From assembly GCA_001548435.1 (NCBI GenBank), contig AP017308.1, positions 1,435,030 to 1,499,029 of the forward strand: a DNA stretch of 64,000 nucleotides. Reading direction: 5' to 3'. The position numbers were made by a program, and so were the translations under genes. Under the pieces are notes generated by a model. The model did not search any database. It was not told the DNA's origin and saw only the letters and a list, made by a program, of their open reading frames with translations. Below are positions 1-64,000 of this stretch, in pieces (positions within the stretch are counted from its first letter, which is position 1; every line of letters begins with the position of its first letter). This stretch comes from Leptolyngbya sp. NIES-3755 (GTDB taxonomy: Bacteria; Cyanobacteriota; Cyanobacteriia; Leptolyngbyales; Leptolyngbyaceae).

Positions 1-998
<998 letters not shown>

Positions 999-1055
999 TT
1001 AGATTTTGGATCTTAGATTTGCGGAAAGCCAATCTAAAATCGCCCAATCTAAAAT

Positions 1056-1367
1056 CTATGAAACGACAGCAAGAATGTCTTTTTCAGACAGCAATACATA
1101 ATCGTCGCCACCGAGTTTGATATCGGTTCCGGCGTACTTCGAGTACAGAACCTTGTTCCCGATTTGAACTTCCATCGGTTGACGTTCGCCTTTTTCGTTG
1201 AGCTTGCCAGAACCGACTGCGACAATTTCACCAACTTGGGGCTTTTCTTTAGCGTTATCAGGCAAAAAGATACCGCCTGCGGTTCTTTCTTCAGCTTCGC
1301 TCACTTTGACGAATACGCGATCGCCCAACGGTTTGACGGTGGACACGCTAAGAGAGATGGCTGCCAT
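1056..1367 (-). CDS. groS: Co-chaperonin GroES
   Basis: 10-kDa lid of the GroEL chaperonin, 103 residues, the normal cyanobacterial length. The N-terminal strand [12 protein letters not shown], the mobile-loop segment [18 protein letters not shown] and the conserved VGEIVAVG and [10 protein letters not shown] stretches are all present. The ATG is preceded by a strong ribosome site (GGAGG about 7 bases upstream). It is the first gene of the groESL operon; its upstream region carries a perfect CIRCE palindrome and, farther upstream, a K-box-like sequence, so heat induction through HrcA and light or stress control are likely. Confidence 0.98.
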
Positions 1368-1496
1368 TTACAAATCCTCCAACAATCTAGATGAGCAAGA
1401 AACGATCAAATACTGGCGGCTGAATGATTTCAACCGGGTCGCCTCTGCTGGTATTTTTTCAACGTCTACCAGTCTACAGGCTTTTGGAGTTTTGAG

Positions 1497-1523
1497 TTAG
1501 CACTCTCACTTCCTGAGTGCTAA
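1497..1523 (-). promoter_or_regulatory. CIRCE operator (HrcA binding site) of groESL
   Basis: Perfect inverted repeat TTAGCACTC-N9-GAGTGCTAA, the canonical CIRCE element, about 130 bp upstream of the groS start codon. In bacteria it is bound by the heat-shock repressor HrcA. Confidence 0.97.
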
Positions 1524-1561
1524 TTTAGCGAAGCCCGCGCCTGAATGCAACTTTGGAAAGA

Positions 1562-1577
1562 GTACGGCTTACCGAAC
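1562..1577 (-). promoter_or_regulatory. K-box-like element upstream of groESL
   Basis: Read on the minus strand the sequence is GTTCGG-TAAG-CCGTAC. This fits every fixed position of the K-box pattern GTTCGG-NNAN-CCNNAC as I recall it from cyanobacterial groESL1 promoters, where it was linked to HrcA-independent light and heat induction. It lies 38 bp upstream of the CIRCE element, on the side away from groS. Confidence 0.65.
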
Positions 1578-1789
1578 GGGGAAGATGCGGAGAAAAATGT
1601 GCGAGTATTTCGACAACTTAGTTCCGAGTCATCTTTTTCAAGGGAGTAGACAGTTAAGTATCAGCTTAGACAATAAACTTAGCCTATCAATTGATATTTG
1701 AGCTAAATAGAGTTACATGGTTACGACAAAAACACGTAAAAACTAAGAAGCGCAAAAGTTAGATTACAAGTAAAAAATAGTGGAGATTC

Positions 1790-2716
1790 ATGACGCTAAT
1801 TTTATCCATCGGAAACGTAGATCAAGTTATCCAAATTTCCGATCGCCGTTTATCCAAGCATCAGAAAGTAGTTACCGACGACTCTAACAAAGCAACAGTT
1901 TTTATATGCAGAAATGGTCGATTCGCAGTAGGATATACGGGAATTGCAATTTCGCCACACAAAGGATTCCGAACGCAAAGATGGTTAATTGACTCATTTA
2001 TGGATTGTGCGGCACCTGATTACGCAATCTATGAGATAAGTGAGCGATTTGAAAAGAAAGCTTCACGTGATTTCAAATATATTCCTTTCTTGAGAAGTCT
2101 AGCACCCTCTGAGAAAAGACTCAGCATCATGTTGTCTGGGTATCTTACCCATGGATCTCGACCTCTTATCGCCAACATTACCATCACAAACTTCCAAGAT
2201 TTTCAATCTGGTCAAGACTATCCCGAAGCAAAAGATGAGTTTTGGACAATATACGAGCTTGAGCAGGATGATCTCAAACTTGATACAACCTTTATTCAAA
2301 GAGTTGGTGCTTGGCGAGCCATGACATCTGAAGATGAAAGAATTCTGCGTAATATGCTTGGACAACGTAAACCGCAGAAGGCACTGATAAACAGAGCGGT
2401 AAATTTAGTGAGGCAGATGTCTGATCGCCCTGCGGCAGGAAATACTGTAGGCAAACACTTGATTGTTACAATCATTCCAAGCGATAGCGTAATACCATGT
2501 TCCGCAATTGTTAAGCCCATCAATGCTGCGGATAAAGTAATCTTAGCAGATGAAATTGTGCTGTTGGGACGGGAAGAAAGCATAGCGATACGAGATATAG
2601 AGCTAAGTGTCTCTCCTTCAATAGAAGGTACACCAGCTATCATTCCAAGACTAGGCAGAAACGACCCATGCTGGTGTATGAGCGGTAAGAAGTACAAGTG
2701 GTGTCACGGTCGATAA
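1790..2716 (+). CDS. SEC-C motif protein with proteasome-like N-terminus
   Basis: 308 residues. The last ~20 residues form a clear SEC-C zinc motif (GRNDPCWCMSGKKYKWCHG, with the C-x-C-x8-C-H spacing) as found at the end of SecA and in many bacterial proteins, where it binds zinc and often ribosomes or other proteins. The N-terminus (MTLILSI, then SDRRLS near residues 18-23 and FAVGYTGIA near 47) resembles the start of Ntn-hydrolase or HslV-like proteins that patrol their own substrates; this second assignment is inference from pattern only. No operon partner: groES lies divergent, and the GNAT gene follows closely. Function unknown. Confidence 0.75.
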   Translation: MTLILSIGNVDQVIQISDRRLSKHQKVVTDDSNKATVFICRNGRFAVGYTGIAISPHKGFRTQRWLIDSFMDCAAPDYAIYEISERFEKKASRDFKYIPFLRSLAPSEKRLSIMLSGYLTHGSRPLIANITITNFQDFQSGQDYPEAKDEFWTIYELEQDDLKLDTTFIQRVGAWRAMTSEDERILRNMLGQRKPQKALINRAVNLVRQMSDRPAAGNTVGKHLIVTIIPSDSVIPCSAIVKPINAADKVILADEIVLLGREESIAIRDIELSVSPSIEGTPAIIPRLGRNDPCWCMSGKKYKWCHGR

Positions 2717-2736
2717 TTTTGATGATTGAGCAGCAT

Positions 2737-3261
2737 ATGGAAGTTCGAGCAGAAAAGCCAGAAGATATCGAAGCTGTTCGTAAGGTCAACATTGCGGCGT
2801 TTGGGCGATCGAGTGAAGCGAATTTAGTCGATCGATTACGCAACAGTCCATCTACCCTTTCCCTCGTTGCAGTGTCATCTGATCAAATTGTTGGACATCT
2901 TTTCTTTAGTCCAGTTACGATCGACAACTGTTCCTTATTCATTCTCGGACTCGCACCCGTCGCAGTTCTGCCCAGCTATCAGCGACAAGGCATCGGAACA
3001 TTACTAATTCAGCAAGGTTTGAAAGAATGCGAACACGTTCACGTGTGCCAAAGGAATCGACAAGGCTGCAAAGCGGTTGTTGTGCTAGGTTCACCCGAAT
3101 ACTATTCGCGCTTTGGGTTTATTCCAGCAAAGACTAAAGGATTGAAATGTGAGTACACCGTACCCGATGAGGCGTTTATGGTACTGGAGTTGGAAAGCGG
3201 TGCGTTGGATAGCTGTCGTGGGACTGTGAGATATCGATCGGAGTTTAACGATTTGGAATAG
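2737..3261 (+). CDS. GNAT-family N-acetyltransferase (YhbS-like)
   Basis: Soluble acetyl-CoA-dependent acetyltransferase, about 174 residues. The N-terminal MEVRAEKPEDIEAVRKVN is typical of GNAT proteins of the YhbS group. The acetyl-CoA loop is seen as LPSYQRQGIGTLLIQQG, followed by the VVVLGSPEYYSRFGF stretch that is characteristic of COG3153. I chose the ATG at 2737 because the protein family begins there; in-frame starts at 2698 and 2722 would overlap or abut the preceding gene. The 3' end overlaps the convergent HicB-like gene by 17 bp. The substrate cannot be told from sequence. Confidence 0.85.
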   Translation: MEVRAEKPEDIEAVRKVNIAAFGRSSEANLVDRLRNSPSTLSLVAVSSDQIVGHLFFSPVTIDNCSLFILGLAPVAVLPSYQRQGIGTLLIQQGLKECEHVHVCQRNRQGCKAVVVLGSPEYYSRFGFIPAKTKGLKCEYTVPDEAFMVLELESGALDSCRGTVRYRSEFNDLE

Positions 3262-3400
3262 CAATCAAGACTTGATAAAGATTAATCAGGTTTTCTTGTA
3301 GTTCTTTCTCAGTTTCGCCTTGAGTCCAATAATCAGGAAATTCTTCAAGATAACCCAACCACATATCGTCATCCTGCCAACAGACACATCTTTTCTTCAT
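3245..3400 (-). CDS. Short HicB-family antitoxin-like protein, orphan
   Basis: 51 residues, MKKRCVCWQDDDMWLGYLEE followed by FPDYWTQGETEKELQENL and a helix ending in LYQVLIAIPNR. This is the partial RNase-H-like fold of HicB antitoxins (W-x-GYLEEFPDYWTQGET). Relatives run some 15-20 residues longer, with a tail after the helix, and usually sit beside a HicA toxin; neither a tail nor a hicA gene is present. A good ribosome site (AAGGAAC) precedes the ATG. The last codons overlap the convergent GNAT gene, which may explain the shortened end. Likely a relic or stand-alone regulator. Confidence 0.7.
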   Translation of the reverse strand: MKKRCVCWQDDDMWLGYLEEFPDYWTQGETEKELQENLINLYQVLIAIPNR

Positions 3401-3414
3401 TGCAAGTTCCTTCT

Positions 3415-3466
3415 AAAAAAACTGACCAAACTCAAAGCTTAATTCAGCTTCAAATCTGGTCAGTTT
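3415..3466 (-). terminator. Rho-independent terminator of secY-adk
   Basis: Minus strand: AAACTGACCA (3466-3457) pairs with TGGTCAGTTT (3428-3419), with a second AAGCT/AGCTT hairpin in the loop, followed by a run of T. It lies just past the adk stop codon and before the HicB-like gene. Confidence 0.8.
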
Positions 3467-3478
3467 CAAGTTTGAAAG

Positions 3479-4030
3479 TTAAGCGCAAACTTGATTTAAT
3501 GCCGCTGCAACTTCTTCCATTGATTGATCACCGTCGATCGTGACCAGTTTCTCACGCGACTCGTAGTAGTTGATCAATGGAGCCGTTTGCTCTCGGTAGA
3601 CTTCAAGACGGCGGCGAATCGTATCTTCGTTGTCGTCTTTGCGTCCTCGGCTCAGCATTCGGGTCACGAGAACTTCATCCGGCACATCGAAATTGATCAC
3701 GCGATCGCAACCTTGATGCAATTCATCCAGCAGCACATCGAGGAATTCTGCCTGTGCCACATTGCGCGGGAAGCCATCGAGAATCCAGCCCGATCGAGCA
3801 TCGGATTTCCCTAAACGTTCGCGAATCAAATCAATCACCAGTTGATCCGGCACCAGTTCGCCGCGATCCATGTATCCTTGAGCCTTCACACCGAGCGGCG
3901 TTTGAGCAGCCACAGACTCCCGAAGAATGTCTCCGGTGGAGATATGCGGAATATGGTGGGAGTCAGCCAAAACTTTGGATTGAGTCCCTTTCCCGGCTCC
4001 GGGAGGTCCGACAAAAATCAATCGCGCCAC
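3479..4030 (-). CDS. adk: Adenylate kinase (short type)
   Basis: Catalyses ATP + AMP <-> 2 ADP in the cytosol. 183 residues, with P-loop GPPGAGKGT at residues 7-15, AMP-binding STGDILRE and [10 protein letters not shown] stretches, and a reduced LID ([14 protein letters not shown]) that lacks the zinc insert, as usual in cyanobacteria. The start codon is GTG and shares one base with the TAG stop of secY (TAGTG), so translation is probably coupled. The secY-adk pair is normally followed by infA and ribosomal protein genes; here a terminator and accessory genes follow. Confidence 0.97.
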
Positions 4031-5334
4031 TATTGTTTCACCATTCCTTCGTATCGTTGAGAGATCACATAAGTTTGAATCTGTTTCGCCGTGTCGATCG
4101 CCACCCCTACAAGAATCAACAGTGATGTTGCTCCGAAGCCTTGGAAGACTTTCACCGGAGTGGCATTTTCGATGATCGAAGGCACGATCGCGACGATAGC
4201 TAAGAAGATAGCACCTAAGAAGGTCAAACGATTCAAAACGCGCTCAACATACTCTGTAGTCGCCTTTCCAGGACGAATGCCCGGAATGCTCGATCCCATT
4301 TTCTTCAAGTTCTTCGACATATCATCTGGCTGCATGATCAGCGAAGCGTAGAAGAAACTGAAGAACAGAATCAGCACAAAGTACAAGAGATTGTGCCAAA
4401 TCGAAGTTGGACCTAGATACGTACTGATGAACGTTGCGACTGCTGCATTATTGAACGTTTGAGCAATAATTACCGGAATCGTCAACACAGTTGAAGCAAA
4501 AATAATCGGCATCACGCCACCTTGATTGAGGCGGAGCGGCAGATAGCTGCTTCTTTCGAGCATCATCCGTTTTCCAACTTGCCGACGAGCGGAAATAATC
4601 GGAATTCGGCGCGTTCCTTCTTGTACGAACACGATGCCGACAACCATTGCCAAGAAGACAAGCAAGAGAATCACAACGCTACTGACAACTGCTCGATCGC
4701 CGGTTTGCGCCAAGTCAAATGCTTGCCCTAACGTATTCGGTAAAGTCGCGACAATATTGAGGAAAATCAACAGCGATGCACCGTTACCGACACCTCGTTC
4801 TGTGATCAGTTCCCCTGCCCACATCACGAACATTGATCCAGCAGTCAGAGCCAGAACCGTTTGCACCACAAAGAACGGACTCCAAGACTCAGCAAACGGA
4901 CGCAGTAAGCCGATCGTTAACAAAGTACTTTGAACGATCGCCCAACCTGCCGCTGCATAGCGCGTATACTGCGAAATCTTGCGTCTTCCCGCTTCGCCTT
5001 CATTCTTCTGCAAATCTTCGAGCTTGGGTATCGCCGCTGTCAGCAGTTGAATAATAATCGAAGCGTTAATAAACGGTAGAATCCCAAGGGCGAATAGACC
5101 CAGCGTTCTCAAACCGCCTCCCGCGAATAAGTCAACGAAACTCAACGCGCTATTGCCTTGAATTGCTTGTGAAAAAGCGGCTCGATCGATGCCCGGAATC
5201 GGAATAAAGATCCCGAATCGGACGAAGATCAACATCCCGATCGTTAAAAGTAATCGTCCCCGCAGTCCAGCCGCCTGTGCCATTTGGACAAAGGTTTCCT
5301 GAGCGGTGGGCGTTCTATCTCGACTCTCGACCAT
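4030..5334 (-). CDS. secY: Preprotein translocase subunit SecY
   Basis: Central channel of the Sec translocon in the plasma and thylakoid membranes. 434 residues with the ten-helix SecY pattern; recognisable parts are the [14 protein letters not shown] first-helix region with the plug segment, the cytosolic QEGTRRIPI loop and the [21 protein letters not shown]-terminal loop that contacts SecA or the ribosome. ATG start with an upstream GAGGAA ribosome site. Upstream there is no rplO or other ribosomal protein gene; a TA pair diverges from it, so secY must have its own promoter in 5335-5557. Confidence 0.97.
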
Positions 5335-5518
5335 AGAAGGAATTCCTCATAAGCGCAATCCGGATAGCGCGATCGCAAAATCCGATTGAATTAAAGTGGG
5401 TTTTAAGCGTTCTCACAGCACAAAATCGCGCCAGAGAGCGACGAACATCCTATATTTTAGCGGGTCACGGTGGAAGGCTGACAGAATTCGGATGACTCTG
5501 GAACTTGTGAGGACATTG

Positions 5519-5539
5519 TGTATACAATTAATTTATACA
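5519..5539. promoter_or_regulatory. Inverted-repeat operator of the TacA/TacT-like pair
   Basis: TGTATA-N9-TATACA, ending 18 bp before the antitoxin start codon. An RHH antitoxin gene follows directly, and such antitoxins normally repress their own promoter at short inverted repeats, so this is the obvious autoregulatory site. Binding is inferred. Confidence 0.55.
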
Positions 5540-5557
5540 AGCTTGGCAAGCAGTTCT

Positions 5558-5827
5558 ATGGATCAAACTCGTGATGTCACGATTAATATTCGCGCTACAC
5601 AGAGTCAGAGAGATTTGATTGATTGTGCGGCTGAAGTTCAGGGCAAGAGTCGATCGGAATTTATGCTGGAGTCGGCATATCAGAGAGCGCAAGACGTTTT
5701 ACTCGATCGCTGTTTTTTCGCATTAGATCAACAGAAATTTGAGCAATTTGAAGCGCTTCTGAATCAGCCACCTGCACCAAACGACAAGCTGCGTAATCTC
5801 CTAAACACAAAAGCGCCGTGGGAATAG
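5558..5827 (+). CDS. DUF1778 (TacA-like) antitoxin
   Basis: 89 residues. The N-terminal RHH part (RDVTINIRATQSQRDLIDCA) and the following AAEVQGKSRSEFMLESA segment are the DUF1778 signature; the C-terminal part, LDQQKFEQFEALLNQPPAPN and on to the end, is the toxin-wrapping tail. It binds and neutralises the GNAT toxin encoded next and should repress the operon. I chose the ATG at 5558, where homology begins, although the frame is open from farther upstream. Its stop lies 10 bases inside the toxin gene, so the two are translationally coupled. Confidence 0.9.
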   Translation: MDQTRDVTINIRATQSQRDLIDCAAEVQGKSRSEFMLESAYQRAQDVLLDRCFFALDQQKFEQFEALLNQPPAPNDKLRNLLNTKAPWE

Positions 5828-6327
5828 AGCAGCTTCGTCCACCTGAGAGAATCCGTTCATCTTATCAGTTTGAGGACTTCGATTCTGGGAACAGTCAACT
5901 AAACGACTGGCTAACGCGCCGCGCCTTGAAGAATGAGGCAGAAGGAGCCTCTCGAACCTACGTGTTATGTGAGGGCGAAACGGTTGTTGCGTATTACTGT
6001 CTTTCCAATGGCAGCATTGCACAATCTGAGGCGACAGGTCGAATTCGTCGGAATATGCCTGATCCGATTCCGGTTATGGTGATTGGACGATTAGCCGTCG
6101 ATCGACAATGGCAAGGAAAAGGAATCGGACGTGCTCTGCTTCGAGATGCAATTTTAAGAACGCTACAAGCCGCGGAAATTGCAGGCATTCGAGCAATTCT
6201 GGTTCATGCGATTTCAGAAGAAGCCAAACAGTTTTATCAGAAATGCGGGTTTACAGTTTCACCGAGCAATGAGATGACTTTGATGATTCGGGTGCAAGAT
6301 GCGATCGCGTCGCTTGAGCCGATGTGA
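5818..6327 (+). CDS. GNAT-type toxin (TacT-like)
   Basis: 169 residues, GTG start overlapping the DUF1778 antitoxin gene by 10 bases. The FDSGNSQLNDWLTRRA N-terminus, the GRLAVDRQWQGKGIGRALLR acetyl-CoA loop and the AKQFYQKCGFTVSP end are typical of TacT/AtaT toxins, which acetylate the amino group of aminoacyl-tRNA and block translation. The catalytic tyrosine expected near the C-terminus fits FYQKCGF. The family role is established; the tRNA target here is not known. Confidence 0.9.
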   Translation: MGIEQLRPPERIRSSYQFEDFDSGNSQLNDWLTRRALKNEAEGASRTYVLCEGETVVAYYCLSNGSIAQSEATGRIRRNMPDPIPVMVIGRLAVDRQWQGKGIGRALLRDAILRTLQAAEIAGIRAILVHAISEEAKQFYQKCGFTVSPSNEMTLMIRVQDAIASLEPM

Positions 6328-6539
6328 AAACTCTCTTTCACACCCGCTTGACCGGATCTCCGATCTACCGAAATTACTTCTAGAAGTGCTAACTTAAGGT
6401 GAGTCTGTGAAGCCCCGACATTCTTGCTACTTTGAACGATTAGGTTTCTAATTTTGCCCTTCAAGATTCTAAAGTTCATCGTTAGCAGCCTCAGAGAATA
6501 CCAATTAGTTCAACCAGACCAACAACTTGGAGATAAATT

Positions 6540-6680
6540 ATGGGCTTCAAAGTAAAACCAAAGCACATGCTGAAGTTTGCGGTTAAGGCGGCTCCAATCG
6601 CTGTCTTAGTCGCTGAGACTGCATTTCCTCAAGTGAAAGCCGTAAAGGTTGCGACGACAGTTGTGAAGGTTTTGCTCTAA
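6540..6680 (+). CDS. 46-residue cationic hydrophobic small protein
   Basis: MGFKVKPKHMLKFAVKAAP followed by a hydrophobic stretch (IAVLVAETAF) and a second amphipathic stretch ending VVKVLL. Eight lysines against one glutamate give a net charge near +7. It has its own ribosome site (GGAG about 8 bases before ATG) and a clean Rho-independent terminator 38 bp after the stop, so it looks like a free-standing, probably well expressed gene. I do not recognise the family. Possible roles are membrane association or a bacteriocin-like peptide, but nothing in the sequence proves either. Confidence 0.65.
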   Translation: MGFKVKPKHMLKFAVKAAPIAVLVAETAFPQVKAVKVATTVVKVLL

Positions 6681-6717
6681 TCCTAGACAGAGCCAACGCA
6701 TAACTCGATTCAACTAT

Positions 6718-6748
6718 GGGTGAAGATAACTTCTTCACCCTTTTATTT
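6718..6748 (+). terminator. Rho-independent terminator after the small protein gene
   Basis: GGGTGAAG pairs with CTTCACCC across a short loop and is followed by TTTTATTT. Confidence 0.85.
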
Positions 6749-6858
6749 GCGATTTGCGGTTTTTGAAGACGAACAAATAGAATGCGATCGCTGCCCACAC
6801 GATCAGATTGGTGATACACAAGATAGTACAATTGAACAGCTTCTCGTGATGGCGAAAA

Positions 6859-7731
6859 ATGCGGCGTGACCCTCTGTTCTACAAACTGTTTCAGCAATCC
6901 CCAGACCTTTTGTTTCAACTGATCAATCAACAACCAGAGAACGCAGAAGACTATCGATTTGATTCGGTCGCGGTCAAAGAACCGAAATTCGAGATTGATG
7001 GCGTATTCCTGCCACCTGAAGGCGCTGAACCTGGAGTCGTCTATTTCTGCGAAGTGCAATTCCAAAAAGATGAAGAACTCTACGAGCGATTGATCAGCGA
7101 ATCTGCGTTGTATTTCTATCGCAATCGTGCCCGATTTTCAGATTGGCAAGCGGTTGTCATTTATCCGTTTCGCAGTACTGAACAAAGCGAGACTCATCCG
7201 TTCCGATCGATATTGAACTCTGAGCAATTCCATCGCATTTATCTGGATGAATTGGGAGATCCAGAAACGTTGCCATTGTCGATCGCGGCAGTTGTGTTAA
7301 CGATCGTAGAACCAGAAGAAGCGCCGGAAGTCGCTCGATCGTTAGTATCACGTGTAGAACAAGAGCTATTCACACCCAGAGAAAGGCGCGACATAATAGA
7401 CATCATCACCTCAATCCTGGTGTACAAATTTGCAACCTTAAGTCAAGCGGAGATTAGAGTAATGTTAGGAATTGATTTATCTGAAGAACCTCGTGCGATT
7501 CGAGAAGCAAAAGAGGAAGGCAGAGAGGAAGGCAGAGAGGAAGGCAGAGAAGAACAAGCGATCGCGCTGATTACCCGGCAATTAACGCGGCGATTTCGAC
7601 AAGAACTGTCAGAAGAAATACGATCGCAGTTCACGACTCTCCCACTTTCGGCATTGGAGAAACTCGGCGAGGATTTGCTTGATTTTGAAAGCATCAGCGA
7701 TTTAGAAAATTGGCTTACTGAATATGAGTAA
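6859..7731 (+). CDS. Rpn-family nuclease / DUF2887 protein with DUF4351 tail
   Basis: 290 residues. The N-terminus (MRRDPLFYKLFQQSPDLLFQ) and the PD-(D/E)xK-like core (KEPKFEIDGVFLP, then VVYFCEVQFQKD) mark the DUF2887 group, related to RpnA-type recombination-promoting nucleases. A charged hinge near residues 215-230 consists of EEGR units encoded by perfect 12-bp tandem repeats, and the C-terminus (LITRQLTRRF...LEKLGEDLLDF...LENWL) is a DUF4351 module. These genes are abundant, fast-changing paralogues in cyanobacteria. Biological role unknown; nuclease activity is inferred from the family. Confidence 0.88.
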   Translation: MRRDPLFYKLFQQSPDLLFQLINQQPENAEDYRFDSVAVKEPKFEIDGVFLPPEGAEPGVVYFCEVQFQKDEELYERLISESALYFYRNRARFSDWQAVVIYPFRSTEQSETHPFRSILNSEQFHRIYLDELGDPETLPLSIAAVVLTIVEPEEAPEVARSLVSRVEQELFTPRERRDIIDIITSILVYKFATLSQAEIRVMLGIDLSEEPRAIREAKEEGREEGREEGREEQAIALITRQLTRRFRQELSEEIRSQFTTLPLSALEKLGEDLLDFESISDLENWLTEYE

Positions 7732-7747
7732 TGCCGATCGCTACAAG

Positions 7748-7842
7748 TTACTCTGATTCTTTCCAGCGATCGACACCGACACAATCAATCTCAAATTGAT
7801 CTAACGCCCGCGCCACGACAAAATCGACTAGATCTCCGATCG
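7748..7842 (-). pseudogene. Duplicated 3' end of ubiX (last ~31 codons)
   Basis: These 95 bp match the true ubiX end (8620-8714) at 87 of 95 positions, in the same orientation and ending at the same TAA stop. It would encode ...IGDLVDFVVARALDQF then a tail ending DRWKESE. Five of the differences are synonymous in the ubiX frame, so this copy diverged while under protein-level selection. It starts directly after the stop codon of the DUF3368 toxin gene. It is too short to be functional. Confidence 0.9.
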
Positions 7843-7849
7843 CGCTTTT

Positions 7850-8341
7850 TCATTCTGATTCGCCGACTGTTTGCAAAACTTCGGCATAAAGTCGTGCATC
7901 AATCCAAAAACCAACCCGTTCAATGAGCGCATCAAGTAATGGCTTTACCTCTTGAATCAAGTTATTTCGTTTTGCAGCAACGAGAATTCCTAACACTCCT
8001 GTGACTTGTAACCCGACTCGCATTGCAGCGGCTCTGCCTAATCGCTCATCCATCAGCAGGCGATCGACATTCAACTCGACAGATAAAGCGATCGCTTCGG
8101 CTTCACCCGGATCGAGTTCGGCTCTTAACGTATCGACAAATGCTTGATTGATCGCAGATCGCGTTTTGATCCAGGTCAAGGTCGGTACAACTCTGGCACT
8201 TGCATCCGTATTCCCTACATCCGTGATTTCGTTAAAAACAGTTGTTGGAATCACAATCTCACCGTAGAGTTGGCGAAGTAAATCGAGATGACCGATGGCA
8301 GATAGATAAAAGATCGGCGAAGTATTGCTAACAACGATCAT
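7850..8341 (-). CDS. DUF3368 PIN-like toxin
   Basis: 163 residues starting MIVVSNTSPIFYLSAIGHLD, the DUF3368 signature with the first PIN-domain Asp replaced by the S-N-T-S-P motif; later acidic positions are seen at LDPGEAEAIAL and LLMDERLGR. Proteins of this family are predicted ribonuclease toxins paired with UPF0175 antitoxins. I used the ATG at 8341 because it overlaps the antitoxin TGA as ATGA; a TTG two codons earlier is less likely. The gene ends right beside the duplicated ubiX tail. Confidence 0.9.
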   Translation of the reverse strand: MIVVSNTSPIFYLSAIGHLDLLRQLYGEIVIPTTVFNEITDVGNTDASARVVPTLTWIKTRSAINQAFVDTLRAELDPGEAEAIALSVELNVDRLLMDERLGRAAAMRVGLQVTGVLGILVAAKRNNLIQEVKPLLDALIERVGFWIDARLYAEVLQTVGESE

Positions 8342-8583
8342 CGCCAATCGTTTGCCTCTAGCGTTTTCAAGTCTTGGCGAAAATCTTCAACATCATAATG
8401 AATCGGTATTTTACGACTACCCAAGATTCGCTGAAACTCTAACTGATTCATGCCTGCAAACTGGCTGGCTGTGCCTAGGGTAATCTTCTCCTGTTGAAAT
8501 AGCAAAATCGCAATTTCTAATTTGAGATCAGTTTCGGAAATCTGCGCCGTTTGTAGAAATTCATCAGGAATGACTAAACTCAT
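8338..8583 (-). CDS. UPF0175 family antitoxin
   Basis: 81 residues. LKLEIAILLFQQEKITLGTA followed by SQFAGMNQLEFQRILGSRKI is the helix-turn-helix core of UPF0175 (COG2886); the C-terminal IHYDVEDFRQDLKTL segment is the conserved tail that contacts the toxin. It is the first gene of a two-gene TA operon with DUF3368 and overlaps it by 4 bases. It begins only about 36 bp after the ubiX stop on the same strand. Confidence 0.92.
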   Translation of the reverse strand: MSLVIPDEFLQTAQISETDLKLEIAILLFQQEKITLGTASQFAGMNQLEFQRILGSRKIPIHYDVEDFRQDLKTLEANDWR

Positions 8584-8619
8584 GATTTTAAGTTCTAGAT
8601 ATTCGATTAGTTTGACTCG

Positions 8620-9234
8620 TTACTCAGTTTCTTTCCAGCGATCGACACCCACACAATCAATCTCAAACTGATCCAACGCCCGCGCCACAACAAAATCGAC
8701 TAAATCTTCGATCGATTTCGGATTGTGATACCAAGCAGGAATCGCTGGAACAATTCGCGCTCCCGCTTCCGCCAACGTCGTTAGATTGCGTAAATGAATC
8801 AAACTAAACGGCGTTTCACGCGGCACAATTACCAATTTCCGCCCTTCTTTAAGCTGCACATCTGCCGCCCGTTCGAGCAAATCAGAGCTTAATCCTGCCG
8901 CAAGTTTCCCGACCGTACTCATGCTGCAAGGAATCACGAGCATTCCTAAAGTACGAAATGAACCACTCGCAATATTTGCACCGACATCGCCCCAAGGATG
9001 ACAGGTGAGTTTTCCACCAAATTCGACTCCAGCTTGAGAACGCCAGAATTGTTCTTGCTGAACGGGTTCCGGGGGCATTCGGATATTGAGTTCGGATTGC
9101 CAAACCATGTAGGTCGCTTTCGAGGCGACAAGCTCGATCGAGTAATCCGCTGACAAAAGATACTTCAAGGCGCGAACTGCATAAATCAGCCCCGAAGCCC
9201 CGGAAACCCCAATAATCAAAGGACGTTTAACCAC
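8620..9234 (-). CDS. ubiX: Flavin prenyltransferase UbiX
   Basis: Makes prenylated FMN, the cofactor of UbiD-type decarboxylases, from FMN and dimethylallyl phosphate. 204 residues with the flavin-binding GVSGASGLIYA near the N-terminus, the CSMSTVGKLAAGLSSDLLER active-site loop and VIVPRETPFSLIHLRNL stretch. It lies 48 bp from the RNB-family gene upstream. Its last 95 bp are duplicated at 7748-7842 on the far side of the TA module, so the present 3' end may have been brought in together with that module. Confidence 0.97.
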   Translation of the reverse strand: MVKRPLIIGVSGASGLIYAVRALKYLLSADYSIELVASKATYMVWQSELNIRMPPEPVQQEQFWRSQAGVEFGGKLTCHPWGDVGANIASGSFRTLGMLVIPCSMSTVGKLAAGLSSDLLERAADVQLKEGRKLVIVPRETPFSLIHLRNLTTLAEAGARIVPAIPAWYHNPKSIEDLVDFVVARALDQFEIDCVGVDRWKETE

Positions 9235-9282
9235 AGCGATACCCTAGATAAAAAATGCGGGTGTGTTATCCCGCACCTTCTA

Positions 9283-11637
9283 TTATTCCTCACCAAATTC
9301 CTCATCGGGAGGTTCAGGCTGGAAGTCCGATCGCTCTTCTTCAAAGTCTTCGTCGGTCGCTTCACTGCCACCACCAACGGCAATTAAATCGATTTGCTGG
9401 CGGTAGTAATCGACACTCTTGACTTGGACTTCGATACGATCGCCTAATCGGTATTGTTTGCGATTCTTGCGACCGACGAGCGTTTGCTGGCGCGATCGAA
9501 ATTCGTACCAGTCATCTTTGAGCGAACTGACGTGAACAAGACCTTCGACTAAGAGTTCTTCGAGTTCCACGAATAATCCGTAAGATTGAACTCCGGTGAT
9601 TAAACCGTGGAAAACTTCGCCTGTGCGCTCTTTCATCAATTCAGCTTTCTTCAAGCCTTCCAGGTCGTTCTCAGCATCTTGAGCGATTTTCTCACGTTCG
9701 GTTAAGTGAACCACGACGGCTTTGAAATGGCTTTCGAGTTCTTGATGCAAATCGGTTGGCAGAACGTTCCAGTTAATTTGACCGTGACAGGAACTATGGC
9801 GCAGATCGACGCTGTCTTTCACTCGTGAAGAACGTCGATCGCGTCCTTCCTCGAACACGGCATGAAGCGCTCGGTGCACCAGCAAGTCTGGATAACGGCG
9901 AACCGGAGACGTGAAATGGGTATAACCTTCATCCAACGCTAAACCAAAATGCGCTTTCGGCTCGGTGCTGTAGAAAGCGGGCTTCATCGTTGAAAGTAGC
10001 AAGTAAGTGAGAACTCGTTCTGCGTTCGATTCAGCAAACGCATGAGTGAAGTTTTGATAGTCCTGGGGGCGAACTTCTTCCTCTTGTTCGAGCTTCAGTT
10101 CGATTCCCATACTGACCGCGAGTTTGACCAGTTCTTGCACTTCTTCGAGATCAGGCGTGGGATGCACTCGATATACGCTTGGGATTCCTAACGCTTTTAA
10201 GTGAGAAGCCACGGTCTGATTCGCGAGTAACATTAACTCAACGATCATCGAGTGAATCGGGAGCGTGGAAGAAACGACCACCGCACCGAGAACACCTTCA
10301 TCGTCGTAGTGGAATTTGCTAAAGGTGAATTTTCCAGCTTCTTCTGGTGATTCAGAACCGTCTGGACGAGCGTAGATTTTCTCAGGCAAATTCAACTCAA
10401 ACGCGCCTCGTTTGCGGCGTTGATCTTTGATCGCGTGACTTAATCGATCGAGTTGTGCCAACAGTTCAAAAATCGGCTCGAATTCTTTCAGTTCTTCGGT
10501 ATGCTGATCGGCTAAAATCGCCTCTGCTTGTTCATAACTCAGTTTGTAATCGACTTGAATCACAGTGGGCTGAATCTCAAACTCCGTCACTTGTCCAGAT
10601 TCGTCCAGCGTAATCAAGACCGAAATTGCAAGTCGATCTTTTCCAGGTTGCAGCGAACAGAGATTTTGGGTCAATTGTTCCGGCAGCATCGGAATGACCA
10701 ACTCACCTAAATAAGCTGAAGTTCCGCGTCGTTGAGCTTCTCGATCGAGGGATGATCCAGATTCGACATACCGTGCCACATCTGCGATATGAATCCCCAA
10801 TCGCCAATTTCCTGCCTTCGTTTTCTCCAGCGTGATCGCATCATCTGCGGTATCTTCGCTGCTGGCTTTAATTGTCAATGTCGTTAATCCACGCAGATCA
10901 ACGCGCATTTTCATTTCTGGTTTCGTCACCTTACTCGGTAACTCTTTTGCGGCTGCGAGAACGTTTTCCGAAAACTCGCGGGGCAAATCATGTTTGCAGC
11001 AAACGATATCAATATCTGCCGCGTCATCATCTGCGCCTAAAACCTTCGCAACTTTACCTAGAGGAGAATACTGTCCGATCGGGTAACGTTTGATCTGCAC
11101 ATGCGCCAAATGATCGATCGCTTCATCGAGCGTTAATCCGTTTTCGTTCACTTGCAATTCAAACAACAAGCGATCGTCCAACGGAACGGCTCGAAATTCC
11201 CCGGTTTCGCTCTTTTTAATTCGAGCTAGAACCGACGGATTCGCCCGTTCTAAAATCAGTCGAACTTCACCTTCGGGACTGCGACGACGACTGCCTTCTT
11301 TCGTCACCCGAACTAAAACGCGATCGCCATTCCAGGCATGATTCAATTGACTCTCACGGATATAGATATCTTCAGAGCCTTCCGTATCCTGAATCGCGAA
11401 ACAGAACCCTTTGCTCGAACAACGTAACTTTCCTTCAACTACGCCATCTTCGGTCATTCGGCGATATTTTCCGCGTTCTTTCACCAAGACCCCGATCTTT
11501 TCGAGCGCATCCAACGCAATCTGGAGGCGGCGCAGGCTCGGTTCGTCGTTACACTCCAGCTTTTTCTCTAAAGCTTTGGGAGCGACTAATTTATCGTCTG
11601 TGAAGTTAGCAAGTAACTCAGCGATCGAGAATTCCAT
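9283..11637 (-). CDS. RNase R/II (RNB) family exoribonuclease, VacB/Zam-like
   Basis: 784 residues. Order of domains: N-terminal winged helix (to ~70), cold-shock/OB domains (KLRCSSKGFCFAIQD near 72), RNB core (about 245-590, with HIADVARYVESG, RRGTSAYL, HFTSPVRRYPDLLVHRA) and a C-terminal S1 domain (VFHGLITGVQSYGLFVELEE). The family degrades RNA 3' to 5'. The usual cluster of catalytic Asp residues reads TIKASSEDTADDAI instead of TIDGEDARDFDDAV, so the first Asp is Lys and the second appears replaced or shifted. It could be the cyanobacterial Zam paralogue rather than a fully active RNase R. Acidic C-terminal tail. Confidence 0.9.
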   Translation of the reverse strand: MEFSIAELLANFTDDKLVAPKALEKKLECNDEPSLRRLQIALDALEKIGVLVKERGKYRRMTEDGVVEGKLRCSSKGFCFAIQDTEGSEDIYIRESQLNHAWNGDRVLVRVTKEGSRRRSPEGEVRLILERANPSVLARIKKSETGEFRAVPLDDRLLFELQVNENGLTLDEAIDHLAHVQIKRYPIGQYSPLGKVAKVLGADDDAADIDIVCCKHDLPREFSENVLAAAKELPSKVTKPEMKMRVDLRGLTTLTIKASSEDTADDAITLEKTKAGNWRLGIHIADVARYVESGSSLDREAQRRGTSAYLGELVIPMLPEQLTQNLCSLQPGKDRLAISVLITLDESGQVTEFEIQPTVIQVDYKLSYEQAEAILADQHTEELKEFEPIFELLAQLDRLSHAIKDQRRKRGAFELNLPEKIYARPDGSESPEEAGKFTFSKFHYDDEGVLGAVVVSSTLPIHSMIVELMLLANQTVASHLKALGIPSVYRVHPTPDLEEVQELVKLAVSMGIELKLEQEEEVRPQDYQNFTHAFAESNAERVLTYLLLSTMKPAFYSTEPKAHFGLALDEGYTHFTSPVRRYPDLLVHRALHAVFEEGRDRRSSRVKDSVDLRHSSCHGQINWNVLPTDLHQELESHFKAVVVHLTEREKIAQDAENDLEGLKKAELMKERTGEVFHGLITGVQSYGLFVELEELLVEGLVHVSSLKDDWYEFRSRQQTLVGRKNRKQYRLGDRIEVQVKSVDYYRQQIDLIAVGGGSEATDEDFEEERSDFQPEPPDEEFGEE

Positions 11638-12110
11638 GAAGCGATTTGTCCTCGTGTGTTGAACAGAGTGGTCGGGGGGTTCGTCTTGTTGTCGTCGCTC
11701 GATCGCGTTGCGTTTGAGGCAGTCCTCTTACTGGCTGATTCACGATCGACCACTCAACAAGCCGATGAGTTTCCCAGTTTTAGCAGATGGGAGCGCTGCG
11801 AACGGGTGCAGGTGGCTGATAGGAAGAGGGGTGAAGCTCCGAAGTTGACCAAAATCAACGGTTTCGGAAGTTCGGTTTCCACATAAGAACACGCTGCATT
11901 GAGATTGCCGAATGTTGCCAAGATGCAATTCACCACTGCGATTGGGATGAAGTCACTTCTTTCTGCGCGGTAGCCATGCGCTACACAACAAACGCGATCT
12001 CTTTTCTATTCTTACTCAGGTTGGGCATGTTGAAACATCGATATTGTGCGATCGAGCTTCGGTTGTGATGGAATGGGATCGATTTCAGGGTAAAAACTTG
12101 GGGAAAGGTG
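11638..12110. other. Long upstream region of the RNB gene, no gene seen
   Basis: About 470 bp before the 21-bp repeats. A nine-base inverted repeat, GAGTGGTCG (11666-11674) and CGACCACTC (11747-11755), could close a hairpin in the 5' leader of the minus-strand RNB gene. Apart from the 3' end of the open frame noted under the repeats, I see no protein gene or tRNA here. Confidence 0.4.
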
Positions 12111-12299
12111 ACGAAAATCGCGATCGTTGTAAGTAAACTTTGTGAGTAATGCAACAAAATCGGCTTGTAAGTGAGAAAAATCGTTTCTGTCGTTACGAAC
12201 ATCGTGCTGGATCTTACGAATATTGTTTCTGTCGTCACGAACGTCGCGCTAGATCTGACAAACGTTATGTTCGATTCAACGAATACGATTTTTGAGCTT
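12111..12299. repeat. Nine degenerate 21-bp tandem repeats
   Basis: Units begin exactly every 21 bases at 12111, 12132, 12153, 12174, 12195, 12216, 12237, 12258 and 12279; the best conserved resemble ACGAACATCGTGCTGGATCTT. On the plus strand the frame has stops in units 2 and 3. On the minus strand it stays open through all nine units, giving heptads such as ETIFVRS, STMFVTT and ETIFLTY, and runs on to a stop at 11981. No convincing ATG or ribosome site is seen, so coding is uncertain. Confidence 0.75.
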
Positions 12300-12380
12300 G
12301 ATTCGTCTGCGGTTTTCTACTCGTTCCTCGATCGCGAACTTAGGCTATAGTGCGAGGACAGATTGAAGAACGCGAACGCA

Positions 12381-13118
12381 ATGAGAAGACTCAAACAATT
12401 CATGGGCTGGATTCTGGTCAGCCTCGTTTTATTTAGCTGTTCTGCACCCGTACAGGCAGACTCGAATATTGATCCGAAGTTTGAAGCACAAGTTTTAGAA
12501 GTGATTAAGAAGAATCCACAAGCCATTATGGATTCTGTGCAGGCTTACCAACGCGCTCAACAAGACGATCAGCGCAAAGCACAACAATCCTTCATTCAGG
12601 AATTGCAGCAGAATCCCAAAGCGGTAATTGCACAGTCTCCAACGAAGGGCAAAGGAAATACAGTCTTAGTCGAATTCTCTGATTTTCAATGTCCGTATTG
12701 TCAGGCAGCAGCGGGAACCGTTCGCCAGTTTGTGACAAAAAACAGCGATCGAGTCACACTGGTTTATAAGCATTTACCGTTAACGAGCATTCACGCTCAA
12801 GCACTTCCGGCAGCGAAGGCAGCTTGGGCAGCCGGACAGCAAGGAAAATTCTGGGAATTTCATGATGGCTTGTTCGCGCAGCAGAAAGAAATTGGAGAGC
12901 CACTGTTTGCAAGTTTGGCGAAAAGCTTGAAATTGGATGGGGCGCGGTTCGATCGCGATCGCAATTCCAAAGCAGCAGAAGCCGCAGTCAATCAAGACAT
13001 TCAACTGGCTGACAAACTCGGCATTAATGGCACTCCATTTTTTGTGATGAATGGTCGTGTATTCTCTGGAGATGTGGAACTCGCTGCATTAGAGCAAGTT
13101 CTCAATCAAGCGCAATAG
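12381..13118 (+). CDS. DsbA-family thioredoxin-fold lipoprotein
   Basis: 245 residues. A signal sequence with possible lipobox (SLVLFSC) points to export and anchoring in the periplasm or lumen side. After a linker rich in Gln and Ala, the thioredoxin-like domain begins at VLVEFSDFQCPYCQAAAG with the redox pair in CPYC, and the cis-proline loop is LGINGTPFFVMNG near the end. This matches DsbA/thiol:disulfide interchange proteins that handle disulfides in exported proteins. ATG at 12381 chosen over an upstream TTG. It probably forms an operon with the PPC-domain gene 19 bp downstream. Confidence 0.92.
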   Translation: MRRLKQFMGWILVSLVLFSCSAPVQADSNIDPKFEAQVLEVIKKNPQAIMDSVQAYQRAQQDDQRKAQQSFIQELQQNPKAVIAQSPTKGKGNTVLVEFSDFQCPYCQAAAGTVRQFVTKNSDRVTLVYKHLPLTSIHAQALPAAKAAWAAGQQGKFWEFHDGLFAQQKEIGEPLFASLAKSLKLDGARFDRDRNSKAAEAAVNQDIQLADKLGINGTPFFVMNGRVFSGDVELAALEQVLNQAQ

Positions 13119-13137
13119 ATGGAAGTGAGAAGTGAAC

Positions 13138-13575
13138 ATGAAACGATGGATGTCTTGGCTGTGTGCGGTTCCTGTTGTGGTTTCGGTTTCAACGAGTGCA
13201 ATGGCACAAACGCCTAATCGAGCGTATGCTCCGATTCCGTTGACACCAGGAAGAGAAGTGAACGATCGCTTATCCGATGCGGATATTCCCACGGGGCAAG
13301 GCAACTTTGCGCGGGATTATATTGTGCAATTGCAGGCAGGGGATCAAATTGCGATCGACTTATCTTCGGATAGTTTCGATACGATCGTGATGTTGATGAC
13401 GACGAATGGATCGACTGTGGCAGAGAACGATGATGGACCGGATGGGACGACAAATTCGTTACTGTTTACTCGGATTACTCGAACTGGAAACTATATTGTT
13501 CGAGTGAGAGCGTTTGGAGAAACCGCAGGCGGACCGTTCAAACTGAGACTGACGCGATTGAGACCTGTGCAGTAG
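13138..13575 (+). CDS. Secreted PPC-domain protein
   Basis: 145 residues: signal peptide (MKRWMSWLCAVPVVVSVSTS, cleavage near AMAQ) followed by a single bacterial pre-peptidase C-terminal domain with RDYIVQLQAGDQIAIDLSSD, SFDTIVMLMTTNG, VAENDDG and TGNYIVRVRAF. Such beta-sandwich domains usually sit at the end of secreted proteases or occur alone in the periplasm. No catalytic domain is present. ATG at 13138 follows a GAAGTGAGAAG ribosome region. Function unknown. Confidence 0.88.
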   Translation: MKRWMSWLCAVPVVVSVSTSAMAQTPNRAYAPIPLTPGREVNDRLSDADIPTGQGNFARDYIVQLQAGDQIAIDLSSDSFDTIVMLMTTNGSTVAENDDGPDGTTNSLLFTRITRTGNYIVRVRAFGETAGGPFKLRLTRLRPVQ

Positions 13576-13605
13576 ATTGAGCGGCTTCGTTGTTATCGGC
13601 TAATG

Positions 13606-13709
13606 CCCCCTAAATCCCCCAAATTTGGGGGACTTTGAGTGAGAAAAGAGTTCAGAATTCCAGAAATTTCCAATTCTTCAAAATCCCCCAGAATGGGGGA
13701 TTTAGGGGG
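13606..13709. repeat. Intergenic inverted repeat (CCCCCTAAATCCCCC family)
   Basis: A perfect 15-bp inverted repeat, CCCCCTAAATCCCCC (13606-13620) and GGGGGATTTAGGGGG (13695-13709), with smaller C/G palindromes just inside each arm. This is a widespread cyanobacterial intergenic element, probably a small non-autonomous repeat (MITE or REP type). It can fold into a long hairpin as RNA or ssDNA. Confidence 0.85.
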
Positions 13710-13749
13710 CGACCCCCGGATAGTCTGAACCCAAAATCTTTGATAACTC

Positions 13750-13793
13750 AAACAATGAGAGGCGATCCAATTTCGGATCGCCTCTCATTGTTT
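13750..13793. terminator. Bidirectional terminator between PPC gene and glnB
   Basis: A 19-bp perfect stem, AAACAATGAGAGGCGATCC and its complement, around a 6-base loop. A-rich and T-rich stem ends allow it to stop transcription from both convergent genes. Confidence 0.9.
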
Positions 13794-13816
13794 AAACCAA
13801 TTAAAAAATAGTGTCG

Positions 13817-14173
<357 letters not shown>

Positions 14174-14229
14174 CTAATTTCTATCGTTCGGGCATGACAC
14201 TATCTATCATTGTTCACAAAAGGAATTTT

Positions 14230-14243
14230 GTAACAACGAATAC
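14230..14243 (-). promoter_or_regulatory. NtcA-type binding site upstream of glnB
   Basis: GTA-N8-TAC (GTATTCGTTGTTAC on the minus strand), an exact match to the NtcA consensus. A TAGATA/TAGTGT -10-like sequence follows 23-27 bases downstream, close to the spacing of class II NtcA promoters. This fits the known NtcA activation of glnB in cyanobacteria. Confidence 0.75.
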
Positions 14244-14355
14244 GATCGACATTTTGCCTACCCGATCGTAGTGCTGTTTCCGAGTTTCGCATAGGCATCT
14301 AGAAATCGGAATTCCCTGGTAGCAATTCGTAATTTGAGTGTTACGAATCAAGACG

Positions 14356-14946
14356 TTATTTAGACGAAGGAGCTAACAAGGGACGCACCAACAAGAAGCC
14401 TGCACCAAAAGCACTGACAACGATTAAGCCAATGACGACTGCTAGCATCCAGCCATTGAGTTCGATGTAAGAATCTTTCTCTGGCTTGATCTTGCGACGA
14501 GGTTTGCTGTCTTGCTCGATGATTAGCTTTTCTTCGATCGGTTCAAGCGGCTTCAGTTCCAAATGGGGCGGAATGGGTTCAGCCATCGGTTCCGCTGGCA
14601 TCCGAGGCGGCATCACAGGAATTTGAAAGGTCGGCTCTTCAAGGGTGAGATCAACACGAGGAGCAGGCGAATTAGATGGAGCCGACGCAGGCTGAATCGC
14701 ATTTGAGAACTTGCGAAGCTGAAGGGCTGCCTGTACTGTCTTTTCAATCTCTTGACGCAATTGTTGATTTTGTTGAGCCAACTTCTGATTTTCAGTTTTC
14801 ATTGACTCCATTGCGGTTTTGGTTGCCTGAAGTTCAGCAACGACTTCGCGATACACCGAGATTGGAACAGCAGGGGAATATCCAACCGACGATGTTGAGG
14901 GCAAGTTAACCGATCGAGGTGGCGTTTTTTGCGTCATGGGGTTCAT
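14356..14946 (-). CDS. Coiled-coil protein with C-terminal membrane anchor
   Basis: 196 residues. A coiled coil (about residues 33-75, rich in Glu, Gln and Lys: MESMKTENQKLAQQNQQL) is followed by a Pro-rich acidic linker, a basic patch (KPRRKIKPEK) and one transmembrane helix near the end (MLAVVIGLIVVSAFGAGFLL). The arrangement suggests a tail-anchored cytoplasmic protein. It is a conserved-type cyanobacterial hypothetical; I cannot name a function. ATG at 14946 is followed by a second possible ATG three codons on. Confidence 0.75.
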   Translation of the reverse strand: MNPMTQKTPPRSVNLPSTSSVGYSPAVPISVYREVVAELQATKTAMESMKTENQKLAQQNQQLRQEIEKTVQAALQLRKFSNAIQPASAPSNSPAPRVDLTLEEPTFQIPVMPPRMPAEPMAEPIPPHLELKPLEPIEEKLIIEQDSKPRRKIKPEKDSYIELNGWMLAVVIGLIVVSAFGAGFLLVRPLLAPSSK

Positions 14947-15170
14947 ATCTGTAAAAGTAATCTGAAAAAGCGGAACTTGGTAATGCCCTCAGAATAGCTG
15001 CAATTGAAGCAATCAACGCACTTTTAGTCAAGTTATTTGTGGAAAAATTTTCATTTGGGGATCGATTTCGGGGATTGCTGAGAGAATCACAAAAAAATTA
15101 CAAAAAGCGATCGCGCATCCGTGCAAATTCGATTGCTAAGATCGATCAGGTTATTTTCTCTAAATCCACC

Positions 15171-15569
15171 ATGACACAAGCGCAAGAACACCCGGAAGTG
15201 AAGTACGGGGAACGCCTGATCGAAGAAGGCAAGTTAATCACTTTTCCCAATCCAAGACCGGGACGACGCTATACGATTTCGATTACACTGCCTGAGTTTA
15301 CGTGCAAATGTCCGTTCTCTGGCTATCCCGATTTCGGTACGATTTACGTGAATTACGTACCGGATCAGCGGGTGGTGGAATTGAAAGCGATCAAGCTGTA
15401 CATCAATAGCTACCGCGATCGCTATATTTCTCACGAAGAAGCCGCGAACCAAATTCTCGATGATCTTGTCGAAGCTTGCAATCCGCTAGAAGTCACTATC
15501 AGAGCGGATTATACGCCGCGTGGTAATGTTCACACCGTTGTCGAAGTGACTCATCAGAAACAAGCATAG
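15171..15569 (+). CDS. queF: NADPH-dependent 7-cyano-7-deazaguanine reductase QueF
   Basis: Reduces preQ0 to preQ1 in queuosine synthesis for tRNA. 132 residues, the short (type I) QueF. The active site is FTCKCPFSGYPDFG, whose second Cys forms the covalent thioimide, followed by VELKAIKLYINSYRD, the QueF family motif. The frame is open 132 bp farther upstream, but homology starts at MTQAQEHPEVKYGERL, so I use the ATG at 15171. No preQ1 riboswitch is apparent in the leader. Confidence 0.97.
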   Translation: MTQAQEHPEVKYGERLIEEGKLITFPNPRPGRRYTISITLPEFTCKCPFSGYPDFGTIYVNYVPDQRVVELKAIKLYINSYRDRYISHEEAANQILDDLVEACNPLEVTIRADYTPRGNVHTVVEVTHQKQA

Positions 15570-15634
15570 TTCTCACGCAAACTCCGGAATAGAAACTTGG
15601 GCAGACTAGCGCTGACGTTTCTATTCCCATTCCC

Positions 15635-16768
15635 GTGAATTCACCTGTTAAGTCCTCCTCAAATCGCTTCCTTGAATTAGATGTACTGCGCGGAATTGCG
15701 GCATTCAGCGTGGTTTTGTTTCACTACACAAGCCAGTATGCCACGCTGTTTCAGCATTCCTCGGCGCTAGGGTTCTACTTTGCGATCGGGCGACATGGTG
15801 TGGAATTATTTTTCATGATTAGCGGCTTTGTGATTTTGATGTCGATCGAACGCACCAAGCGCGGACTCGATTTTGTCGTGGGACGGGTGGCGCGATTGTA
15901 TCCAGCGTATTGGATCGCGATCGCATTAACCAGTAGTGTGATGGCAATCGCTCAAGTTTCGACTCTGCAAGTGAAGCCGATCGAGATTTTGATCAATCTC
16001 ACGATGATTCAGGGATTTTTCAAGCTTCCCCACGTTGATGATGTGTATTGGACGCTTCAATTGGAGTTGTGCTTTTACGGGTTGATGTTTGCGGTGTATC
16101 GGCTGCAATGGCTCAAACAGATTGAAAAAGTTGTCGTCGTTTGGGTGTCGATCGCAGCGTATTTAGCGTTTAAGACTTATACAGCGCGATGGGGCGCGAT
16201 CGTTGAAGTTCCAGAGTTTTCTGGCAGTGTGGGTTCGATGCCGTTGATGATTGCTGGTGGGAAATTGAATTTAGTTGCAGAGCTAAGAGAGTTCTTTCGA
16301 GAAGCTTTTCTATTCAAATACGCCCATCTGTTTACATTAGGAATTGTGCTCTACCGCGTGAAACAAACGGGTTTAACTTGGCAGCGAGGAGCCACGATCG
16401 CGGTTTGTATTTTGATGCAAAAGATTGCTTACTCTTCTGAAACTTCTTGGGAAACAACGGGATTCGTAGCTGCATTCGTTGTCGTATTCTATCTAGCGAT
16501 TCAAGGGTATTTGAAATGGATTTGCGTCAAGCCTTTGATCTTCCTGGGAACGATTTCTTACAGCTTGTATTTGGTGCATCAAAACATCGGTTATGCAATG
16601 ATCCGATCGCTTTATCAGATCAATGTAAATCCGAATTTGAGCATTTTAATGACCACGATCGCAATGATGCTAATCGCTACTGGAATTACATTCGGTGTTG
16701 AACGTCCTGCGCTCAAGTGGATTCGCGATCGATATGAACTGTGGAAGTTACACGAACTCAATTCCTAA
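15635..16768 (+). CDS. Acyltransferase 3 family membrane protein
   Basis: 377 residues, GTG start. N-terminal FLELDVLRGIAAFSVVLFHY and HGVELFFMISGFVI are diagnostic for acyltransferase family 3 (OafA/NodX-like), with about ten membrane helices; the conserved RLYPAYWIA and YSLYLVHQNIG segments are also present. Such proteins transfer acetyl or other acyl groups to sugars of surface polysaccharides. It is convergent with the DUF2809 gene, with only 9 bp between the stops. Substrate unknown. Confidence 0.92.
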   Translation: MNSPVKSSSNRFLELDVLRGIAAFSVVLFHYTSQYATLFQHSSALGFYFAIGRHGVELFFMISGFVILMSIERTKRGLDFVVGRVARLYPAYWIAIALTSSVMAIAQVSTLQVKPIEILINLTMIQGFFKLPHVDDVYWTLQLELCFYGLMFAVYRLQWLKQIEKVVVVWVSIAAYLAFKTYTARWGAIVEVPEFSGSVGSMPLMIAGGKLNLVAELREFFREAFLFKYAHLFTLGIVLYRVKQTGLTWQRGATIAVCILMQKIAYSSETSWETTGFVAAFVVVFYLAIQGYLKWICVKPLIFLGTISYSLYLVHQNIGYAMIRSLYQINVNPNLSILMTTIAMMLIATGITFGVERPALKWIRDRYELWKLHELNS

Positions 16769-16777
16769 GTGCTTGCA

Positions 16778-17149
16778 TCAACGGCGTAAGAGTTTCACCC
16801 AAAGCCATCCAGCAAAATTTCCAACTGCATACGGCGGAAAGTCTGACCAAAGGAACGTATTTCCAAGAACTAACCGTCCCGGAAGCGTTGCGCGGATGGC
16901 TTGAAGAAACGGAGGCTTCCAGAGTTGAAGAAACTCGATCGCACAGGAAAACAGAAACACTCCAAGTGCAGTTTTGACGATCGACCATTTTGGAAAGCAG
17001 AACTGAACCAGTGCAATAAAAAAAATCTGGTAAGCAATGCTGCCAAAGACATCGCTAAACCAGTCAGGAAAAATCGGTGAGAATCTTACGAAGTAACCGA
17101 GTGGGACGATGAGTACGATCGTCAACAGTAGAGAAACGCGATAAGGCAT
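16778..17149 (-). CDS. DUF2809 membrane protein
   Basis: 123 residues with three or four membrane helices (VSLLLTIVLIVPLGYFV, IAYQIFFIALVQF, TALGVFLFSCAIEFLQLW). The ..AIEFLQLWKPPFLQAIRAT and LGNTFLWSDFPPYAVG motifs mark DUF2809 (VanZ-like). Role unknown. It lies 3 bp after the ccs1 start-to-stop unit on the same strand, so it probably ends the ccdA-ccs1 operon. Confidence 0.85.
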   Translation of the reverse strand: MPYRVSLLLTIVLIVPLGYFVRFSPIFPDWFSDVFGSIAYQIFFIALVQFCFPKWSIVKTALGVFLFSCAIEFLQLWKPPFLQAIRATLPGRLVLGNTFLWSDFPPYAVGNFAGWLWVKLLRR

Positions 17150-17152
17150 GAA

Positions 17153-18526
17153 TTAAGTTTGGGCAAGTTGGCTAGTCGGAGTTGACTCAGCTTCATTTTG
17201 GTCGATCGCATCCAAAATGCCCAGAAATTCCCGTTCAAATGTGACCTGAGCGCGATTTGTTCTGCCGCCAATATAGATTGCTCCATCTTGCTCTAAGCCC
17301 CAAATTTGAGAGTGAGACACATAGCTAAGAATCACACCCAACATGAGTAGACCGAAGCCGAGATAGACGATCGGGATTCCCGGATCAGCTTTGATTTGCA
17401 GTCCAGTGCTACCGATTAGATCCACGATCGACAATCGCACCCCTTTCACTTCAACCGCCATTCCTTTCCGCACTGTTGCAATTAGCTTCCCGTCCATGTC
17501 ATAGATCAAGAGCAAGCCCTGTAAGTCTTTAGCAACTAAAGAAACACCATCGCTCAGATCAGGCTTTAAAGGGAGCCAAGTCCCCCAGACGCGACCGCCT
17601 ACTGCATTCAGCTTCGCCATCGGGGATTGAAGTACCGGACTGTTATTGAGTCGGACTTGAATTGCAGCGATCGACCAATCCGCCTGATACATCGTCACGC
17701 CGTTATGTTTCATCGGCTCGTTCACGTGAATTGTTTTACGATCGACCTCTTTCCCGTTCTTGTCTAACACTGACAAATCCGAATAGAACTGATCAATCTC
17801 ACCCGTCGGTAAGTAATCAATCCAAAACCGATTGACTTTCACCGACCAATCTTTTGGAACCTGTGGAGCCGCCCAAATGCCCGCATCAACGACATTATCG
17901 ATCTTGAATGTGCCACCACTAGGAACCATCTCTTGAGCAATAAAGCCTGTGGTCGCACCAATCACACCGCCCACTAGCACCAAAATCATTGCAGCATGAA
18001 CAATGATCGGACCAATTCGCCCAACAATTCCCTTATGTGCATAGAGCTTTTCACCTTCTCGAAAAATCTTGTATTTGCGCTGTTCGAGTAAGGTCGCAAG
18101 CTGATCTAAGTCACCTTTGGGAAACTCTGCACTCAGAGCAAACTTACGAAATTGGCGCGGCTGACTGTAAAAGTTCCAAGTTCGGGAAAACCAGCGCAGT
18201 GCAGGTAATTGGCGCGTAAAAGTACAAGCTGTGAGACTTGCACCAAACAGAATGAGTAAGGCTAAATACCACCAAGTGCGATAGACATGATCAAGCCCTG
18301 CGATTAGCAAAACTTTCCAGGTTAGAAAGCCAAATAGTGCAGGATGTTCGGGATAGTTCGCTTGATAAAATGCGATCGATTGCCCTTGTTCGATCACCGT
18401 TCCCGCAATACTAAAGACTGCGATCGCGAGTAGAAGAACGATCGCTAATTTCAAATCTGCTAAAACGGGGAGTAATTCTTTCTTAAAATACCGTTTTGGA
18501 ACATTCACCAATTCTGTAAAAGTCAT
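17153..18526 (-). CDS. ccs1: Cytochrome c biogenesis protein Ccs1/CcsB (ResB)
   Basis: 457 residues; component of the System II machinery that carries haem across the thylakoid membrane and attaches it to apocytochromes c. N-terminal helices include [20 protein letters not shown] and the LGSG-like GTVIEQGQS motif; a lumenal domain and a final helix ([25 protein letters not shown]) with the conserved haem-ligand-type His follow. It lies 3 bp after ccdA, forming a two-gene maturation operon. CcsA, the partner, is not in the window. Confidence 0.96.
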
Positions 18527-18529
18527 AGT

Positions 18530-19261
18530 CTAAAACACAAATCGCGACATTAACGAAAACACACCAAATCCAACCAACAAAGCACCACTCGCAGGCGTAA
18601 TCCAAGCCGACCATCGCCGCAGTTCCAATAGTTTTTTAATCGCTGCCGTGAACGTCCCCGCCAATATTAACGGGGCAACATAGCCAGCGGTGTAACACAG
18701 CAACAAGGAACCTCCTAAGATTGGATCTCCTGTCGATGCAATCCAAGCCAGAATCGTTGCTAAAACCGGAGTGCTACAGGGCGAAGCCACTAATCCGAAT
18801 GTGACCCCTAAAAGATACGATCGCACTCCCGCAGGCAATTCATTAGAAATCCATTCCGTTCCCCCAATTGAAGGCATCGCAAACGGTAGAGCTTCTAATA
18901 AGTTCAACCCCATCAAAATCGCGACAACGCTGACCACGATCGGTAAACCTGTCCCAACCTGTCCATACACTTTTCCAAGCAGTGTCGCCCCGATTCCTAA
19001 ACCTGCCAAAGTCGTCGCCAATCCAAGCGAAAACCAGGTTGATTGTGCTGCGGCTTGCAATCGAGATTTCGCCTCATAGCCGCCGATATACCCGATCGTA
19101 ATCGGCAACATCGACAAGGTACAAGGCGTTAAACTCGTGAGCAATCCTGCTGCAAAAATCACACCAATACTGACAGGTGTAATGTGTGCGAGTTGGGATG
19201 AAACTAAGCGATCGGCAAATTGTGAAAGCTCATAGAGTTGGGTTTGAAGCGTCTCGAACAT
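18530..19261 (-). CDS. ccdA: Thiol:disulfide transporter CcdA
   Basis: 243 residues, six membrane helices. It passes reducing equivalents from stromal or cytosolic thioredoxin across the thylakoid membrane to keep apocytochrome c haem-binding Cys reduced. The two redox Cys are seen in SLTPCTLSMLPITIGYIGGY and VASPCSTPVLATILAW. First gene of the ccdA-ccs1 operon; its 225-bp upstream stretch ends at the small RHH gene terminator. Confidence 0.96.
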   Translation of the reverse strand: MFETLQTQLYELSQFADRLVSSQLAHITPVSIGVIFAAGLLTSLTPCTLSMLPITIGYIGGYEAKSRLQAAAQSTWFSLGLATTLAGLGIGATLLGKVYGQVGTGLPIVVSVVAILMGLNLLEALPFAMPSIGGTEWISNELPAGVRSYLLGVTFGLVASPCSTPVLATILAWIASTGDPILGGSLLLCYTAGYVAPLILAGTFTAAIKKLLELRRWSAWITPASGALLVGFGVFSLMSRFVF

Positions 19262-19452
19262 AAGGGCTAACTCTGGAATATTAAGCGATTTGAAGCGCCT
19301 TTATATTCTATCGGCTTTAGCTGAGCATAAGAACCAGGTATGTATTTTGCTTGGATGGAGGTATACGAGAACCAATGGCAGGTGTACCTTAGAAAAAGCT
19401 TCAATTCATAAGTGCTTTCTGCCAAAACTAGACTCCACAAAGAAATGTTTTC

Positions 19453-19476
19453 GTAAAGGTCTGTTGACCCTTTTAC
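19453..19476 (-). terminator. Hairpin after the RHH gene
   Basis: GTAAAAGGGTC (minus strand) pairs with GACCTTTAC with one unpaired base; about 12 bp past the RHH stop codon. It has no strong T run, so termination is likely but not certain. Confidence 0.45.
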
Positions 19477-19487
19477 AGGTTGTGCAC

Positions 19488-19646
19488 TCACTCAGTTCCT
19501 CGTTCAAGTTTACTTAGCGCTTCATCTAATATTCTTTCAGTTAACTCACCCATCGTTGTATTTTGTTGAATACTCTGAATCTTGAGCCGCGTCCTAATTG
19601 TTTTCTTGACTTCGACCTGAAGCATGACAATTTGCTCGTTTGACAT
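19488..19646 (-). CDS. Small RHH-type DNA-binding protein
   Basis: 52 residues, MSNEQIVMLQVEVKKTIRTR followed by LKIQSIQQNTTMGELTERIL and DEALSKLERGTE. The beta strand (VMLQVEVKKTI) and two helices fit a ribbon-helix-helix regulator of the ParG/MobC-like kind. It is divergent from the methylase gene, and the 158 bp between them holds an ATTGATA-A-TATCAAT palindrome, so it may control the restriction-modification genes in the way C proteins do in other systems. That link is inference from position. Confidence 0.6.
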   Translation of the reverse strand: MSNEQIVMLQVEVKKTIRTRLKIQSIQQNTTMGELTERILDEALSKLERGTE

Positions 19647-19733
19647 TGTTTTGTTAATACAAGTTTCTACTGTATGAATACAGAAATCAAATCACTAAGT
19701 ATAGTACAGAGCATTGACAGTATTACTCATATT

Positions 19734-19748
19734 ATTGATAATATCAAT
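19734..19748. promoter_or_regulatory. Palindromic operator candidate between RHH gene and methylase
   Basis: Perfect palindrome ATTGATA-A-TATCAAT in the divergent promoter region. A second copy lies at 19790-19804. Confidence 0.55.
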
Positions 19749-19789
19749 ACCTTACTTTGTATATCTAAAAGTTGCTCTTCTAAAATCTC

Positions 19790-19804
19790 ATTGATAATAT
19801 CGCT
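19790..19804. promoter_or_regulatory. Second operator copy abutting the methylase start
   Basis: ATTGATA-A-TATCgcT, two mismatches from the copy at 19734, ending on the base before the methylase ATG. A bound regulator here could block translation start or transcription. Spacing between the copies is 56 bp. Confidence 0.45.
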
Positions 19805-20857
19805 ATGACAAGAAATCTATATATCGAGAACTTAGAGCGACTTGAATCTCACTTCCGCCGCTTTGGTATAGAAGGAGATATTGCATTGCAGGTCATTGCA
19901 TACAGCTACATTCAGCAGTTTAATTTAGGCGACCTACCTGAAAAGCTGACTTCTAAGTTTGGGTTGGCTTACGCAAAGATACAAGGCATGGATGAGCTAA
20001 AAAATCTTATTAACGAAGTCGTTAGCAAAGATCCACTTGGACAAAATATTCACAGTTGGTATCAATTTTTTATTAGTAGAAAGTTTAGAGAAGGCTCTGG
20101 TAAATTCTTTACCCCTGTCAGCATTGCTTCAGCAATGGTCAGTCTTATTCCTGAGAAGGAAGATGCAATCATAATGGACCCAACCTGCGGCGGCGGCATC
20201 TTCCTCATTGAAATTGCTAAGAGATGGAAAAATCGTCAATGTACTCTGGTTGCGAATGATATAGATCCATCGTTGATTGAATTAACATTGGTTGCTCTTA
20301 GCTTGAATAGCCAAAACAATCACAAAAAGCACTTTATATGTACAGATGTATTCCAGCCAGATTTAAGTTTTGAGAGATGGTATGGCAAGGTCGATTACAT
20401 TCTTGCAAATCCGCCTTTCTCGCTAAGAATCAATTCTGAAAAGTTTGTTAGCCCTCTTTCATTGGCTGGTTATAGAAGCAGCGATGCACTTTTCCTAGAT
20501 ATTGTTGAAAAACTCCTGAAGCCAGGCGGAAGGATTGTATGCTTACTTCCTCATTCAATCATCACGAACAAGGAGTTTTCAAATCTACGAGAGATTGTTG
20601 AGCAGTATTTCTATCTAGTTGGTATTGTCTCCCTTCCTGAAGGAATTTTTTATATGAGTGCTGGAACTTCAACACGTGCCGATATCATTGTTCTTCAGAA
20701 AAAATCGATTGAGATACAACCTCCAACTAAAGTTATCTTTGCCTCAGTTCCATCTGTTGGTTTCAATCTAAATACACGTGTAAAGAACTCAGTCAAGAAT
20801 GATTTAGACATGCTTATTCAAAGAACCGATGTTCAAGAAGCCTTTGGGGTTGTGTAA
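19805..20857 (+). CDS. N6-adenine DNA methyltransferase (HsdM-like, short)
   Basis: 350 residues. After an N-terminal helical part comes GSGKFFTPVSIASAMVSL, the entry to the methylase fold; SAM-binding motif I is MDPTCGGGIFLIEIA and catalytic motif IV is ILANPPFS. The layout is that of type I/IIG (gamma-class) N6-adenine methylases but shorter than HsdM (about 500). The stop overlaps the start of the specificity gene by one base (TAATG). The region is clearly richer in A/T than its neighbours and lies between two housekeeping operons, which fits horizontal gain. Confidence 0.93.
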   Translation: MTRNLYIENLERLESHFRRFGIEGDIALQVIAYSYIQQFNLGDLPEKLTSKFGLAYAKIQGMDELKNLINEVVSKDPLGQNIHSWYQFFISRKFREGSGKFFTPVSIASAMVSLIPEKEDAIIMDPTCGGGIFLIEIAKRWKNRQCTLVANDIDPSLIELTLVALSLNSQNNHKKHFICTDVFQPDLSFERWYGKVDYILANPPFSLRINSEKFVSPLSLAGYRSSDALFLDIVEKLLKPGGRIVCLLPHSIITNKEFSNLREIVEQYFYLVGIVSLPEGIFYMSAGTSTRADIIVLQKKSIEIQPPTKVIFASVPSVGFNLNTRVKNSVKNDLDMLIQRTDVQEAFGVV

Positions 20858-21510
20858 TGGTGGGAAAAGAAAGAAATTTCTTTGTTTCAATTATTGAACG
20901 TAGCGATTATATTTCCTCTACATGGAATCCAAACAGTTATCAATCTTGTGCTGCTAACAAACTTCAAGATTTCATGGACTTTGGAAGAATTAGTAGTAAA
21001 GAGAGAACTCGTACTATTTCGCCATTTAGAGCAATTGAATATAGGGACATTCCCGACGGGAACTATTTGAGCTTTAAGTTAGAGAGAGATGAAGTTCAGA
21101 GGCAAGCCAATCGAGGAGCTTGGGTTACTGAGAACACGCTTCTGTTTGGAACAATGAGAGCGTATCTCGGTAATGTAATCGTTACTCCTCAAGCACCTTG
21201 GATCGGTTATGAATCTTCCGACCTGTGTTTTCAAGTTAAATCAGAGTTTGTCACCCTACTTCCTTACGATGAGCTGAATTATTTCTGGCTCATTTACCTG
21301 AGATCCAAGCAGTTTCTTGAGAAATTACCTTTAGGTAGTGGAGGAACACGTCCACGATTACAACCTGAGTTGTTACATCAGGTTCCAGTTGATGTGCCTT
21401 CGATTGAAATTAGAAAAAAAATTCATGACCAAGTTTCAACTGTTGCGAAAACAGAATGGGAAAATTGTTTGAAACTTGAAGCAGTTCATGACTATCTACT
21501 CCAAGTCTAA
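20857..21510 (+). CDS. Half-size DNA specificity (TRD) subunit
   Basis: 217 residues with one target recognition domain, about half an HsdS protein. The TRD pattern is seen at RAIEYRDIPDGNYLSFKLER, then LLFGTMRAYLGNVIVTPQAP and GGTRPRLQPELLHQVPVDVP, and the C-terminus is a helical spacer (IRKKIHDQVSTVAKTEWENC). A half S subunit usually acts as a dimer, or together with an M subunit, to read a bipartite or palindromic target. It should direct both the methylase before it and perhaps the nuclease after it. Convergent overlap of 15 bp with the nuclease gene. Confidence 0.85.
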   Translation: MVGKERNFFVSIIERSDYISSTWNPNSYQSCAANKLQDFMDFGRISSKERTRTISPFRAIEYRDIPDGNYLSFKLERDEVQRQANRGAWVTENTLLFGTMRAYLGNVIVTPQAPWIGYESSDLCFQVKSEFVTLLPYDELNYFWLIYLRSKQFLEKLPLGSGGTRPRLQPELLHQVPVDVPSIEIRKKIHDQVSTVAKTEWENCLKLEAVHDYLLQV

Positions 21511-22245
21511 TTGTTCTTCATCTAAACTCGCGACAATTCCATGCCTAAGCATAAATCGCTGTAATGGCTCATAAGGAATTCGCTTCAGTTTTCCAAAATT
21601 TGTATCTTTCTGATAATCGGAGTCTGACAGAACTTCTCCTCTTCTGTATTTTGTTTGACTTGTTTTTTTCACGACTTGAGGTATTCCTTCTCTCCACCTT
21701 CCACCTGAAGCAATCAGCCTTCTATCCCTTGCCTCAATACAGTGATCCATAGGAAATAAACCAATATCAATGATTACAGGTTTGCAAACTGTACTAAATC
21801 GCTGAAGTTGTATTGCTGCTAACATTAAGAAGTCCTTATCAGGGATAATATTGCTAAGCTTGACGTTTTCCTTCAAACGAGCAGACGGTTCTCTACGAGT
21901 GGGCGGTCTTTTGAGTCCTAAAGATGGGGTGTCCACAAATAAACCCTTGAGTTCTAATCTGTAGCCCGATCGATGAATGTAGTCAGGATATGACTCGCGA
22001 TTTCCGATTTGACTAGGAGCTTTTGATAGACCCAATCTTTGAAGTTTTTCACGGTTCTCTTCTGTTTCCGCTAATAATTCAATTTGTGGAAGTACAGCAT
22101 CAGCAAGCGTGTTAATAATGACAGCAATTTGGCTTGGCTCAAATCCTGATAATGCAGTTTCTGGAAGAGATAACCAATCAATTCTCAAGCCAATCAGAGG
22201 AGCAAGTTCCCTTTTCATACTTGTGATTTCAGCATCGCTAATCAT
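21496..22245 (-). CDS. Probable PD-(D/E)xK restriction endonuclease
   Basis: 249 residues. The catalytic pattern is YPDYIHRSGYRLELKGLF: an Asp, then E-x-K on the next strand, the PD-(D/E)xK fold. A basic segment KRPPTRREPSARLKENVKL may touch DNA. It is encoded opposite and tail to tail with the methylase and specificity genes, as in many type II systems. The exact type and recognition site cannot be read from sequence. It could act with the half S subunit (BcgI-like logic, but with the nuclease as a separate chain). Confidence 0.7.
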   Translation of the reverse strand: MISDAEITSMKRELAPLIGLRIDWLSLPETALSGFEPSQIAVIINTLADAVLPQIELLAETEENREKLQRLGLSKAPSQIGNRESYPDYIHRSGYRLELKGLFVDTPSLGLKRPPTRREPSARLKENVKLSNIIPDKDFLMLAAIQLQRFSTVCKPVIIDIGLFPMDHCIEARDRRLIASGGRWREGIPQVVKKTSQTKYRRGEVLSDSDYQKDTNFGKLKRIPYEPLQRFMLRHGIVASLDEEQLDLE

Positions 22246-22287
22246 CTAAGTTGCCTCCACAGTTCTAGTCTTCTGGCTATTCCTGTT

Positions 22288-23490
22288 TCAGCGCGAAGAG
22301 CGTGGTTTAAGGCGACGCGATCGAGCTTCTGCAAACGAGATAATTTTTGGATTGTCGATCGACATGACTCGTGCTTCACTACTTTCCCGCGCCACCCGAA
22401 TCAGCAACGCTGCACAAACCAAGCTCGAAATCATCGAACTTCCACCGTAACTAAACAAAGGTAACGGTAGTCCAGTTGTGGGTAAAGCTCCCGTTGCGAC
22501 ACCAATATTGAGGAGGGATTGACCGACCATGATCACCATTACGCCGATCGCCACTAATCGATGAATCGGATTCTTTGCCTGACGAGAAACAATCAGTGCC
22601 AAAGTCGCGTAAGCAACCAACATCGACATGAATAGCACACAGCCAATTAAACCGAATTCTTCCGCAAACACCGCAAAAATAAAGTCAGTATATTGAATTG
22701 GTAAATAAAAGAGTTTTTGTTGCGATAGACCGAATCCAACTCCAGTCAGACCTCCAGAGCCGATCGCTAATAAACTCTGGATCAACTGATAGCCGTCTTG
22801 CAGCGGATCAGACCAAGGATTGAGAAACGACATCACCCGCCGCCGCTGATATTCCCGAATGCTGATACTCAAGGTTGCGAGGAATAAACCCCCGATCGCA
22901 GTTCCACCCAAATAGATGTAAGGCAATCCCGCTGCCAGTGCGACCAACCATAAAGTCATGCCACAAAGCGCTGTCGTACTCAAATTTGGCTGGAGCAGGA
23001 TTCCAACAAGCATCAAGCAAAACAGCCCAATCCAGGTCAGTCGAACGCGCCAAGTTAGCCGTTCCCACTGTCCAAAGATTCGGGCACTTTGCAGGACTAA
23101 GAAGGGCTTAATCAACTCCGAAGGCTGAATCAAAAAGGGACCGGCTTCAAACCAGCGTTGTCCCCCGTTTACTTCTCGTCCGATGATGGTCGTGAGCAAG
23201 ATGCCGCCGAGGAGTCCAATAAAGGCAAAACTCGAAATCCCTTGGATGTAGCGTAACGGCACATGAATCAGGATGTTGAAAAGAATCATGCCGAGCGCGA
23301 TCGCAATCAGTTGTCGCTTGAAGTAGTACAACCCATCCCCGATCGCGTCTCCGACTGGAAATGAGGCACTGTACATGACCGCCAATCCGACAAACAACCA
23401 GACAAACGTGAGCCAGCGCAATAATCGGGGAGTCGCTGCCCAATCCATCGCGGTTGTGTCAAAAAACGGAATGAAGTGCCGCCAGTTCAT
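22288..23490 (-). CDS. ftsW: Septal peptidoglycan polymerase FtsW
   Basis: 400 residues, about ten membrane helices, SEDS family. It polymerises lipid II at the division site together with FtsI. Motifs: REVNGGQRWFEAGPFLIQPS with the Q-P-S-E-L-x-K stretch, the catalytic Asp region in IQYTDFIFAVFAEEFG, and GVATGALPTTGLPLPLFSYG near the end. The ATG overlaps the stop of the upstream secreted-protein gene by four bases. It could in principle be RodA, but the ALPTTGLPLPLFSYGG form and basic tail fit FtsW. Confidence 0.92.
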   Translation of the reverse strand: MNWRHFIPFFDTTAMDWAATPRLLRWLTFVWLFVGLAVMYSASFPVGDAIGDGLYYFKRQLIAIALGMILFNILIHVPLRYIQGISSFAFIGLLGGILLTTIIGREVNGGQRWFEAGPFLIQPSELIKPFLVLQSARIFGQWERLTWRVRLTWIGLFCLMLVGILLQPNLSTTALCGMTLWLVALAAGLPYIYLGGTAIGGLFLATLSISIREYQRRRVMSFLNPWSDPLQDGYQLIQSLLAIGSGGLTGVGFGLSQQKLFYLPIQYTDFIFAVFAEEFGLIGCVLFMSMLVAYATLALIVSRQAKNPIHRLVAIGVMVIMVGQSLLNIGVATGALPTTGLPLPLFSYGGSSMISSLVCAALLIRVARESSEARVMSIDNPKIISFAEARSRRLKPRSSR

Positions 23491-24065
23491 CGATTTGCTA
23501 ACTCCGATCGCAATTTTTCCAAGTCATCGAGTAGAAACACCGTCAATTGTCCCGAATAAGCTCTACCATTTTCGGTTTGAGCGACTTCGAGCCAGTAAGC
23601 AAACCGCTCTCCTCGACGTAATTCACCCTGCTGAGAAGCAATTTGAGCATTTTGTTGAGTCACTGCTGCTTGAATTCGGGCTTCTGTCGGATAGGATTTG
23701 ACGATTTCCGCCTGCTGAAAATCTTGTGCGATTTCTAATCCATAGATCGATCGCACCGATTCCCGCAGTCGATTCAACGTCACCCCATTTCGCATATCAA
23801 ATAGAGAAAGCGTTTCACTGCGAATCATACGCTCTCCCGGTGCAAGCCGAGTCATTTTTCCAGGCGGCATTACCGAGGCGTGAAAGGTCAGTTGTTGAGC
23901 GGCAGTATTGACTCGTCGGACTAAGAATTTCTCATTTGGGCTAGGGCGAACGGCTGAATTGGACTGCATCCAGACCGCAGCTTCATCCAAGGTTTGTCCG
24001 GGGATCGCTTGGGCAGGAGTCGCCATTAGCATCAATCCACCCATCATCAAGCCAATCTTTTTCAT
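23487..24065 (-). CDS. Secreted conserved hypothetical protein
   Basis: 192 residues with a clear signal peptide (MKKIGLMMGGLMLMATPAQA). The mature part has a pattern LDEAAVWMQSNSAVRPSPNE and, near the end, YWLEVAQTENGRAYSGQLTV, but no catalytic motif that I recognise. It sits directly before ftsW and overlaps it by four bases, so the two are probably cotranscribed; a cell-wall or division role is only a guess from that linkage. Confidence 0.75.
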   Translation of the reverse strand: MKKIGLMMGGLMLMATPAQAIPGQTLDEAAVWMQSNSAVRPSPNEKFLVRRVNTAAQQLTFHASVMPPGKMTRLAPGERMIRSETLSLFDMRNGVTLNRLRESVRSIYGLEIAQDFQQAEIVKSYPTEARIQAAVTQQNAQIASQQGELRRGERFAYWLEVAQTENGRAYSGQLTVFLLDDLEKLRSELANR

Positions 24066-24096
24066 GGTTGTACTCCAAAGAAGACAGGCTTATCAT

Positions 24097-25119
24097 TCAC
24101 GGCTCAATTGCGACTTTGATCACTTTGCGCTGTTTCATATCCTGGAAGACTTGCTCTAGGTTTTGCAACGGTTGTCGATCGCTAATCAATAACTCAAATG
24201 GAATCGTTCCACTCGCAAGAAGTTGAAGTGCCGATCGCACAAACTCCGGCGTATTATGAAACACTCCTTTGAGAGTCAGTTCATTGTAGTGGAGTTGTTC
24301 GGTGTTGACGGAAATTCTTGTTTCACGTGGACACCCTCCAAATAAATTGACCGTTGCACCCGGACGAGCACATTCGATCGCGGTTTCCCAAGCACTCGGA
24401 ACCCCGGTCGCCTCGATCACAATATCGGCTCCCCAGCCATCGGTGAGATCTTTGACAAATTCTGGGATGTTGGGAATTTGCCGATAGTTGAACGTGTTTG
24501 CGGCTCCGAATTTTTTGGCAATTTCTAAGCGATCGTCATTTCCACCAAATACATAGAATTCAGTTTGGGGAGCCATCACAGCAACGAACATTAAACCGAT
24601 CGCACCATCACCGAGTAGAACAATCCGATCGCCTTGTTTGTAGTTTGATCGGGCAATTCCATGTAAGACGCAGGCTAAAGGTTCTGTCATTGCCGCGATC
24701 GCATCTGGAACATGATCGGGGATCGCTAAGAGATTGTGTTGAACGATCGCGCTTGGAATTCTCAAATACTGGGCGAATGTTCCATTGTTGAAGCTCAGAT
24801 CTGTACAAAGTGAGAATTCTTTGCGCTGACAGAAGAAGCAGGACAGACAAGGCGCGGAATTATTCGCAACGACACGATCGCCAATTTTCCAATTTGTGAT
24901 GGATTTGTCGATCGCCACAATTCGCCCTGCTGCCTCGTGTCCAAACAGAGTCGGAGGCTTTAACATTTTTGCGTGTCCGCCTCGTCGCCACACTTTCAAA
25001 TCTGTTCCACAAGTTGTCGCGGCTCCCACTTCGATCACGACTTCTCCAGTTCCGGGCGTGGGATCATCGACCATCTCCAATCGCAGATCTTCTTTTCCGT
25101 AGAGTAATGCAGCTAACAC
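24097..25119 (-). CDS. Zinc-dependent MDR alcohol dehydrogenase
   Basis: 340 residues, GTG start. Medium-chain dehydrogenase/reductase of the threonine or sorbitol dehydrogenase kind. Catalytic zinc ligands lie in TTCGTDLKVW and LFGHEAAGRIV; the structural zinc site is CLSCFFCQRKEFSLC; the NAD(P)-binding loop is VLLGDGAIGLMFVAVM. The physiological substrate cannot be told. It precedes the secreted-protein gene with 31 bp between them and follows folB by about 25 bp. Confidence 0.92.
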   Translation of the reverse strand: MLAALLYGKEDLRLEMVDDPTPGTGEVVIEVGAATTCGTDLKVWRRGGHAKMLKPPTLFGHEAAGRIVAIDKSITNWKIGDRVVANNSAPCLSCFFCQRKEFSLCTDLSFNNGTFAQYLRIPSAIVQHNLLAIPDHVPDAIAAMTEPLACVLHGIARSNYKQGDRIVLLGDGAIGLMFVAVMAPQTEFYVFGGNDDRLEIAKKFGAANTFNYRQIPNIPEFVKDLTDGWGADIVIEATGVPSAWETAIECARPGATVNLFGGCPRETRISVNTEQLHYNELTLKGVFHNTPEFVRSALQLLASGTIPFELLISDRQPLQNLEQVFQDMKQRKVIKVAIEP

Positions 25120-25144
25120 AGCAATTTTTCAACCTCAGAAGCCT

Positions 25145-25510
25145 TTAGACAGCTAATTTCTTTCTCACAATGTCGATCGTAATTTTTCCACCAAAATCCG
25201 GGATCGGTGCAGCAGGTTTCGTGAGTTTCACTTGCACTTGAGTCACCTGATCAAATTGCAGAATTGATTGTGCGATCGCACTCGCCAATTTCTCTAATAA
25301 ATCGAACTTCGATGTTTTGATCAATTTCTGCGTGAGTTCAATCACGTCACAATAATTCAACGTATTGGATAAGCGGTCGCTGTCTCCTGCTTTTGCCAGA
25401 TCAATCCAAAGCGTCAAATCCACTTCAAACCATTGACCTAATACCTTTTCTTCTGGCAATGCGCCTGTATATCCGTATCCGCGAATCTGAGTTAAATGTA
25501 TGCAGTCCAT
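25145..25510 (-). CDS. folB: Dihydroneopterin aldolase
   Basis: Cleaves dihydroneopterin to 6-hydroxymethyl-dihydropterin and glycolaldehyde in folate synthesis. 121 residues, MDCIHLTQIRGYGYTGALPE with the active-site E, then LSNTLNYCDVIELTQKLI and the final VQVKLTKPAAPIPDF with the catalytic Lys. I chose the ATG at 25510, which shares its A with the TGA stop of the GT39 gene (TGATG); a GTG one codon earlier is possible. Coupled to the glycosyltransferase upstream. Confidence 0.95.
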   Translation of the reverse strand: MDCIHLTQIRGYGYTGALPEEKVLGQWFEVDLTLWIDLAKAGDSDRLSNTLNYCDVIELTQKLIKTSKFDLLEKLASAIAQSILQFDQVTQVQVKLTKPAAPIPDFGGKITIDIVRKKLAV

Positions 25511-27009
25511 CACGGTTTGAAGTTATAGCCTTTACGCACATAGTAGTTTTTGATCCAAACTCCGAAGCGTTGTACGGGAACTGTAATTGGCTCAGAAGTT
25601 CGATCGAATTTCGAGAGTACCATCAATTCTGCCGGATACCAATCGTCTGAGAGAATCACAGCGTCTTTACCTTGTAGCGGTTTTGGATCGCGATACCAGA
25701 AATCGAATTGATCAATACGATCGCTGATTGCGATTACATTTCGATTATTCAATTGATACGCCAATGCTGAAGCCGAACGATAATCGGATGTAATTAACAA
25801 CGGATTGTTTAGCGTTTTGGTTTCGGATTGTACGATCGCTGCAACTTCTTTCCAACCAAACAACATTCGAGAATCTGGATCGGCATCCTTACTCACTAAT
25901 GCGGATAGTGGCAATACCGTATAGTGAAACACTAATATTGATGAAATTGCTAATCCATAAATCGTATGGGGTTTTAGTTTCTTCAGCACAAATGGTAATA
26001 AAGGAAATAATAATAAATAAGCTGTAATGTTCCAGTAATATAACGCTGCCGAGATTAAAGAGACGGTAGTAAGCAATGTGGAAGAAATAGAGAAAATCCA
26101 AAACGCAACAATTGGATAAATCGAATGAACGGGTAATCGAGATTTGAGCAAACGATAAAATCCAATCCAACAAAAAGGAGAGATTGCGAAGAATGAAACT
26201 AAAGTGAATCCTAGGAACGGTCCGATTTTGATTCCTGGAACGATTGGGCGAACACTTCGATCGACATAATACCGAAATGATTGAAAATCATTAGAAACGT
26301 TCCAAATCAGGATTGGAATCAGACAAGTCAGCACGATCGTAATCCCAAAATATAATCTTCGATCGCGAAACAAAGGACGCAATTGAGCATTCGTAATCAG
26401 CGTGGCAAAAAATCCAAGCGCAACGAAAACGGCATTATATTTCGAGAGAAAAGCTAAGGAAAGCGCGATCGCACTTCCGTACAATCGCCAAGTTTCTCCC
26501 CGCCCATCCGAGAGGTAGCCATCTAAGAATCGAATAAACAAATACGCTGAAACCAACGAGAAGGTGATCAGAAGATGATCATGCCAAGCAAGACCTAAAA
26601 ATATAAAATAGAGTGGCGCGGACAATACCAGCAGCGCAACAACTCGAACGTTTAGATCTTTGTCTAGGTAGCTTACAATGCGATAGTACGTGTAGAAAAA
26701 AGCGATAGTACTAAAGAGATTTGGCAATCTGAGCGTAAAAGTCGATCGACCAAAAACCGCCGTGAAAACTCCCTGAATCCAAGCCTGTAATGGCGGATGA
26801 TCATAGTAAGACCAATCGAGATGCTGTCCCCAGAGCCAGTAATAAGCTTCATCCGAATTGGGAAATGCTGCAAACCAGAAAATCGATCGCAGCAGTAAGA
26901 ACGCTAAAAAGAAAAAAATCATTCGATAGCCAGTGGAGCGCTCCACAAACGGTTTTGCATGATGATCGACTATACTACCGTTCGGTTTGAGCCGCGCTAA
27001 TTGCAACAA
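25510..27009 (-). CDS. GT39-family (ArnT/PMT-like) glycosyltransferase
   Basis: About 499 residues, more than ten membrane helices. The first periplasmic loop, FPNSDEAYYWLWGQHLDWSY, followed by YDHPPLQAW, carries the acidic pair typical of polyprenyl-phosphate-dependent sugar transferases of the PMT/ArnT superfamily. These move sugars from lipid carriers to lipids or proteins on the outer side. The start is uncertain: the open frame begins at TTG 27009, only 15 bp from divergent rqcH, with a later GTG (26946) and ATG (26922) and no clear ribosome site. Confidence 0.88.
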   Translation of the reverse strand: MLQLARLKPNGSIVDHHAKPFVERSTGYRMIFFFLAFLLLRSIFWFAAFPNSDEAYYWLWGQHLDWSYYDHPPLQAWIQGVFTAVFGRSTFTLRLPNLFSTIAFFYTYYRIVSYLDKDLNVRVVALLVLSAPLYFIFLGLAWHDHLLITFSLVSAYLFIRFLDGYLSDGRGETWRLYGSAIALSLAFLSKYNAVFVALGFFATLITNAQLRPLFRDRRLYFGITIVLTCLIPILIWNVSNDFQSFRYYVDRSVRPIVPGIKIGPFLGFTLVSFFAISPFCWIGFYRLLKSRLPVHSIYPIVAFWIFSISSTLLTTVSLISAALYYWNITAYLLLFPLLPFVLKKLKPHTIYGLAISSILVFHYTVLPLSALVSKDADPDSRMLFGWKEVAAIVQSETKTLNNPLLITSDYRSASALAYQLNNRNVIAISDRIDQFDFWYRDPKPLQGKDAVILSDDWYPAELMVLSKFDRTSEPITVPVQRFGVWIKNYYVRKGYNFKP

Positions 27010-27024
27010 CAGACGAGGTAAACG

Positions 27025-28767
27025 ATGCAGCCAGTAGATTACACAACGCTGATGGCGATTTGTGCGGAATTACGATCGCAGTGGCTCCCCGCTAAATTCG
27101 AGCAAGCTTATCAACGCGATCGATTCACGGTTCTCTTAGCGCTCCGAACTCTGAAAAAACGCGGTTGGCTAACTCTTTCATGGCATCCCCAAGCCGCAAG
27201 AATTCACTCCAGCGATCCACCTCCCCGCGATCCCGACACGTTTACTTTCAGCCAACAATTGCGACATCAATTAGGTGGACTAGCACTCGTGGGAATCGAG
27301 CCTGTGTCACCGTGGGAAAGAGCGATCGATTTACAATTCGCGCATCGTCCGGGCGAACCTGCTCTGTGGCATCTCTACATCGAAATCATGGGGCAGTACA
27401 GTAATGCAATTTTGGTGAATCAAGAGAATGCGATCGTCACCGCAGCCCATCAAGTTAGCTCCAATCAATCGAGTGTTCGACCGATTCAAACCGGTCAGCC
27501 GTATGAGTTGCCGCCTGCTCGACTTGATCCAGCCCCGAACTTGCAAGAAAGTATAGAAAAATGGCGATCGCGGATCAGTCTCGTTCCCAGTGCAATTCGT
27601 AAAAATCTCGTGAAATCCTATCGAGGTCTAAGTTCTGCGCTCGTTCTATCAATGCTGGAAAAAGCAGGATTGGATCCCGATCAATCAACGGAAACGTTAA
27701 CAGATTCAGAATGGCAACGATTATTTGAATGTTGGCAGTTTTGGTTAAACGCGATCGACAAAGACCAATTCCACCCCGGATTTACACAACAAGGCTATAC
27801 CGTGATTTGGGGAGAAGATTTGATTAGCGTTCAGAAAATGATCGATCGATATTATCGCGATCAACTGAATCAACAAGAATTCACTCAACTGCGCCACCAA
27901 ATCAGCCAGAAACTCAACAACGTTTTAGGGAAATTACGATCGAAAGCCGCAGAATTCGAGAGCCGACTCGATCGATCTGATCGTGCCGATCAAGCGAAAT
28001 ATCAAGCCGATTTATTAATGGCGAACCTCCACGAATGGAAACCAGGCATGAAGTCGATCGAGCTTGCCGATTTTGAAACGGGCGAACCTGTGAAAATTCC
28101 GCTTGATCCTGAGAAAAATGCAGTTCTGAGCGCTCAAGCTTTTTACAAGCAACATCAGAAATTGAAGCGGACTCGTGCCGCGATCGAACCTCTACTTGCG
28201 GATGTTCAAAACGAGATTACTTATTTAGAAGAGATTGAAACCGCGATCGCTCAATTCGAGAAATACGAAACTCCGGACGATCTGAAAGGACTCGAAGAGA
28301 TTCGAGATGAACTTGTGCAAGAAGGCTATCTCGAAGGTTCAGAATATCGAAAAGCCGCAACTCAACAAGATTCCGAAATCCAGCCGTATCGATACAAAAC
28401 GCCCAGCGGTTTCGAGCTTCTGATCGGACGGAACAATCGCCAGAACGATCAACTCACATTCCGAACTGCGACCGAATACGATTTGTGGTTTCACACTCAG
28501 GAAATTCCGGGCAGTCATGTTTTGCTGAGACTAGAACCGGGCGCGATCGCAGACGAAAAAGATCTTCAATTCACGGCAAATTTAGCGGCTTATCACAGTC
28601 GCGCCCGTCAAAGCGAACAAGTTCCAGTGATTTATACAGAGCCGAAACATGTTTATAAACCGAAAGGCGCAAAGCCTGGAACCGTGATCTACAAACAAGA
28701 GCGGGTCATTTGGGGACAACCGCAGCGAGGTAGAGAAATCGCAATTTTGACTAAACCTATCAGCTAA
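27025..28767 (+). CDS. rqcH: NFACT protein RqcH (Rqc2 homologue)
   Basis: 580 residues. NFACT-N domain at the start (VDYTTLMAICAEL), a helical middle with a long coiled coil (about 285-430) and a C-terminal NFACT-R domain (PSGFELLIGRNNRQNDQLTF, then LWFHTQEIPGSHVLLR). In bacteria RqcH binds split 50S subunits with peptidyl-tRNA and adds alanine tails to mark stalled nascent chains for proteolysis. Length and order are normal. Often annotated as a fibronectin-binding protein, a name that does not describe this role. Confidence 0.95.
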   Translation: MQPVDYTTLMAICAELRSQWLPAKFEQAYQRDRFTVLLALRTLKKRGWLTLSWHPQAARIHSSDPPPRDPDTFTFSQQLRHQLGGLALVGIEPVSPWERAIDLQFAHRPGEPALWHLYIEIMGQYSNAILVNQENAIVTAAHQVSSNQSSVRPIQTGQPYELPPARLDPAPNLQESIEKWRSRISLVPSAIRKNLVKSYRGLSSALVLSMLEKAGLDPDQSTETLTDSEWQRLFECWQFWLNAIDKDQFHPGFTQQGYTVIWGEDLISVQKMIDRYYRDQLNQQEFTQLRHQISQKLNNVLGKLRSKAAEFESRLDRSDRADQAKYQADLLMANLHEWKPGMKSIELADFETGEPVKIPLDPEKNAVLSAQAFYKQHQKLKRTRAAIEPLLADVQNEITYLEEIETAIAQFEKYETPDDLKGLEEIRDELVQEGYLEGSEYRKAATQQDSEIQPYRYKTPSGFELLIGRNNRQNDQLTFRTATEYDLWFHTQEIPGSHVLLRLEPGAIADEKDLQFTANLAAYHSRARQSEQVPVIYTEPKHVYKPKGAKPGTVIYKQERVIWGQPQRGREIAILTKPIS

Positions 28768-28826
28768 ACTTTTCGCAAATTGAATCTACCATTAGTAAGA
28801 AAAATGTCCGAGATTCATGAAGATTC

Positions 28827-28857
28827 GTGACAAAAGATTTGTGTATGTTGTTACAAT
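28827..28857 (+). promoter_or_regulatory. Promoter of the 28.9-29.1 kb RNA
   Basis: GTGACA and TACAAT with a 19-bp spacer, placing a start near 28865. Confidence 0.4.
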
Positions 28858-28864
28858 GTTCAGC

Positions 28865-29115
28865 AGATAGGGATTATTACTCTTAGGGGCGGGGCAACGT
28901 CCACTGTTAGAGGCACATGAAACGAGATTTATCTCGCTTGTGCTGTTGACGACACGATCTCAGGCTTTGAAAAGTTTTAATGCTTCACGCCATGAGAATT
29001 TGCCCATCTATGAACCCCCTGCAAGTTGGGAAACGCGCAGACGGGTTTTCTCCAATGTGAAACGACAACAGGTTGATCTGGAGCCAGCTTTGCAGAAAGG
29101 TTGGCTCTTTTATTT
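28865..29115 (+). ncRNA. Putative structured non-coding RNA (~250 nt)
   Basis: A stretch between rqcH and znuA with a promoter-like sequence, no convincing protein frame and a strong terminator. Pairings that I can see by eye: CAAC/GTTG and CTGTT/AACAG closing the molecule, CACAT/ATGTG farther in, a local hairpin with CGAGA-TTTA-TCTCG, and an inner TTGG...CCAA helix. This gives a rod-like fold. It might be a 6S-like RNA or another lineage-specific RNA, but I recognise no diagnostic motif of tmRNA, RNase P RNA or SRP RNA. Confidence 0.5.
29081..29115 (+). terminator. Rho-independent terminator of the putative RNA
   Basis: GAGCCAGCTTT pairs with the segment ending GGTTGGCTC, followed by TTTTATTT. 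Confidence 0.85.
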
Positions 29116-29267
29116 ATATCAGTACAACTTGAGGCTAATTGTAACCCATACGACAATAAGCGATTTGCTTTTCCAGTCAACAGAAGCATTGAACTCTCTA
29201 AGCTCAGTAATTGATGTGAGCAATACTACGAACTGCTCTGGTCTTAAATAAAGATAAAACGTTAAAA

Positions 29268-29282
29268 TGAGACTCATTCTCA
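29268..29282. promoter_or_regulatory. Zur-type box upstream of znuA
   Basis: TGAGACTCATTCTCA, flanked to give AATGAGA-N5-TCTCATT, a 7-5-7 palindrome. It agrees at 12 of 15 positions with the Zur-type TGATAATCATTATCA form and lies 42 bp before the znuA start, fitting zinc repression of the import operon. Confidence 0.65.
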
Positions 29283-29324
29283 TTGTAGGATGGAAACTGT
29301 CTTTATCATTTGGCGCGTTTTTCC

Positions 29325-30332
29325 ATGAGAAGGAATTCAAATCGCTCCTCTATCGTCAAATTCTTTGCCGCTTCTCTCTTTATTTCTGGGACTGCCTCCG
29401 GAATCTTTCTGACAAGCTGCGGGCAATCCACCTCGCCCCAAGCCTCTCCTGCCGCGAACAGTTCTCCCGCTGTTAGTCCATCCCCTGCCGCAAATACCGA
29501 AAACCGATTGCGTGTGGTCGCCACATTTCTCCCGATTTACCTATTTACGAAAGCAGTCGCGGGAGATGCTGCCCAAGTCGATATTTTGATCAAGCCCGGA
29601 ACTGAGGTGCATGACTACCAATCCACACCGGCGGATGTTAAAGCGCTGTCCGAGTCTGATGTTGTGGTCAAAAATGGTTTGGGAATGGAGGAATTTCTCG
29701 ACAATACCCTCAAGAGTGCTCAAAATCCGAAGCTCAAAATAGTCGATGCCAGCAAGGGAATTAAGCCTATCGGTGAACTGTCTCAAGTGGTTCAAACTGG
29801 GAAAGAACATAGTCACGATCACGCTGAAGGAAACCCGCATGTTTGGCTCGATCCCGTTTTGGCAAAGCAACAAGTCGAAAATATTCGAGATGGATTAATT
29901 GCCGCTGACCCAGACAATGAGGCGAAATACGAAGCGAACGCTGCGGCTTATCTTCAGCAATTAGCAGATCTGAATCAAGAATTTGAGCAGCGACTAGGGC
30001 AATTTCGCGATCGCACGTTCATTACGTTCCACGATGCCTTTCCCTATCTCGCGCAGCGCTACAACCTCAAGCAAGTCGCCGTCGTCGAAATTCCAGAGGA
30101 TCAACTCTCTCCGACAGATGTAAAAGAAACGATCGACACTGTAAAACAATTTCAGGCAAAAGCGCTCTTTAGCGAACCTGGAGTGGATAACAAACTGCTT
30201 GAGGGTCTTTCCAAAGATCTCAATGTGAAACTGCGCCCGTTGGATTCTTTGGAAGCGGGAGAAACCGATTCGAAGCATTACTTCACAGCGATGAGAGCAA
30301 ACCTACAAACCTTAGAAGAAGCGTTCAAGTGA
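29325..30332 (+). CDS. znuA: Zinc ABC transporter, solute-binding lipoprotein
   Basis: 335 residues. Signal sequence with lipobox FLTSC, then a Ser/Pro/Ala-rich linker and a cluster 9 metal-binding domain. Zinc ligands are expected in GTEVHDYQSTPADV, GNPHVWLDP, FITFHDAFPYLAQRY and the late SEPGVDNK region; a short His-rich loop (EHSHDHAEG) lies before the second ligand, which favours zinc over manganese. ATG at 29325 preferred over a TTG five codons earlier. First gene of znuACB. Confidence 0.94.
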   Translation: MRRNSNRSSIVKFFAASLFISGTASGIFLTSCGQSTSPQASPAANSSPAVSPSPAANTENRLRVVATFLPIYLFTKAVAGDAAQVDILIKPGTEVHDYQSTPADVKALSESDVVVKNGLGMEEFLDNTLKSAQNPKLKIVDASKGIKPIGELSQVVQTGKEHSHDHAEGNPHVWLDPVLAKQQVENIRDGLIAADPDNEAKYEANAAAYLQQLADLNQEFEQRLGQFRDRTFITFHDAFPYLAQRYNLKQVAVVEIPEDQLSPTDVKETIDTVKQFQAKALFSEPGVDNKLLEGLSKDLNVKLRPLDSLEAGETDSKHYFTAMRANLQTLEEAFK

Positions 30333-31051
30333 TTCACCCGATTGTCAAAGTAGAAGGATTAACTGTTTTGCGAGGACGATACGCCGCACTGGAAAATGTT
30401 TCGTTTGAAATTCCTGCTGGCAGTTCCGCCGCGATCGTCGGTCCAAACGGCTCTGGAAAAAGTACGCTCGTTCAAGCGATTCTAGGTCTGATTCCGAAGG
30501 CATCTGGATCGATCGAGATTTTCGGTCGTCCGATTCGTCGCTTGGGAGATTTGCGATCGCAGATCGGTTACATGCCGCAGAATTTCATCTTCGATCGCAG
30601 TTTCCCAATCTCGGTCGCGGAACTGGTTGCTTTGGGTCAGAGTGGTGGACATAAAAAGGCTGCAATTTCCGAAGCGCTTCGACGAGTGAATGCTTATCAT
30701 TTATGGGATCAAGCGATCGGAACTCTCAGCGGTGGCGAACTCAAGCGAGTCTTACTAGCGTATTGCCTGGTAACACCTCGAAAATTACTTGTATTGGATG
30801 AAGCTTTCGCTGAAGTGGATGTTCAAGGTGAAGCCGAATTTTTTGATTTGCTCAACGAACTTCGACAGGAAGAGAATTGGACAGTCTTGCAGGTTTCACA
30901 TGATCTTGATATGGTCAATCGACACTGTGATTTTGTTCTGTGTTTGAATCGATCGTTAATCTGCACAGGCAAACCGGAAATCGCTCTATCCCGTGATAAT
31001 TTGCTTCAAACTTATGGATCTGGTTTTAGCCGCTATCGACATCAACACTGA
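30329..31051 (+). CDS. znuC: Zinc ABC transporter, ATPase
   Basis: 240 residues. Walker A GPNGSGKST, Q-loop GYMPQNFIFD, signature LSGGELKRV, Walker B LLVLDEAF and switch His in VSHDLDMV are all present. The substitution of the usual P-F-x-G-V-D after Walker B by A-E-V-D-V-Q is within family range. GTG start overlaps the znuA stop by four bases. Confidence 0.95.
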   Translation: MIHPIVKVEGLTVLRGRYAALENVSFEIPAGSSAAIVGPNGSGKSTLVQAILGLIPKASGSIEIFGRPIRRLGDLRSQIGYMPQNFIFDRSFPISVAELVALGQSGGHKKAAISEALRRVNAYHLWDQAIGTLSGGELKRVLLAYCLVTPRKLLVLDEAFAEVDVQGEAEFFDLLNELRQEENWTVLQVSHDLDMVNRHCDFVLCLNRSLICTGKPEIALSRDNLLQTYGSGFSRYRHQH

Positions 31052-31895
31052 TTTGATCAATCTATTACAGTATCCCTTCATGCAAAGAGCGATCGTGGCA
31101 GGGGTTCTGATGGGTTTGCTGTGCGGCTTTTTAGGCAGTTTCGTGGCGTTGCGGCAATTGTCGTTCTTTTCTCATGCAGTCGGACATGCGGCACTTGTGG
31201 GAGTTGCGATCGGAGTTCTAATCCAAGTCGAACCAACCTGGACGCTCCTACCGTTCACCTTATTATTCGGTGTTGCGGTTCTTTATTTAATTGATCAAAC
31301 CGATTTGTGGAGCGATAGCGTTCTGAACATTGTGCTATCGGGTGCATTAGCGATCGGCGTGATTTTGACAACTTTTATCAAAGGCTATCGCGGTAATTTA
31401 ATTAATATTTTGTTCGGTGATATTCTTGCCGTGACTTGGACAGATATTTCACTCACTGCGATTCTTTTAGTGATTAGTGTTACTGTTCTACTCGCCACTT
31501 TACGCCAGCAAATCCTTCTCACTCTGAATCAAGCAGTCGCGAAAGTTCAAGGGGTTTCAATTCAGTTTCATCGCTATTTATTTGTAGTATTGCTATCACT
31601 AACTGTGGCTGTGGCGATTAAGGCGATCGGTATTCTTCTGGTCAATGCCTTTCTCGTGATTCCTGCTGCAACTGCAAAACTATTAAGTCATCAATTCAAA
31701 CCGTATTTAGGCTGGTCAGTTGCGATCGGCGGTTTAAGCAGTATCGCTGGAATGATCGTTTCTGGAGCGCTGAATTTTCCATCCGGTCCCAGTATTGTTC
31801 TGGTTCAGTTCTGTCTATTTCTAATCGTATTCATCGTGGCGAAATTGATTTCGAGAACGAGAATTGTTGAGCCAAGAAAGCAGTCATCGCACTAA
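31014..31895 (+). CDS. znuB: Zinc ABC transporter, permease
   Basis: 293 residues with about eight membrane helices, ABC-3 family. Begins MDLVLAAIDINTDLINLLQY, then QRAIVAGVLMGLLCGFLGSF and the coupling segment VALRQLSFFSHAVGHAAL that is typical of this family. The start at 31014 overlaps znuC by 38 bp; MQRAIVAG at 31080 is an alternative. The 3' end overlaps the convergent gene by 12 bp. Confidence 0.94.
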   Translation: MDLVLAAIDINTDLINLLQYPFMQRAIVAGVLMGLLCGFLGSFVALRQLSFFSHAVGHAALVGVAIGVLIQVEPTWTLLPFTLLFGVAVLYLIDQTDLWSDSVLNIVLSGALAIGVILTTFIKGYRGNLINILFGDILAVTWTDISLTAILLVISVTVLLATLRQQILLTLNQAVAKVQGVSIQFHRYLFVVLLSLTVAVAIKAIGILLVNAFLVIPAATAKLLSHQFKPYLGWSVAIGGLSSIAGMIVSGALNFPSGPSIVLVQFCLFLIVFIVAKLISRTRIVEPRKQSSH

Positions 31896-32501
31896 GAGCA
31901 GCATGATGACGATAAAGAGTAGCGGAAATCCGAAGAAAATCGCTGAAATCACAAGTCCTAAAGTCGATCGTGGTTCTTGATTCGGTGTGCCTTGGGGAGA
32001 AAGAAGCCGAGCCAGAATATGGCGAAATTTGCAATAGTAAATGGCTCCCCAAGCGGGAGTTTTTTGAATCAGAAACGCCGCATTCCGCTCTAAATCTAGG
32101 GCAGCGGGAACGTAAAACTCAGCGAATCCTAATTTTCCTTGCCGTTCACAGAGTTTTTGGGCATCAGGTTGGACTCGATCGGCAACATACACAACTAGAA
32201 TCGCATTCCCAGATTGCATTCCACGCGGCAAACGAGAACGATTCAACTCCTTCGATTCTGGAATTAAGCGATCGCGATCGTTCATCATTCGTTCCAGCGA
32301 AAGCTCGTTGACCCGCTGTACAAAAATTGTGTAATTCACGTATGTAAACAGACACTCCCAATAGAACGATCGACGACTCGCAACAATCCTGTCTTGATCC
32401 GCCTGCAAGATCTTGAAATCTAATCGTTCTAGTTCTGCTTTTTGAGCAATGAGAGAAGGATCGAGGGTCATCAGATTTAGCTCCAAATTATTGTTCGCCA
32501 T
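31884..32501 (-). CDS. Hypothetical protein with C-terminal membrane helix
   Basis: 205 residues. The soluble part has a pattern SGNAILVVYVADRVQPDAQK and LCERQGKLGFAEFYVPAALD, and the last helix (TLGLVISAIFFGFPLLFIVI) anchors it. No family recognised with confidence. Transcribed toward znuB and overlapping it at the 3' end. Confidence 0.7.
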   Translation of the reverse strand: MANNNLELNLMTLDPSLIAQKAELERLDFKILQADQDRIVASRRSFYWECLFTYVNYTIFVQRVNELSLERMMNDRDRLIPESKELNRSRLPRGMQSGNAILVVYVADRVQPDAQKLCERQGKLGFAEFYVPAALDLERNAAFLIQKTPAWGAIYYCKFRHILARLLSPQGTPNQEPRSTLGLVISAIFFGFPLLFIVIMLLLVR

Positions 32502-32579
32502 GATACACCCTGAAACTTATTACTCGAACGAACGACGTTCAACGATAGAATTTGTGCGTGATATCAGAAGAATTTTGCT

Positions 32580-33725
32580 GTGAATTTGAAGTACGCATTA
32601 GTGCATGAGTGGCTGACTCCGAAAGCAACTGGCGGATCAGAACTCGTGGTGCAAGAGATTTTGAAACACATTGATGCCGATTTGTACGCTTTAATTGACT
32701 TTGAATCAACCAATCCGAAAAGTTACTTATATCAGCGAAAGATCGGTACAACATTTCTTCAGAATTTCCCATTTGCGCGGAATGGAGTTCAAAAATATTT
32801 ACCATTTTTACCGATTGCGATCGAACAACTCGATCTACACGAATATGACATTATTTTGTCCTCGTATCATGCGGTTGCGAAAGGTGTTCTCACCTCCCCA
32901 AACCAACTTCACATTTGTTATTGTCATGCTCCAATGCGCTATGTATGGGATATGACCTTTGAATATCTCCGTAATAGTCGTTCAGGTCGCGGAATTCCCG
33001 GTATTTTTACTCGACACTTATTGCATCAATTACGACAGTGGGACGTAATCGCATCGAATCGAGTTGATTATTTCATTGCAAATTCACAACATACAGCCCG
33101 AAGAATTTGGCGTTGTTATCGACGATCCGCAGAAGTGATTTATCCGCCTGTAAATGTCGATCGCTTTCCATTTGAAGCCCAAAAACAAGACTTTTATCTC
33201 ACCGTTTCTAGGCTAGTTGGCTATAAAAAAATACCCTTAATTGTTCAAGCATTCAATCAGTTAAATCTTCCATTAGTTGTCATTGGAAATGGTGCAGAAT
33301 TAAAACAAATTCAAAAGATCGCAAAACCAAATATTCAAGTTTTAGGATGGCAACCGGATCACGTTGTAGAGCAGTACATGAAACAAGCAAAAGCCTTTAT
33401 TTACGCTGCCTACGAGGATTTTGGGATCGCGCCTGTGGAAGCTCAAGCCTGCGGAACTCCAGTGATTGCCTACGGTGCAGGCGGAACAGCAGAAACTGTG
33501 AGAGACTTACGAACATCAAAGAATGGAACGGGAATTCTGTTTACAACCCAAACCGAAACCGCGATCGTCGAAGCGGTTCATGCCTTTGAGCAACATCGAT
33601 CGCAGTTTCATCCCGAAAATGCTCGAACTCATGCGCTCAAATTTCATCCAGATTTGTTTAAACAGCGGTATCTTGATTTTATCGATCGAGCCTATCAAGA
33701 ATTCCAAACTCGGTTACATTCTTAA
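32580..33725 (+). CDS. GT4-family glycosyltransferase
   Basis: 381 residues, GTG start. GT-B fold: N-terminal WLTPKATGGSELVVQEILKH with the Gly-rich acceptor loop, and the C-terminal nucleotide-sugar site with AAYEDFGIAPVEAQACGTPV (E-x7-E) followed by IAYGAGGTAETV. The substrate is not evident; mannosyl- or similar transferases of exopolysaccharide clusters look like this. It opens the polysaccharide cluster that continues with the sugar phosphotransferase, gmd and fcl. Confidence 0.92.
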   Translation: MNLKYALVHEWLTPKATGGSELVVQEILKHIDADLYALIDFESTNPKSYLYQRKIGTTFLQNFPFARNGVQKYLPFLPIAIEQLDLHEYDIILSSYHAVAKGVLTSPNQLHICYCHAPMRYVWDMTFEYLRNSRSGRGIPGIFTRHLLHQLRQWDVIASNRVDYFIANSQHTARRIWRCYRRSAEVIYPPVNVDRFPFEAQKQDFYLTVSRLVGYKKIPLIVQAFNQLNLPLVVIGNGAELKQIQKIAKPNIQVLGWQPDHVVEQYMKQAKAFIYAAYEDFGIAPVEAQACGTPVIAYGAGGTAETVRDLRTSKNGTGILFTTQTETAIVEAVHAFEQHRSQFHPENARTHALKFHPDLFKQRYLDFIDRAYQEFQTRLHS

Positions 33726-33837
33726 AAACGACCCAATTCGCTAAAAATACTCCCCAATTCGGGAGCAAATTTAACGCTAAAAGAGTCTATGGCTTTATGA
33801 TCAGGACTGTGTGTGGTGTGGAACAGTAAGGAGTAAG

Positions 33838-34548
33838 ATGACTGCCGATAGCCAATTTGTCCCCGGCAAGCGGATTCGGTCGATCTTCAAGCGTGGAAAA
33901 CCGTTAATTCTCAATACTTGGGATGCGCTTGATGGCGATTTTGCCAAACGTCTATTCGATATTGTGTTTTCGCTCTCCGTTCTTATTCTTTTTTCTCCCG
34001 TCTATTTAATTCTGGCGCTATTAATTGCCCTGAGTTCTCCAGGTCCAATTTTTTACGTGCAGGAACGGGTCGGAAAAGATTTCAAACGGTTTGGCTGTAT
34101 CAAATTCAGAACAATGGTGCGGAATGCAGACGAGATGTTACTTGATCTGATAAATGCCTCGCCCCAGATGCGTCATGAATTTGAAACGAATTTCAAGCTG
34201 AAATACGATCCCCGAATTACCTGGATCGGTCGCTTTCTGCGAATTACCAGCCTAGACGAATTTCCCCAATTCTGGAACGTCCTCGTAGGCGATATGAGCG
34301 TTGTTGGACCTCGCCCGCTTGTGGTTGAAGAACTTCCCAAATACGGAAGCCATATCGAAACCGTTCTCACAATTCGTCCGGGAATCACAGGTTTATGGCA
34401 AGTTTCAGGACGAAATGACATTCCTTACCCACAGCGCATCCGGATCGATGTGTACTACGCCAGTTTTCGCAATTTCTGGCTCGATCTGTGGATTGTCTTC
34501 AAAACGATCGGCGTTGTGATCTTCCCGAAAAACAACGGAGCCTACTAA
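33838..34548 (+). CDS. Undecaprenyl-phosphate sugar phosphotransferase (short type)
   Basis: 236 residues, starting after an AAGGAG ribosome site. One N-terminal membrane hairpin (FDIVFSLSVLILFSPVYLIL) is followed by the PF02397 catalytic domain: GPIFYVQERVGKDFKRFG, IKFRTMV, SLDEFPQFWNVLVGDMSVVG with the D-E pair, and RPGITGLWQVSGR. It starts assembly of a repeat unit by moving a sugar-1-phosphate to the lipid carrier. It lacks the four extra N-terminal helices seen in the paralogue at 56.8-58.2 kb. Confidence 0.94.
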   Translation: MTADSQFVPGKRIRSIFKRGKPLILNTWDALDGDFAKRLFDIVFSLSVLILFSPVYLILALLIALSSPGPIFYVQERVGKDFKRFGCIKFRTMVRNADEMLLDLINASPQMRHEFETNFKLKYDPRITWIGRFLRITSLDEFPQFWNVLVGDMSVVGPRPLVVEELPKYGSHIETVLTIRPGITGLWQVSGRNDIPYPQRIRIDVYYASFRNFWLDLWIVFKTIGVVIFPKNNGAY

Positions 34549-34567
34549 ACCGAAACTTTAAATTTAC

Positions 34568-34670
34568 GCAGTGATCCGGATACCCGCGATCACGGTCGTA
34601 ATGGTTAGCAGCTTAGACAGACTGCTTCTCAGTCCGAGCCGTCCTGTCACGGGTCAAAAGCTGTCACTGC
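34568..34670 (+). ncRNA. Putative structured RNA element upstream of gmd
   Basis: Nested pairings within 103 nt: GCAGTGA/TCACTGC closing stem, then ACCCG/CGGGT, ACGG/CCGT and an apical AGCAG/CTGCT hairpin. The strand is not proven; on the plus strand it would lie in the 350-base leader of gmd, about 230 nt before its start. It does not fit a tRNA (no T-arm) or any riboswitch that I know. Confidence 0.4.
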
Positions 34671-34898
34671 TGTATGGGAAGAAATTCGCAAGTCCGAACT
34701 TCAGCAAAACTTTTTCTTGAATCCACGCTTTCTTAACACACAAGCCATGCCTTTCACGGTAGGGTTGGTGTTATTTGCGCTGGGCTTAGGGTTAACTAGG
34801 AACAGCTTATTTCATGTGCTCAGATTCAGACCGCATGGAATGACTCGGCTTCGACAATCTCTAACCGTCTCTGTAATTGCAGGTGAGGAAAGCAAAGA
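34671..34898. other. Remainder of the gmd leader
   Basis: A frame of 61 codons (34717-34902, TTG start) would give one membrane helix (TVGLVLFALGLGL) and end in an ATGA overlap with gmd. It has no ribosome site and no known relatives that I can recall, so I do not call it a gene. Confidence 0.3.
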
Positions 34899-36949
<2,051 letters not shown>

Positions 36950-36970
36950 AGTTTTCTCTGATAAGTGAGG

Positions 36971-36994
36971 GGCGTTCTTCGGAGCGCCTTTTTT
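36971..36994 (+). terminator. Rho-independent terminator of gmd-fcl
   Basis: GGCGTTC-TTCG-GAGCGCC, a stem with a stable UUCG tetraloop, followed by TTTTTT. Confidence 0.93.
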
Positions 36995-38417
36995 AGTGCG
37001 GAAAACAAACATTCGGAGCGCAAAGAGTTGGGAAGTCGATCGTAGAAATCTCCAAGGTGATCAAATCCAATTTCCGAATCACATGATTGTTTGTATCAGC
37101 GATGAATAAATGCGTTTCCGTTGCACTAATTCCAGAAGGTTCATTTAGAGAATCTGAAGCGATCGTAGAACAAAATCCATTTGCATCAATTCGCTTAATT
37201 TTGTGATTGTAACTGTCTGCAATCCAAAGATTGCCCTTAAATTCAACTCCTAAACAATGCTGCAATCGGGCAGTTTCTCCAATTCCATCAACATCGCCAA
37301 AGGTGTACAAGTCGCCACCTCCGCAGATGGTTTTGACTTGATTGGTTTCTAGATTTATCGATCGAATTGAACTCGTTTCACTATCAGCAATAAACAATTC
37401 TTTTCCGTTCGTTGTAATTCCACTCGGTTGAGCAAATGCCGCTTCTTGAATCGCTCCATCGAAACTCGCTTCGGCTCCCGTTCCCGCAAATGTTTGAATC
37501 GTATCGCCTCGCAATTCCCAAATTTGATGTGCGCCTGCCATTGCGATGAAGATACGATCGCCAATTTTCTCCAAATCCCAAGGCGAATTTAAATCAACCT
37601 CTAAAGCCTCGCCACCATGGGGATAAATGAATCTACTTTGATTTCCAGTTCCAGCGATCGTACTTACCGTTTTCGCTTTCAAATCCACACAGCGGATCGC
37701 ATGATTTCCCGTATCTGCGACAAAAAGCTGCTGAGTTTCACGATCGAATACCATTCCCTGCGGTGCTGAAAATTCCGCTTGATGGAATGCTCCATCAACC
37801 AATCCTGAATTTCCATTGCCAGCGATTTCGAGAATTTCATCCTCGATCGAACTAATCACAATCCGATGATGTCCTGTATCGGCAATAAATAAATGCTCAT
37901 TGACAAGAACTTTTCCAGGAAATGCCAAAGGAGAAGCGGGAAACTTCTCAAGTGCGAATTGAAGCGATCGCGGTTCGATTTCGTTTTTCCCAATCAATTC
38001 CTGAATCAATTTATCTAAAAGATTTCGTCTTCCTTCACCTGCGATCGAGGTCACGATATAGCCTTTCGGATCAATCAAAACAAACGTTGGATAAGCTCGC
38101 ACTGCATACGATTCCCAGACTTTGAACTCTCGATCGACTAAAACCGGATGCTCAATTTCGTAGCGGAGAATGGCTTGGCGAATATTGTCGATCGCGTTCT
38201 CATTCTCGAATTTTGCTGAATGAACACTCAGGATGGTTAAGCGATCGCGATATTTCTGCTCCAAATATTTCAAATCTGGGAAGCTGTGAATGCAGTTGAT
38301 ACAGCCATACGTCCAGAAATCGAGCAAAACAATTCGCCCCCTGAATTCTTTAAGAGACAGAGAGCGATTCACATTCAACCACGCTAAATTTTTCGGGAAC
38401 TCTGGAGCGCGAACCAT
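36993..38417 (-). CDS. Thioredoxin-NHL repeat fusion protein (NHLRC2-like)
   Basis: 474 residues. Residues ~15-145 are a TlpA/thioredoxin-like domain with IVLLDFWTYGCINCIHSFPD, so the redox pair is C-I-N-C. The rest is a six-bladed NHL propeller, with repeats such as LFIADTGHHRIVISSIEDE, LFVADTGNHAIRCVDL and LWIADSYNHKIKRID. The same fusion occurs in animal NHLRC2 and many bacteria. No signal peptide is seen, so it should be cytosolic. Role unknown; a thiol-redox function is likely from CxxC. Confidence 0.9.
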   Translation of the reverse strand: MVRAPEFPKNLAWLNVNRSLSLKEFRGRIVLLDFWTYGCINCIHSFPDLKYLEQKYRDRLTILSVHSAKFENENAIDNIRQAILRYEIEHPVLVDREFKVWESYAVRAYPTFVLIDPKGYIVTSIAGEGRRNLLDKLIQELIGKNEIEPRSLQFALEKFPASPLAFPGKVLVNEHLFIADTGHHRIVISSIEDEILEIAGNGNSGLVDGAFHQAEFSAPQGMVFDRETQQLFVADTGNHAIRCVDLKAKTVSTIAGTGNQSRFIYPHGGEALEVDLNSPWDLEKIGDRIFIAMAGAHQIWELRGDTIQTFAGTGAEASFDGAIQEAAFAQPSGITTNGKELFIADSETSSIRSINLETNQVKTICGGGDLYTFGDVDGIGETARLQHCLGVEFKGNLWIADSYNHKIKRIDANGFCSTIASDSLNEPSGISATETHLFIADTNNHVIRKLDLITLEISTIDFPTLCAPNVCFPH

Positions 38418-38426
38418 AAGATTTCG

Positions 38427-40601
38427 CTATTGGGCACTTTCTGAAGATAGCGCAGGCTCCGGAGTCGGGGTCGGCTGAGAAACACGCGGCTTCAGTGGCA
38501 TTCCTAATCGACGTTCGAGTTCAGTTTGAGGCTCAAAATCAGAAGGTGCGGAAGCAGGTTCTACAACAGTAGGCTTCTCCTCTGGAACTTCGATCGATTT
38601 CGACTCTGGTTCAGAAGGCATGATTTCCGCTGGAGTTTCGATTTCTGGAGCAGGAACGATCTTAGGTTTCGATTCTGGAAGTTTGAGACGATCGAATAAA
38701 CTCGGCTTCGGTGCTTCTTTCACTTCCGGAGCGGGTTTCACTTCAACGGGTTCGGTTGGGATAACTTCTACAGGTTCAGGAGTATTAACCTCCGGAGCGC
38801 TCAAATCATCAGGAATTGGAGTTGGGGAAGGCAGAACCAAGGGCGGTTTCGACTCTGGACGTTTGAATCGATCGAAGAATCCCGCCTTTGGTGTCTCCTT
38901 CACTTCTGGAGCAGGTTTGATTTCAACTGGCTCGGTCGGTGTAACCTCAACGGGTTCTGGTGTTTCGACTTCTGGAGCTTCCAAATTATCAGGAATGGGA
39001 GGCGGAAGAACGACTGGCGGTTTTGATTCAGGACGTTTAAATCGATCGAACAAATTCGGCTTCGGAGTTTCCTTCACTTCTGGCGCAATCTGAATCGGTT
39101 CTGGTGCTTTCTCTTCTTCAGGTTGAGGCTCTTCCACTGGAACGGATGGCTCTTCAGTCGGAATTGGAGGCACAACAGGAGCAACATTCGGACGCTTAAA
39201 TCGATTGAAGAATCCACCAGGTGCTTTTGCCGCTGGAACTTCAGGCGCGACAGGTGGAACTAATTCAGGCTGTTGTGCTTCTTCTTTTGGCTCTTCGATG
39301 ATTTCGGGTGCAGGACTGGGCGCAACAACAGGCGGAATGATTGGAGGAGTGGGACGTTTGAAGCGATCGAGCAATCCACTCGGTGCTTTTGTTGCTGGAA
39401 CTTCGGGCGCGACAGGTGTGAGTACTTCAGGCTGTTTAGGCTCTCCAGGCACTTCGAGTTCAGGCGCGATCGTCGTTGGCGTTTCTTTTTCTGGTTCAGG
39501 CGATGCTTCTGGAGTCGGGGCAATACTTGGTTCCGATCGCTTAAATCGATTAAAGAATCCACCTGGAGCTTTCTTCGCCTCAGCAGGTTTCGGAGCTTCT
39601 TCAATAGGTTTCGGTGTTTCCTTAACTTCCGGTTCAGCGGGCTTTTCTTCTACAGGTGGCGCAACAGGAATGGGAGAAGGTTCGGGAGTAGGCGCGACAG
39701 ATTCGGGCTTGTAATTGGGATCAACGATCGATACTGCTTGATCAAACGAAATCTCACCGCGAACAATCTTCGACAGCGTGTCTTGTCCGTTCGGCTCGTA
39801 ATTAAAAACTCGTGCAGTATTGTTGTAGACGTTTTGAACTGGATTGCCTTTCTCGTCAACGTATTCGAGTTGAACCCAGTTTTTACCCGGTTTGAAACCT
39901 TTTAAGTAAATCGGCTGCCATCGATCGACGTTAAAACTATCGCCGTTCACCGTCACTTTCACGCGCCAATCCGCGACATCATCTTTATCATCTTCCTGCG
40001 CGACAATGTGCAGCGGCGCATTCGTTAAATAGAAATCTAATAAAATCGGTTCCGCCCCATACGTTGCCTGTGGACGGCTATAAGTTAATAATGGCAGTCT
40101 CGGATCGGGATTATTGCTCGGCGTTTTCGTAAATACGTGAAATGTAACTTGAGCAAACGCCCCATCATTCTTAAAGCTTTCGTGCCAAGGACGACCCGCA
40201 AACGCCCGAATCGTATGAGTTCCCGCTGCTAAATCTTTAAATACGACAGGCTGACTGACATCGTAAACCGCTTGATACGGCTGATCATCTAGAAACACAT
40301 GAAGATGAGGACCCAAGCCTAATTTCTGATCCTTATATAGAGGCAGGTCTTTGACGTTGAATTTCACTGAAACGTTGTTGTCGTCCAGCACCTCATTGGA
40401 GCGGGGAGAAACGATCGACACTTGCGGCTGATATTTATCTAACAGCGGCTTCAATTGCTGAATCACCTCTGGCGGCGATGCTTCCGAAATCTTCCCTGCT
40501 TTTTTCGGGGCTGCCCAACTTGGAGCAACCGCACTCAGATTAAGCAGCATTGCCAAGACTAATGAGACTGAAAGAGTTCTAGCCGTCCCGCGCCAGCGCA
40601 T
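38427..40601 (-). CDS. Exported Pro-rich protein with six RFKR repeats
   Basis: 724 residues if it starts at the ATG at 40601 (signal peptide LSVSLVLAMLLNLSAVAPSW, cleavage near AAPK). Residues up to ~290 form a folded part with GLGPHLHVFLDDQPYQAVYD and AAGTHTIRAFAGRPWHESFK, close to DUF4399-like beta domains. The C-terminal 430 residues are low-complexity Pro/Glu/Ala with six copies of a short unit (F/L)(F/L)(N/D)R(F/L)K(R/L)(P/S), each about 40-60 residues apart. A GTG at 40670 would add 23 residues. Function unknown. Confidence 0.8.
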   Translation of the reverse strand: MRWRGTARTLSVSLVLAMLLNLSAVAPSWAAPKKAGKISEASPPEVIQQLKPLLDKYQPQVSIVSPRSNEVLDDNNVSVKFNVKDLPLYKDQKLGLGPHLHVFLDDQPYQAVYDVSQPVVFKDLAAGTHTIRAFAGRPWHESFKNDGAFAQVTFHVFTKTPSNNPDPRLPLLTYSRPQATYGAEPILLDFYLTNAPLHIVAQEDDKDDVADWRVKVTVNGDSFNVDRWQPIYLKGFKPGKNWVQLEYVDEKGNPVQNVYNNTARVFNYEPNGQDTLSKIVRGEISFDQAVSIVDPNYKPESVAPTPEPSPIPVAPPVEEKPAEPEVKETPKPIEEAPKPAEAKKAPGGFFNRFKRSEPSIAPTPEASPEPEKETPTTIAPELEVPGEPKQPEVLTPVAPEVPATKAPSGLLDRFKRPTPPIIPPVVAPSPAPEIIEEPKEEAQQPELVPPVAPEVPAAKAPGGFFNRFKRPNVAPVVPPIPTEEPSVPVEEPQPEEEKAPEPIQIAPEVKETPKPNLFDRFKRPESKPPVVLPPPIPDNLEAPEVETPEPVEVTPTEPVEIKPAPEVKETPKAGFFDRFKRPESKPPLVLPSPTPIPDDLSAPEVNTPEPVEVIPTEPVEVKPAPEVKEAPKPSLFDRLKLPESKPKIVPAPEIETPAEIMPSEPESKSIEVPEEKPTVVEPASAPSDFEPQTELERRLGMPLKPRVSQPTPTPEPALSSESAQ

Positions 40602-40688
40602 GATCCCAAACACTAGATATGTCTCCTCATCAAACACACTTTCAACAGCAAATCGCTGTCCCTTCGGCACTATAGCGGAAAATCCAGG

Positions 40689-40723
40689 ACAGAGGAGCGC
40701 GATCGCAATAAATCACCGCACTT
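40689..40723 (+). repeat. 35-bp repeated upstream element, copy 1
   Basis: Begins ACAGAGGAGCGCGATCGC and ends CACCGCACTT; 33 of 35 bases equal copy 2 at 42315. It ends 43 bases before the SDR start codon. Confidence 0.8.
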
Positions 40724-40765
40724 TAATCCGGTGATAGACTAGCAGCGTTCAACAAGAATTTCTGT

Positions 40766-41506
40766 ATGGGAAACTTAACGGGAAAAGTCGCGATCGTCAC
40801 AGGTTCTTCTCGCGGCATCGGTAGCGTAATTGCCAAAGATCTCGCAGCACAAGGTTGCAGCTTGATTATCAACTATGCAGGCAATGAATCAGCAGCGAGT
40901 ACTGTCGTTTCAGAAATCACTGAATCAGGTGGAGCGGCAATCGCAGTTAGAGCAAATGTCGGAAATGCGGAAGAGGTCAAAGCACTGTTTGATCGGGCGA
41001 TCGCGCAATACGGCAAAGTCGATATTCTCATCAACAACGCGGGCATCAACGTTTACAAACTGGTGAAAGACACGACTGAGGAAGACTTCGATCGTATTTT
41101 TCAAATCAATGTCAAAGGTGTCTTTCTCACACTCCGAGAAGCTGCGACTCGGCTTGAGAACAACGGGCGAATTATTAATTTCTCAACCTCAGTTACTCGC
41201 TTGATGATGCCGACTTATGGAGCCTACTCAGCGACAAAGGCAGCCGTCGAGCAACTGACGCGAGTGTTTGCCAAAGAAATTGGATCACGTGGAGTCACTG
41301 TGAATTCCGTCTCTCCAGGTCCGACTAATACAGAACTGTTTCTAGAAGGCAAGAACGAGGAAACCATTCAGCGACTTGCATCAATGGCGGCACTTGGGCG
41401 AATTGGGGAACCAGAAGATATTTCTCGCGTCGTGCTATTTCTCGTCGGTGATTCTGCCGCTTGGGTCACAGGACAAAACATTGGGGTCAATGGCGGCTTC
41501 GCGTAA
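40766..41506 (+). CDS. Short-chain dehydrogenase/reductase (FabG-like)
   Basis: 246 residues, classical SDR. NAD(P)-binding TGSSRGIGSVIA, N-N-A-G in ILINNAGIN, catalytic Ser-Tyr-Lys in INFSTSVTR and YGAYSATKAAV, and the C-terminal TGQNIGVNGGFA. It resembles 3-oxoacyl-ACP reductases, but a single-copy fabG with its own fab context is not seen here, so the substrate is open. Its upstream region shares a 35-bp element with the MAPEG gene. Confidence 0.93.
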   Translation: MGNLTGKVAIVTGSSRGIGSVIAKDLAAQGCSLIINYAGNESAASTVVSEITESGGAAIAVRANVGNAEEVKALFDRAIAQYGKVDILINNAGINVYKLVKDTTEEDFDRIFQINVKGVFLTLREAATRLENNGRIINFSTSVTRLMMPTYGAYSATKAAVEQLTRVFAKEIGSRGVTVNSVSPGPTNTELFLEGKNEETIQRLASMAALGRIGEPEDISRVVLFLVGDSAAWVTGQNIGVNGGFA

Positions 41507-41553
41507 ATCGCGATCGCATTGTTATTTGCTGCAATCTCAGGATATTTCTCGAA

Positions 41554-42009
41554 ATGAGCGCGTTACAGATCATCAGACTTAATGATCCAGATGCTGCTTT
41601 AGAAGTAGCGAAGCCAGTTTTAGAACGGTTTGTTCTGCCTACCTTTCCTGAAGAAGGAAGAGAGACATTTCCCACTACTTTCGCTGAAAACATGACAGCA
41701 ATGTTCTCAGATGTAAATGTTGACATCTTCGGTATGCAAACAGATCAAGGGCTGGCTGGATATATTGCAGTTGGGAGAAAATCTCATATTCATCACCTCT
41801 TTGTTGCAGCAAACGAGCAGAACAAGGGAATTGGTCGTAAGTTACTCAGCTTTGCTGAAGAACATGCAAGAGAGGCTAATATTTTCCAATTGACGGTTAG
41901 GGCTTCATTAAATGCAGTGGCTTTCTATAAGAAATGCGGCTTTGAGACAACTGCTGAACCCCAAGAGATGAAGGGAATTAGATTTCAGCCAATGCAGAAA
42001 ATGTTGTAA
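41554..42009 (+). CDS. GNAT-family N-acetyltransferase
   Basis: 151 residues starting MSALQIIRLNDPDAALEVAK. The acetyl-CoA site is seen in IHHLFVAANEQNKGIGRKLL, and the C-terminal ASLNAVAFYKKCGFETTAEP is typical for the fold. ATG at 41554 chosen; the frame is open upstream into the SDR gene. Target unknown. Confidence 0.88.
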   Translation: MSALQIIRLNDPDAALEVAKPVLERFVLPTFPEEGRETFPTTFAENMTAMFSDVNVDIFGMQTDQGLAGYIAVGRKSHIHHLFVAANEQNKGIGRKLLSFAEEHAREANIFQLTVRASLNAVAFYKKCGFETTAEPQEMKGIRFQPMQKML

Positions 42010-42109
42010 TGCGGCAATTGAAAGGGGCGTAAAGTTCAAGAAAAACGATTAAGCTTCTCAAAAAGTTAGGAGAAGATGAAAGCGTCCAAGCCTTTATGAA
42101 GTGGTGATT

Positions 42110-42277
42110 TTGAGCCGCGTAGAATTTACGAACCAGCGGCATTATTTTTATGAGGCGTATGACGCTGAGACGGGTGTAATGCTTGGGCGCTCTGGATCGC
42201 AGACAATTTCAAACTGTCACCAAGTTCCGGTGTTCGATGAGAGCGATCGAGAAGTGTTTTGTCCAGGTAAGGTCTGA
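42110..42277 (+). pseudogene. Possible gene remnant, 55 codons
   Basis: A frame with coding-like composition, LSRVEFTNQRHYFYEAYDAE and on to DESDREVFCPGKV, TTG start, no ribosome site. Just before it another open piece (42033-42107) reads TIKLLKKLGEDESVQAFMKW and also looks like a protein tail. They may be leftovers of deleted genes. I recognise no family. Confidence 0.3.
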
Positions 42278-42314
42278 AATCGTTCTTAGATGAGGTAAGG
42301 ATAAGTTCCAAACT

Positions 42315-42349
42315 ACAGAGGAGGGCGATCGCAATAAATCCCCGCACTT
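42315..42349 (+). repeat. 35-bp repeated upstream element, copy 2
   Basis: Begins ACAGAGGAGGGCGATCGC and ends CCCCGCACTT; differs from copy 1 (40689-40723) at two positions. It ends 45 bases before the MAPEG start codon. Confidence 0.8.
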
Positions 42350-42393
42350 CCTCTCTGCTACAGTTGCTTGTATGCGACCTTGGAGCAAGAGAA

Positions 42394-42900
42394 ATGAATA
42401 ATTCTGTCCCAATTTCAACGCTTTTTATTGGACTCAATGGATTCATTGCCTTTGTGCTGTCCTACATCATTGTCATGGAAAGGACAAGCACGAGGGTTTG
42501 GCATGGAGAAACGCGATCGGATGTCTCGAATCAGCCAGACTATCTTGAAAATCCTGGTAAATGGGCAGCTTTCATCGAAGCATACACTCAGAAAAGTGTC
42601 TCAACTAAAGACAAGGATGACGGTCTACTTCAGCGGAAAGTTAGAGCGTTCGGAAACTTCATCGAATACACACCTTTAGCGTTGCTGTTTATTTTGACGC
42701 TTGAGTTAATAGACTCGCAGCACTGGCTAATTTGGCTGCTTGGAGGTGCGCTTACAATTCGGCGAATTGCTCATGCCTGGGGTTTGATCAAGACTTACGG
42801 ACCGTCTCCAGGTCGTGCGATCGGCTTCTTTTTAACTTGGTTTGTGTATCTCGTTGGTGCGAGTGCTTGCGTCTATTACGGTATTGTCAGGATCTTCTAA
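42394..42900 (+). CDS. MAPEG family membrane protein
   Basis: 168 residues with four membrane helices (TLFIGLNGFIAFVLSYIIVM, PLALLFILTLELI, LIWLLGGALTIRRIAHAWGL, FFLTWFVYLVGASACVYYGI). The RAFGNFIEYTPLAL motif is characteristic of MAPEG proteins (membrane glutathione transferase-like), with the Arg and Glu of the glutathione site. ATG at 42394 follows a GGAG ribosome site. Confidence 0.9.
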   Translation: MNNSVPISTLFIGLNGFIAFVLSYIIVMERTSTRVWHGETRSDVSNQPDYLENPGKWAAFIEAYTQKSVSTKDKDDGLLQRKVRAFGNFIEYTPLALLFILTLELIDSQHWLIWLLGGALTIRRIAHAWGLIKTYGPSPGRAIGFFLTWFVYLVGASACVYYGIVRIF

Positions 42901-43370
42901 ATGATCGTTTTCCGTAAAAATATGGCGATCAACAGCTCGATCGCTCACCCCAAGCTGCTCTTACAACAAATTATTAATATTAAGATCAAAAAATATCAAT
43001 CATGCTCGATTGATTTGATAGTAATTTCCAATCCTTGAGGAATGTAAAGTTAAGCATCAATCCCTTGACTTTTTATGCGAGTTCAAAGGCTGAGAGCCAA
43101 GCAGAGTCAAGAAATCCTGAAGTTTGAATTATTGTTAATAACCTTCAGAAACGTTTTCATGAAAGACCTATAATGACCCATTGAGAACCCATGAAGGCAA
43201 ACCCCGGATTACGGGAGCCATACTGGACTCTCAAACCAAGTTCATTGCTGCACACCGCTAGGTCTCATACCTTAGTTATCCCGTTGCAGCAGAGCTTAAC
43301 AGAAGGGTTTGGGACCAGTGCCGGATAGGGGGAATAGCTCGTTTCCTTGTCTAGAGAGAGGAGAGTCTCA
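42901..43370 (+). promoter_or_regulatory. psaAB upstream region with TATAAT -10 box
   Basis: 470 bp without a gene. A perfect -10 hexamer TATAAT lies at 43169-43174, giving a start near 43181 and a leader of about 190 nt before psaA, a length usual in cyanobacterial psaAB. A weak RpaB-type HLR1-like sequence (GTTAATAA) lies about 28 bp upstream of the -10 box. Confidence 0.6.
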
Positions 43371-45626
43371 ATGACAATTAGCCCACCGGAGCGCGAGGCG
43401 AAGGCACGGGTCGTCGTTGATAAAGATCCCGTTCCTACTTCCTTTGAGAAGTGGGGGCAGCCGGGACACTTCGATCGAACCCTGTCAAAAGGACCCAAAA
43501 CCACCACTTGGATTTGGAACCTCCACGCCAACGCTCACGATTTCGATAGCCATACAAGCGACTTAGAAGACGTTTCTCGCAAAATTTTTAGCGCACACTT
43601 CGGTCACTTAGCCGTTGTGTTCATTTGGTTGAGTGGAATGTACTTCCACGGCGCTAAGTTTTCAAATTATGAAGCATGGCTCGCCAACCCCACTGGAGTC
43701 AAACCCAGTGCTCAGGTCGTCTGGGACATCTTCGGTCAAGAAATTCTTAACGCGGATGTCGGCGGCGGCTTCCACGGAATTCAGATCACCTCTGGATTCT
43801 TCCAACTGTGGAGAGCGGCTGGCTTTACAAACACCTTCCAGCTTTATTGCACCGCGATCGGCGGCTTAGTCATGGCTGGCTTGATGCTGTTTGCAGGCTG
43901 GTTCCACTACCACAAACGCGCTCCCAAACTGGAATGGTTCCAGAATGTAGAGTCGATGCTGAATCACCACTTGTCCGGTTTGTTCGGACTCGGTTCGCTG
44001 TCGTGGGCTGGACACCAGATTCACGTTGCACTGCCGATTAATGAACTGCTCGATCGTGGTGTGCCTGCGGACAAGATTCCTCTGCCTCATGAGTTCATCC
44101 TGAACCCGCAACTGATGGCGGACATCTATCCCAGCTTCGCAAAAGGTCTTATTCCTTTCTTCACCCTGAACTGGGGCGAATATGCTGACTTCCTCACCTT
44201 CAAAGGTGGCTTGAACCCGGTCACGGGTGGACTCTGGCTGACCGATACCGCGCATCACCACTTGGCGATCGCTGTATTGTTCATCATCGCTGGACACATG
44301 TACCGCACCAACTGGGGTATCGGTCACAGCATCAAGGAAATCCTTGAAGCGCATAAAGGACCGTTCACCGGAGAAGGTCACAAGGGGCTGTACGAAAACC
44401 TGACCACTTCTTGGCACGCTCAACTCGCAATCAACTTGGCAATGGTTGGTTCCTTGAGCATCATCGTGGCTCAGCATATGTATGCAATGCCTCCTTACCC
44501 CTACTTGGCAACCGACTACGCAACTCAGTTGTCAATCTTCACGCACCATATGTGGATCGGTGGATTCTTCATCGTCGGTGGTGCGGCTCATGCGGCTATC
44601 TTCATGGTGCGCGACTACGATCCGGTTGCGAATCAAAACAACAACCTCGATCGCGTTCTGCGTCACCGGGATGCCATCATTTCCCACTTGAACTGGGTTT
44701 GTATCTTCTTGGGCTTCCATAGCTTCGGTCTGTACGTGCATAACGACACGATGCGGGCTTTGGGTCGTCCTCAAGATATGTTCTCGGATACCGCAATTCA
44801 ACTTCAGCCCGTGTTCGCGCAGTGGATTCAAAACCTCCACACGCTGGCTCCGGGTGGAACCGCTCCGAACGCACTGGCTCCAGCTAGTTATGCTTTCGGT
44901 GGTGGAACGATCGCTGTCGGTGGCAAAGTTGCCATGATGCCGATCGCATTGGGTACGGCGGACTTCATGGTTCACCATATTCACGCTTTCACAATCCACG
45001 TCACAGTGCTGATCCTGTTAAAAGGCGTACTGTTTGCACGTAGCTCACGCTTGATTCCTGATAAAGCGAATCTTGGTTTCCGCTTCCCGTGCGATGGTCC
45101 GGGTCGTGGCGGTACTTGCCAAGTGTCTGGATGGGATCACGTGTTCCTCGGTCTGTTCTGGATGTACAACTCCTTATCGATCGCGATCTTCCACTTCTCG
45201 TGGAAAATGCAATCCGATGTCTGGGGTACTGTTGCACCGGATGGAACGGTCGATCACGTTACGGGCGGTAACTTCGCTCAAAGTGCGATCACCATCAACG
45301 GCTGGTTGCGCGACTTCCTGTGGGCACAAGCAGCACAGGTGATTGGATCTTACGGTTCGGCACTGTCAGCTTACGGACTTCTGTTCTTGGGCGCTCACTT
45401 TGTTTGGGCATTCAGCTTGATGTTCCTGTTTAGCGGACGTGGCTACTGGCAAGAACTGATCGAATCGATCGTATGGGCGCACAACAAGCTCAAAGTTGCA
45501 CCGTCCATTCAACCTCGTGCGTTGAGCATTATCCAAGGACGGGCTGTGGGCGTTGCTCACTACCTCTTAGGCGGAATTGTCACTACATGGGCATTCTTCC
45601 TAGCTCGATCAATTTCAATCGGATGA
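43371..45626 (+). CDS. psaA: Photosystem I P700 apoprotein A1
   Basis: 751 residues, eleven membrane helices; with PsaB it binds P700, A0, A1 and the FX cluster in thylakoids. The FX-binding loop [18 protein letters not shown] holds both Cys, and the P700 axial His lies in the tenth-helix region. I use the ATG at 43371 ([20 protein letters not shown]) with its GAGGAG ribosome site; the frame is open upstream. psaB follows after 20 bp. Length and sequence are normal. Confidence 0.99.
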
Positions 45627-45646
45627 GCGAGGATTAACAAACAGCT

Positions 45647-47848
45647 ATGGCAACTAAGTTCCCAAAATTTAGTCAAGACCTTGCCCAAGATCCTACTACT
45701 CGTCGGATTTGGTACGGGATTGCCACCGCTCACGACTTTGAAAGCCACGACGGAATGACAGAAGAGAAGCTTTACCAAAAGCTTTTCGCAACTCACTTCG
45801 GTCACTTGGCAATCATCTTCTTGTGGGCATCCGGTAGTCTGTTCCACGTTGCTTGGCAAGGCAACTTCGAGCAATGGATCAAAGATCCACTCAACATTCG
45901 CCCGATCGCTCACGCGATTTGGGACCCTCAGTTCGGTAAGCCTGCGGTTGAAGCTTTTACCCAAGGCGGCGCGAACTATCCCGTCGATATTTCCTACTCT
46001 GGTCTGTATCACTGGTGGTACACGATCGGCATGAGAACGAACGGCGACCTGTATCAAGGTTCGATCTTCTTGCTGATTCTGTCGGCAGTCCTCCTGTTCG
46101 CAGGTTGGTTGCACCTCCAGCCGAAATTCCGTCCGAGCTTGGCTTGGTTCAAGAACGCTGAATCGCGTCTGAACCACCACTTGGCAGGATTGTTCGGAGT
46201 CAGTTCGCTGGCTTGGGCAGGTCACTTGATCCACGTTGCTATCCCCGAATCTCGCGGACAGCATGTGGGTTGGGACAACTTCCTCTCAACGATGCCGCAC
46301 CCGGCGGGTTTGGGACCGTTCTTCACGGGTAACTGGAGTGTGTATTCGCAAGATCCGGATACTGCTGGTCACATCTTCGGAACGGCTCAAGGATCGGGTT
46401 CCGCAATCTTGACTTTCCTCGGTGGATTCCATCCGCAAACAGAATCGCTGTGGTTGACCGACATGGCTCACCACCACTTAGCGATCGCGGTCATCTTCAT
46501 CGTGGCGGGTCACATGTACCGCACCAACTTTGGGATCGGTCACAGCATTCGGGACATTCTGAACGCTCACAAGCCACCCGCAGGTGGTTTAGGTGACGGT
46601 CACACCGGACTGTATGACACCGTAAACAACTCCTTGCACTTCCAATTGGGTCTTGCCCTGGGTGCACTGGGCACGGTGACTTCGCTGGTGGCACAACACA
46701 TGTACTCGATGCCTCCGTATGCGTTCATGGCGAAGGACTTCACCACACAAGCAGCACTGTACACTCATCACCAGTACATTGCAGGCTTCCTGATGGTTGG
46801 AGCATTCGCACACGGCGCAATCTTCTGGGTTCGTGACTACGATCCAGACCAAAACAAAAACAACGTGCTTGCACGGATTTTGGGACACAAAGAAGCAATC
46901 ATCTCGCACTTAAGCTGGGTGTCGCTGTTCTTGGGTTTCCATACCCTCGGTCTGTACGTCCACAATGACGTAGTAGTCGCTTTCGGAACTCCTGAAAAGC
47001 AAATCCTGATCGAGCCTGTGTTCGCACAGTTCATCCAAGCCTCCCACGGTAAAGCGCTGTATGGCTTCAATGCCCTACTGTCGAACGCGGACAGCATTGC
47101 ATCTAACTCAGGTGCAGCTTACCTGCCGGGTTGGCTCGATGGAATCAATAGCGGTGTAAACTCGCTGTTCTTGACGATCGGACCGGGTGACTTCTTAGTT
47201 CACCACGCGATCGCACTCGGTCTGCACACCACCACCTTGATCTTGGTTAAGGGCGCGCTGGATGCTCGTGGATCGAAACTGATGCCTGACAAGAAAGACT
47301 TCGGCTACGCATTCCCGTGCGATGGTCCGGGTCGTGGCGGTACCTGCGATATCTCCGCATGGGACTCCTTCTATCTGGCAATGTTCTGGATGTTGAATAC
47401 GATCGGTTGGGTTACGTTCTACTGGCACTGGAAGCATCTGTCGATCTGGTCTGGTAACGTCGCTCAGTTCAACGAAAGCTCGACCTATCTAATGGGTTGG
47501 CTGCGTGACTACCTCTGGCAGTATTCGGCTCCGCTGATCAACGGCTACAACCCGTATGGCATGAATAATCTGGCGGTTTGGGCTTGGATGTTCCTCTTTG
47601 GACACCTGGTCTGGGCAACTGGATTCATGTTCTTGATCTCGTGGCGTGGCTACTGGCAAGAATTGATCGAAACGCTGGTGTGGGCACATGAGCGCACTCC
47701 GTTGGCGAACTTGATTCGCTTCAAGGACAAGCCAGTTGCATTGTCGATCGTTCAAGGTCGGTTAGTCGGTTTGGTTCACTTCACGGCAGGTTATGTGCTG
47801 ACGTATGCAGCCTTCGTGATTGCTGCTACTGCCGGTAAGTTCGGTTGA
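45647..47848 (+). CDS. psaB: Photosystem I P700 apoprotein A2
   Basis: 733 residues, eleven membrane helices; partner of PsaA. Starts [20 protein letters not shown], and the FX loop [18 protein letters not shown] is intact. Cotranscribed with psaA and closed by a strong terminator. Nothing unusual is seen. Confidence 0.99.
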
Positions 47849-47876
47849 TCGAACTGAATTGGTAAGTAACTAGGAA

Positions 47877-47905
47877 AATCCCTCGCCTTCGGGTGGGGGA
47901 TTTTT
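47877..47905 (+). terminator. Rho-independent terminator of psaAB
   Basis: AATCCCTCGCC-TTCG-GGTGGGGGATT, 11 pairs with a UUCG loop, followed by T residues. Confidence 0.92.
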
Positions 47906-47971
47906 GATTGAAGTGAAAACTGTAATCCAAGAGGGGAACACTTTCGATGTACAGTTCAAGCCCCCTTTACA

Positions 47972-48883
47972 ATGCAAGTATTTTTCATTCACGGTGTTGC
48001 AACAAAAGACGCTGCATACTCAAAACGTTTACAGCACCTTCTTCGGGAGGAATTCTCTAAGCGGGATAAGCAGCTTCCACATTTTTATGGTAGTTTCTGG
48101 GGCGCTGTTGTAAGTGACAAAGGGAAAATCTGGAACTGGGTACATCAAGATCTGAAGGAACTAAAGAAAAACTATCCACAACTGGATACTCGCGATGTCT
48201 TCAGATACCAAGAGTTTAGAGAAGACTTTATCTCTGATTTCTTTGGAGATGTTTTAACTTACTTCAATACTGATCGAGGTAGGGACGTTAGAGAGATCAT
48301 TGCAGAGCAACTTCGTAAGTTTTTACAAAGTTCACCTCAAGACGAAGAACTCCATATCATTGCTCATTCTCTCGGTACAGTTGTGCTTTGGGATGTTTTA
48401 TTTTCTGATCGCTTTCCAGCAGATGATCCAGCTTATGTAATCCGATCACTCATTCAGAATTCTGGTTCTTGTGAATTGCGTCTTAAGAGCGTTACCACGA
48501 TGGGATCTCCAATTCTGTTTTTTAATATGATGCTGGATGTACAGCCGGAGAAGATAAAAGCTTTCGTCTCTAATTACCAATCGGAAGCCCTTCGTTGGAT
48601 TAACATTCTTCATGCCTCGGACATTATTGCTTATCCGCTTCAATCTGCGATAAATGCCAAGTTGATGCCTCACTTCTTCTTCCGAGATAAGTATATTTGG
48701 GCGGATGGTAACAAAGCCGAGAGAGCCGCTCGCACTTTCGGGCAGGCGCACGCTGCAATGGGAATTGGTGTTGCTGATGCTCATAGTTCTTACTGGACAA
48801 GCCCCGGTGCTGCTCGTCTAATTACAGCCAATCTCTTAAATGATCTAAGTGAAATTGATTCCGCAAAAGTAGATACAGAATAA
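47972..48883 (+). CDS. Alpha/beta-hydrolase-like protein
   Basis: 303 residues starting MQVFFIHGVATKDAAYSKRL, with the oxyanion-type F-I-H-G start and nucleophile elbow HIIAHSLGTVVLWDVL (G-x-S-x-G with Ala in the first place). The catalytic Asp and His are probably in ILHASDII and VADAHSSYW. Such predicted lipases or esterases of the cyanobacterial accessory genome have no known substrate. Lower G+C than psaAB. No operon partner. Confidence 0.75.
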   Translation: MQVFFIHGVATKDAAYSKRLQHLLREEFSKRDKQLPHFYGSFWGAVVSDKGKIWNWVHQDLKELKKNYPQLDTRDVFRYQEFREDFISDFFGDVLTYFNTDRGRDVREIIAEQLRKFLQSSPQDEELHIIAHSLGTVVLWDVLFSDRFPADDPAYVIRSLIQNSGSCELRLKSVTTMGSPILFFNMMLDVQPEKIKAFVSNYQSEALRWINILHASDIIAYPLQSAINAKLMPHFFFRDKYIWADGNKAERAARTFGQAHAAMGIGVADAHSSYWTSPGAARLITANLLNDLSEIDSAKVDTE

Positions 48884-48974
48884 TTCAAGCTCAAGTAACG
48901 GTGATTACCAAAAGCCCTAAATCAAAAGCCTGCCAGTAATCTAGAATGTGTGAACTGAGCGGGGCAAAAGTTTT

Positions 48975-49208
48975 ATGTCAGCGATCGTCAATCTCCAAAT
49001 TCCGTTTGAATCACTGGTTAAAGCTGTTGCATCACTAAGCTTAGAAGATAAGCGAAAACTAGCCGATATTTTAGAAGATGCAATCTTTGGGGCAGAAGAG
49101 GATTTAGAAAACGATCCAGAAGTTTTGGCTGAAGTGGAAGAAGCTCGAAAGAATTATCAGGAAGGTAACTATCGAACGATTCAGGAATATATTGCTTCTA
49201 AGTTGTGA
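48975..49208 (+). CDS. Antitoxin-like small protein, orphan
   Basis: 77 residues, VNLQIPFESLVKAVASLSLE then DKRKLADILEDAIFGAEEDL and an acidic tail with EARKNYQEGNYRTIQEYIAS. This resembles antitoxins or small regulators commonly paired with RelE/ParE toxins in cyanobacteria, but no toxin gene follows on this strand. The convergent RelE-like gene ends 1 bp away. Confidence 0.6.
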   Translation: MSAIVNLQIPFESLVKAVASLSLEDKRKLADILEDAIFGAEEDLENDPEVLAEVEEARKNYQEGNYRTIQEYIASKL

Positions 49209-49209
49209 A

Positions 49210-49503
49210 CTAGCGATCGTGATAAACTTCCCGTCGATGAGCAATCAAAAGAACGATCACAACTTCTCGCATTTCATCTGAATGACCATCACTTGAAATT
49301 TCATCAATTCTATAAATTACACGGTAATCACCCACTCGATAGCGGAAACAGCCCTCATAGTTCCCTTTCATCGCTTTAACATTTGAAAGACTGTAAGGGT
49401 CTTGCCTCAGTTGATCAAAACACTGGTTTAGGCGACGAACGAGCGAAGCATCTGCGTTTTCGTAAAATTTTTGCGCTTTGCGGGTCAGTTCAAGCTCATA
49501 CAT
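49210..49503 (-). CDS. RelE/ParE-family toxin
   Basis: 97 residues starting MYELELTRKAQKFYENADAS. The core YRVGDYRVIYRIDE and the final VVIVLLIAHRREVYH are typical of RelE/ParE toxins (mRNA interferase or gyrase inhibitor fold). I use the ATG at 49503; longer forms read into the antitoxin gene. It overlaps the antitoxin gene by 8 bases. Confidence 0.9.
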   Translation of the reverse strand: MYELELTRKAQKFYENADASLVRRLNQCFDQLRQDPYSLSNVKAMKGNYEGCFRYRVGDYRVIYRIDEISSDGHSDEMREVVIVLLIAHRREVYHDR

Positions 49504-49738
49504 CGCGGCGAATTGCATCAAAAGAAACGACTTCGCCAGCATCAGCCTCTCGTATGGCTTCACGCAATTCTTCTTCAAACCCAGGAATACTCAGTAACTC
49601 CTCAGTGGCTTCGTTCTCCTCACGTTCTTGTAGGTACGCAAGAAAATCATTGGCAACTCGCAACCGCTCTGGTGATAGCTGATGTAACCGTTTCTCTGCT
49701 TGACGAAGTAAATCAAGATCTTCTGCACTCAAGTTCAT
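49496..49738 (-). CDS. Antitoxin of the RelE-like pair
   Basis: 80 residues, MNLSAEDLDLLRQAEKRLHQ, LSPERLRVANDFLAYLQERE and the acidic tail TEELLSIPGFEEELREAIRE that would cover the toxin. The helical, acidic make-up and the overlap with the toxin gene define the role; the DNA-binding fold is not obvious. Confidence 0.8.
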   Translation of the reverse strand: MNLSAEDLDLLRQAEKRLHQLSPERLRVANDFLAYLQEREENEATEELLSIPGFEEELREAIREADAGEVVSFDAIRRDV

Positions 49739-49897
49739 AAATTGGTGTTGTGATTGGGTTCCTAAGATTATTGTGTATCAGATTGAGAAATGTCGATCGC
49801 GCTCTAAACCAAGAATTTTCTCCTCAATGTCAGCTAAATCACCTGACAAAATTAGAACCCTCGTGTACAACTGCACAAATGCTTGAGGGTTCATCCG

Positions 49898-50884
49898 ATG
49901 ATTCAGAATAGTTTCAAGGTTGGAACGTTTAACGTCTACAATCTGTCGCTGGCAAATGTTCCGTTCTATAACAAGAAATACAGCGAAGCCGTTTATGCTA
50001 AGAAAATTCGCTGGATCGGGCATCAGCTTGATTTTATGAAAGCCGATGTTGTGGGATTTCAGGAAGTTTGGCAGCAGCAAGCGCTTCAAGACGCGATCGA
50101 CCAAAGCGAATTTCTCAAAGATGCCAAAATCGTCATCGCCAAAGAACAAACGAATACGCCATCAGTCGCGATCGCATCTCGTTTCCCAATCATCAGCCAT
50201 GAAGCGATCGCTGATTTTCCAGAAGCCGCATTGCTCAAAATTGAAGGCGAAGAGTTAGCGCTAAAACAGTTCTCGCGTCCAGTGTTGTGTGTGCGGGTGG
50301 AACTTCGGGAAGGCGTGGAATGTACGTTCGTGGTGGCGCATTTGAAGTCGAAGCGACCGGATTTGGCGGAAGGGGCTGATCCGAATGATCCACTTGAGCA
50401 AGCCAAGGGACAAGTTCGATCGCTGATTCGTCGATCGGCAGAAGCGGTGGCACTTCGATCAATTCTGCTCAATCTGATGCAAGGGAACAATCATCCGGTG
50501 ATTGCAATGGGCGATCTCAATGATGGTAGTCTGACGGTGACGACGCGATTAATTTCAGGGGAGCCACCGTTTAGAAGATTGCCGATCGAGCGTAAGAAAG
50601 CAATTTGGGATGTGTTGCTCTATCACGTTAAAGATATTCAAGCACGTCAAAGCTATGGAGATTTTTACTATACATACATTCACAATGGGCATTACGACAG
50701 CCTGGATCACATTTTGGTCAGTCAAGAATTTGTTGAGCAGAATCCGAATCGAGTGGGTCGAGTGGGTTATGTTTCGGTATTTAATGACCATTTGATCGAT
50801 GAAACGCTGACTAGAAATGAGGTAGAAGATTGGCAATCGGATCATGGTCAGGTTGTTGCTTCGATCGAATTTGAGAAGCCGTAA
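49898..50884 (+). CDS. Endonuclease/exonuclease/phosphatase (EEP) family protein
   Basis: 328 residues. Motifs: KVGTFNVYNLSLANVPF (Asn), VVGFQEVWQQ (metal Glu), VVAHLKSKRPDL, VIAMGDLNDGSL (Asp-x-Asn) and the final QSDHGQVVASIEF (Asp-His). This is the DNase I-like metal-dependent fold that cuts phosphodiesters in nucleic acids or lipids. ATG at 49898 follows a GAGGG ribosome site. Soluble; target unknown. Confidence 0.92.
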   Translation: MIQNSFKVGTFNVYNLSLANVPFYNKKYSEAVYAKKIRWIGHQLDFMKADVVGFQEVWQQQALQDAIDQSEFLKDAKIVIAKEQTNTPSVAIASRFPIISHEAIADFPEAALLKIEGEELALKQFSRPVLCVRVELREGVECTFVVAHLKSKRPDLAEGADPNDPLEQAKGQVRSLIRRSAEAVALRSILLNLMQGNNHPVIAMGDLNDGSLTVTTRLISGEPPFRRLPIERKKAIWDVLLYHVKDIQARQSYGDFYYTYIHNGHYDSLDHILVSQEFVEQNPNRVGRVGYVSVFNDHLIDETLTRNEVEDWQSDHGQVVASIEFEKP

Positions 50885-51007
50885 TCTTGAGTTGGGAGAG
50901 TGCGATCAACAAGCTACAGACATCCTGCACGAATCGAAAATAACTGCCGAATTCTATTTGCCAAAGCGATCTTGCAGTGTGGTACTCTTCAAATCAATTT
51001 AAACGTG

Positions 51008-51033
51008 AAAAAGCCCCCCATTGCTGGAGGGCT
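51008..51033 (-). terminator. Rho-independent terminator of psbA
   Basis: Minus strand: GCCCTCC-AGCAAT-GGGGGGC followed by TTTTT, 27 bp after the psbA stop. Confidence 0.9.
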
Positions 51034-51059
51034 TCGTCGCTCAGTCAATCAGTCGAGCA

Positions 51060-52142
51060 TTAACCGTTGATTGCAGGTGCAGACAGCGCCACAGGTGCAG
51101 CTTCGCCAGCAGCCAAGTCGAGCGGGAAGTTGTGAGCGTTGCGCTCGTGCATCACCTCCATACCCAGGTTCGCACGGTTGATCACGTCAGACCAGGTGCT
51201 GACCACACGTCCTTGCGAGTCGATGATCGATTGGTTGAAGTTGAATCCGTTCAGGTTGAACGCCATCGTGGACACACCCAATGCGGTGAACCAGATGCCG
51301 ACGACGGGCCATGCTCCCAAGAAGAAGTGCAGGGCACGAGAGTTGTTAAACGAGGCGTATTGGAAGATCAACCGTCCGAAGTAGCCGTGGGCTGCAACGA
51401 TGTTGTAGGTTTCTTCTTCCTGTCCGAACTTGTAACCGTAGTTTTGGCTCTCAACTTCGGTGGTCTCACGCACCAACGAGGAGGTGACCAACGAACCGTG
51501 CATTGCACTGAACAAGCTGCCACCGAAGACTCCGGCAACGCCCAGCATGTGGAACGGGTGCATCAAGATGTTGTGCTCGGCTTGGAACACCAACATGAAG
51601 TTGAAGGTTCCAGAGATACCCAAAGGCATTCCGTCCGAGAACGATCCTTGTCCAATCGGGTAGATCAAGAAGACTGCGGTTGCTGCTGCAACAGGGGCAG
51701 AGTAGGCAACGCAGATCCAAGGACGCATTCCCAAGCGGTAGGAGAGTTCCCATTCCCGTCCCATGTAGCAGAAGACACCGATCAAGAAGTGGAATACAAC
51801 GAGTTGGTAGGGACCGCCGTTGTACAGCCACTCATCGAGTGATGCGGCTTCCCAGATTGGGTAGAAGTGCAAGCCGATCGCGTTCGACGAGGGAACGACT
51901 GCACCGGAGATGATGTTGTTGCCGAACATCAACGAACCAGCTACGGGTTCGCGGATGCCGTCGATGTCAACGGGAGGTGCTGCGATGAATGCAACGATGT
52001 AGCAGATGGTGGCAGCGAGCAAGGTCGGGATCATCAATACGCCGAACCAGCCTACGTACAGGCGGTTGTCGGTCGAGGTGACCCAGTTGCAGAACTGCGC
52101 CCACAGGTTGGCGCTCTCGCGTCTCTGTAAGGTGGTTGTCAT
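51060..52142 (-). CDS. psbA: Photosystem II D1 protein
   Basis: 360 residues from [20 protein letters not shown]; reaction-centre subunit that binds P680, pheophytin, QB and Mn ligands. Residue 130 is Glu ([11 protein letters not shown]), the form linked to high-light D1. His215 and the QB pocket region, [20 protein letters not shown], and Mn ligands near the C-terminus ([12 protein letters not shown]) are normal; a 16-residue extension after Ala344 is removed on maturation. The frame is open 16 codons farther upstream but homology starts here. Confidence 0.99.
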
Positions 52143-52197
52143 GGTTGGATAATTACTGTTTGAAGGAATGATGTATGTGGTGTTAACCACACTTTAC

Positions 52198-52236
52198 ATA
52201 TTACGGGGAAGATTTCGATTTGTAAAGCGTTTTAAC
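52198..52236 (-). promoter_or_regulatory. psbA promoter with HLR1-like site
   Basis: Minus strand: GTTAAAAC-GC-TTTACAAA (52236-52219) matches the RpaB HLR1 repeat at 6/8 and 8/8 bases; the TTTACA inside also serves as -35, followed 17 bp later by -10 TAATAT (52203-52198). A start near 52190 gives a leader of about 48 nt, usual for psbA. Confidence 0.65.
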
Positions 52237-52271
52237 AAACTTTTCAGGATTCTCTGTCTAAAGGGATAGGG

Positions 52272-52991
52272 TTACAGTTCTAAACGGATTTCGGCTCGAT
52301 CGATATTCTCTCTCGTCCATTGGGAGAAAAGCTCTTGAAGAATTTGAGCGCGAAGAGTTTTGGTTAACTCAGGCTGGATCAGGGATTTAACGAAAATGAG
52401 AACGGGTGAAATTGGGCTGAGTACGGTTGGGGGTACGGTTGGGAAAATACTGGAAGCGAGGTCTTAAGGAAGACGCGATCGCGTAAAAATCCCCCAATAT
52501 CCGTTTCGTCTCCGATTCTTATCTGACCCGAATCGTTGCACAACTTCATGAAAAGTCATATCTCTTGCTGCGATCCCTTTGTACATTTCTTGGGCAATTC
52601 TCAGATTCGGCAGCGTGACTTTGTAAAGAACGGCTTGGATATAGTTGGCGACGTTTTCGTAGAAATGCGTTTCGATTTGTCGATCGAATAGACAATAAGA
52701 CAATTTTGCTTGAAGCGTTTCGGCATAGATGAACGCTTCAAATTCCTCGATCGTTAAGCGATATTTCTCAAGTCGAGTGAGGGTAGCTTCAGCACTCGAA
52801 AGATTGTGTTTTAGGCGGAAGGCATCGGCGGCTTGTTGGAGTTCGATCAGATCAACTTGGATGCCAGAGCGAGTAGAAGCTGTATTGACTAACTAGCGAG
52901 TGACGATCGCATCAATGATTTCTGGAAGTTTGAGGGAGAGTTTGACTTGCTGGACAATATCATTCGGAAACACAGGGAACAGGTCAGACAT
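52272..52991 (-). pseudogene. Peptidylprolyl-isomerase-like gene with two in-frame stops
   Basis: 240 codons in one unbroken frame from ATG (52991) to TAA (52272), interrupted only by TAG at 52895-52893 and TAA at 52466-52464. The protein would be MSDLFPVFPNDIVQQVKLSL, VDLIELQQAADAFRLKHNLS, AAR-DMTFHEVVQRFGSD, NGYWGIFTRSRLP and LTKTLRAQILQELFSQWTRE. This is the cyanobacterial parvulin/SurA-like isomerase family that often sits beside C39-peptidase ABC exporters of leader peptides. Each stop differs from a Gln codon (CAG, CAA) by one C-to-T change. Probably a recent pseudogene. Confidence 0.85.
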
Positions 52992-53180
52992 TCTGAGAAT
53001 CAAGTCGTCGAGATAAGGTGAATAAAAATTTGGAAGATGTAGAAATCGCTTCAGTTCCTTGAAGGTGAGAACTTTATTAATCTAGGGCGTAACTTGAGAA
53101 ATTGATAAAGAGATAGGGAGACGTTCTAGACCTATCTATGGAATGAGATTTACGATCGCATTCCCATACAAGGAGCAATC

Positions 53181-54155
53181 ATGTTTGCTTTCTTTCGGTC
53201 TGCGATTGGTATTCTCGGCTGGAGCTATCTGGGTAGTCTTTTACTTTGGTTTGGGTTGCGGCTTCTGTTTTTTGATCGCTTTTGGTGGTTGGCGCTGCTC
53301 AATACGTTTGCGCCTTATCTGTTTTTGCCGATCGTGATTCTGTTGCCGCTTGCATTCTGGAGTCGAAAGAGACGGTTGCTGATGGGGCTTGTTCTGAGCT
53401 GTCTATTATTTGTTGTGCTATTTCCGCCCAGATTGAATTTTCCTACAGCAGCACGACGAGACACAGTGCTTAGGCTGATGACCTTTAATCTGTTGTGGAG
53501 CAATCAGGACTATCCGAAAATTACTCAGATGGTTCGGAAGATGGATGCTGATGTGATTGGACTGCAAGAGTTACAACCGAAAGAACTTCCGAATCTGTTG
53601 AAAGCAATTTCGCCGATTTATCCTTATCATGCGATTCATCCAGTCGATCGATTTCATACCGTTGCATTGTTTAGTCGCTTACCGATCGAGTCTGTCAAGC
53701 CGCTGCCTTTTCCACCGATCAAGCGAGGATTACAAGCAATGGTTCGATATGGCGATCGGCGGATTAATGTTGTAGTGACGCATCTTACGCCAAATAATAT
53801 TCCGCTGAATCAATTGGTGGCTGAAACTACCGATCGATACACTCGCAGAGCCGCAGAAACGGAGTTTTTGAAGAAGTTTGTGCCAGAACAATCATTGCCG
53901 ACAGTAATGTTATGTGATTGCAATATGACAGATAGTTCTGAAACTTATGATGAATTGCGAAAAGTGTTGCAAGATAGCTTTCAGGAACGAGGACAGGGCA
54001 CGGGACATACCTTAGTGAGTAACATTGTGCCCTTTGCAGTCCAACGATTAGACTATGTTTGGCACACGGGTGAACTACAGTCGATCGAATCTTTTGTCGG
54101 AACGGATGGCGGTTCTGATCATCTTCCAGTGATTGCTAGTTTTCGAGTTCCCTAA
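53181..54155 (+). CDS. Membrane-anchored EEP-family phosphatase/nuclease
   Basis: 324 residues. Three N-terminal membrane helices (to ~75) are followed by an EEP domain: LMTFNLLWSNQDYPKI, DVIGLQELQP, VVVTHLTPNN, VMLCDCNMTDSSETYD and DGGSDHLPVIASF. The catalytic Asn, Glu, Asp-x-Asn and Asp-His are all present. The domain faces the outer side if the helices insert as usual. Paralogous in fold, not in detail, to the soluble EEP gene at 49.9 kb. Role unknown. Confidence 0.9.
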   Translation: MFAFFRSAIGILGWSYLGSLLLWFGLRLLFFDRFWWLALLNTFAPYLFLPIVILLPLAFWSRKRRLLMGLVLSCLLFVVLFPPRLNFPTAARRDTVLRLMTFNLLWSNQDYPKITQMVRKMDADVIGLQELQPKELPNLLKAISPIYPYHAIHPVDRFHTVALFSRLPIESVKPLPFPPIKRGLQAMVRYGDRRINVVVTHLTPNNIPLNQLVAETTDRYTRRAAETEFLKKFVPEQSLPTVMLCDCNMTDSSETYDELRKVLQDSFQERGQGTGHTLVSNIVPFAVQRLDYVWHTGELQSIESFVGTDGGSDHLPVIASFRVP

Positions 54156-54284
54156 AGGTTGACTTCAGCCGTTGTAGTTTGTCTGGGTGTGAGTTAGTTT
54201 GCTATAGGCTTTGTTGAATCACAGTAAGACATGCTAGGAGGGAACATCAAGCGAATCTCCCAAATGCGGAGGATTCACGGAAGA

Positions 54285-54599
54285 CTAGCCTTTGGACGAA
54301 TTCAGATCGTCGGTCGTAACACTGAATCGCTTAAGGTTAATCCGGGCGCGGGTTGAAAGCCCCATCTGTTTGAGTAATCGATTGATATGTCGATCGCTAA
54401 TGGCGACTCCAGTTTCTTGTAGTAGATGTTTCCGCAGCCAGTGGGCTGTCCAACGCTCAAACGGGTAGCCAAACTGTTTCGGACTATGACTGACCAGTTC
54501 TTTTAACCGAGCGAGATAGTCATCGTTAATCGTTTTGGGTCTTCCCACAGGTTGACCGCTCCATTCATCCTGTGCAAATTGCTTCGTAGTCTTGGTCAT
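54285..54599 (-). mobile_element. IS630-family transposase fragment (winged HTH part)
   Basis: 104 residues with the HTH_33 winged-helix pattern: FGYPFERWTAHWLRKHLLQ, then SDRHINRLLKQMGLSTRA. The DDE catalytic half is missing and the first HTH is not complete, so this is a remnant or a stand-alone HTH protein derived from a transposase. About 64 bp downstream lies GGCTTTGTTGAATCA (54207-54221), which looks like an IS end. Confidence 0.7.
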
Positions 54600-54891
54600 G
54601 GAACACACTCCCTAACAGATAGAGGGGCGATCGTTTGGTAGAAGCTCGATCGCCTTTTGTTAGGTAGAATCACCCGTTTCTGATGTTATTAAACGCGATT
54701 AATGCCCTAAATTGAAAGGTTGAAAATACTATCTTTTTGTCCAAAATTATGTCCGAAAAAGCACTTTCAGGAGATTGATTATCTGAAACTGCATCGCTAA
54801 CAATTGCGATATCGGTAGACGCAAGACGTGATTTCTTAACCTATCGATAACTTACTAAATCCCATTACACTTTGCAAGTGAGAGTGTTACT

Positions 54892-55062
54892 ATGACTCAG
54901 ATTTCAATTTCAAATCTTTCTGATGGTTCTGCTCTGTTGAATGATTCAGAAAGTTTCTTGATGGACTTGTCGGATGCCGAATTGCAAATTTCTGGCGGCG
55001 GTTGCTATGGCGGCAAGAGTGGCAAGAGCGACAAAGGTAGCAGCGGTTGTTTCTGTCATTAA
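54892..55062 (+). CDS. Double-glycine leader peptide, RiPP-precursor-like
   Basis: 56 residues: leader MTQISISNLSDGSALLNDSE, SFLMDLSDAELQISGG, then a core beginning at the G-G site with GCYGGKSGKSDKGSSGCFCH. Acidic, hydrophobic leader with L-x-x-x-L spacing before G-G and a small core rich in Gly, Lys, Ser (four) and Cys (three) fit an exported, modified peptide. A strong terminator follows directly. The next gene is the stub of an APH-like kinase, which in class V lanthipeptide clusters helps to dehydrate Ser. Chemistry of the product is inference. Confidence 0.7.
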   Translation: MTQISISNLSDGSALLNDSESFLMDLSDAELQISGGGCYGGKSGKSDKGSSGCFCH

Positions 55063-55117
55063 TCTTCGCTCATTGAGAGCCAAATTCGGTTTCTCTACTG
55101 GAACTAGATCTAGTTGG

Positions 55118-55161
55118 AAAAAAGGGTTTTCAATTGCGATATCCAGCTGGAAACCCTTTTT
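55118..55161 (+). terminator. Terminator/attenuator between leader peptide and kinase stub
   Basis: AAAAAGGGTTTTC pairs with GGAAACCCTTTTT over an 17-base loop, ending in T residues. Such partial terminators keep peptide transcripts in excess over the enzymes downstream. Confidence 0.8.
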
Positions 55162-55196
55162 ATGAAATAGAAAAGTAATCTTAAGTTTTCAAGATT

Positions 55197-55520
55197 ATGC
55201 CTTTTTTACTAAGCACTCAAAATGTTTTGGCTTATTTAAATGAGCGCAAGATTTCTAATGCAAATTCTGATTTTCTCTTGAAGATTCAACCAAAATCAGG
55301 CAAGAATTTTAACTTATTAGTTCAGTTTAAAGATCGAACTGCTTTTCTGGTGAAGCAAGAGCAGCATAATTTAATTGGAAACACAGATCAAGAGTTTCGA
55401 CGTGAATGGTGTTTGCAAAAAATGTTAGCTACATTTCCCGAACTGTGTTGTCTGAGAAAATGGTTAGTTGAACCGATCGATATTGATCTCGATCGCTGCA
55501 ATTTGCAGGTGCAATTTTAA
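55197..55520 (+). pseudogene. 5' stub of an APH-like phosphotransferase gene
   Basis: 107 residues, MPFLLSTQNVLAYLNERKIS and KNFNLLVQFKDRTAFLVKQE, then EFRREWCLQKMLATFPEL. This matches in pattern the N-lobe of cyanobacterial phosphotransferases (APH fold) of ~350 residues with the Lys of the ATP site in FLVKQE. The catalytic loop and the rest are missing, so the gene is broken. It lies directly behind the leader peptide gene and its terminator. Confidence 0.65.
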
Positions 55521-55671
55521 TCGACACAATCCAAATCAAGCAGAAGCATTGATTCGTGAGAGAACAATAAATGCGATCATGCAGCGGTTTATAAAAGCAG
55601 GACTGGACTTTGAGCGACCTTATCTCGCTGCTAAGACTGACTCTCTCGTTTTACAGTCTGCTAAAGCTTGA
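55510..55671 (+). pseudogene. 3' remnant joined to the kinase stub
   Basis: In another frame, following the stub: NPNQAEALIRERTINAIMQR, FIKAGLDFERPYLAAKTDSL and a TGA stop at 55669-55671. It reads like the C-terminus of another protein; a HopA1-like lyase tail is one possibility since such proteins lie next to these kinases, but I cannot confirm it. Probably a deletion joined two genes. It overlaps the end of the convergent glycosyltransferase. Confidence 0.35.
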
Positions 55672-56753
55672 TTGATTCGGGTCACTCTTGCCCAACGACG
55701 CAACATCAATAGTTCGTATGGCTTTCTCAACCACGGATAGCGGCGTTTATTGTTCGGATCATTCACTTGCTCAAGCGTGAACTTTTGGGCGGGTAGTTGC
55801 TTCACTGCTGACTTGGGTTTAGGCGATCGCGGAAATACGAACCTCAGTGCACTCGGAACTACGACTCGAAAAGTTTCCGGTCTCAGCAACAGTGCCCAAT
55901 CGACTCCTAAACCTTCCCAAAACCAGAGCAGCACTTGTTTATAGTCTTGATTCTCATAGCCTTTCACCAGTGCGAAGTTATAGAACAATCCCCGTGACCA
56001 TCGGAAAACAATCTCAGGTATTTCGGGATTTTGCCGTCGCATCATTGCCATTAGTTGAAAGAAAGAGTGATACATCGAAAGATGTTTTGATGCTAAGCTT
56101 CCGGTACTTTGTCGATAGGCGATCGCATATTCCCGCACGACCCGAACAGGATAATGTTTTGCCAAACGCAGATACAGTTCATAGTCCTCACAGCCTTGGA
56201 AGTTCAAATCCTCGATCGGTAAAGCATATCCACCAACTTTCTCAATACAACTCCGACGGAACATCGGAACACTGCCATTTTCCATAAAGTTGTAAAAGAT
56301 GAGTGTTGATAGTACCCAACCTTCAGGAACAAACGGTCGATCGATGTAATAGCGCCACAACAATCGATTCTGTTGGTCGATCGAGACTGACCAGCTATAC
56401 ACCATTCCCGCATTTGGGTCAGCATCTAGAGCTTGCACTTGCTTCTCAAGCTTACGAGGAAACCAAAGATCATCCGAATCCAGGGGTGCAAGATAAACCC
56501 CACTAGAATTTTGAATTGCTAAATTTCTCGCAGCAACCACACCTGCATGATTTTGCTGGAGTAATCGGATTCTCGAATCTTTCTGCATATAGTCGCGAAC
56601 AATGTTGATCGTGCGATCCGTTGAACCATCATCAACCACGATCGCTTCAAACTGTGAATAAGTTTGCGCTAACAATGAATCCAAGGTTTCAGCAATAAAT
56701 CGTTCTGCGTTGTAAGCAGGAATCAGAACAGAAACAAGGGAATTGCGGCTCAT
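55620..56753 (-). CDS. GT2-family glycosyltransferase
   Basis: 377 residues. GT-A fold: VSVLIPAYNAERFIAETLDS, AIVVDDGSTDRT, the D-x-D in LAPLDSDDLWFPRK and the acceptor helix region GCEDYELYLRLAKHYPV with the catalytic E-D. No membrane segments. The substrate is open. It starts one codon after the stop of the sugar phosphotransferase (TAG then ATG), so both are one operon. Its last 52 bases overlap the remnant on the other strand. Confidence 0.93.
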   Translation of the reverse strand: MSRNSLVSVLIPAYNAERFIAETLDSLLAQTYSQFEAIVVDDGSTDRTINIVRDYMQKDSRIRLLQQNHAGVVAARNLAIQNSSGVYLAPLDSDDLWFPRKLEKQVQALDADPNAGMVYSWSVSIDQQNRLLWRYYIDRPFVPEGWVLSTLIFYNFMENGSVPMFRRSCIEKVGGYALPIEDLNFQGCEDYELYLRLAKHYPVRVVREYAIAYRQSTGSLASKHLSMYHSFFQLMAMMRRQNPEIPEIVFRWSRGLFYNFALVKGYENQDYKQVLLWFWEGLGVDWALLLRPETFRVVVPSALRFVFPRSPKPKSAVKQLPAQKFTLEQVNDPNNKRRYPWLRKPYELLMLRRWARVTRINQALADCKTRESVLAAR

Positions 56754-58181
56754 CTAATACGCTCCTGACTTCTGCAACACAACTTTCACGGTTCTTAGCA
56801 AAATAGACAGATCCAACCAAAGCGACCAATGTTCGATATAGCTCAAATCGAGATAGATGACTTGTTCAAAATCATCAATGTTCGATCGACCTGAAACTTG
56901 CCATAGTCCAGTAATTCCAGGTAACACTTCCTGCCGAATAAAGTGTCGTTCTGCAAACTTTTCCACATCTCGCAGTGGAAGCGGTCGAGGTCCCACCAAG
57001 CTCATTTCACCCGCCAGCACATTAAACAATTGGGGCAATTCATCCAAGCTGTACTGTCTCAAAAACTTTCCAATTCGCGTCACTCTCGGATCATTTTTCA
57101 TCTTGAACAAAACCCCATCACAAGTCTCATTCTGAGCTTCTAACTCTTTCTGCAAAGCATCCGCATTTGTCACCATTGTCCGAAACTTCCACACCTGAAA
57201 CGGTTCACCGTGCAAGCCGATTCGAGTTTGGCGGTAAAAGATTGGTCCAGGGGCATCGAACTTGATTAGAAGCGCGATCGCACAATACACCGGAGACATC
57301 AACAAAATAAACAACAATGCCACACAGAAATCGAATGCTTGCTTAACTAGAAAATCCACTCCAGTTAACATTGGCGGCGTAAAGGTCAGCGTTGGGAAGC
57401 CTCGAATGACGTGAAATCGAGATTCAGCTAACAACGGTTCAAATTCCAGCGGCAAAATGTGTAGAGCAATTCCAGCAGTGCGAAAATGCCAGCAAAGATG
57501 TTGACGATTTTTGATTGCATCCCAGGAAACAAATGCTTCAACCGTTCCCAAGCTGCGAATCTTAGCAAAAGTACTCTCTCGATTTGCTCGATCGAGCGCG
57601 GTCGCATCCATCACGCCAACTAAGTTGTATCGATTCTCCTGTTCAATTCGTGAAACGGAGGCATCAACTTGATCAGGGTCGCAAATCAAAAACGCTGAAT
57701 ATCGAATAATTCCGTTCAATCTCAATTGATTCGTCACACGATTGATCACGTAGCGACCGATGCAAATGAAAATGATACTGAGAAGCCAAAAGATCAAAAA
57801 GTGCGATCGCGAAATGGTTTCACTCGGTTGATAAATGTAGGCAACGAGTAAGAGAACGCTTGCTGCCATCGTGAGCGATCGAGCAAGTCCGAGATAATCC
57901 CGACGAATGTTGCCTGCTTTGTAAAATCCGCCGGAAACCAGAAACCCCAAGCAGATTCCCAATACGAGTAAAAGCGCGATCGGGTTTTCTTTCAGATTCC
58001 AGAAAGTTGCCCAAGGTGTTCCGAATTTTTCAGCAATAAACCAGGCAAATCCCAGTAAAGTGACATCCGAAATAACTAGGGTGAGAACTCGTAGCCATTG
58101 CGTTCCCATGCCTCGACAGAGACGGACAACGCTCGGTGAACGAAGGTCAAGAGGGCTTTGCCGCGTTGAAATTTTTAGCAT
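56754..58181 (-). CDS. Polyprenyl sugar phosphotransferase (WcaJ/WbaP type)
   Basis: About 475 residues. Four N-terminal membrane helices, a Rossmann-like middle, a fifth helix (FDFCVALLFILLMSPVYCAI) and the PF02397 catalytic part: APGPIFYRQTRIGLHGEPF, WKFRTMVTNAD, YSLDELPQLFNVLAGEMSLV and LPGITGLWQVSGRSNI. It loads the first sugar of an exopolysaccharide unit on undecaprenyl phosphate. Start at ATG 58181; a GTG two codons earlier is possible. It is the long form of the enzyme at 33.8 kb. Confidence 0.94.
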   Translation of the reverse strand: MLKISTRQSPLDLRSPSVVRLCRGMGTQWLRVLTLVISDVTLLGFAWFIAEKFGTPWATFWNLKENPIALLLVLGICLGFLVSGGFYKAGNIRRDYLGLARSLTMAASVLLLVAYIYQPSETISRSHFLIFWLLSIIFICIGRYVINRVTNQLRLNGIIRYSAFLICDPDQVDASVSRIEQENRYNLVGVMDATALDRANRESTFAKIRSLGTVEAFVSWDAIKNRQHLCWHFRTAGIALHILPLEFEPLLAESRFHVIRGFPTLTFTPPMLTGVDFLVKQAFDFCVALLFILLMSPVYCAIALLIKFDAPGPIFYRQTRIGLHGEPFQVWKFRTMVTNADALQKELEAQNETCDGVLFKMKNDPRVTRIGKFLRQYSLDELPQLFNVLAGEMSLVGPRPLPLRDVEKFAERHFIRQEVLPGITGLWQVSGRSNIDDFEQVIYLDLSYIEHWSLWLDLSILLRTVKVVLQKSGAY

Positions 58182-58189
58182 CTTCACGC

Positions 58190-58717
58190 TCGGTAATGGT
58201 GTAGCGCTTCAGTTGCGATGAGTGAAATTAGGACAACGAATCAACAACTGAACGATCGCTTAGAAACCGACACACATTACTCAGAGCAGAGAATCCAGCC
58301 TTTCTAGGACTCATGACGCACATCAGTGTAGAAACATCCTCTAAAAGTCGGCAACTTGCATTCCTTCGCTTCACACAACATTCACAGTACTAATCGTTCG
58401 ATCGCGTTGCTTTTTCCAATCTGCAAGTAATAGATAATACGAAAAGTTTTTCGATTGAACTGCAAATGAGGTGTAACGAGTTCTACCTGAGTTCGGATGA
58501 ATGTTGCACTAGCGAATGAATTCGTCACGGCACTTCCAACAATACACAAAGAAAAAATTGCTACCAAGCCGAACAGTCTAAATCAGGATTTGCATGGAGA
58601 GCAATCTGAAGTCCGATCGATTAATTGCAACAAAATTGAACCTTTAACAGCTTCGTAAAGTTTGAACCAATTTTTGGTAATTCATCCGGAGCAAAATTAC
58701 GCCCCGGATGGACCCAA
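58190..58717. other. Intergenic region between sugar transferase and GH57 gene
   Basis: About 530 bp. A minus-strand frame of 61 codons (58382-58567, TTG start) would begin with a signal-like stretch, VAIFSLCIVGSAVTNSFASA, but has no ribosome site. No tRNA or repeat seen. The promoter of the minus-strand polysaccharide operon must lie here. Confidence 0.4.
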
Positions 58718-61216
58718 CTAAATCACTATCGCTAATTTCTCAGCCAAATCTCGAATGGCAGGAGTCAACGAAAGCGATCGATGTAACCACTGATGGAACA
58801 ATTCCTGACTTTTAGCGAAGGAAACACCCAGTCCAAATTGTCCACTCAGCACGATTAACCGCTCTAACACCCGAATCTGAGGCTCTGCTCTTTCAATTTC
58901 ACTCTCATTGAAAAGCACCCACAACGATCGCTCAATTAATCGCTGTAAAGTCTCTCGCGCTTCGGGTTGCTGAAGATGACAGCGTAAATGGATTGCCTCA
59001 GTCGCGATCGCTTCCAATTGTCCTAAATGATTCAGAACAGCATCTGGTTCCTCTAAATCTTGTTCAAGCGATCGTAGTGTCAACAACAATCGATGTCCCA
59101 ATGCAATTTCCGCTGCCACTTGTAATTCTTGCGGCACGGGCAGTTCATCCCGATGGAATGCCATCAGCACCCCATAATTATCGCGATACACCTGCGTATA
59201 AAGCTGATCCAGTCGCGTCAAAGTCTCTTGACTGAGCAATCGCATCATTCGGTGACGCTCTTCAGCAAACAAATCTTGCAAGCTGTAAGCCACATCGCCA
59301 AACACTTGGTTCATTTTCAGAATCGTTTGGGCTGCACTGCCATGATTCAGAGCTTCAAAAAGCTGCTCTTTCACCTGTGTATAGTTGCGCCGACCTGCAA
59401 ACGGTTGAATACAACAGTGGAAGTCCCAACCACAGAGATGCAGCACTGCAAAGACAAAATGTTGCGATTCGCGAGTAATTTCTGAGGTGAGTTGCAATTG
59501 CCCGATCGCTAATGTGACCGATCCCATCCGCTGAATCTGATAATCCAACTGATTTGCGGTATAGCAATACACTCGCTGTTCCCGTGAATACGAGGTGAAC
59601 AAAGACGAAATTGCATAATGCGCCGCTACTTGTTCAAATGTAATTTGTGCGGGGATCACAAGTTGCCGATAAACTTCTGCTCCGTTTTTAAAGCAATCGA
59701 CGTTACTAGGAGCCGAGGTAAGGCGCTTAATGAAATTCTTTTCAAGCTGAATGCCTGCGACATCTCCAGCAAGTTCAAGCGCCCGTGATGCGTATCTGAG
59801 AATCTGCACTCCTTCCGGGCGAGAAAGCTCTTCAAAGAACCAGCCGCAACTCGTATACATCAACAGTGCATGACGCTGCATTTCGAGCAATCGTAGAGCA
59901 TCTAAGCGATCGACATTCGATAACTTATGCGATTGATGCCGAGCGAGGAATTTCTGAATAGAGGCGCGATCGCGAATCACTTGCACATATTCATCCCGCG
60001 CCAACCAGGGATCATTAAAGAGCTTTTTCCCTTCTTCCTCGTACACTCGAATCAGTTGATCCCGCAACCAATCCAAAGAATCTCTCAGCGGTCGTCTCCA
60101 TTTCTGATGCCACAATCCGCCTCCACCGCAACCGCAATCTTCTTGCCAGCGATCGACTCCATGAGCGCAACTCCAAGCCGTTACGGGCTTCAGGACCACT
60201 TCCCAAGTCGGCGGATTCAAACTGAGATAATGTGCGAAATTTGTCACTGTCCAATCGCGATCGGGGAATTCCCGCGTAAACGCATACGCCAAACATTTCT
60301 CAGTCCCGCCCTTGTGGTGTCCGAACGTTTCGCCATCGGTTGCAACCGAGATCAATTGAGTTGGACGATGATCCCCACGAACTGCCTGACCCAACCGACT
60401 CGCCAAATGATGCGAACTGCTCAAAGCCGAATCGAATCCCATATCACGAGAAATTGGACCATCGTAGAAGAAGACATCGATGAACGGCGAATCGGGATCA
60501 TCTGAGCGCAGGTAACACCGATACGGACGAGTGGGATCAATTTGTCCGCCGCCCACTTCTTGCCAATGGGGATCAGTCTGCTCTCTGCATCGTTCTGCTT
60601 GAGAGGGAGCCAGCACAATGAACTTGATCCCCTCTTCGATCAAAATCTCTACAGTGGCATAATCCACAGCGGTTTCAGCTAGCCACATCCCTTCGGGATC
60701 ACGTCCGAAATGCGATCGAAAATCTGCTTTTCCCCAGCGAATCTGCGTCCGTTTGTCGCGCTCATTCGCCAGCGGCATGATGATGTGATTGTAAACTTGC
60801 GCGATCGCGTTCCCATGCCCGTTCAACCGATCGCAACTTTTACGATCGGCTTCTACAATCCGCTGATACACCTCAACATCGTGCCGCTCGATCCAACTCA
60901 TCAAAGTCGGACCAATGTTAAAGCTCAAATACTCAAAATTATTCACGATCCCCAACAATTGCCCTTGATCGTTGAGGATTCTGGCAAACGCATTTGGGCG
61001 ATAACACTCGTGATGAATTCGCTCATTCCAGTTGTGGAACGGGGCAGCACTGGGTTGACGCTCGATCGCATCAAGATAGGGATTTTCACGCGGTGGCTGG
61101 TAGAAATGCCCATGAACTGTAACGTAAACCCCGATCGCAGTTTGTATGGGATCAGGACTTTGAGCATTCAAATCGACCAGAGCTAAACGGGAGGAAGCAT
61201 CAGAAAGTGAGGTCAT
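58718..61216 (-). CDS. GH57-family glycoside hydrolase with DUF3536
   Basis: About 832 residues. N-terminal GH57 fold with VTVHGHFYQPPRENPYLDAI, NDQGQLLGIVNNFEYLSFNI, GMWLAETAVDYATVEIL (catalytic Glu) and SVATDGETFGHHKGGTEKCL (Asp), followed by DUF3536 with the CSCGGGG-like site (WQEDCGCGGGGLWHQKWRRP). The family includes alpha-amylase-like and branching enzymes acting on glycogen. Start is unsure: ATG 61216, ATG 61231 or TTG 61261. Confidence 0.9.
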   Translation of the reverse strand: MTSLSDASSRLALVDLNAQSPDPIQTAIGVYVTVHGHFYQPPRENPYLDAIERQPSAAPFHNWNERIHHECYRPNAFARILNDQGQLLGIVNNFEYLSFNIGPTLMSWIERHDVEVYQRIVEADRKSCDRLNGHGNAIAQVYNHIIMPLANERDKRTQIRWGKADFRSHFGRDPEGMWLAETAVDYATVEILIEEGIKFIVLAPSQAERCREQTDPHWQEVGGGQIDPTRPYRCYLRSDDPDSPFIDVFFYDGPISRDMGFDSALSSSHHLASRLGQAVRGDHRPTQLISVATDGETFGHHKGGTEKCLAYAFTREFPDRDWTVTNFAHYLSLNPPTWEVVLKPVTAWSCAHGVDRWQEDCGCGGGGLWHQKWRRPLRDSLDWLRDQLIRVYEEEGKKLFNDPWLARDEYVQVIRDRASIQKFLARHQSHKLSNVDRLDALRLLEMQRHALLMYTSCGWFFEELSRPEGVQILRYASRALELAGDVAGIQLEKNFIKRLTSAPSNVDCFKNGAEVYRQLVIPAQITFEQVAAHYAISSLFTSYSREQRVYCYTANQLDYQIQRMGSVTLAIGQLQLTSEITRESQHFVFAVLHLCGWDFHCCIQPFAGRRNYTQVKEQLFEALNHGSAAQTILKMNQVFGDVAYSLQDLFAEERHRMMRLLSQETLTRLDQLYTQVYRDNYGVLMAFHRDELPVPQELQVAAEIALGHRLLLTLRSLEQDLEEPDAVLNHLGQLEAIATEAIHLRCHLQQPEARETLQRLIERSLWVLFNESEIERAEPQIRVLERLIVLSGQFGLGVSFAKSQELFHQWLHRSLSLTPAIRDLAEKLAIVI

Positions 61217-61662
61217 TGTCAATTTCCACATTAGAATGCGCTCACCTGCGATCACACCCAATCGCAGAACAAGCAGATAGTATCAAACTCAAAAAAGATT
61301 GAAGCGGAGGCAGCTTCGCCACTGAGACGCGCAAAGCGCTCTATCTCACCATAACAAGCCCGAAAGAAACCACAATCTAACCCAAAGTCCGGTGAAATCC
61401 ACGCCAGAGCTAGATTGTGATAACGCTGATGTGAAGACAGATTAATGAACGGAATGGCTACAATCCATCGGTCTGCATTCATCTCTCTCGATTGAACCGT
61501 ACTTTGAACTTGTTTTTGGAATCTCTTAAGAATTTTGTATGGGATTTTACGAATTTCGCTACTAAAGTTCACGTTTTGTGATGAACAATCGGGAATTAGT
61601 CTGACGGGAGGTGTGGATCGTGAGTATCCTATTTAGGACGATTTCCTACCCTCGAAACGCGA
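61217..61662. other. Intergenic region before cax
   Basis: 446 bp between divergent genes. No protein gene, tRNA or clear repeat seen; both promoters must lie here. Confidence 0.4.
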
Positions 61663-62766
61663 ATGTCAATCAAGAATACGGTTTTTACAGCATTACTCGT
61701 GATGATCCCGGTGTCGATCGCGGCTCATTATCTCCATTGGGGAGCGCTTGTCGTTTTCGGTACGGCAGCAGTGGCGATCTTACCGCTTGCCGCTTGGATG
61801 GGCACTGCAACAGAAGAGATCGCAGTCGTTGTGGGTCCCACTTTGGGCGGCTTGATGAATGCCACGTTTGGGAATGCGACTGAGTTGATCATTGCTCTTG
61901 TTGCCCTGAACGCAGGTTTAGTCGATGTCGTAAAAGCCAGCCTTACGGGATCAATCATTGGCAATCTGCTTTTGGTGATGGGCTTGTCGATGCTACTGGG
62001 TGGGTTGCGCTATAAAGAGCAGGAATTTCAGCCGATCGTGGCACGAGTGAATGCGTCTTCGATGAATCTTGCCGTGATCGCACTCTTATTGCCAACAGCG
62101 GTCAATATCACATCATCGGGGATCGAATCCAAGACTTTACAAACGCTGTCGGTAGCAGTTGCGATCGTACTGATCATGGTTTACGCACTCACGCTCTTAT
62201 TCTCGATGAAAACTCACACTTATTTGTATGATGTGGGGACCGCAGAGAGTAAAGCGGAAGAACTTGCAGAGGCGAATTTATCTCATGATGGTAAAAAGCC
62301 AAATTTAGTCTTATGGTCGATCGTGCTTCTGGTCTGTACGGTTTTTGTTGCGATCGAATCAGAACTACTCGTCGATAGCTTGGAAGTGGCGACCGAAAAA
62401 TTAGGTCTGACTGCGCTCTTTACAGGGGTAATTCTGTTACCGATCGTTGGAAATGCCGCAGAACACGCAACCGCTGTAACCGTTGCAATGAAAGACAAAA
62501 TGGATTTATCACTCTCAGTTGCCGTGGGATCAAGTTTGCAAATCGCGCTCTTTGTTGCGCCTGTTCTGGTCATCGTAGGCTGGTTTATTGGACAGCCGAT
62601 GGATCTCGATTTCAATCCGTTTGAATTGGTCGCGGTTGCGGTCGCAGTTCTGATTACAAATTCGATTAGTTCAGATGGTCGATCGAATTGGTTAGAAGGA
62701 ACGTTGCTTCTTGCAGCCTATTTGGTTCTCGGACTCGCTTTCTATTTTCATCCCGTAATGGCGTAA
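61663..62766 (+). CDS. cax: Calcium/proton exchanger
   Basis: 367 residues, eleven membrane helices, CAX family. The two alpha repeats carry the ion-binding G-N-A-(T/A)-E motifs: ATFGNATELIIALVAL and PIVGNAAEHATAVTVAM. An acidic loop (ESKAEELAEANLSHDG) separates the halves. It exports Ca2+ against protons across the plasma membrane, supporting calcium and salt or alkaline tolerance as in other cyanobacteria. Confidence 0.96.
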   Translation: MSIKNTVFTALLVMIPVSIAAHYLHWGALVVFGTAAVAILPLAAWMGTATEEIAVVVGPTLGGLMNATFGNATELIIALVALNAGLVDVVKASLTGSIIGNLLLVMGLSMLLGGLRYKEQEFQPIVARVNASSMNLAVIALLLPTAVNITSSGIESKTLQTLSVAVAIVLIMVYALTLLFSMKTHTYLYDVGTAESKAEELAEANLSHDGKKPNLVLWSIVLLVCTVFVAIESELLVDSLEVATEKLGLTALFTGVILLPIVGNAAEHATAVTVAMKDKMDLSLSVAVGSSLQIALFVAPVLVIVGWFIGQPMDLDFNPFELVAVAVAVLITNSISSDGRSNWLEGTLLLAAYLVLGLAFYFHPVMA

Positions 62767-62825
62767 ACTGCTTCCTTGAAGGTCTCTCAAGACATTACGA
62801 TCGATGGAGATTCGGTTTAATTTTG

Positions 62826-62866
62826 AAGTCGAGCATTTTCCTTAATCTAGAGGAACTGCTCGACTT
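62826..62866 (+). terminator. Hairpin downstream of cax
   Basis: AAGTCGAGCA pairs with TGCTCGACTT, with a second TTCCT/AGGAA helix inside. No T run follows, so it may be an RNA 3'-end stabiliser or a weak terminator. Confidence 0.5.
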
Positions 62867-63120
62867 GATATTCTTGAAGCGTAGATAAACTCCCGGCATT
62901 GATCCGGATCACAGCCCTCGATCGCGGAAAATTAGAAACAAGAGCGGTAGTAAAAGATACGTGGAGACAATGCGGATTTCTGTGTGAAGTCTTTGTGAAG
63001 TGATACAGATTACACCGAGTCTTCACGGATTTCATTACGATAGCCATACTTTGACCTTGCCCCGGTCAAGTCCAATTCAATTGATGTTCCTGAAGTCTGG
63101 GGTTGAGGAGTGCTGAAACC
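62867..63120. other. Intergenic region after cax
   Basis: No gene, repeat or RNA signal recognised; it should hold the promoter of the last gene. Confidence 0.4.
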
Positions 63121-64000
63121 ATGAACGCTGGGTCGATTCATCAAAGTCGCGGAATTACACCTGAAGAGCAGCGACTCTATGATCATTTATTAAAGTTAGT
63201 TCAATCAGAATCCCCTCAAGTTCTGAATGAGCGGTTTCGCCTTCTGTTTGTGGAAGCAACTGGCTATCCGGATCTCGCATTTCAGCAAGATCTCGATCGC
63301 TTAGTTCAAGCTACGATTTCCGCCCAAGAATTCCGCTTCATTCTGAATCGTTGCTGCCACATTCTGATCAACCGCTGGCAGTCCCGTCCGCAGTACTATG
63401 GCGCGATCACAGATCTGGTTGCCTTGTTTGAATCGGCTCCGACTCGTCCAATTACAGCGGATTTTTCTCGATCGCGCATCATCAAACAACAGCGCACTCT
63501 GATTCAGGAGTTTCAGCAAACAGAGCAATATTTGACCCTGAAGCGTCTTGCCACTGTTCTCCAGCCTGCACCGACCGAGACCGAATCGTTTGGCACACTA
63601 ATCCGCCGTTACCCTTACCTGTACGAACATTGCCTTGTCGCTGAGGGAACGCCAGATATTCAGCAGGCTTCGATTCGCCAACTTCAAGCCGATCGACAAA
63701 AACAATTCGAGCTTGATCTCTCAAAATACGTGACTTATCAAGTTCGACGGGCATCAAGTAATCGGGTCATTCATCCGGTCAAAAATCCGACCCTGTTAGA
63801 TGATCGATCGCTCAGTCAGGCGCTCCATCAATTCACCGGAAAAGTACACGGAAACGATACCTGTCGCGAAGTTGCCCAGCGATTTTTAACTCATTGTCAA
63901 GGCGTTCGATCGTACAAAGAATTCAAAGCTGAGTTATATCACTATCTCACCGATACTGTGAATCCCGCCTACGGGAAGCGCCATTTCAATCAGCAATTCG
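63121..64000 (+). CDS. Conserved-type hypothetical protein, 3' end beyond the window
   Basis: 293 codons are present, from MNAGSIHQSRGITPEEQRLY to the window edge with no stop. It contains a helical, Arg/Gln-rich protein (EEQRLYDHLLKLVQSESPQ, LVQATISAQEFRFILNRCCH, INRWQSRPQYYGAITDLVAL) without membrane segments or signal peptide. The style is that of large cyanobacterial-only hypotheticals. No catalytic motif recognised. Confidence 0.8.
   Translation, partial: MNAGSIHQSRGITPEEQRLYDHLLKLVQSESPQVLNERFRLLFVEATGYPDLAFQQDLDRLVQATISAQEFRFILNRCCHILINRWQSRPQYYGAITDLVALFESAPTRPITADFSRSRIIKQQRTLIQEFQQTEQYLTLKRLATVLQPAPTETESFGTLIRRYPYLYEHCLVAEGTPDIQQASIRQLQADRQKQFELDLSKYVTYQVRRASSNRVIHPVKNPTLLDDRSLSQALHQFTGKVHGNDTCREVAQRFLTHCQGVRSYKEFKAELYHYLTDTVNPAYGKRHFNQQF

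What the first reader, a model, noticed from the sequence alone, without database searches (positions are those of the whole stretch)
52272..55671. Degraded peptide (RiPP-like) locus with an intact precursor
Seen: an intact 56-residue double-glycine leader peptide with a Cys/Ser/Gly/Lys core, a terminator after it, the 5' third of an APH-fold phosphotransferase fused to an unrelated 3' remnant, a transposase fragment, and 2 kb away a peptidylprolyl-isomerase-like pseudogene. Known: such isomerases are found beside C39-type peptide exporters in cyanobacteria, and class V lanthipeptide clusters use an APH-like kinase with a HopA1-like lyase. Inference: the region held a lanthipeptide-like system; its enzymes are decaying while the precursor stays intact, so the precursor may be processed by enzymes elsewhere.
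Basis: partly seen in the sequence, partly recalled or inferred. Interest (0 to 1): 0.75.

Follow-up and report, generated by a model that had tools for sequence, protein, structure and literature searches.

The report
Decayed cyanobacterial peptide-maker with intact precursor
This stretch is the wreck of a gene cluster that made a small modified peptide: the peptide gene survives while its enzymes are broken, and better-preserved relatives carry lysine- and serine-rich peptides whose partner enzyme has lost catalytic residues, hinting at a phosphorylated rather than a ring-forming product.

Summary
Congeners G021 and G022 carry the orthologous locus, as far as their contigs reach: precursor, LxmK-like kinase, HopA1-type lyase, and a divergent HTH / C39-ABC / HlyD / isomerase operon. 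In the window the exporter genes are gone, the isomerase has two premature stops, and two deletions fuse the kinase 5' part to the lyase 3' end (the 'unrelated remnant'). The 'transposase fragment' is an HTH protein conserved upstream of the exporter (34 of 35 loci with both). The genome keeps one intact paralogous cluster, so processing in trans is possible but unshown. The leader shows purifying selection, but kinase loss looks recent, so an intact precursor proves little. The family is known (cyanobacterial 'Family 1A' / 'type-B' class V-like clusters). New here: Ser-Lys/Arg-rich cores sit beside lyases lacking catalytic residues conserved in LxmY and CaoY (6 of 9 such loci against 0 of 65 with the full site; 2 of 3 in a second, hand-picked sample), while the kinases keep their motifs. 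These systems may make phosphopeptides, not lanthipeptides.

The parts
52272..52991 (-). PpiC/SurA-type peptidylprolyl-isomerase-like pseudogene, one frame, two premature stops
   Evidence: 37% over 236 aa to an intact isomerase of L009, E 1.5e-49; DNA match of 52048-52992 to the isomerase end of L022; stops read
53181..54155 (+). endonuclease/exonuclease/phosphatase-family ORF (VanJ-like) standing where HlyD and C39-ABC stand in congeners
   Evidence: Pfam PF03372 E 5e-19; absent from the locus in L021/L022; same place in G018
54285..54608 (-). 107-aa HTH-only protein related to the DNA-binding part of IS630 transposases; conserved member of these clusters, not debris
   Evidence: same-length ORF in L021 and L022, open ORF in G018; HTH upstream of C39-ABC on the same strand in 34 of 35 loci having both
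54892..55062 (+). intact 56-aa precursor: leader MTQISISNLSDGSALLNDSESFLMDLSDAELQISGG, core (G)CYGGKSGKSDKGSSGCFCH
55116..55162 (+). conserved hairpin between precursor and kinase (possible terminator/attenuator)
55197..55497 (+). 5' part of an LxmK-like (APH-fold) kinase; catalytic loop and DWE motif deleted
55489..55541 (+). 53-bp scrap from the 3' part of the kinase gene, left between two deletions
   Evidence: matches L021 4639-4691 at 88.7%
55540..55671 (+). 3' end of the HopA1-type lyase gene (the 'unrelated remnant')
   Evidence: 58% over 53 aa to the lyase C-terminus of G021; DNA collinear with L021 5613-7829 at 83%
55620..56753 (-). glycosyltransferase, the shared right-hand neighbour that anchors the synteny
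   Evidence: 85% to G021; L021 ORF 5693-6835

Best explanation
The window holds a decayed cluster of the cyanobacterial HopA1/APH peptide family. In the intact form a leader-bearing precursor is recognised by an LxmK-like kinase that works with a HopA1-fold partner. Serines in the Ser-Gly-Lys repeat core are phosphorylated. The leader is cut after the double glycine by the C39 domain of the ABC exporter, and the peptide leaves through ABC/HlyD; an isomerase and an HTH protein belong to the exporter operon. Shown: gene content, order, homology, deletions and stops, leader conservation, and lyase residue losses in relatives. Inferred: the chemistry, the role of the HTH protein, and the order of events (exporter perhaps lost early, kinase and lyase deleted recently). 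In this strain the precursor is now an orphan that, by this enzyme type, could be modified only by the paralogous kinase/lyase at C1:3.69 Mb.
For: Orthologous loci in G021 and G022. The window remnant aligns to the G021 lyase tail, BLOSUM62 score 137, and the DNA is collinear with two gaps. The paralogous cluster of the same genome holds kinase, HopA1, aldo/keto reductase, two isomerases, C39-ABC, HlyD and six leader-matched precursors; it has the only HopA1 domain match of the genome. Kinases of G021, G022 and G005 have NF038156 LxmK as their best NCBIfam model, though far below its cut-off. The predicted G021 lyase (pLDDT 89.5) matches LxmY 9dk3_B best (E 9.6e-16, TM 0.71). Leader: 10 synonymous, 0 nonsynonymous changes against G021.
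Against: I know of no expression or mass data for a member; none turned up in the papers seen. The G021 lyase keeps the essential lysine, so some elimination may remain. The exporter-less arrangement is shared with G018, but one gene tree joins G000 with G021 (95/96), which fits a single vertical loss poorly. Kinase scores stay below the LxmK model cut-off (102.9, 112.2 and 54.1 bits against 315). The G022 lyase is known only in two pieces on different contigs, taken here as one gene.
Confidence: 0.75

Rival explanations
1. Ordinary class V dehydration: kinase plus lyase turn the serines into dehydroalanine, and the cysteines (or lysines) add to form lanthionine or lysinoalanine rings.
For: The G021 and G022 lyases keep the lysine whose loss kills CaoY (PMC9486802 section 6, read), and the G021 one keeps the LxmY fold. 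The window and G021 cores hold 3 Cys each, the G022 core 1.
Against: The residue at the CaoY Arg187 place is D (G021), H (G022) or missing (G005), and that at the Tyr236 place is S, T and S. The paper reports that R187A nearly abolished elimination and left mostly phosphorylated peptide. Of the lyases that lost the full site, 0 of 10 lie in a locus with the reductase, against 37 of 69 (flanks cut in many).
Confidence: 0.3
2. The orphan precursor is still matured in trans by the paralogous cluster at C1:3.69 Mb (kinase, lyase, C39 exporter).
For: Leaders are 54-55% identical over 37-38 residues to four of its precursors. The genome has six C39 domains. The leader shows no nonsynonymous change against G021.
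Against: Its enzymes are only 42% (kinase) and 33% (lyase) identical to the G021 pair, and its cores are Cys-free and not Lys-rich. Kinase loss looks recent, so conservation may simply predate it.
Confidence: 0.35
3. The precursor is a dead relic that has not yet decayed.
For: Cognate exporter, isomerase, kinase and lyase are lost or broken. The stub shows no faster change than the intact kinase (1 window-specific against 2 G021-specific amino-acid changes, 13 unresolved), so little time may have passed. G018 has already lost the precursor and keeps an 88-bp kinase scrap.
Against: The exporter loss is shared with G018 (dS about 1.0 on the ORF in its place) and so may be old, while the leader stayed free of amino-acid changes against G021.
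Confidence: 0.45

Closest known systems
Cyanobacterial HopA1/phosphotransferase 'Family 1A' clusters (Eyles et al. 2021, PMC8153245, section 16 read) / 'type-B' precursors (Liang et al. 2022, PMC9486802, sections 6-7 read)
   Same: Double-glycine leader, kinase+HopA1 pair, cyanobacteria, variable cores; that the leaders are the very same type is my inference, their alignments are in supplements not seen
   Different: One leader-matched precursor found per locus in G000, G021, G022, G005 instead of several; Ser-Gly-Lys repeat core; no aldo/keto reductase match; altered lyase site in the better-preserved relatives; in the window the enzymes are broken
Class V lanthipeptide systems: lexapeptide LxmKY (PDB 9DK1; review PMC12141560, section 10 read) and cacaoidin CaoKY (PMC9486802, sections 6-7 and passages)
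   Same: Kinase nearest to the LxmK model, lyase of the LxmY fold
   Different: Actinobacterial leaders of another type; complete R/K/R/Y lyase site; cysteine decarboxylase and F420-dependent reductase partners per the paper, not seen among the ORFs named here but not searched for
Cyanobacterial bacteriocin cluster groups I/II (Wang et al. 2011, PMC3140520, 12 of 20 passages seen)
   Same: Long-type C39-ABC with cNMP (CAP_ED) domain, HlyD and SurA/rotamase; truncated and rearranged clusters reported there too
   Different: The passages seen do not mention the kinase/HopA1 pair or the HTH gene

Membership tests
Cyanobacterial HopA1/APH 'Family 1A' RiPP cluster | conserved double-glycine leader precursor | tested here: met
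   window peptide and relatives found by one leader profile, 231 ORFs in 80 loci
Cyanobacterial HopA1/APH 'Family 1A' RiPP cluster | adjacent kinase + HopA1 lyase | tested here: met
   present in G021; G022 kinase whole, lyase cut by contig ends; broken in the window
Class V lanthipeptide | LxmK kinase above the NCBIfam cut-off | tested here: not met
   NF038156 is the best model but at 102.9 (G021), 112.2 (G022) and 54.1 bits (G005) against 315; window only a stub
Class V lanthipeptide | HopA1/LxmY-type lyase | tested here: met
   PF17914 99.5 bits, cut-off 22.7, G021; LxmY fold; only the 3' tail remains in the window
Class V lanthipeptide | complete lyase catalytic residues (CaoY R187, K219, R229, Y236) | tested here: not met
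   G021 D/K/C/S, G022 H/K/R/T, G005 -/A/D/S; the R187 position is inferred from spacing and alignment to LxmY
Class V lanthipeptide | (methyl)lanthionine in the product | not testable with these tools
   needs mass spectrometry/NMR
IS630 transposase (the 'fragment') | DDE catalytic domain | tested here: not met
   the 107-aa ORF passes Pfam cut-offs only for HTH_32 and HTH_33 and matches 50-113 of 299 positions of the IS630 model; same-length ORF in G021 and G022 and an open one in G018

The most novel reading that the evidence does not exclude
Across several cyanobacterial lineages, class V-like kinase/HopA1 pairs have been turned from dehydratases into peptide kinases. The lyase is kept as a catalytically crippled partner of the kinase, the core has become a Ser-Lys/Arg repeat, often flanked by cysteines, and the exported product is a phosphoserine-lysine polyampholyte (comparable, from memory, to diatom silaffins or SR domains) instead of a lanthipeptide. 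The window is a dying member of this branch.
Probability: 0.4. Interest if true: 0.8.

Novelty: new variant of a known kind. Interest (0 to 1): 0.6.

Why it matters
If the lyase in these clusters no longer eliminates phosphate, tools that call every kinase/HopA1 pair a 'class V lanthipeptide' cluster mislabel a branch of them, and cyanobacteria would export phosphorylated polycationic peptides made by a leader-guided kinase. One co-expression and a mass spectrum would test it. The window itself shows how such a cluster falls apart and leaves a natural orphan precursor for testing processing by a paralogous enzyme set in the same cell.

Tried and rejected
Rejected: 'unrelated 3' remnant' (it is the lyase tail; the first test against the paralogous lyase alone gave only E 0.043, and the G021 orthologue settled it). 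Rejected: 'transposase fragment' as debris. Left aside: the two other weak leader hits of the own genome, C1:1764359 (stop inside) and C1:568870 (E 3.4).

Led nowhere: Pfam and NCBIfam for the peptide (no family); 'CTB family bacteriocin' papers (only the annotation name); the LanM-type domain search of the own genome rang in no control either, so it says nothing about absence; the promoter/terminator scan found no more than shuffles give; the psbA dN/dS printed was computed in a wrong frame and is not used.

A simple story of one exporter loss in a common ancestor of G000 and G018 was not adopted: the DUF847 gene tree, which lacks G022, joins G000 with G021.

Results against the phosphopeptide idea: 3 of 9 altered-lyase loci with a precursor in the first sample have cores that are not Lys/Arg-rich (L042, L046, L047). 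In the second sample L213 has an altered lyase beside ordinary cores, and 9 of 12 altered lyases have no leader-matched precursor in the stretch read (two of these, L205 and L210, with only 1.5-kb flanks). G021 and G022 keep the essential lysine. The counts are not corrected for kinship: L098/L107, L046/L047 and L021/L022 are close pairs, L054/L055 have identical kinases, and L027/L074 look like one contig. The 20 longer stretches of the second sample were picked by me, mainly low-scoring matches plus a few top ones, so 12 of 34 is no frequency.
Full report
OBSERVATION. The 56-residue ORF at 54892-55062 (+) is intact and has a double-glycine leader. A search of the own genome down to E 10 found eight further matches; six lie within 1.8 kb at C1:3697151-3698926, two are weak and elsewhere. 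In the order, 7 of 42 genomes searched have a match at E <= 0.01, the own genome included; two congeners, G021 and G022, match at 94% and 86%. Contigs of the same length and gene coordinates are recorded as Pseudanabaenaceae cyanobacterium LEGE 13415 and the MAG Leptolyngbya sp. Prado105.

ANATOMY OF THE INTACT FORM. The whole G021 contig (L021) reads HlyD (cut by the contig end)-C39/ABC-HTH on one strand and precursor-kinase-HopA1 on the other, followed by the same glycosyltransferase and sugar transferase as in the window. L022 of G022 reads HTH-C39/ABC-HlyD-isomerase and, divergent, precursor-kinase-HopA1, the last cut by the contig end. A further HopA1 piece lies at the end of another G022 contig and matches only positions 2-121 of 170 of the family, so this lyase may be altered at its C-terminus. 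The window DNA matches L021 from 54210 to 55497, then 55489-55541, then 55540 onward, with jumps of about 0.63 and 0.92 kb in L021: two deletions, one inside the kinase and one from the kinase end into the lyase. The last 53 residues read as the C-terminus of the G021 lyase. The isomerase pseudogene keeps one frame with two premature stops. HlyD and C39/ABC gave no match here (the only C39-ABC match of the window is an unrelated ABC ATPase at about 30.4-31.0 kb); an Exo_endo_phos ORF stands in their place.

THE HTH ORF. Above Pfam cut-offs it hits only HTH domains, and it matches the N-terminal part of the IS630 model. Among 52 loci with a C39-ABC match of 300 bits or more, 35 also have this HTH, and in 34 of 35 it lies upstream on the same strand, 16-1348 bases from the C39-ABC match. 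Of the 17 without, 13 have under 900 bases of sequence upstream; 4 have room and lack it. G018, which has lost the precursor, still has the ORF open. It is a regular member of these clusters; a regulatory role is inference.

PARALOGOUS CLUSTER. L009 (C1:3685000-3704999) holds an HTH, C39/ABC with a cNMP domain, HlyD, two isomerases, an aldo/keto reductase, HopA1, kinase and six leader-matched precursors whose cores lack cysteine. It carries the only PF17914 match of the genome at E <= 0.1; there are six C39 domains in all.

SELECTION. Window against G021: the first 40 codons of the precursor have 10 synonymous and 0 nonsynonymous differences; the kinase stub has omega 0.13; the lyase tail 0.36; the glycosyltransferase 0.09. 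The stub has not sped up: dN to G022 is 0.298 for the window and 0.302 for G021, with 1 window-specific and 2 G021-specific residues and 13 unresolved. Kinase loss therefore looks recent, and an open precursor is not strong evidence of use. The exporter-less arrangement is shared with G018 (Exo_endo_phos 81% identical, dS 1.04), but a gene tree joins G000 with G021, so a single old loss is not established.

FAMILY. A pattern scan with a kinase alignment found 311 relatives and returned 80 loci. I examined 88 loci: window, L009, L021-L028 and 78 of the 80, the other two being the same contigs as L021/L022. By any tblastn match at 1e-5, 87 have the kinase, 85 HopA1, 60 the isomerase, 54 C39-ABC, 52 HlyD, 38 the HTH and 37 the reductase; the window's stub and tail are counted, a few C39-ABC matches are ABC domains only, and flanks are cut in many. 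This fits the cyanobacterial Family 1A of PMC8153245 (section read) and the type-B set of PMC9486802 (section read). The C39/HlyD/SurA part fits group I/II of PMC3140520 (passages). The conserved hairpin between precursor and kinase may set a high precursor-to-enzyme ratio (inference).

CORES AND LYASES. Among 231 leader-matched ORFs in 80 loci, the window, L021, L022 and L025 (G005) have Ser-Gly-Lys(-Arg) repeat cores, three of the four with cysteine on both sides and L022 with one near the end. PMC9486802 (section 6) reports that CaoY K219A and R187A stop or nearly stop elimination and leave phosphorylated peptide, and that R229Q is inefficient. The matching positions of L009 are R227, K258, R268, Y275. 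The last three have exactly CaoY's spacing; R227 lies 31 residues before K258 against 32 in CaoY, so that position is inferred. LxmY (9dk1_B) aligns with the same four residues, and two Streptomyces lyases, one beside annotated LxmK and LxmA genes, carry all four. Of 80 cyanobacterial lyases read (short matches left out, the G022 piece included) 69 carry all four and 11 do not: G021 D/K/C/S, G022 H/K/R/T, G005 -/A/D/S and eight more; two alignment modes agree. Without the G022 piece, 0 of 10 altered against 37 of 69 unaltered lyases lie in a locus with the reductase (Fisher p 0.0013). Counting loci with a precursor, 6 of 9 altered against 0 of 65 unaltered have a core with at least 20% Lys/Arg and 10% Ser (Fisher p 4.5e-7, kinship not corrected). 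The kinases have the HxDxxxxN and D-aromatic-E motifs in 86 of 86.

SECOND SAMPLE. A profile of altered lyases searched in 386 cyanobacterial genomes matched in 55. I read the 30 loci returned and 20 longer stretches that I picked, mainly low-scoring matches. They gave 51 lyases, 34 after removing those shared with the first set or with each other: 22 unaltered, 12 altered. None of the 12 has the reductase within 2.5 kb, against 2 of 22 unaltered, most of the latter with 1.5-kb flanks. Three of the 12 have leader-matched precursors: L216 (core GGCGTKKSKKSNKTKKSKKSKKSKKSKYSCGCGYLC) and L215, both of G334, are Lys/Ser-rich (39-41% Lys/Arg, 18-19% Ser); L213 is not. The other nine show none. No core of the unaltered loci was flagged (0 of 9). 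L216 repeats the divergent HTH-C39-HlyD-isomerase / precursor-kinase-lyase order. The kinases of L021, L025, L215 and L216 are 30-44% identical to each other; in the set compared, L021 is nearest to L022, L025 and L215 to unaltered systems (L064, L051) and L216 to L215, so the trait does not look confined to one recent clade. In the 12, two neighbouring kinases lack a full motif in the frame read (L213, L223).

FOLD. The G021 lyase is predicted with mean pLDDT 89.5; its best solved match is LxmY of LxmKY (9dk3_B, E 9.6e-16, TM 0.71). The fold stays while active-site residues change. PMC12141560 (section 10) says that co-expression of LxmK and LxmY enhanced stability and yield, so a crippled lyase could be kept for its partner role (inference).

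LITERATURE REACH. Ten searches of the held library (several listed only part of their hits) with HopA1, class V, cyanobacteria, LxmK, lanthidin, IS630, silaffin, pseudoenzyme and like terms listed no paper whose title or abstract start describes lyase-site loss with Ser-Lys cores in cyanobacteria. Most subscription papers and all supplements are outside this reach. The likeness to silaffins and SR domains is recalled, not tested.

VERDICT. The lanthipeptide label is uncertain for this branch, and a kinase-only, phosphopeptide reading is open and cheap to test.

Noticed in passing
L098:10001-12427, L107:10001-12448: Kinase and HopA1 lyase appear to lie in one open frame (812 and 819 aa from the kinase match start); the G052 and G334:C119 lyase matches also lie in frames of 834 and 861 aa.
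   Followed up: no
L148:7323-7547 (G193): Another orphan Ser-Gly-Lys core peptide beside a short HlyD-like ORF, with no kinase, lyase or C39 match in the 20-kb stretch.
   Followed up: partly
L149, L150, L152, L153 (G071, G065, G104, G143): Leader-matched precursors with His-, Tyr/Gly- or Gly-Ser-rich cores and no kinase, lyase or exporter match in the stretches read: orphan precursors may be common in this family.
   Followed up: partly
L025:8985-9533 (-): In G005 the lyase ORF beside the SGKR-repeat precursor is only 182 aa and matches positions 2-91 of 170 of PF17914, while the kinase is whole.
   Followed up: yes
L214, L217, L220, L221, L222, L223, L231: Kinase/HopA1 pairs with altered lyase sites and no recognised precursor in the stretch read; possibly not peptide systems at all.
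   Followed up: partly
window 53181-54155: VanJ-like Exo_endo_phos ORF sits at the same place in G018; no match in G021 and G022 at E 1e-20.
   Followed up: partly
L063:5524-5823 (-): Precursor core with a tandem TFPIK repeat in a locus with kinase, lyase, reductase and isomerase matches.
   Followed up: no
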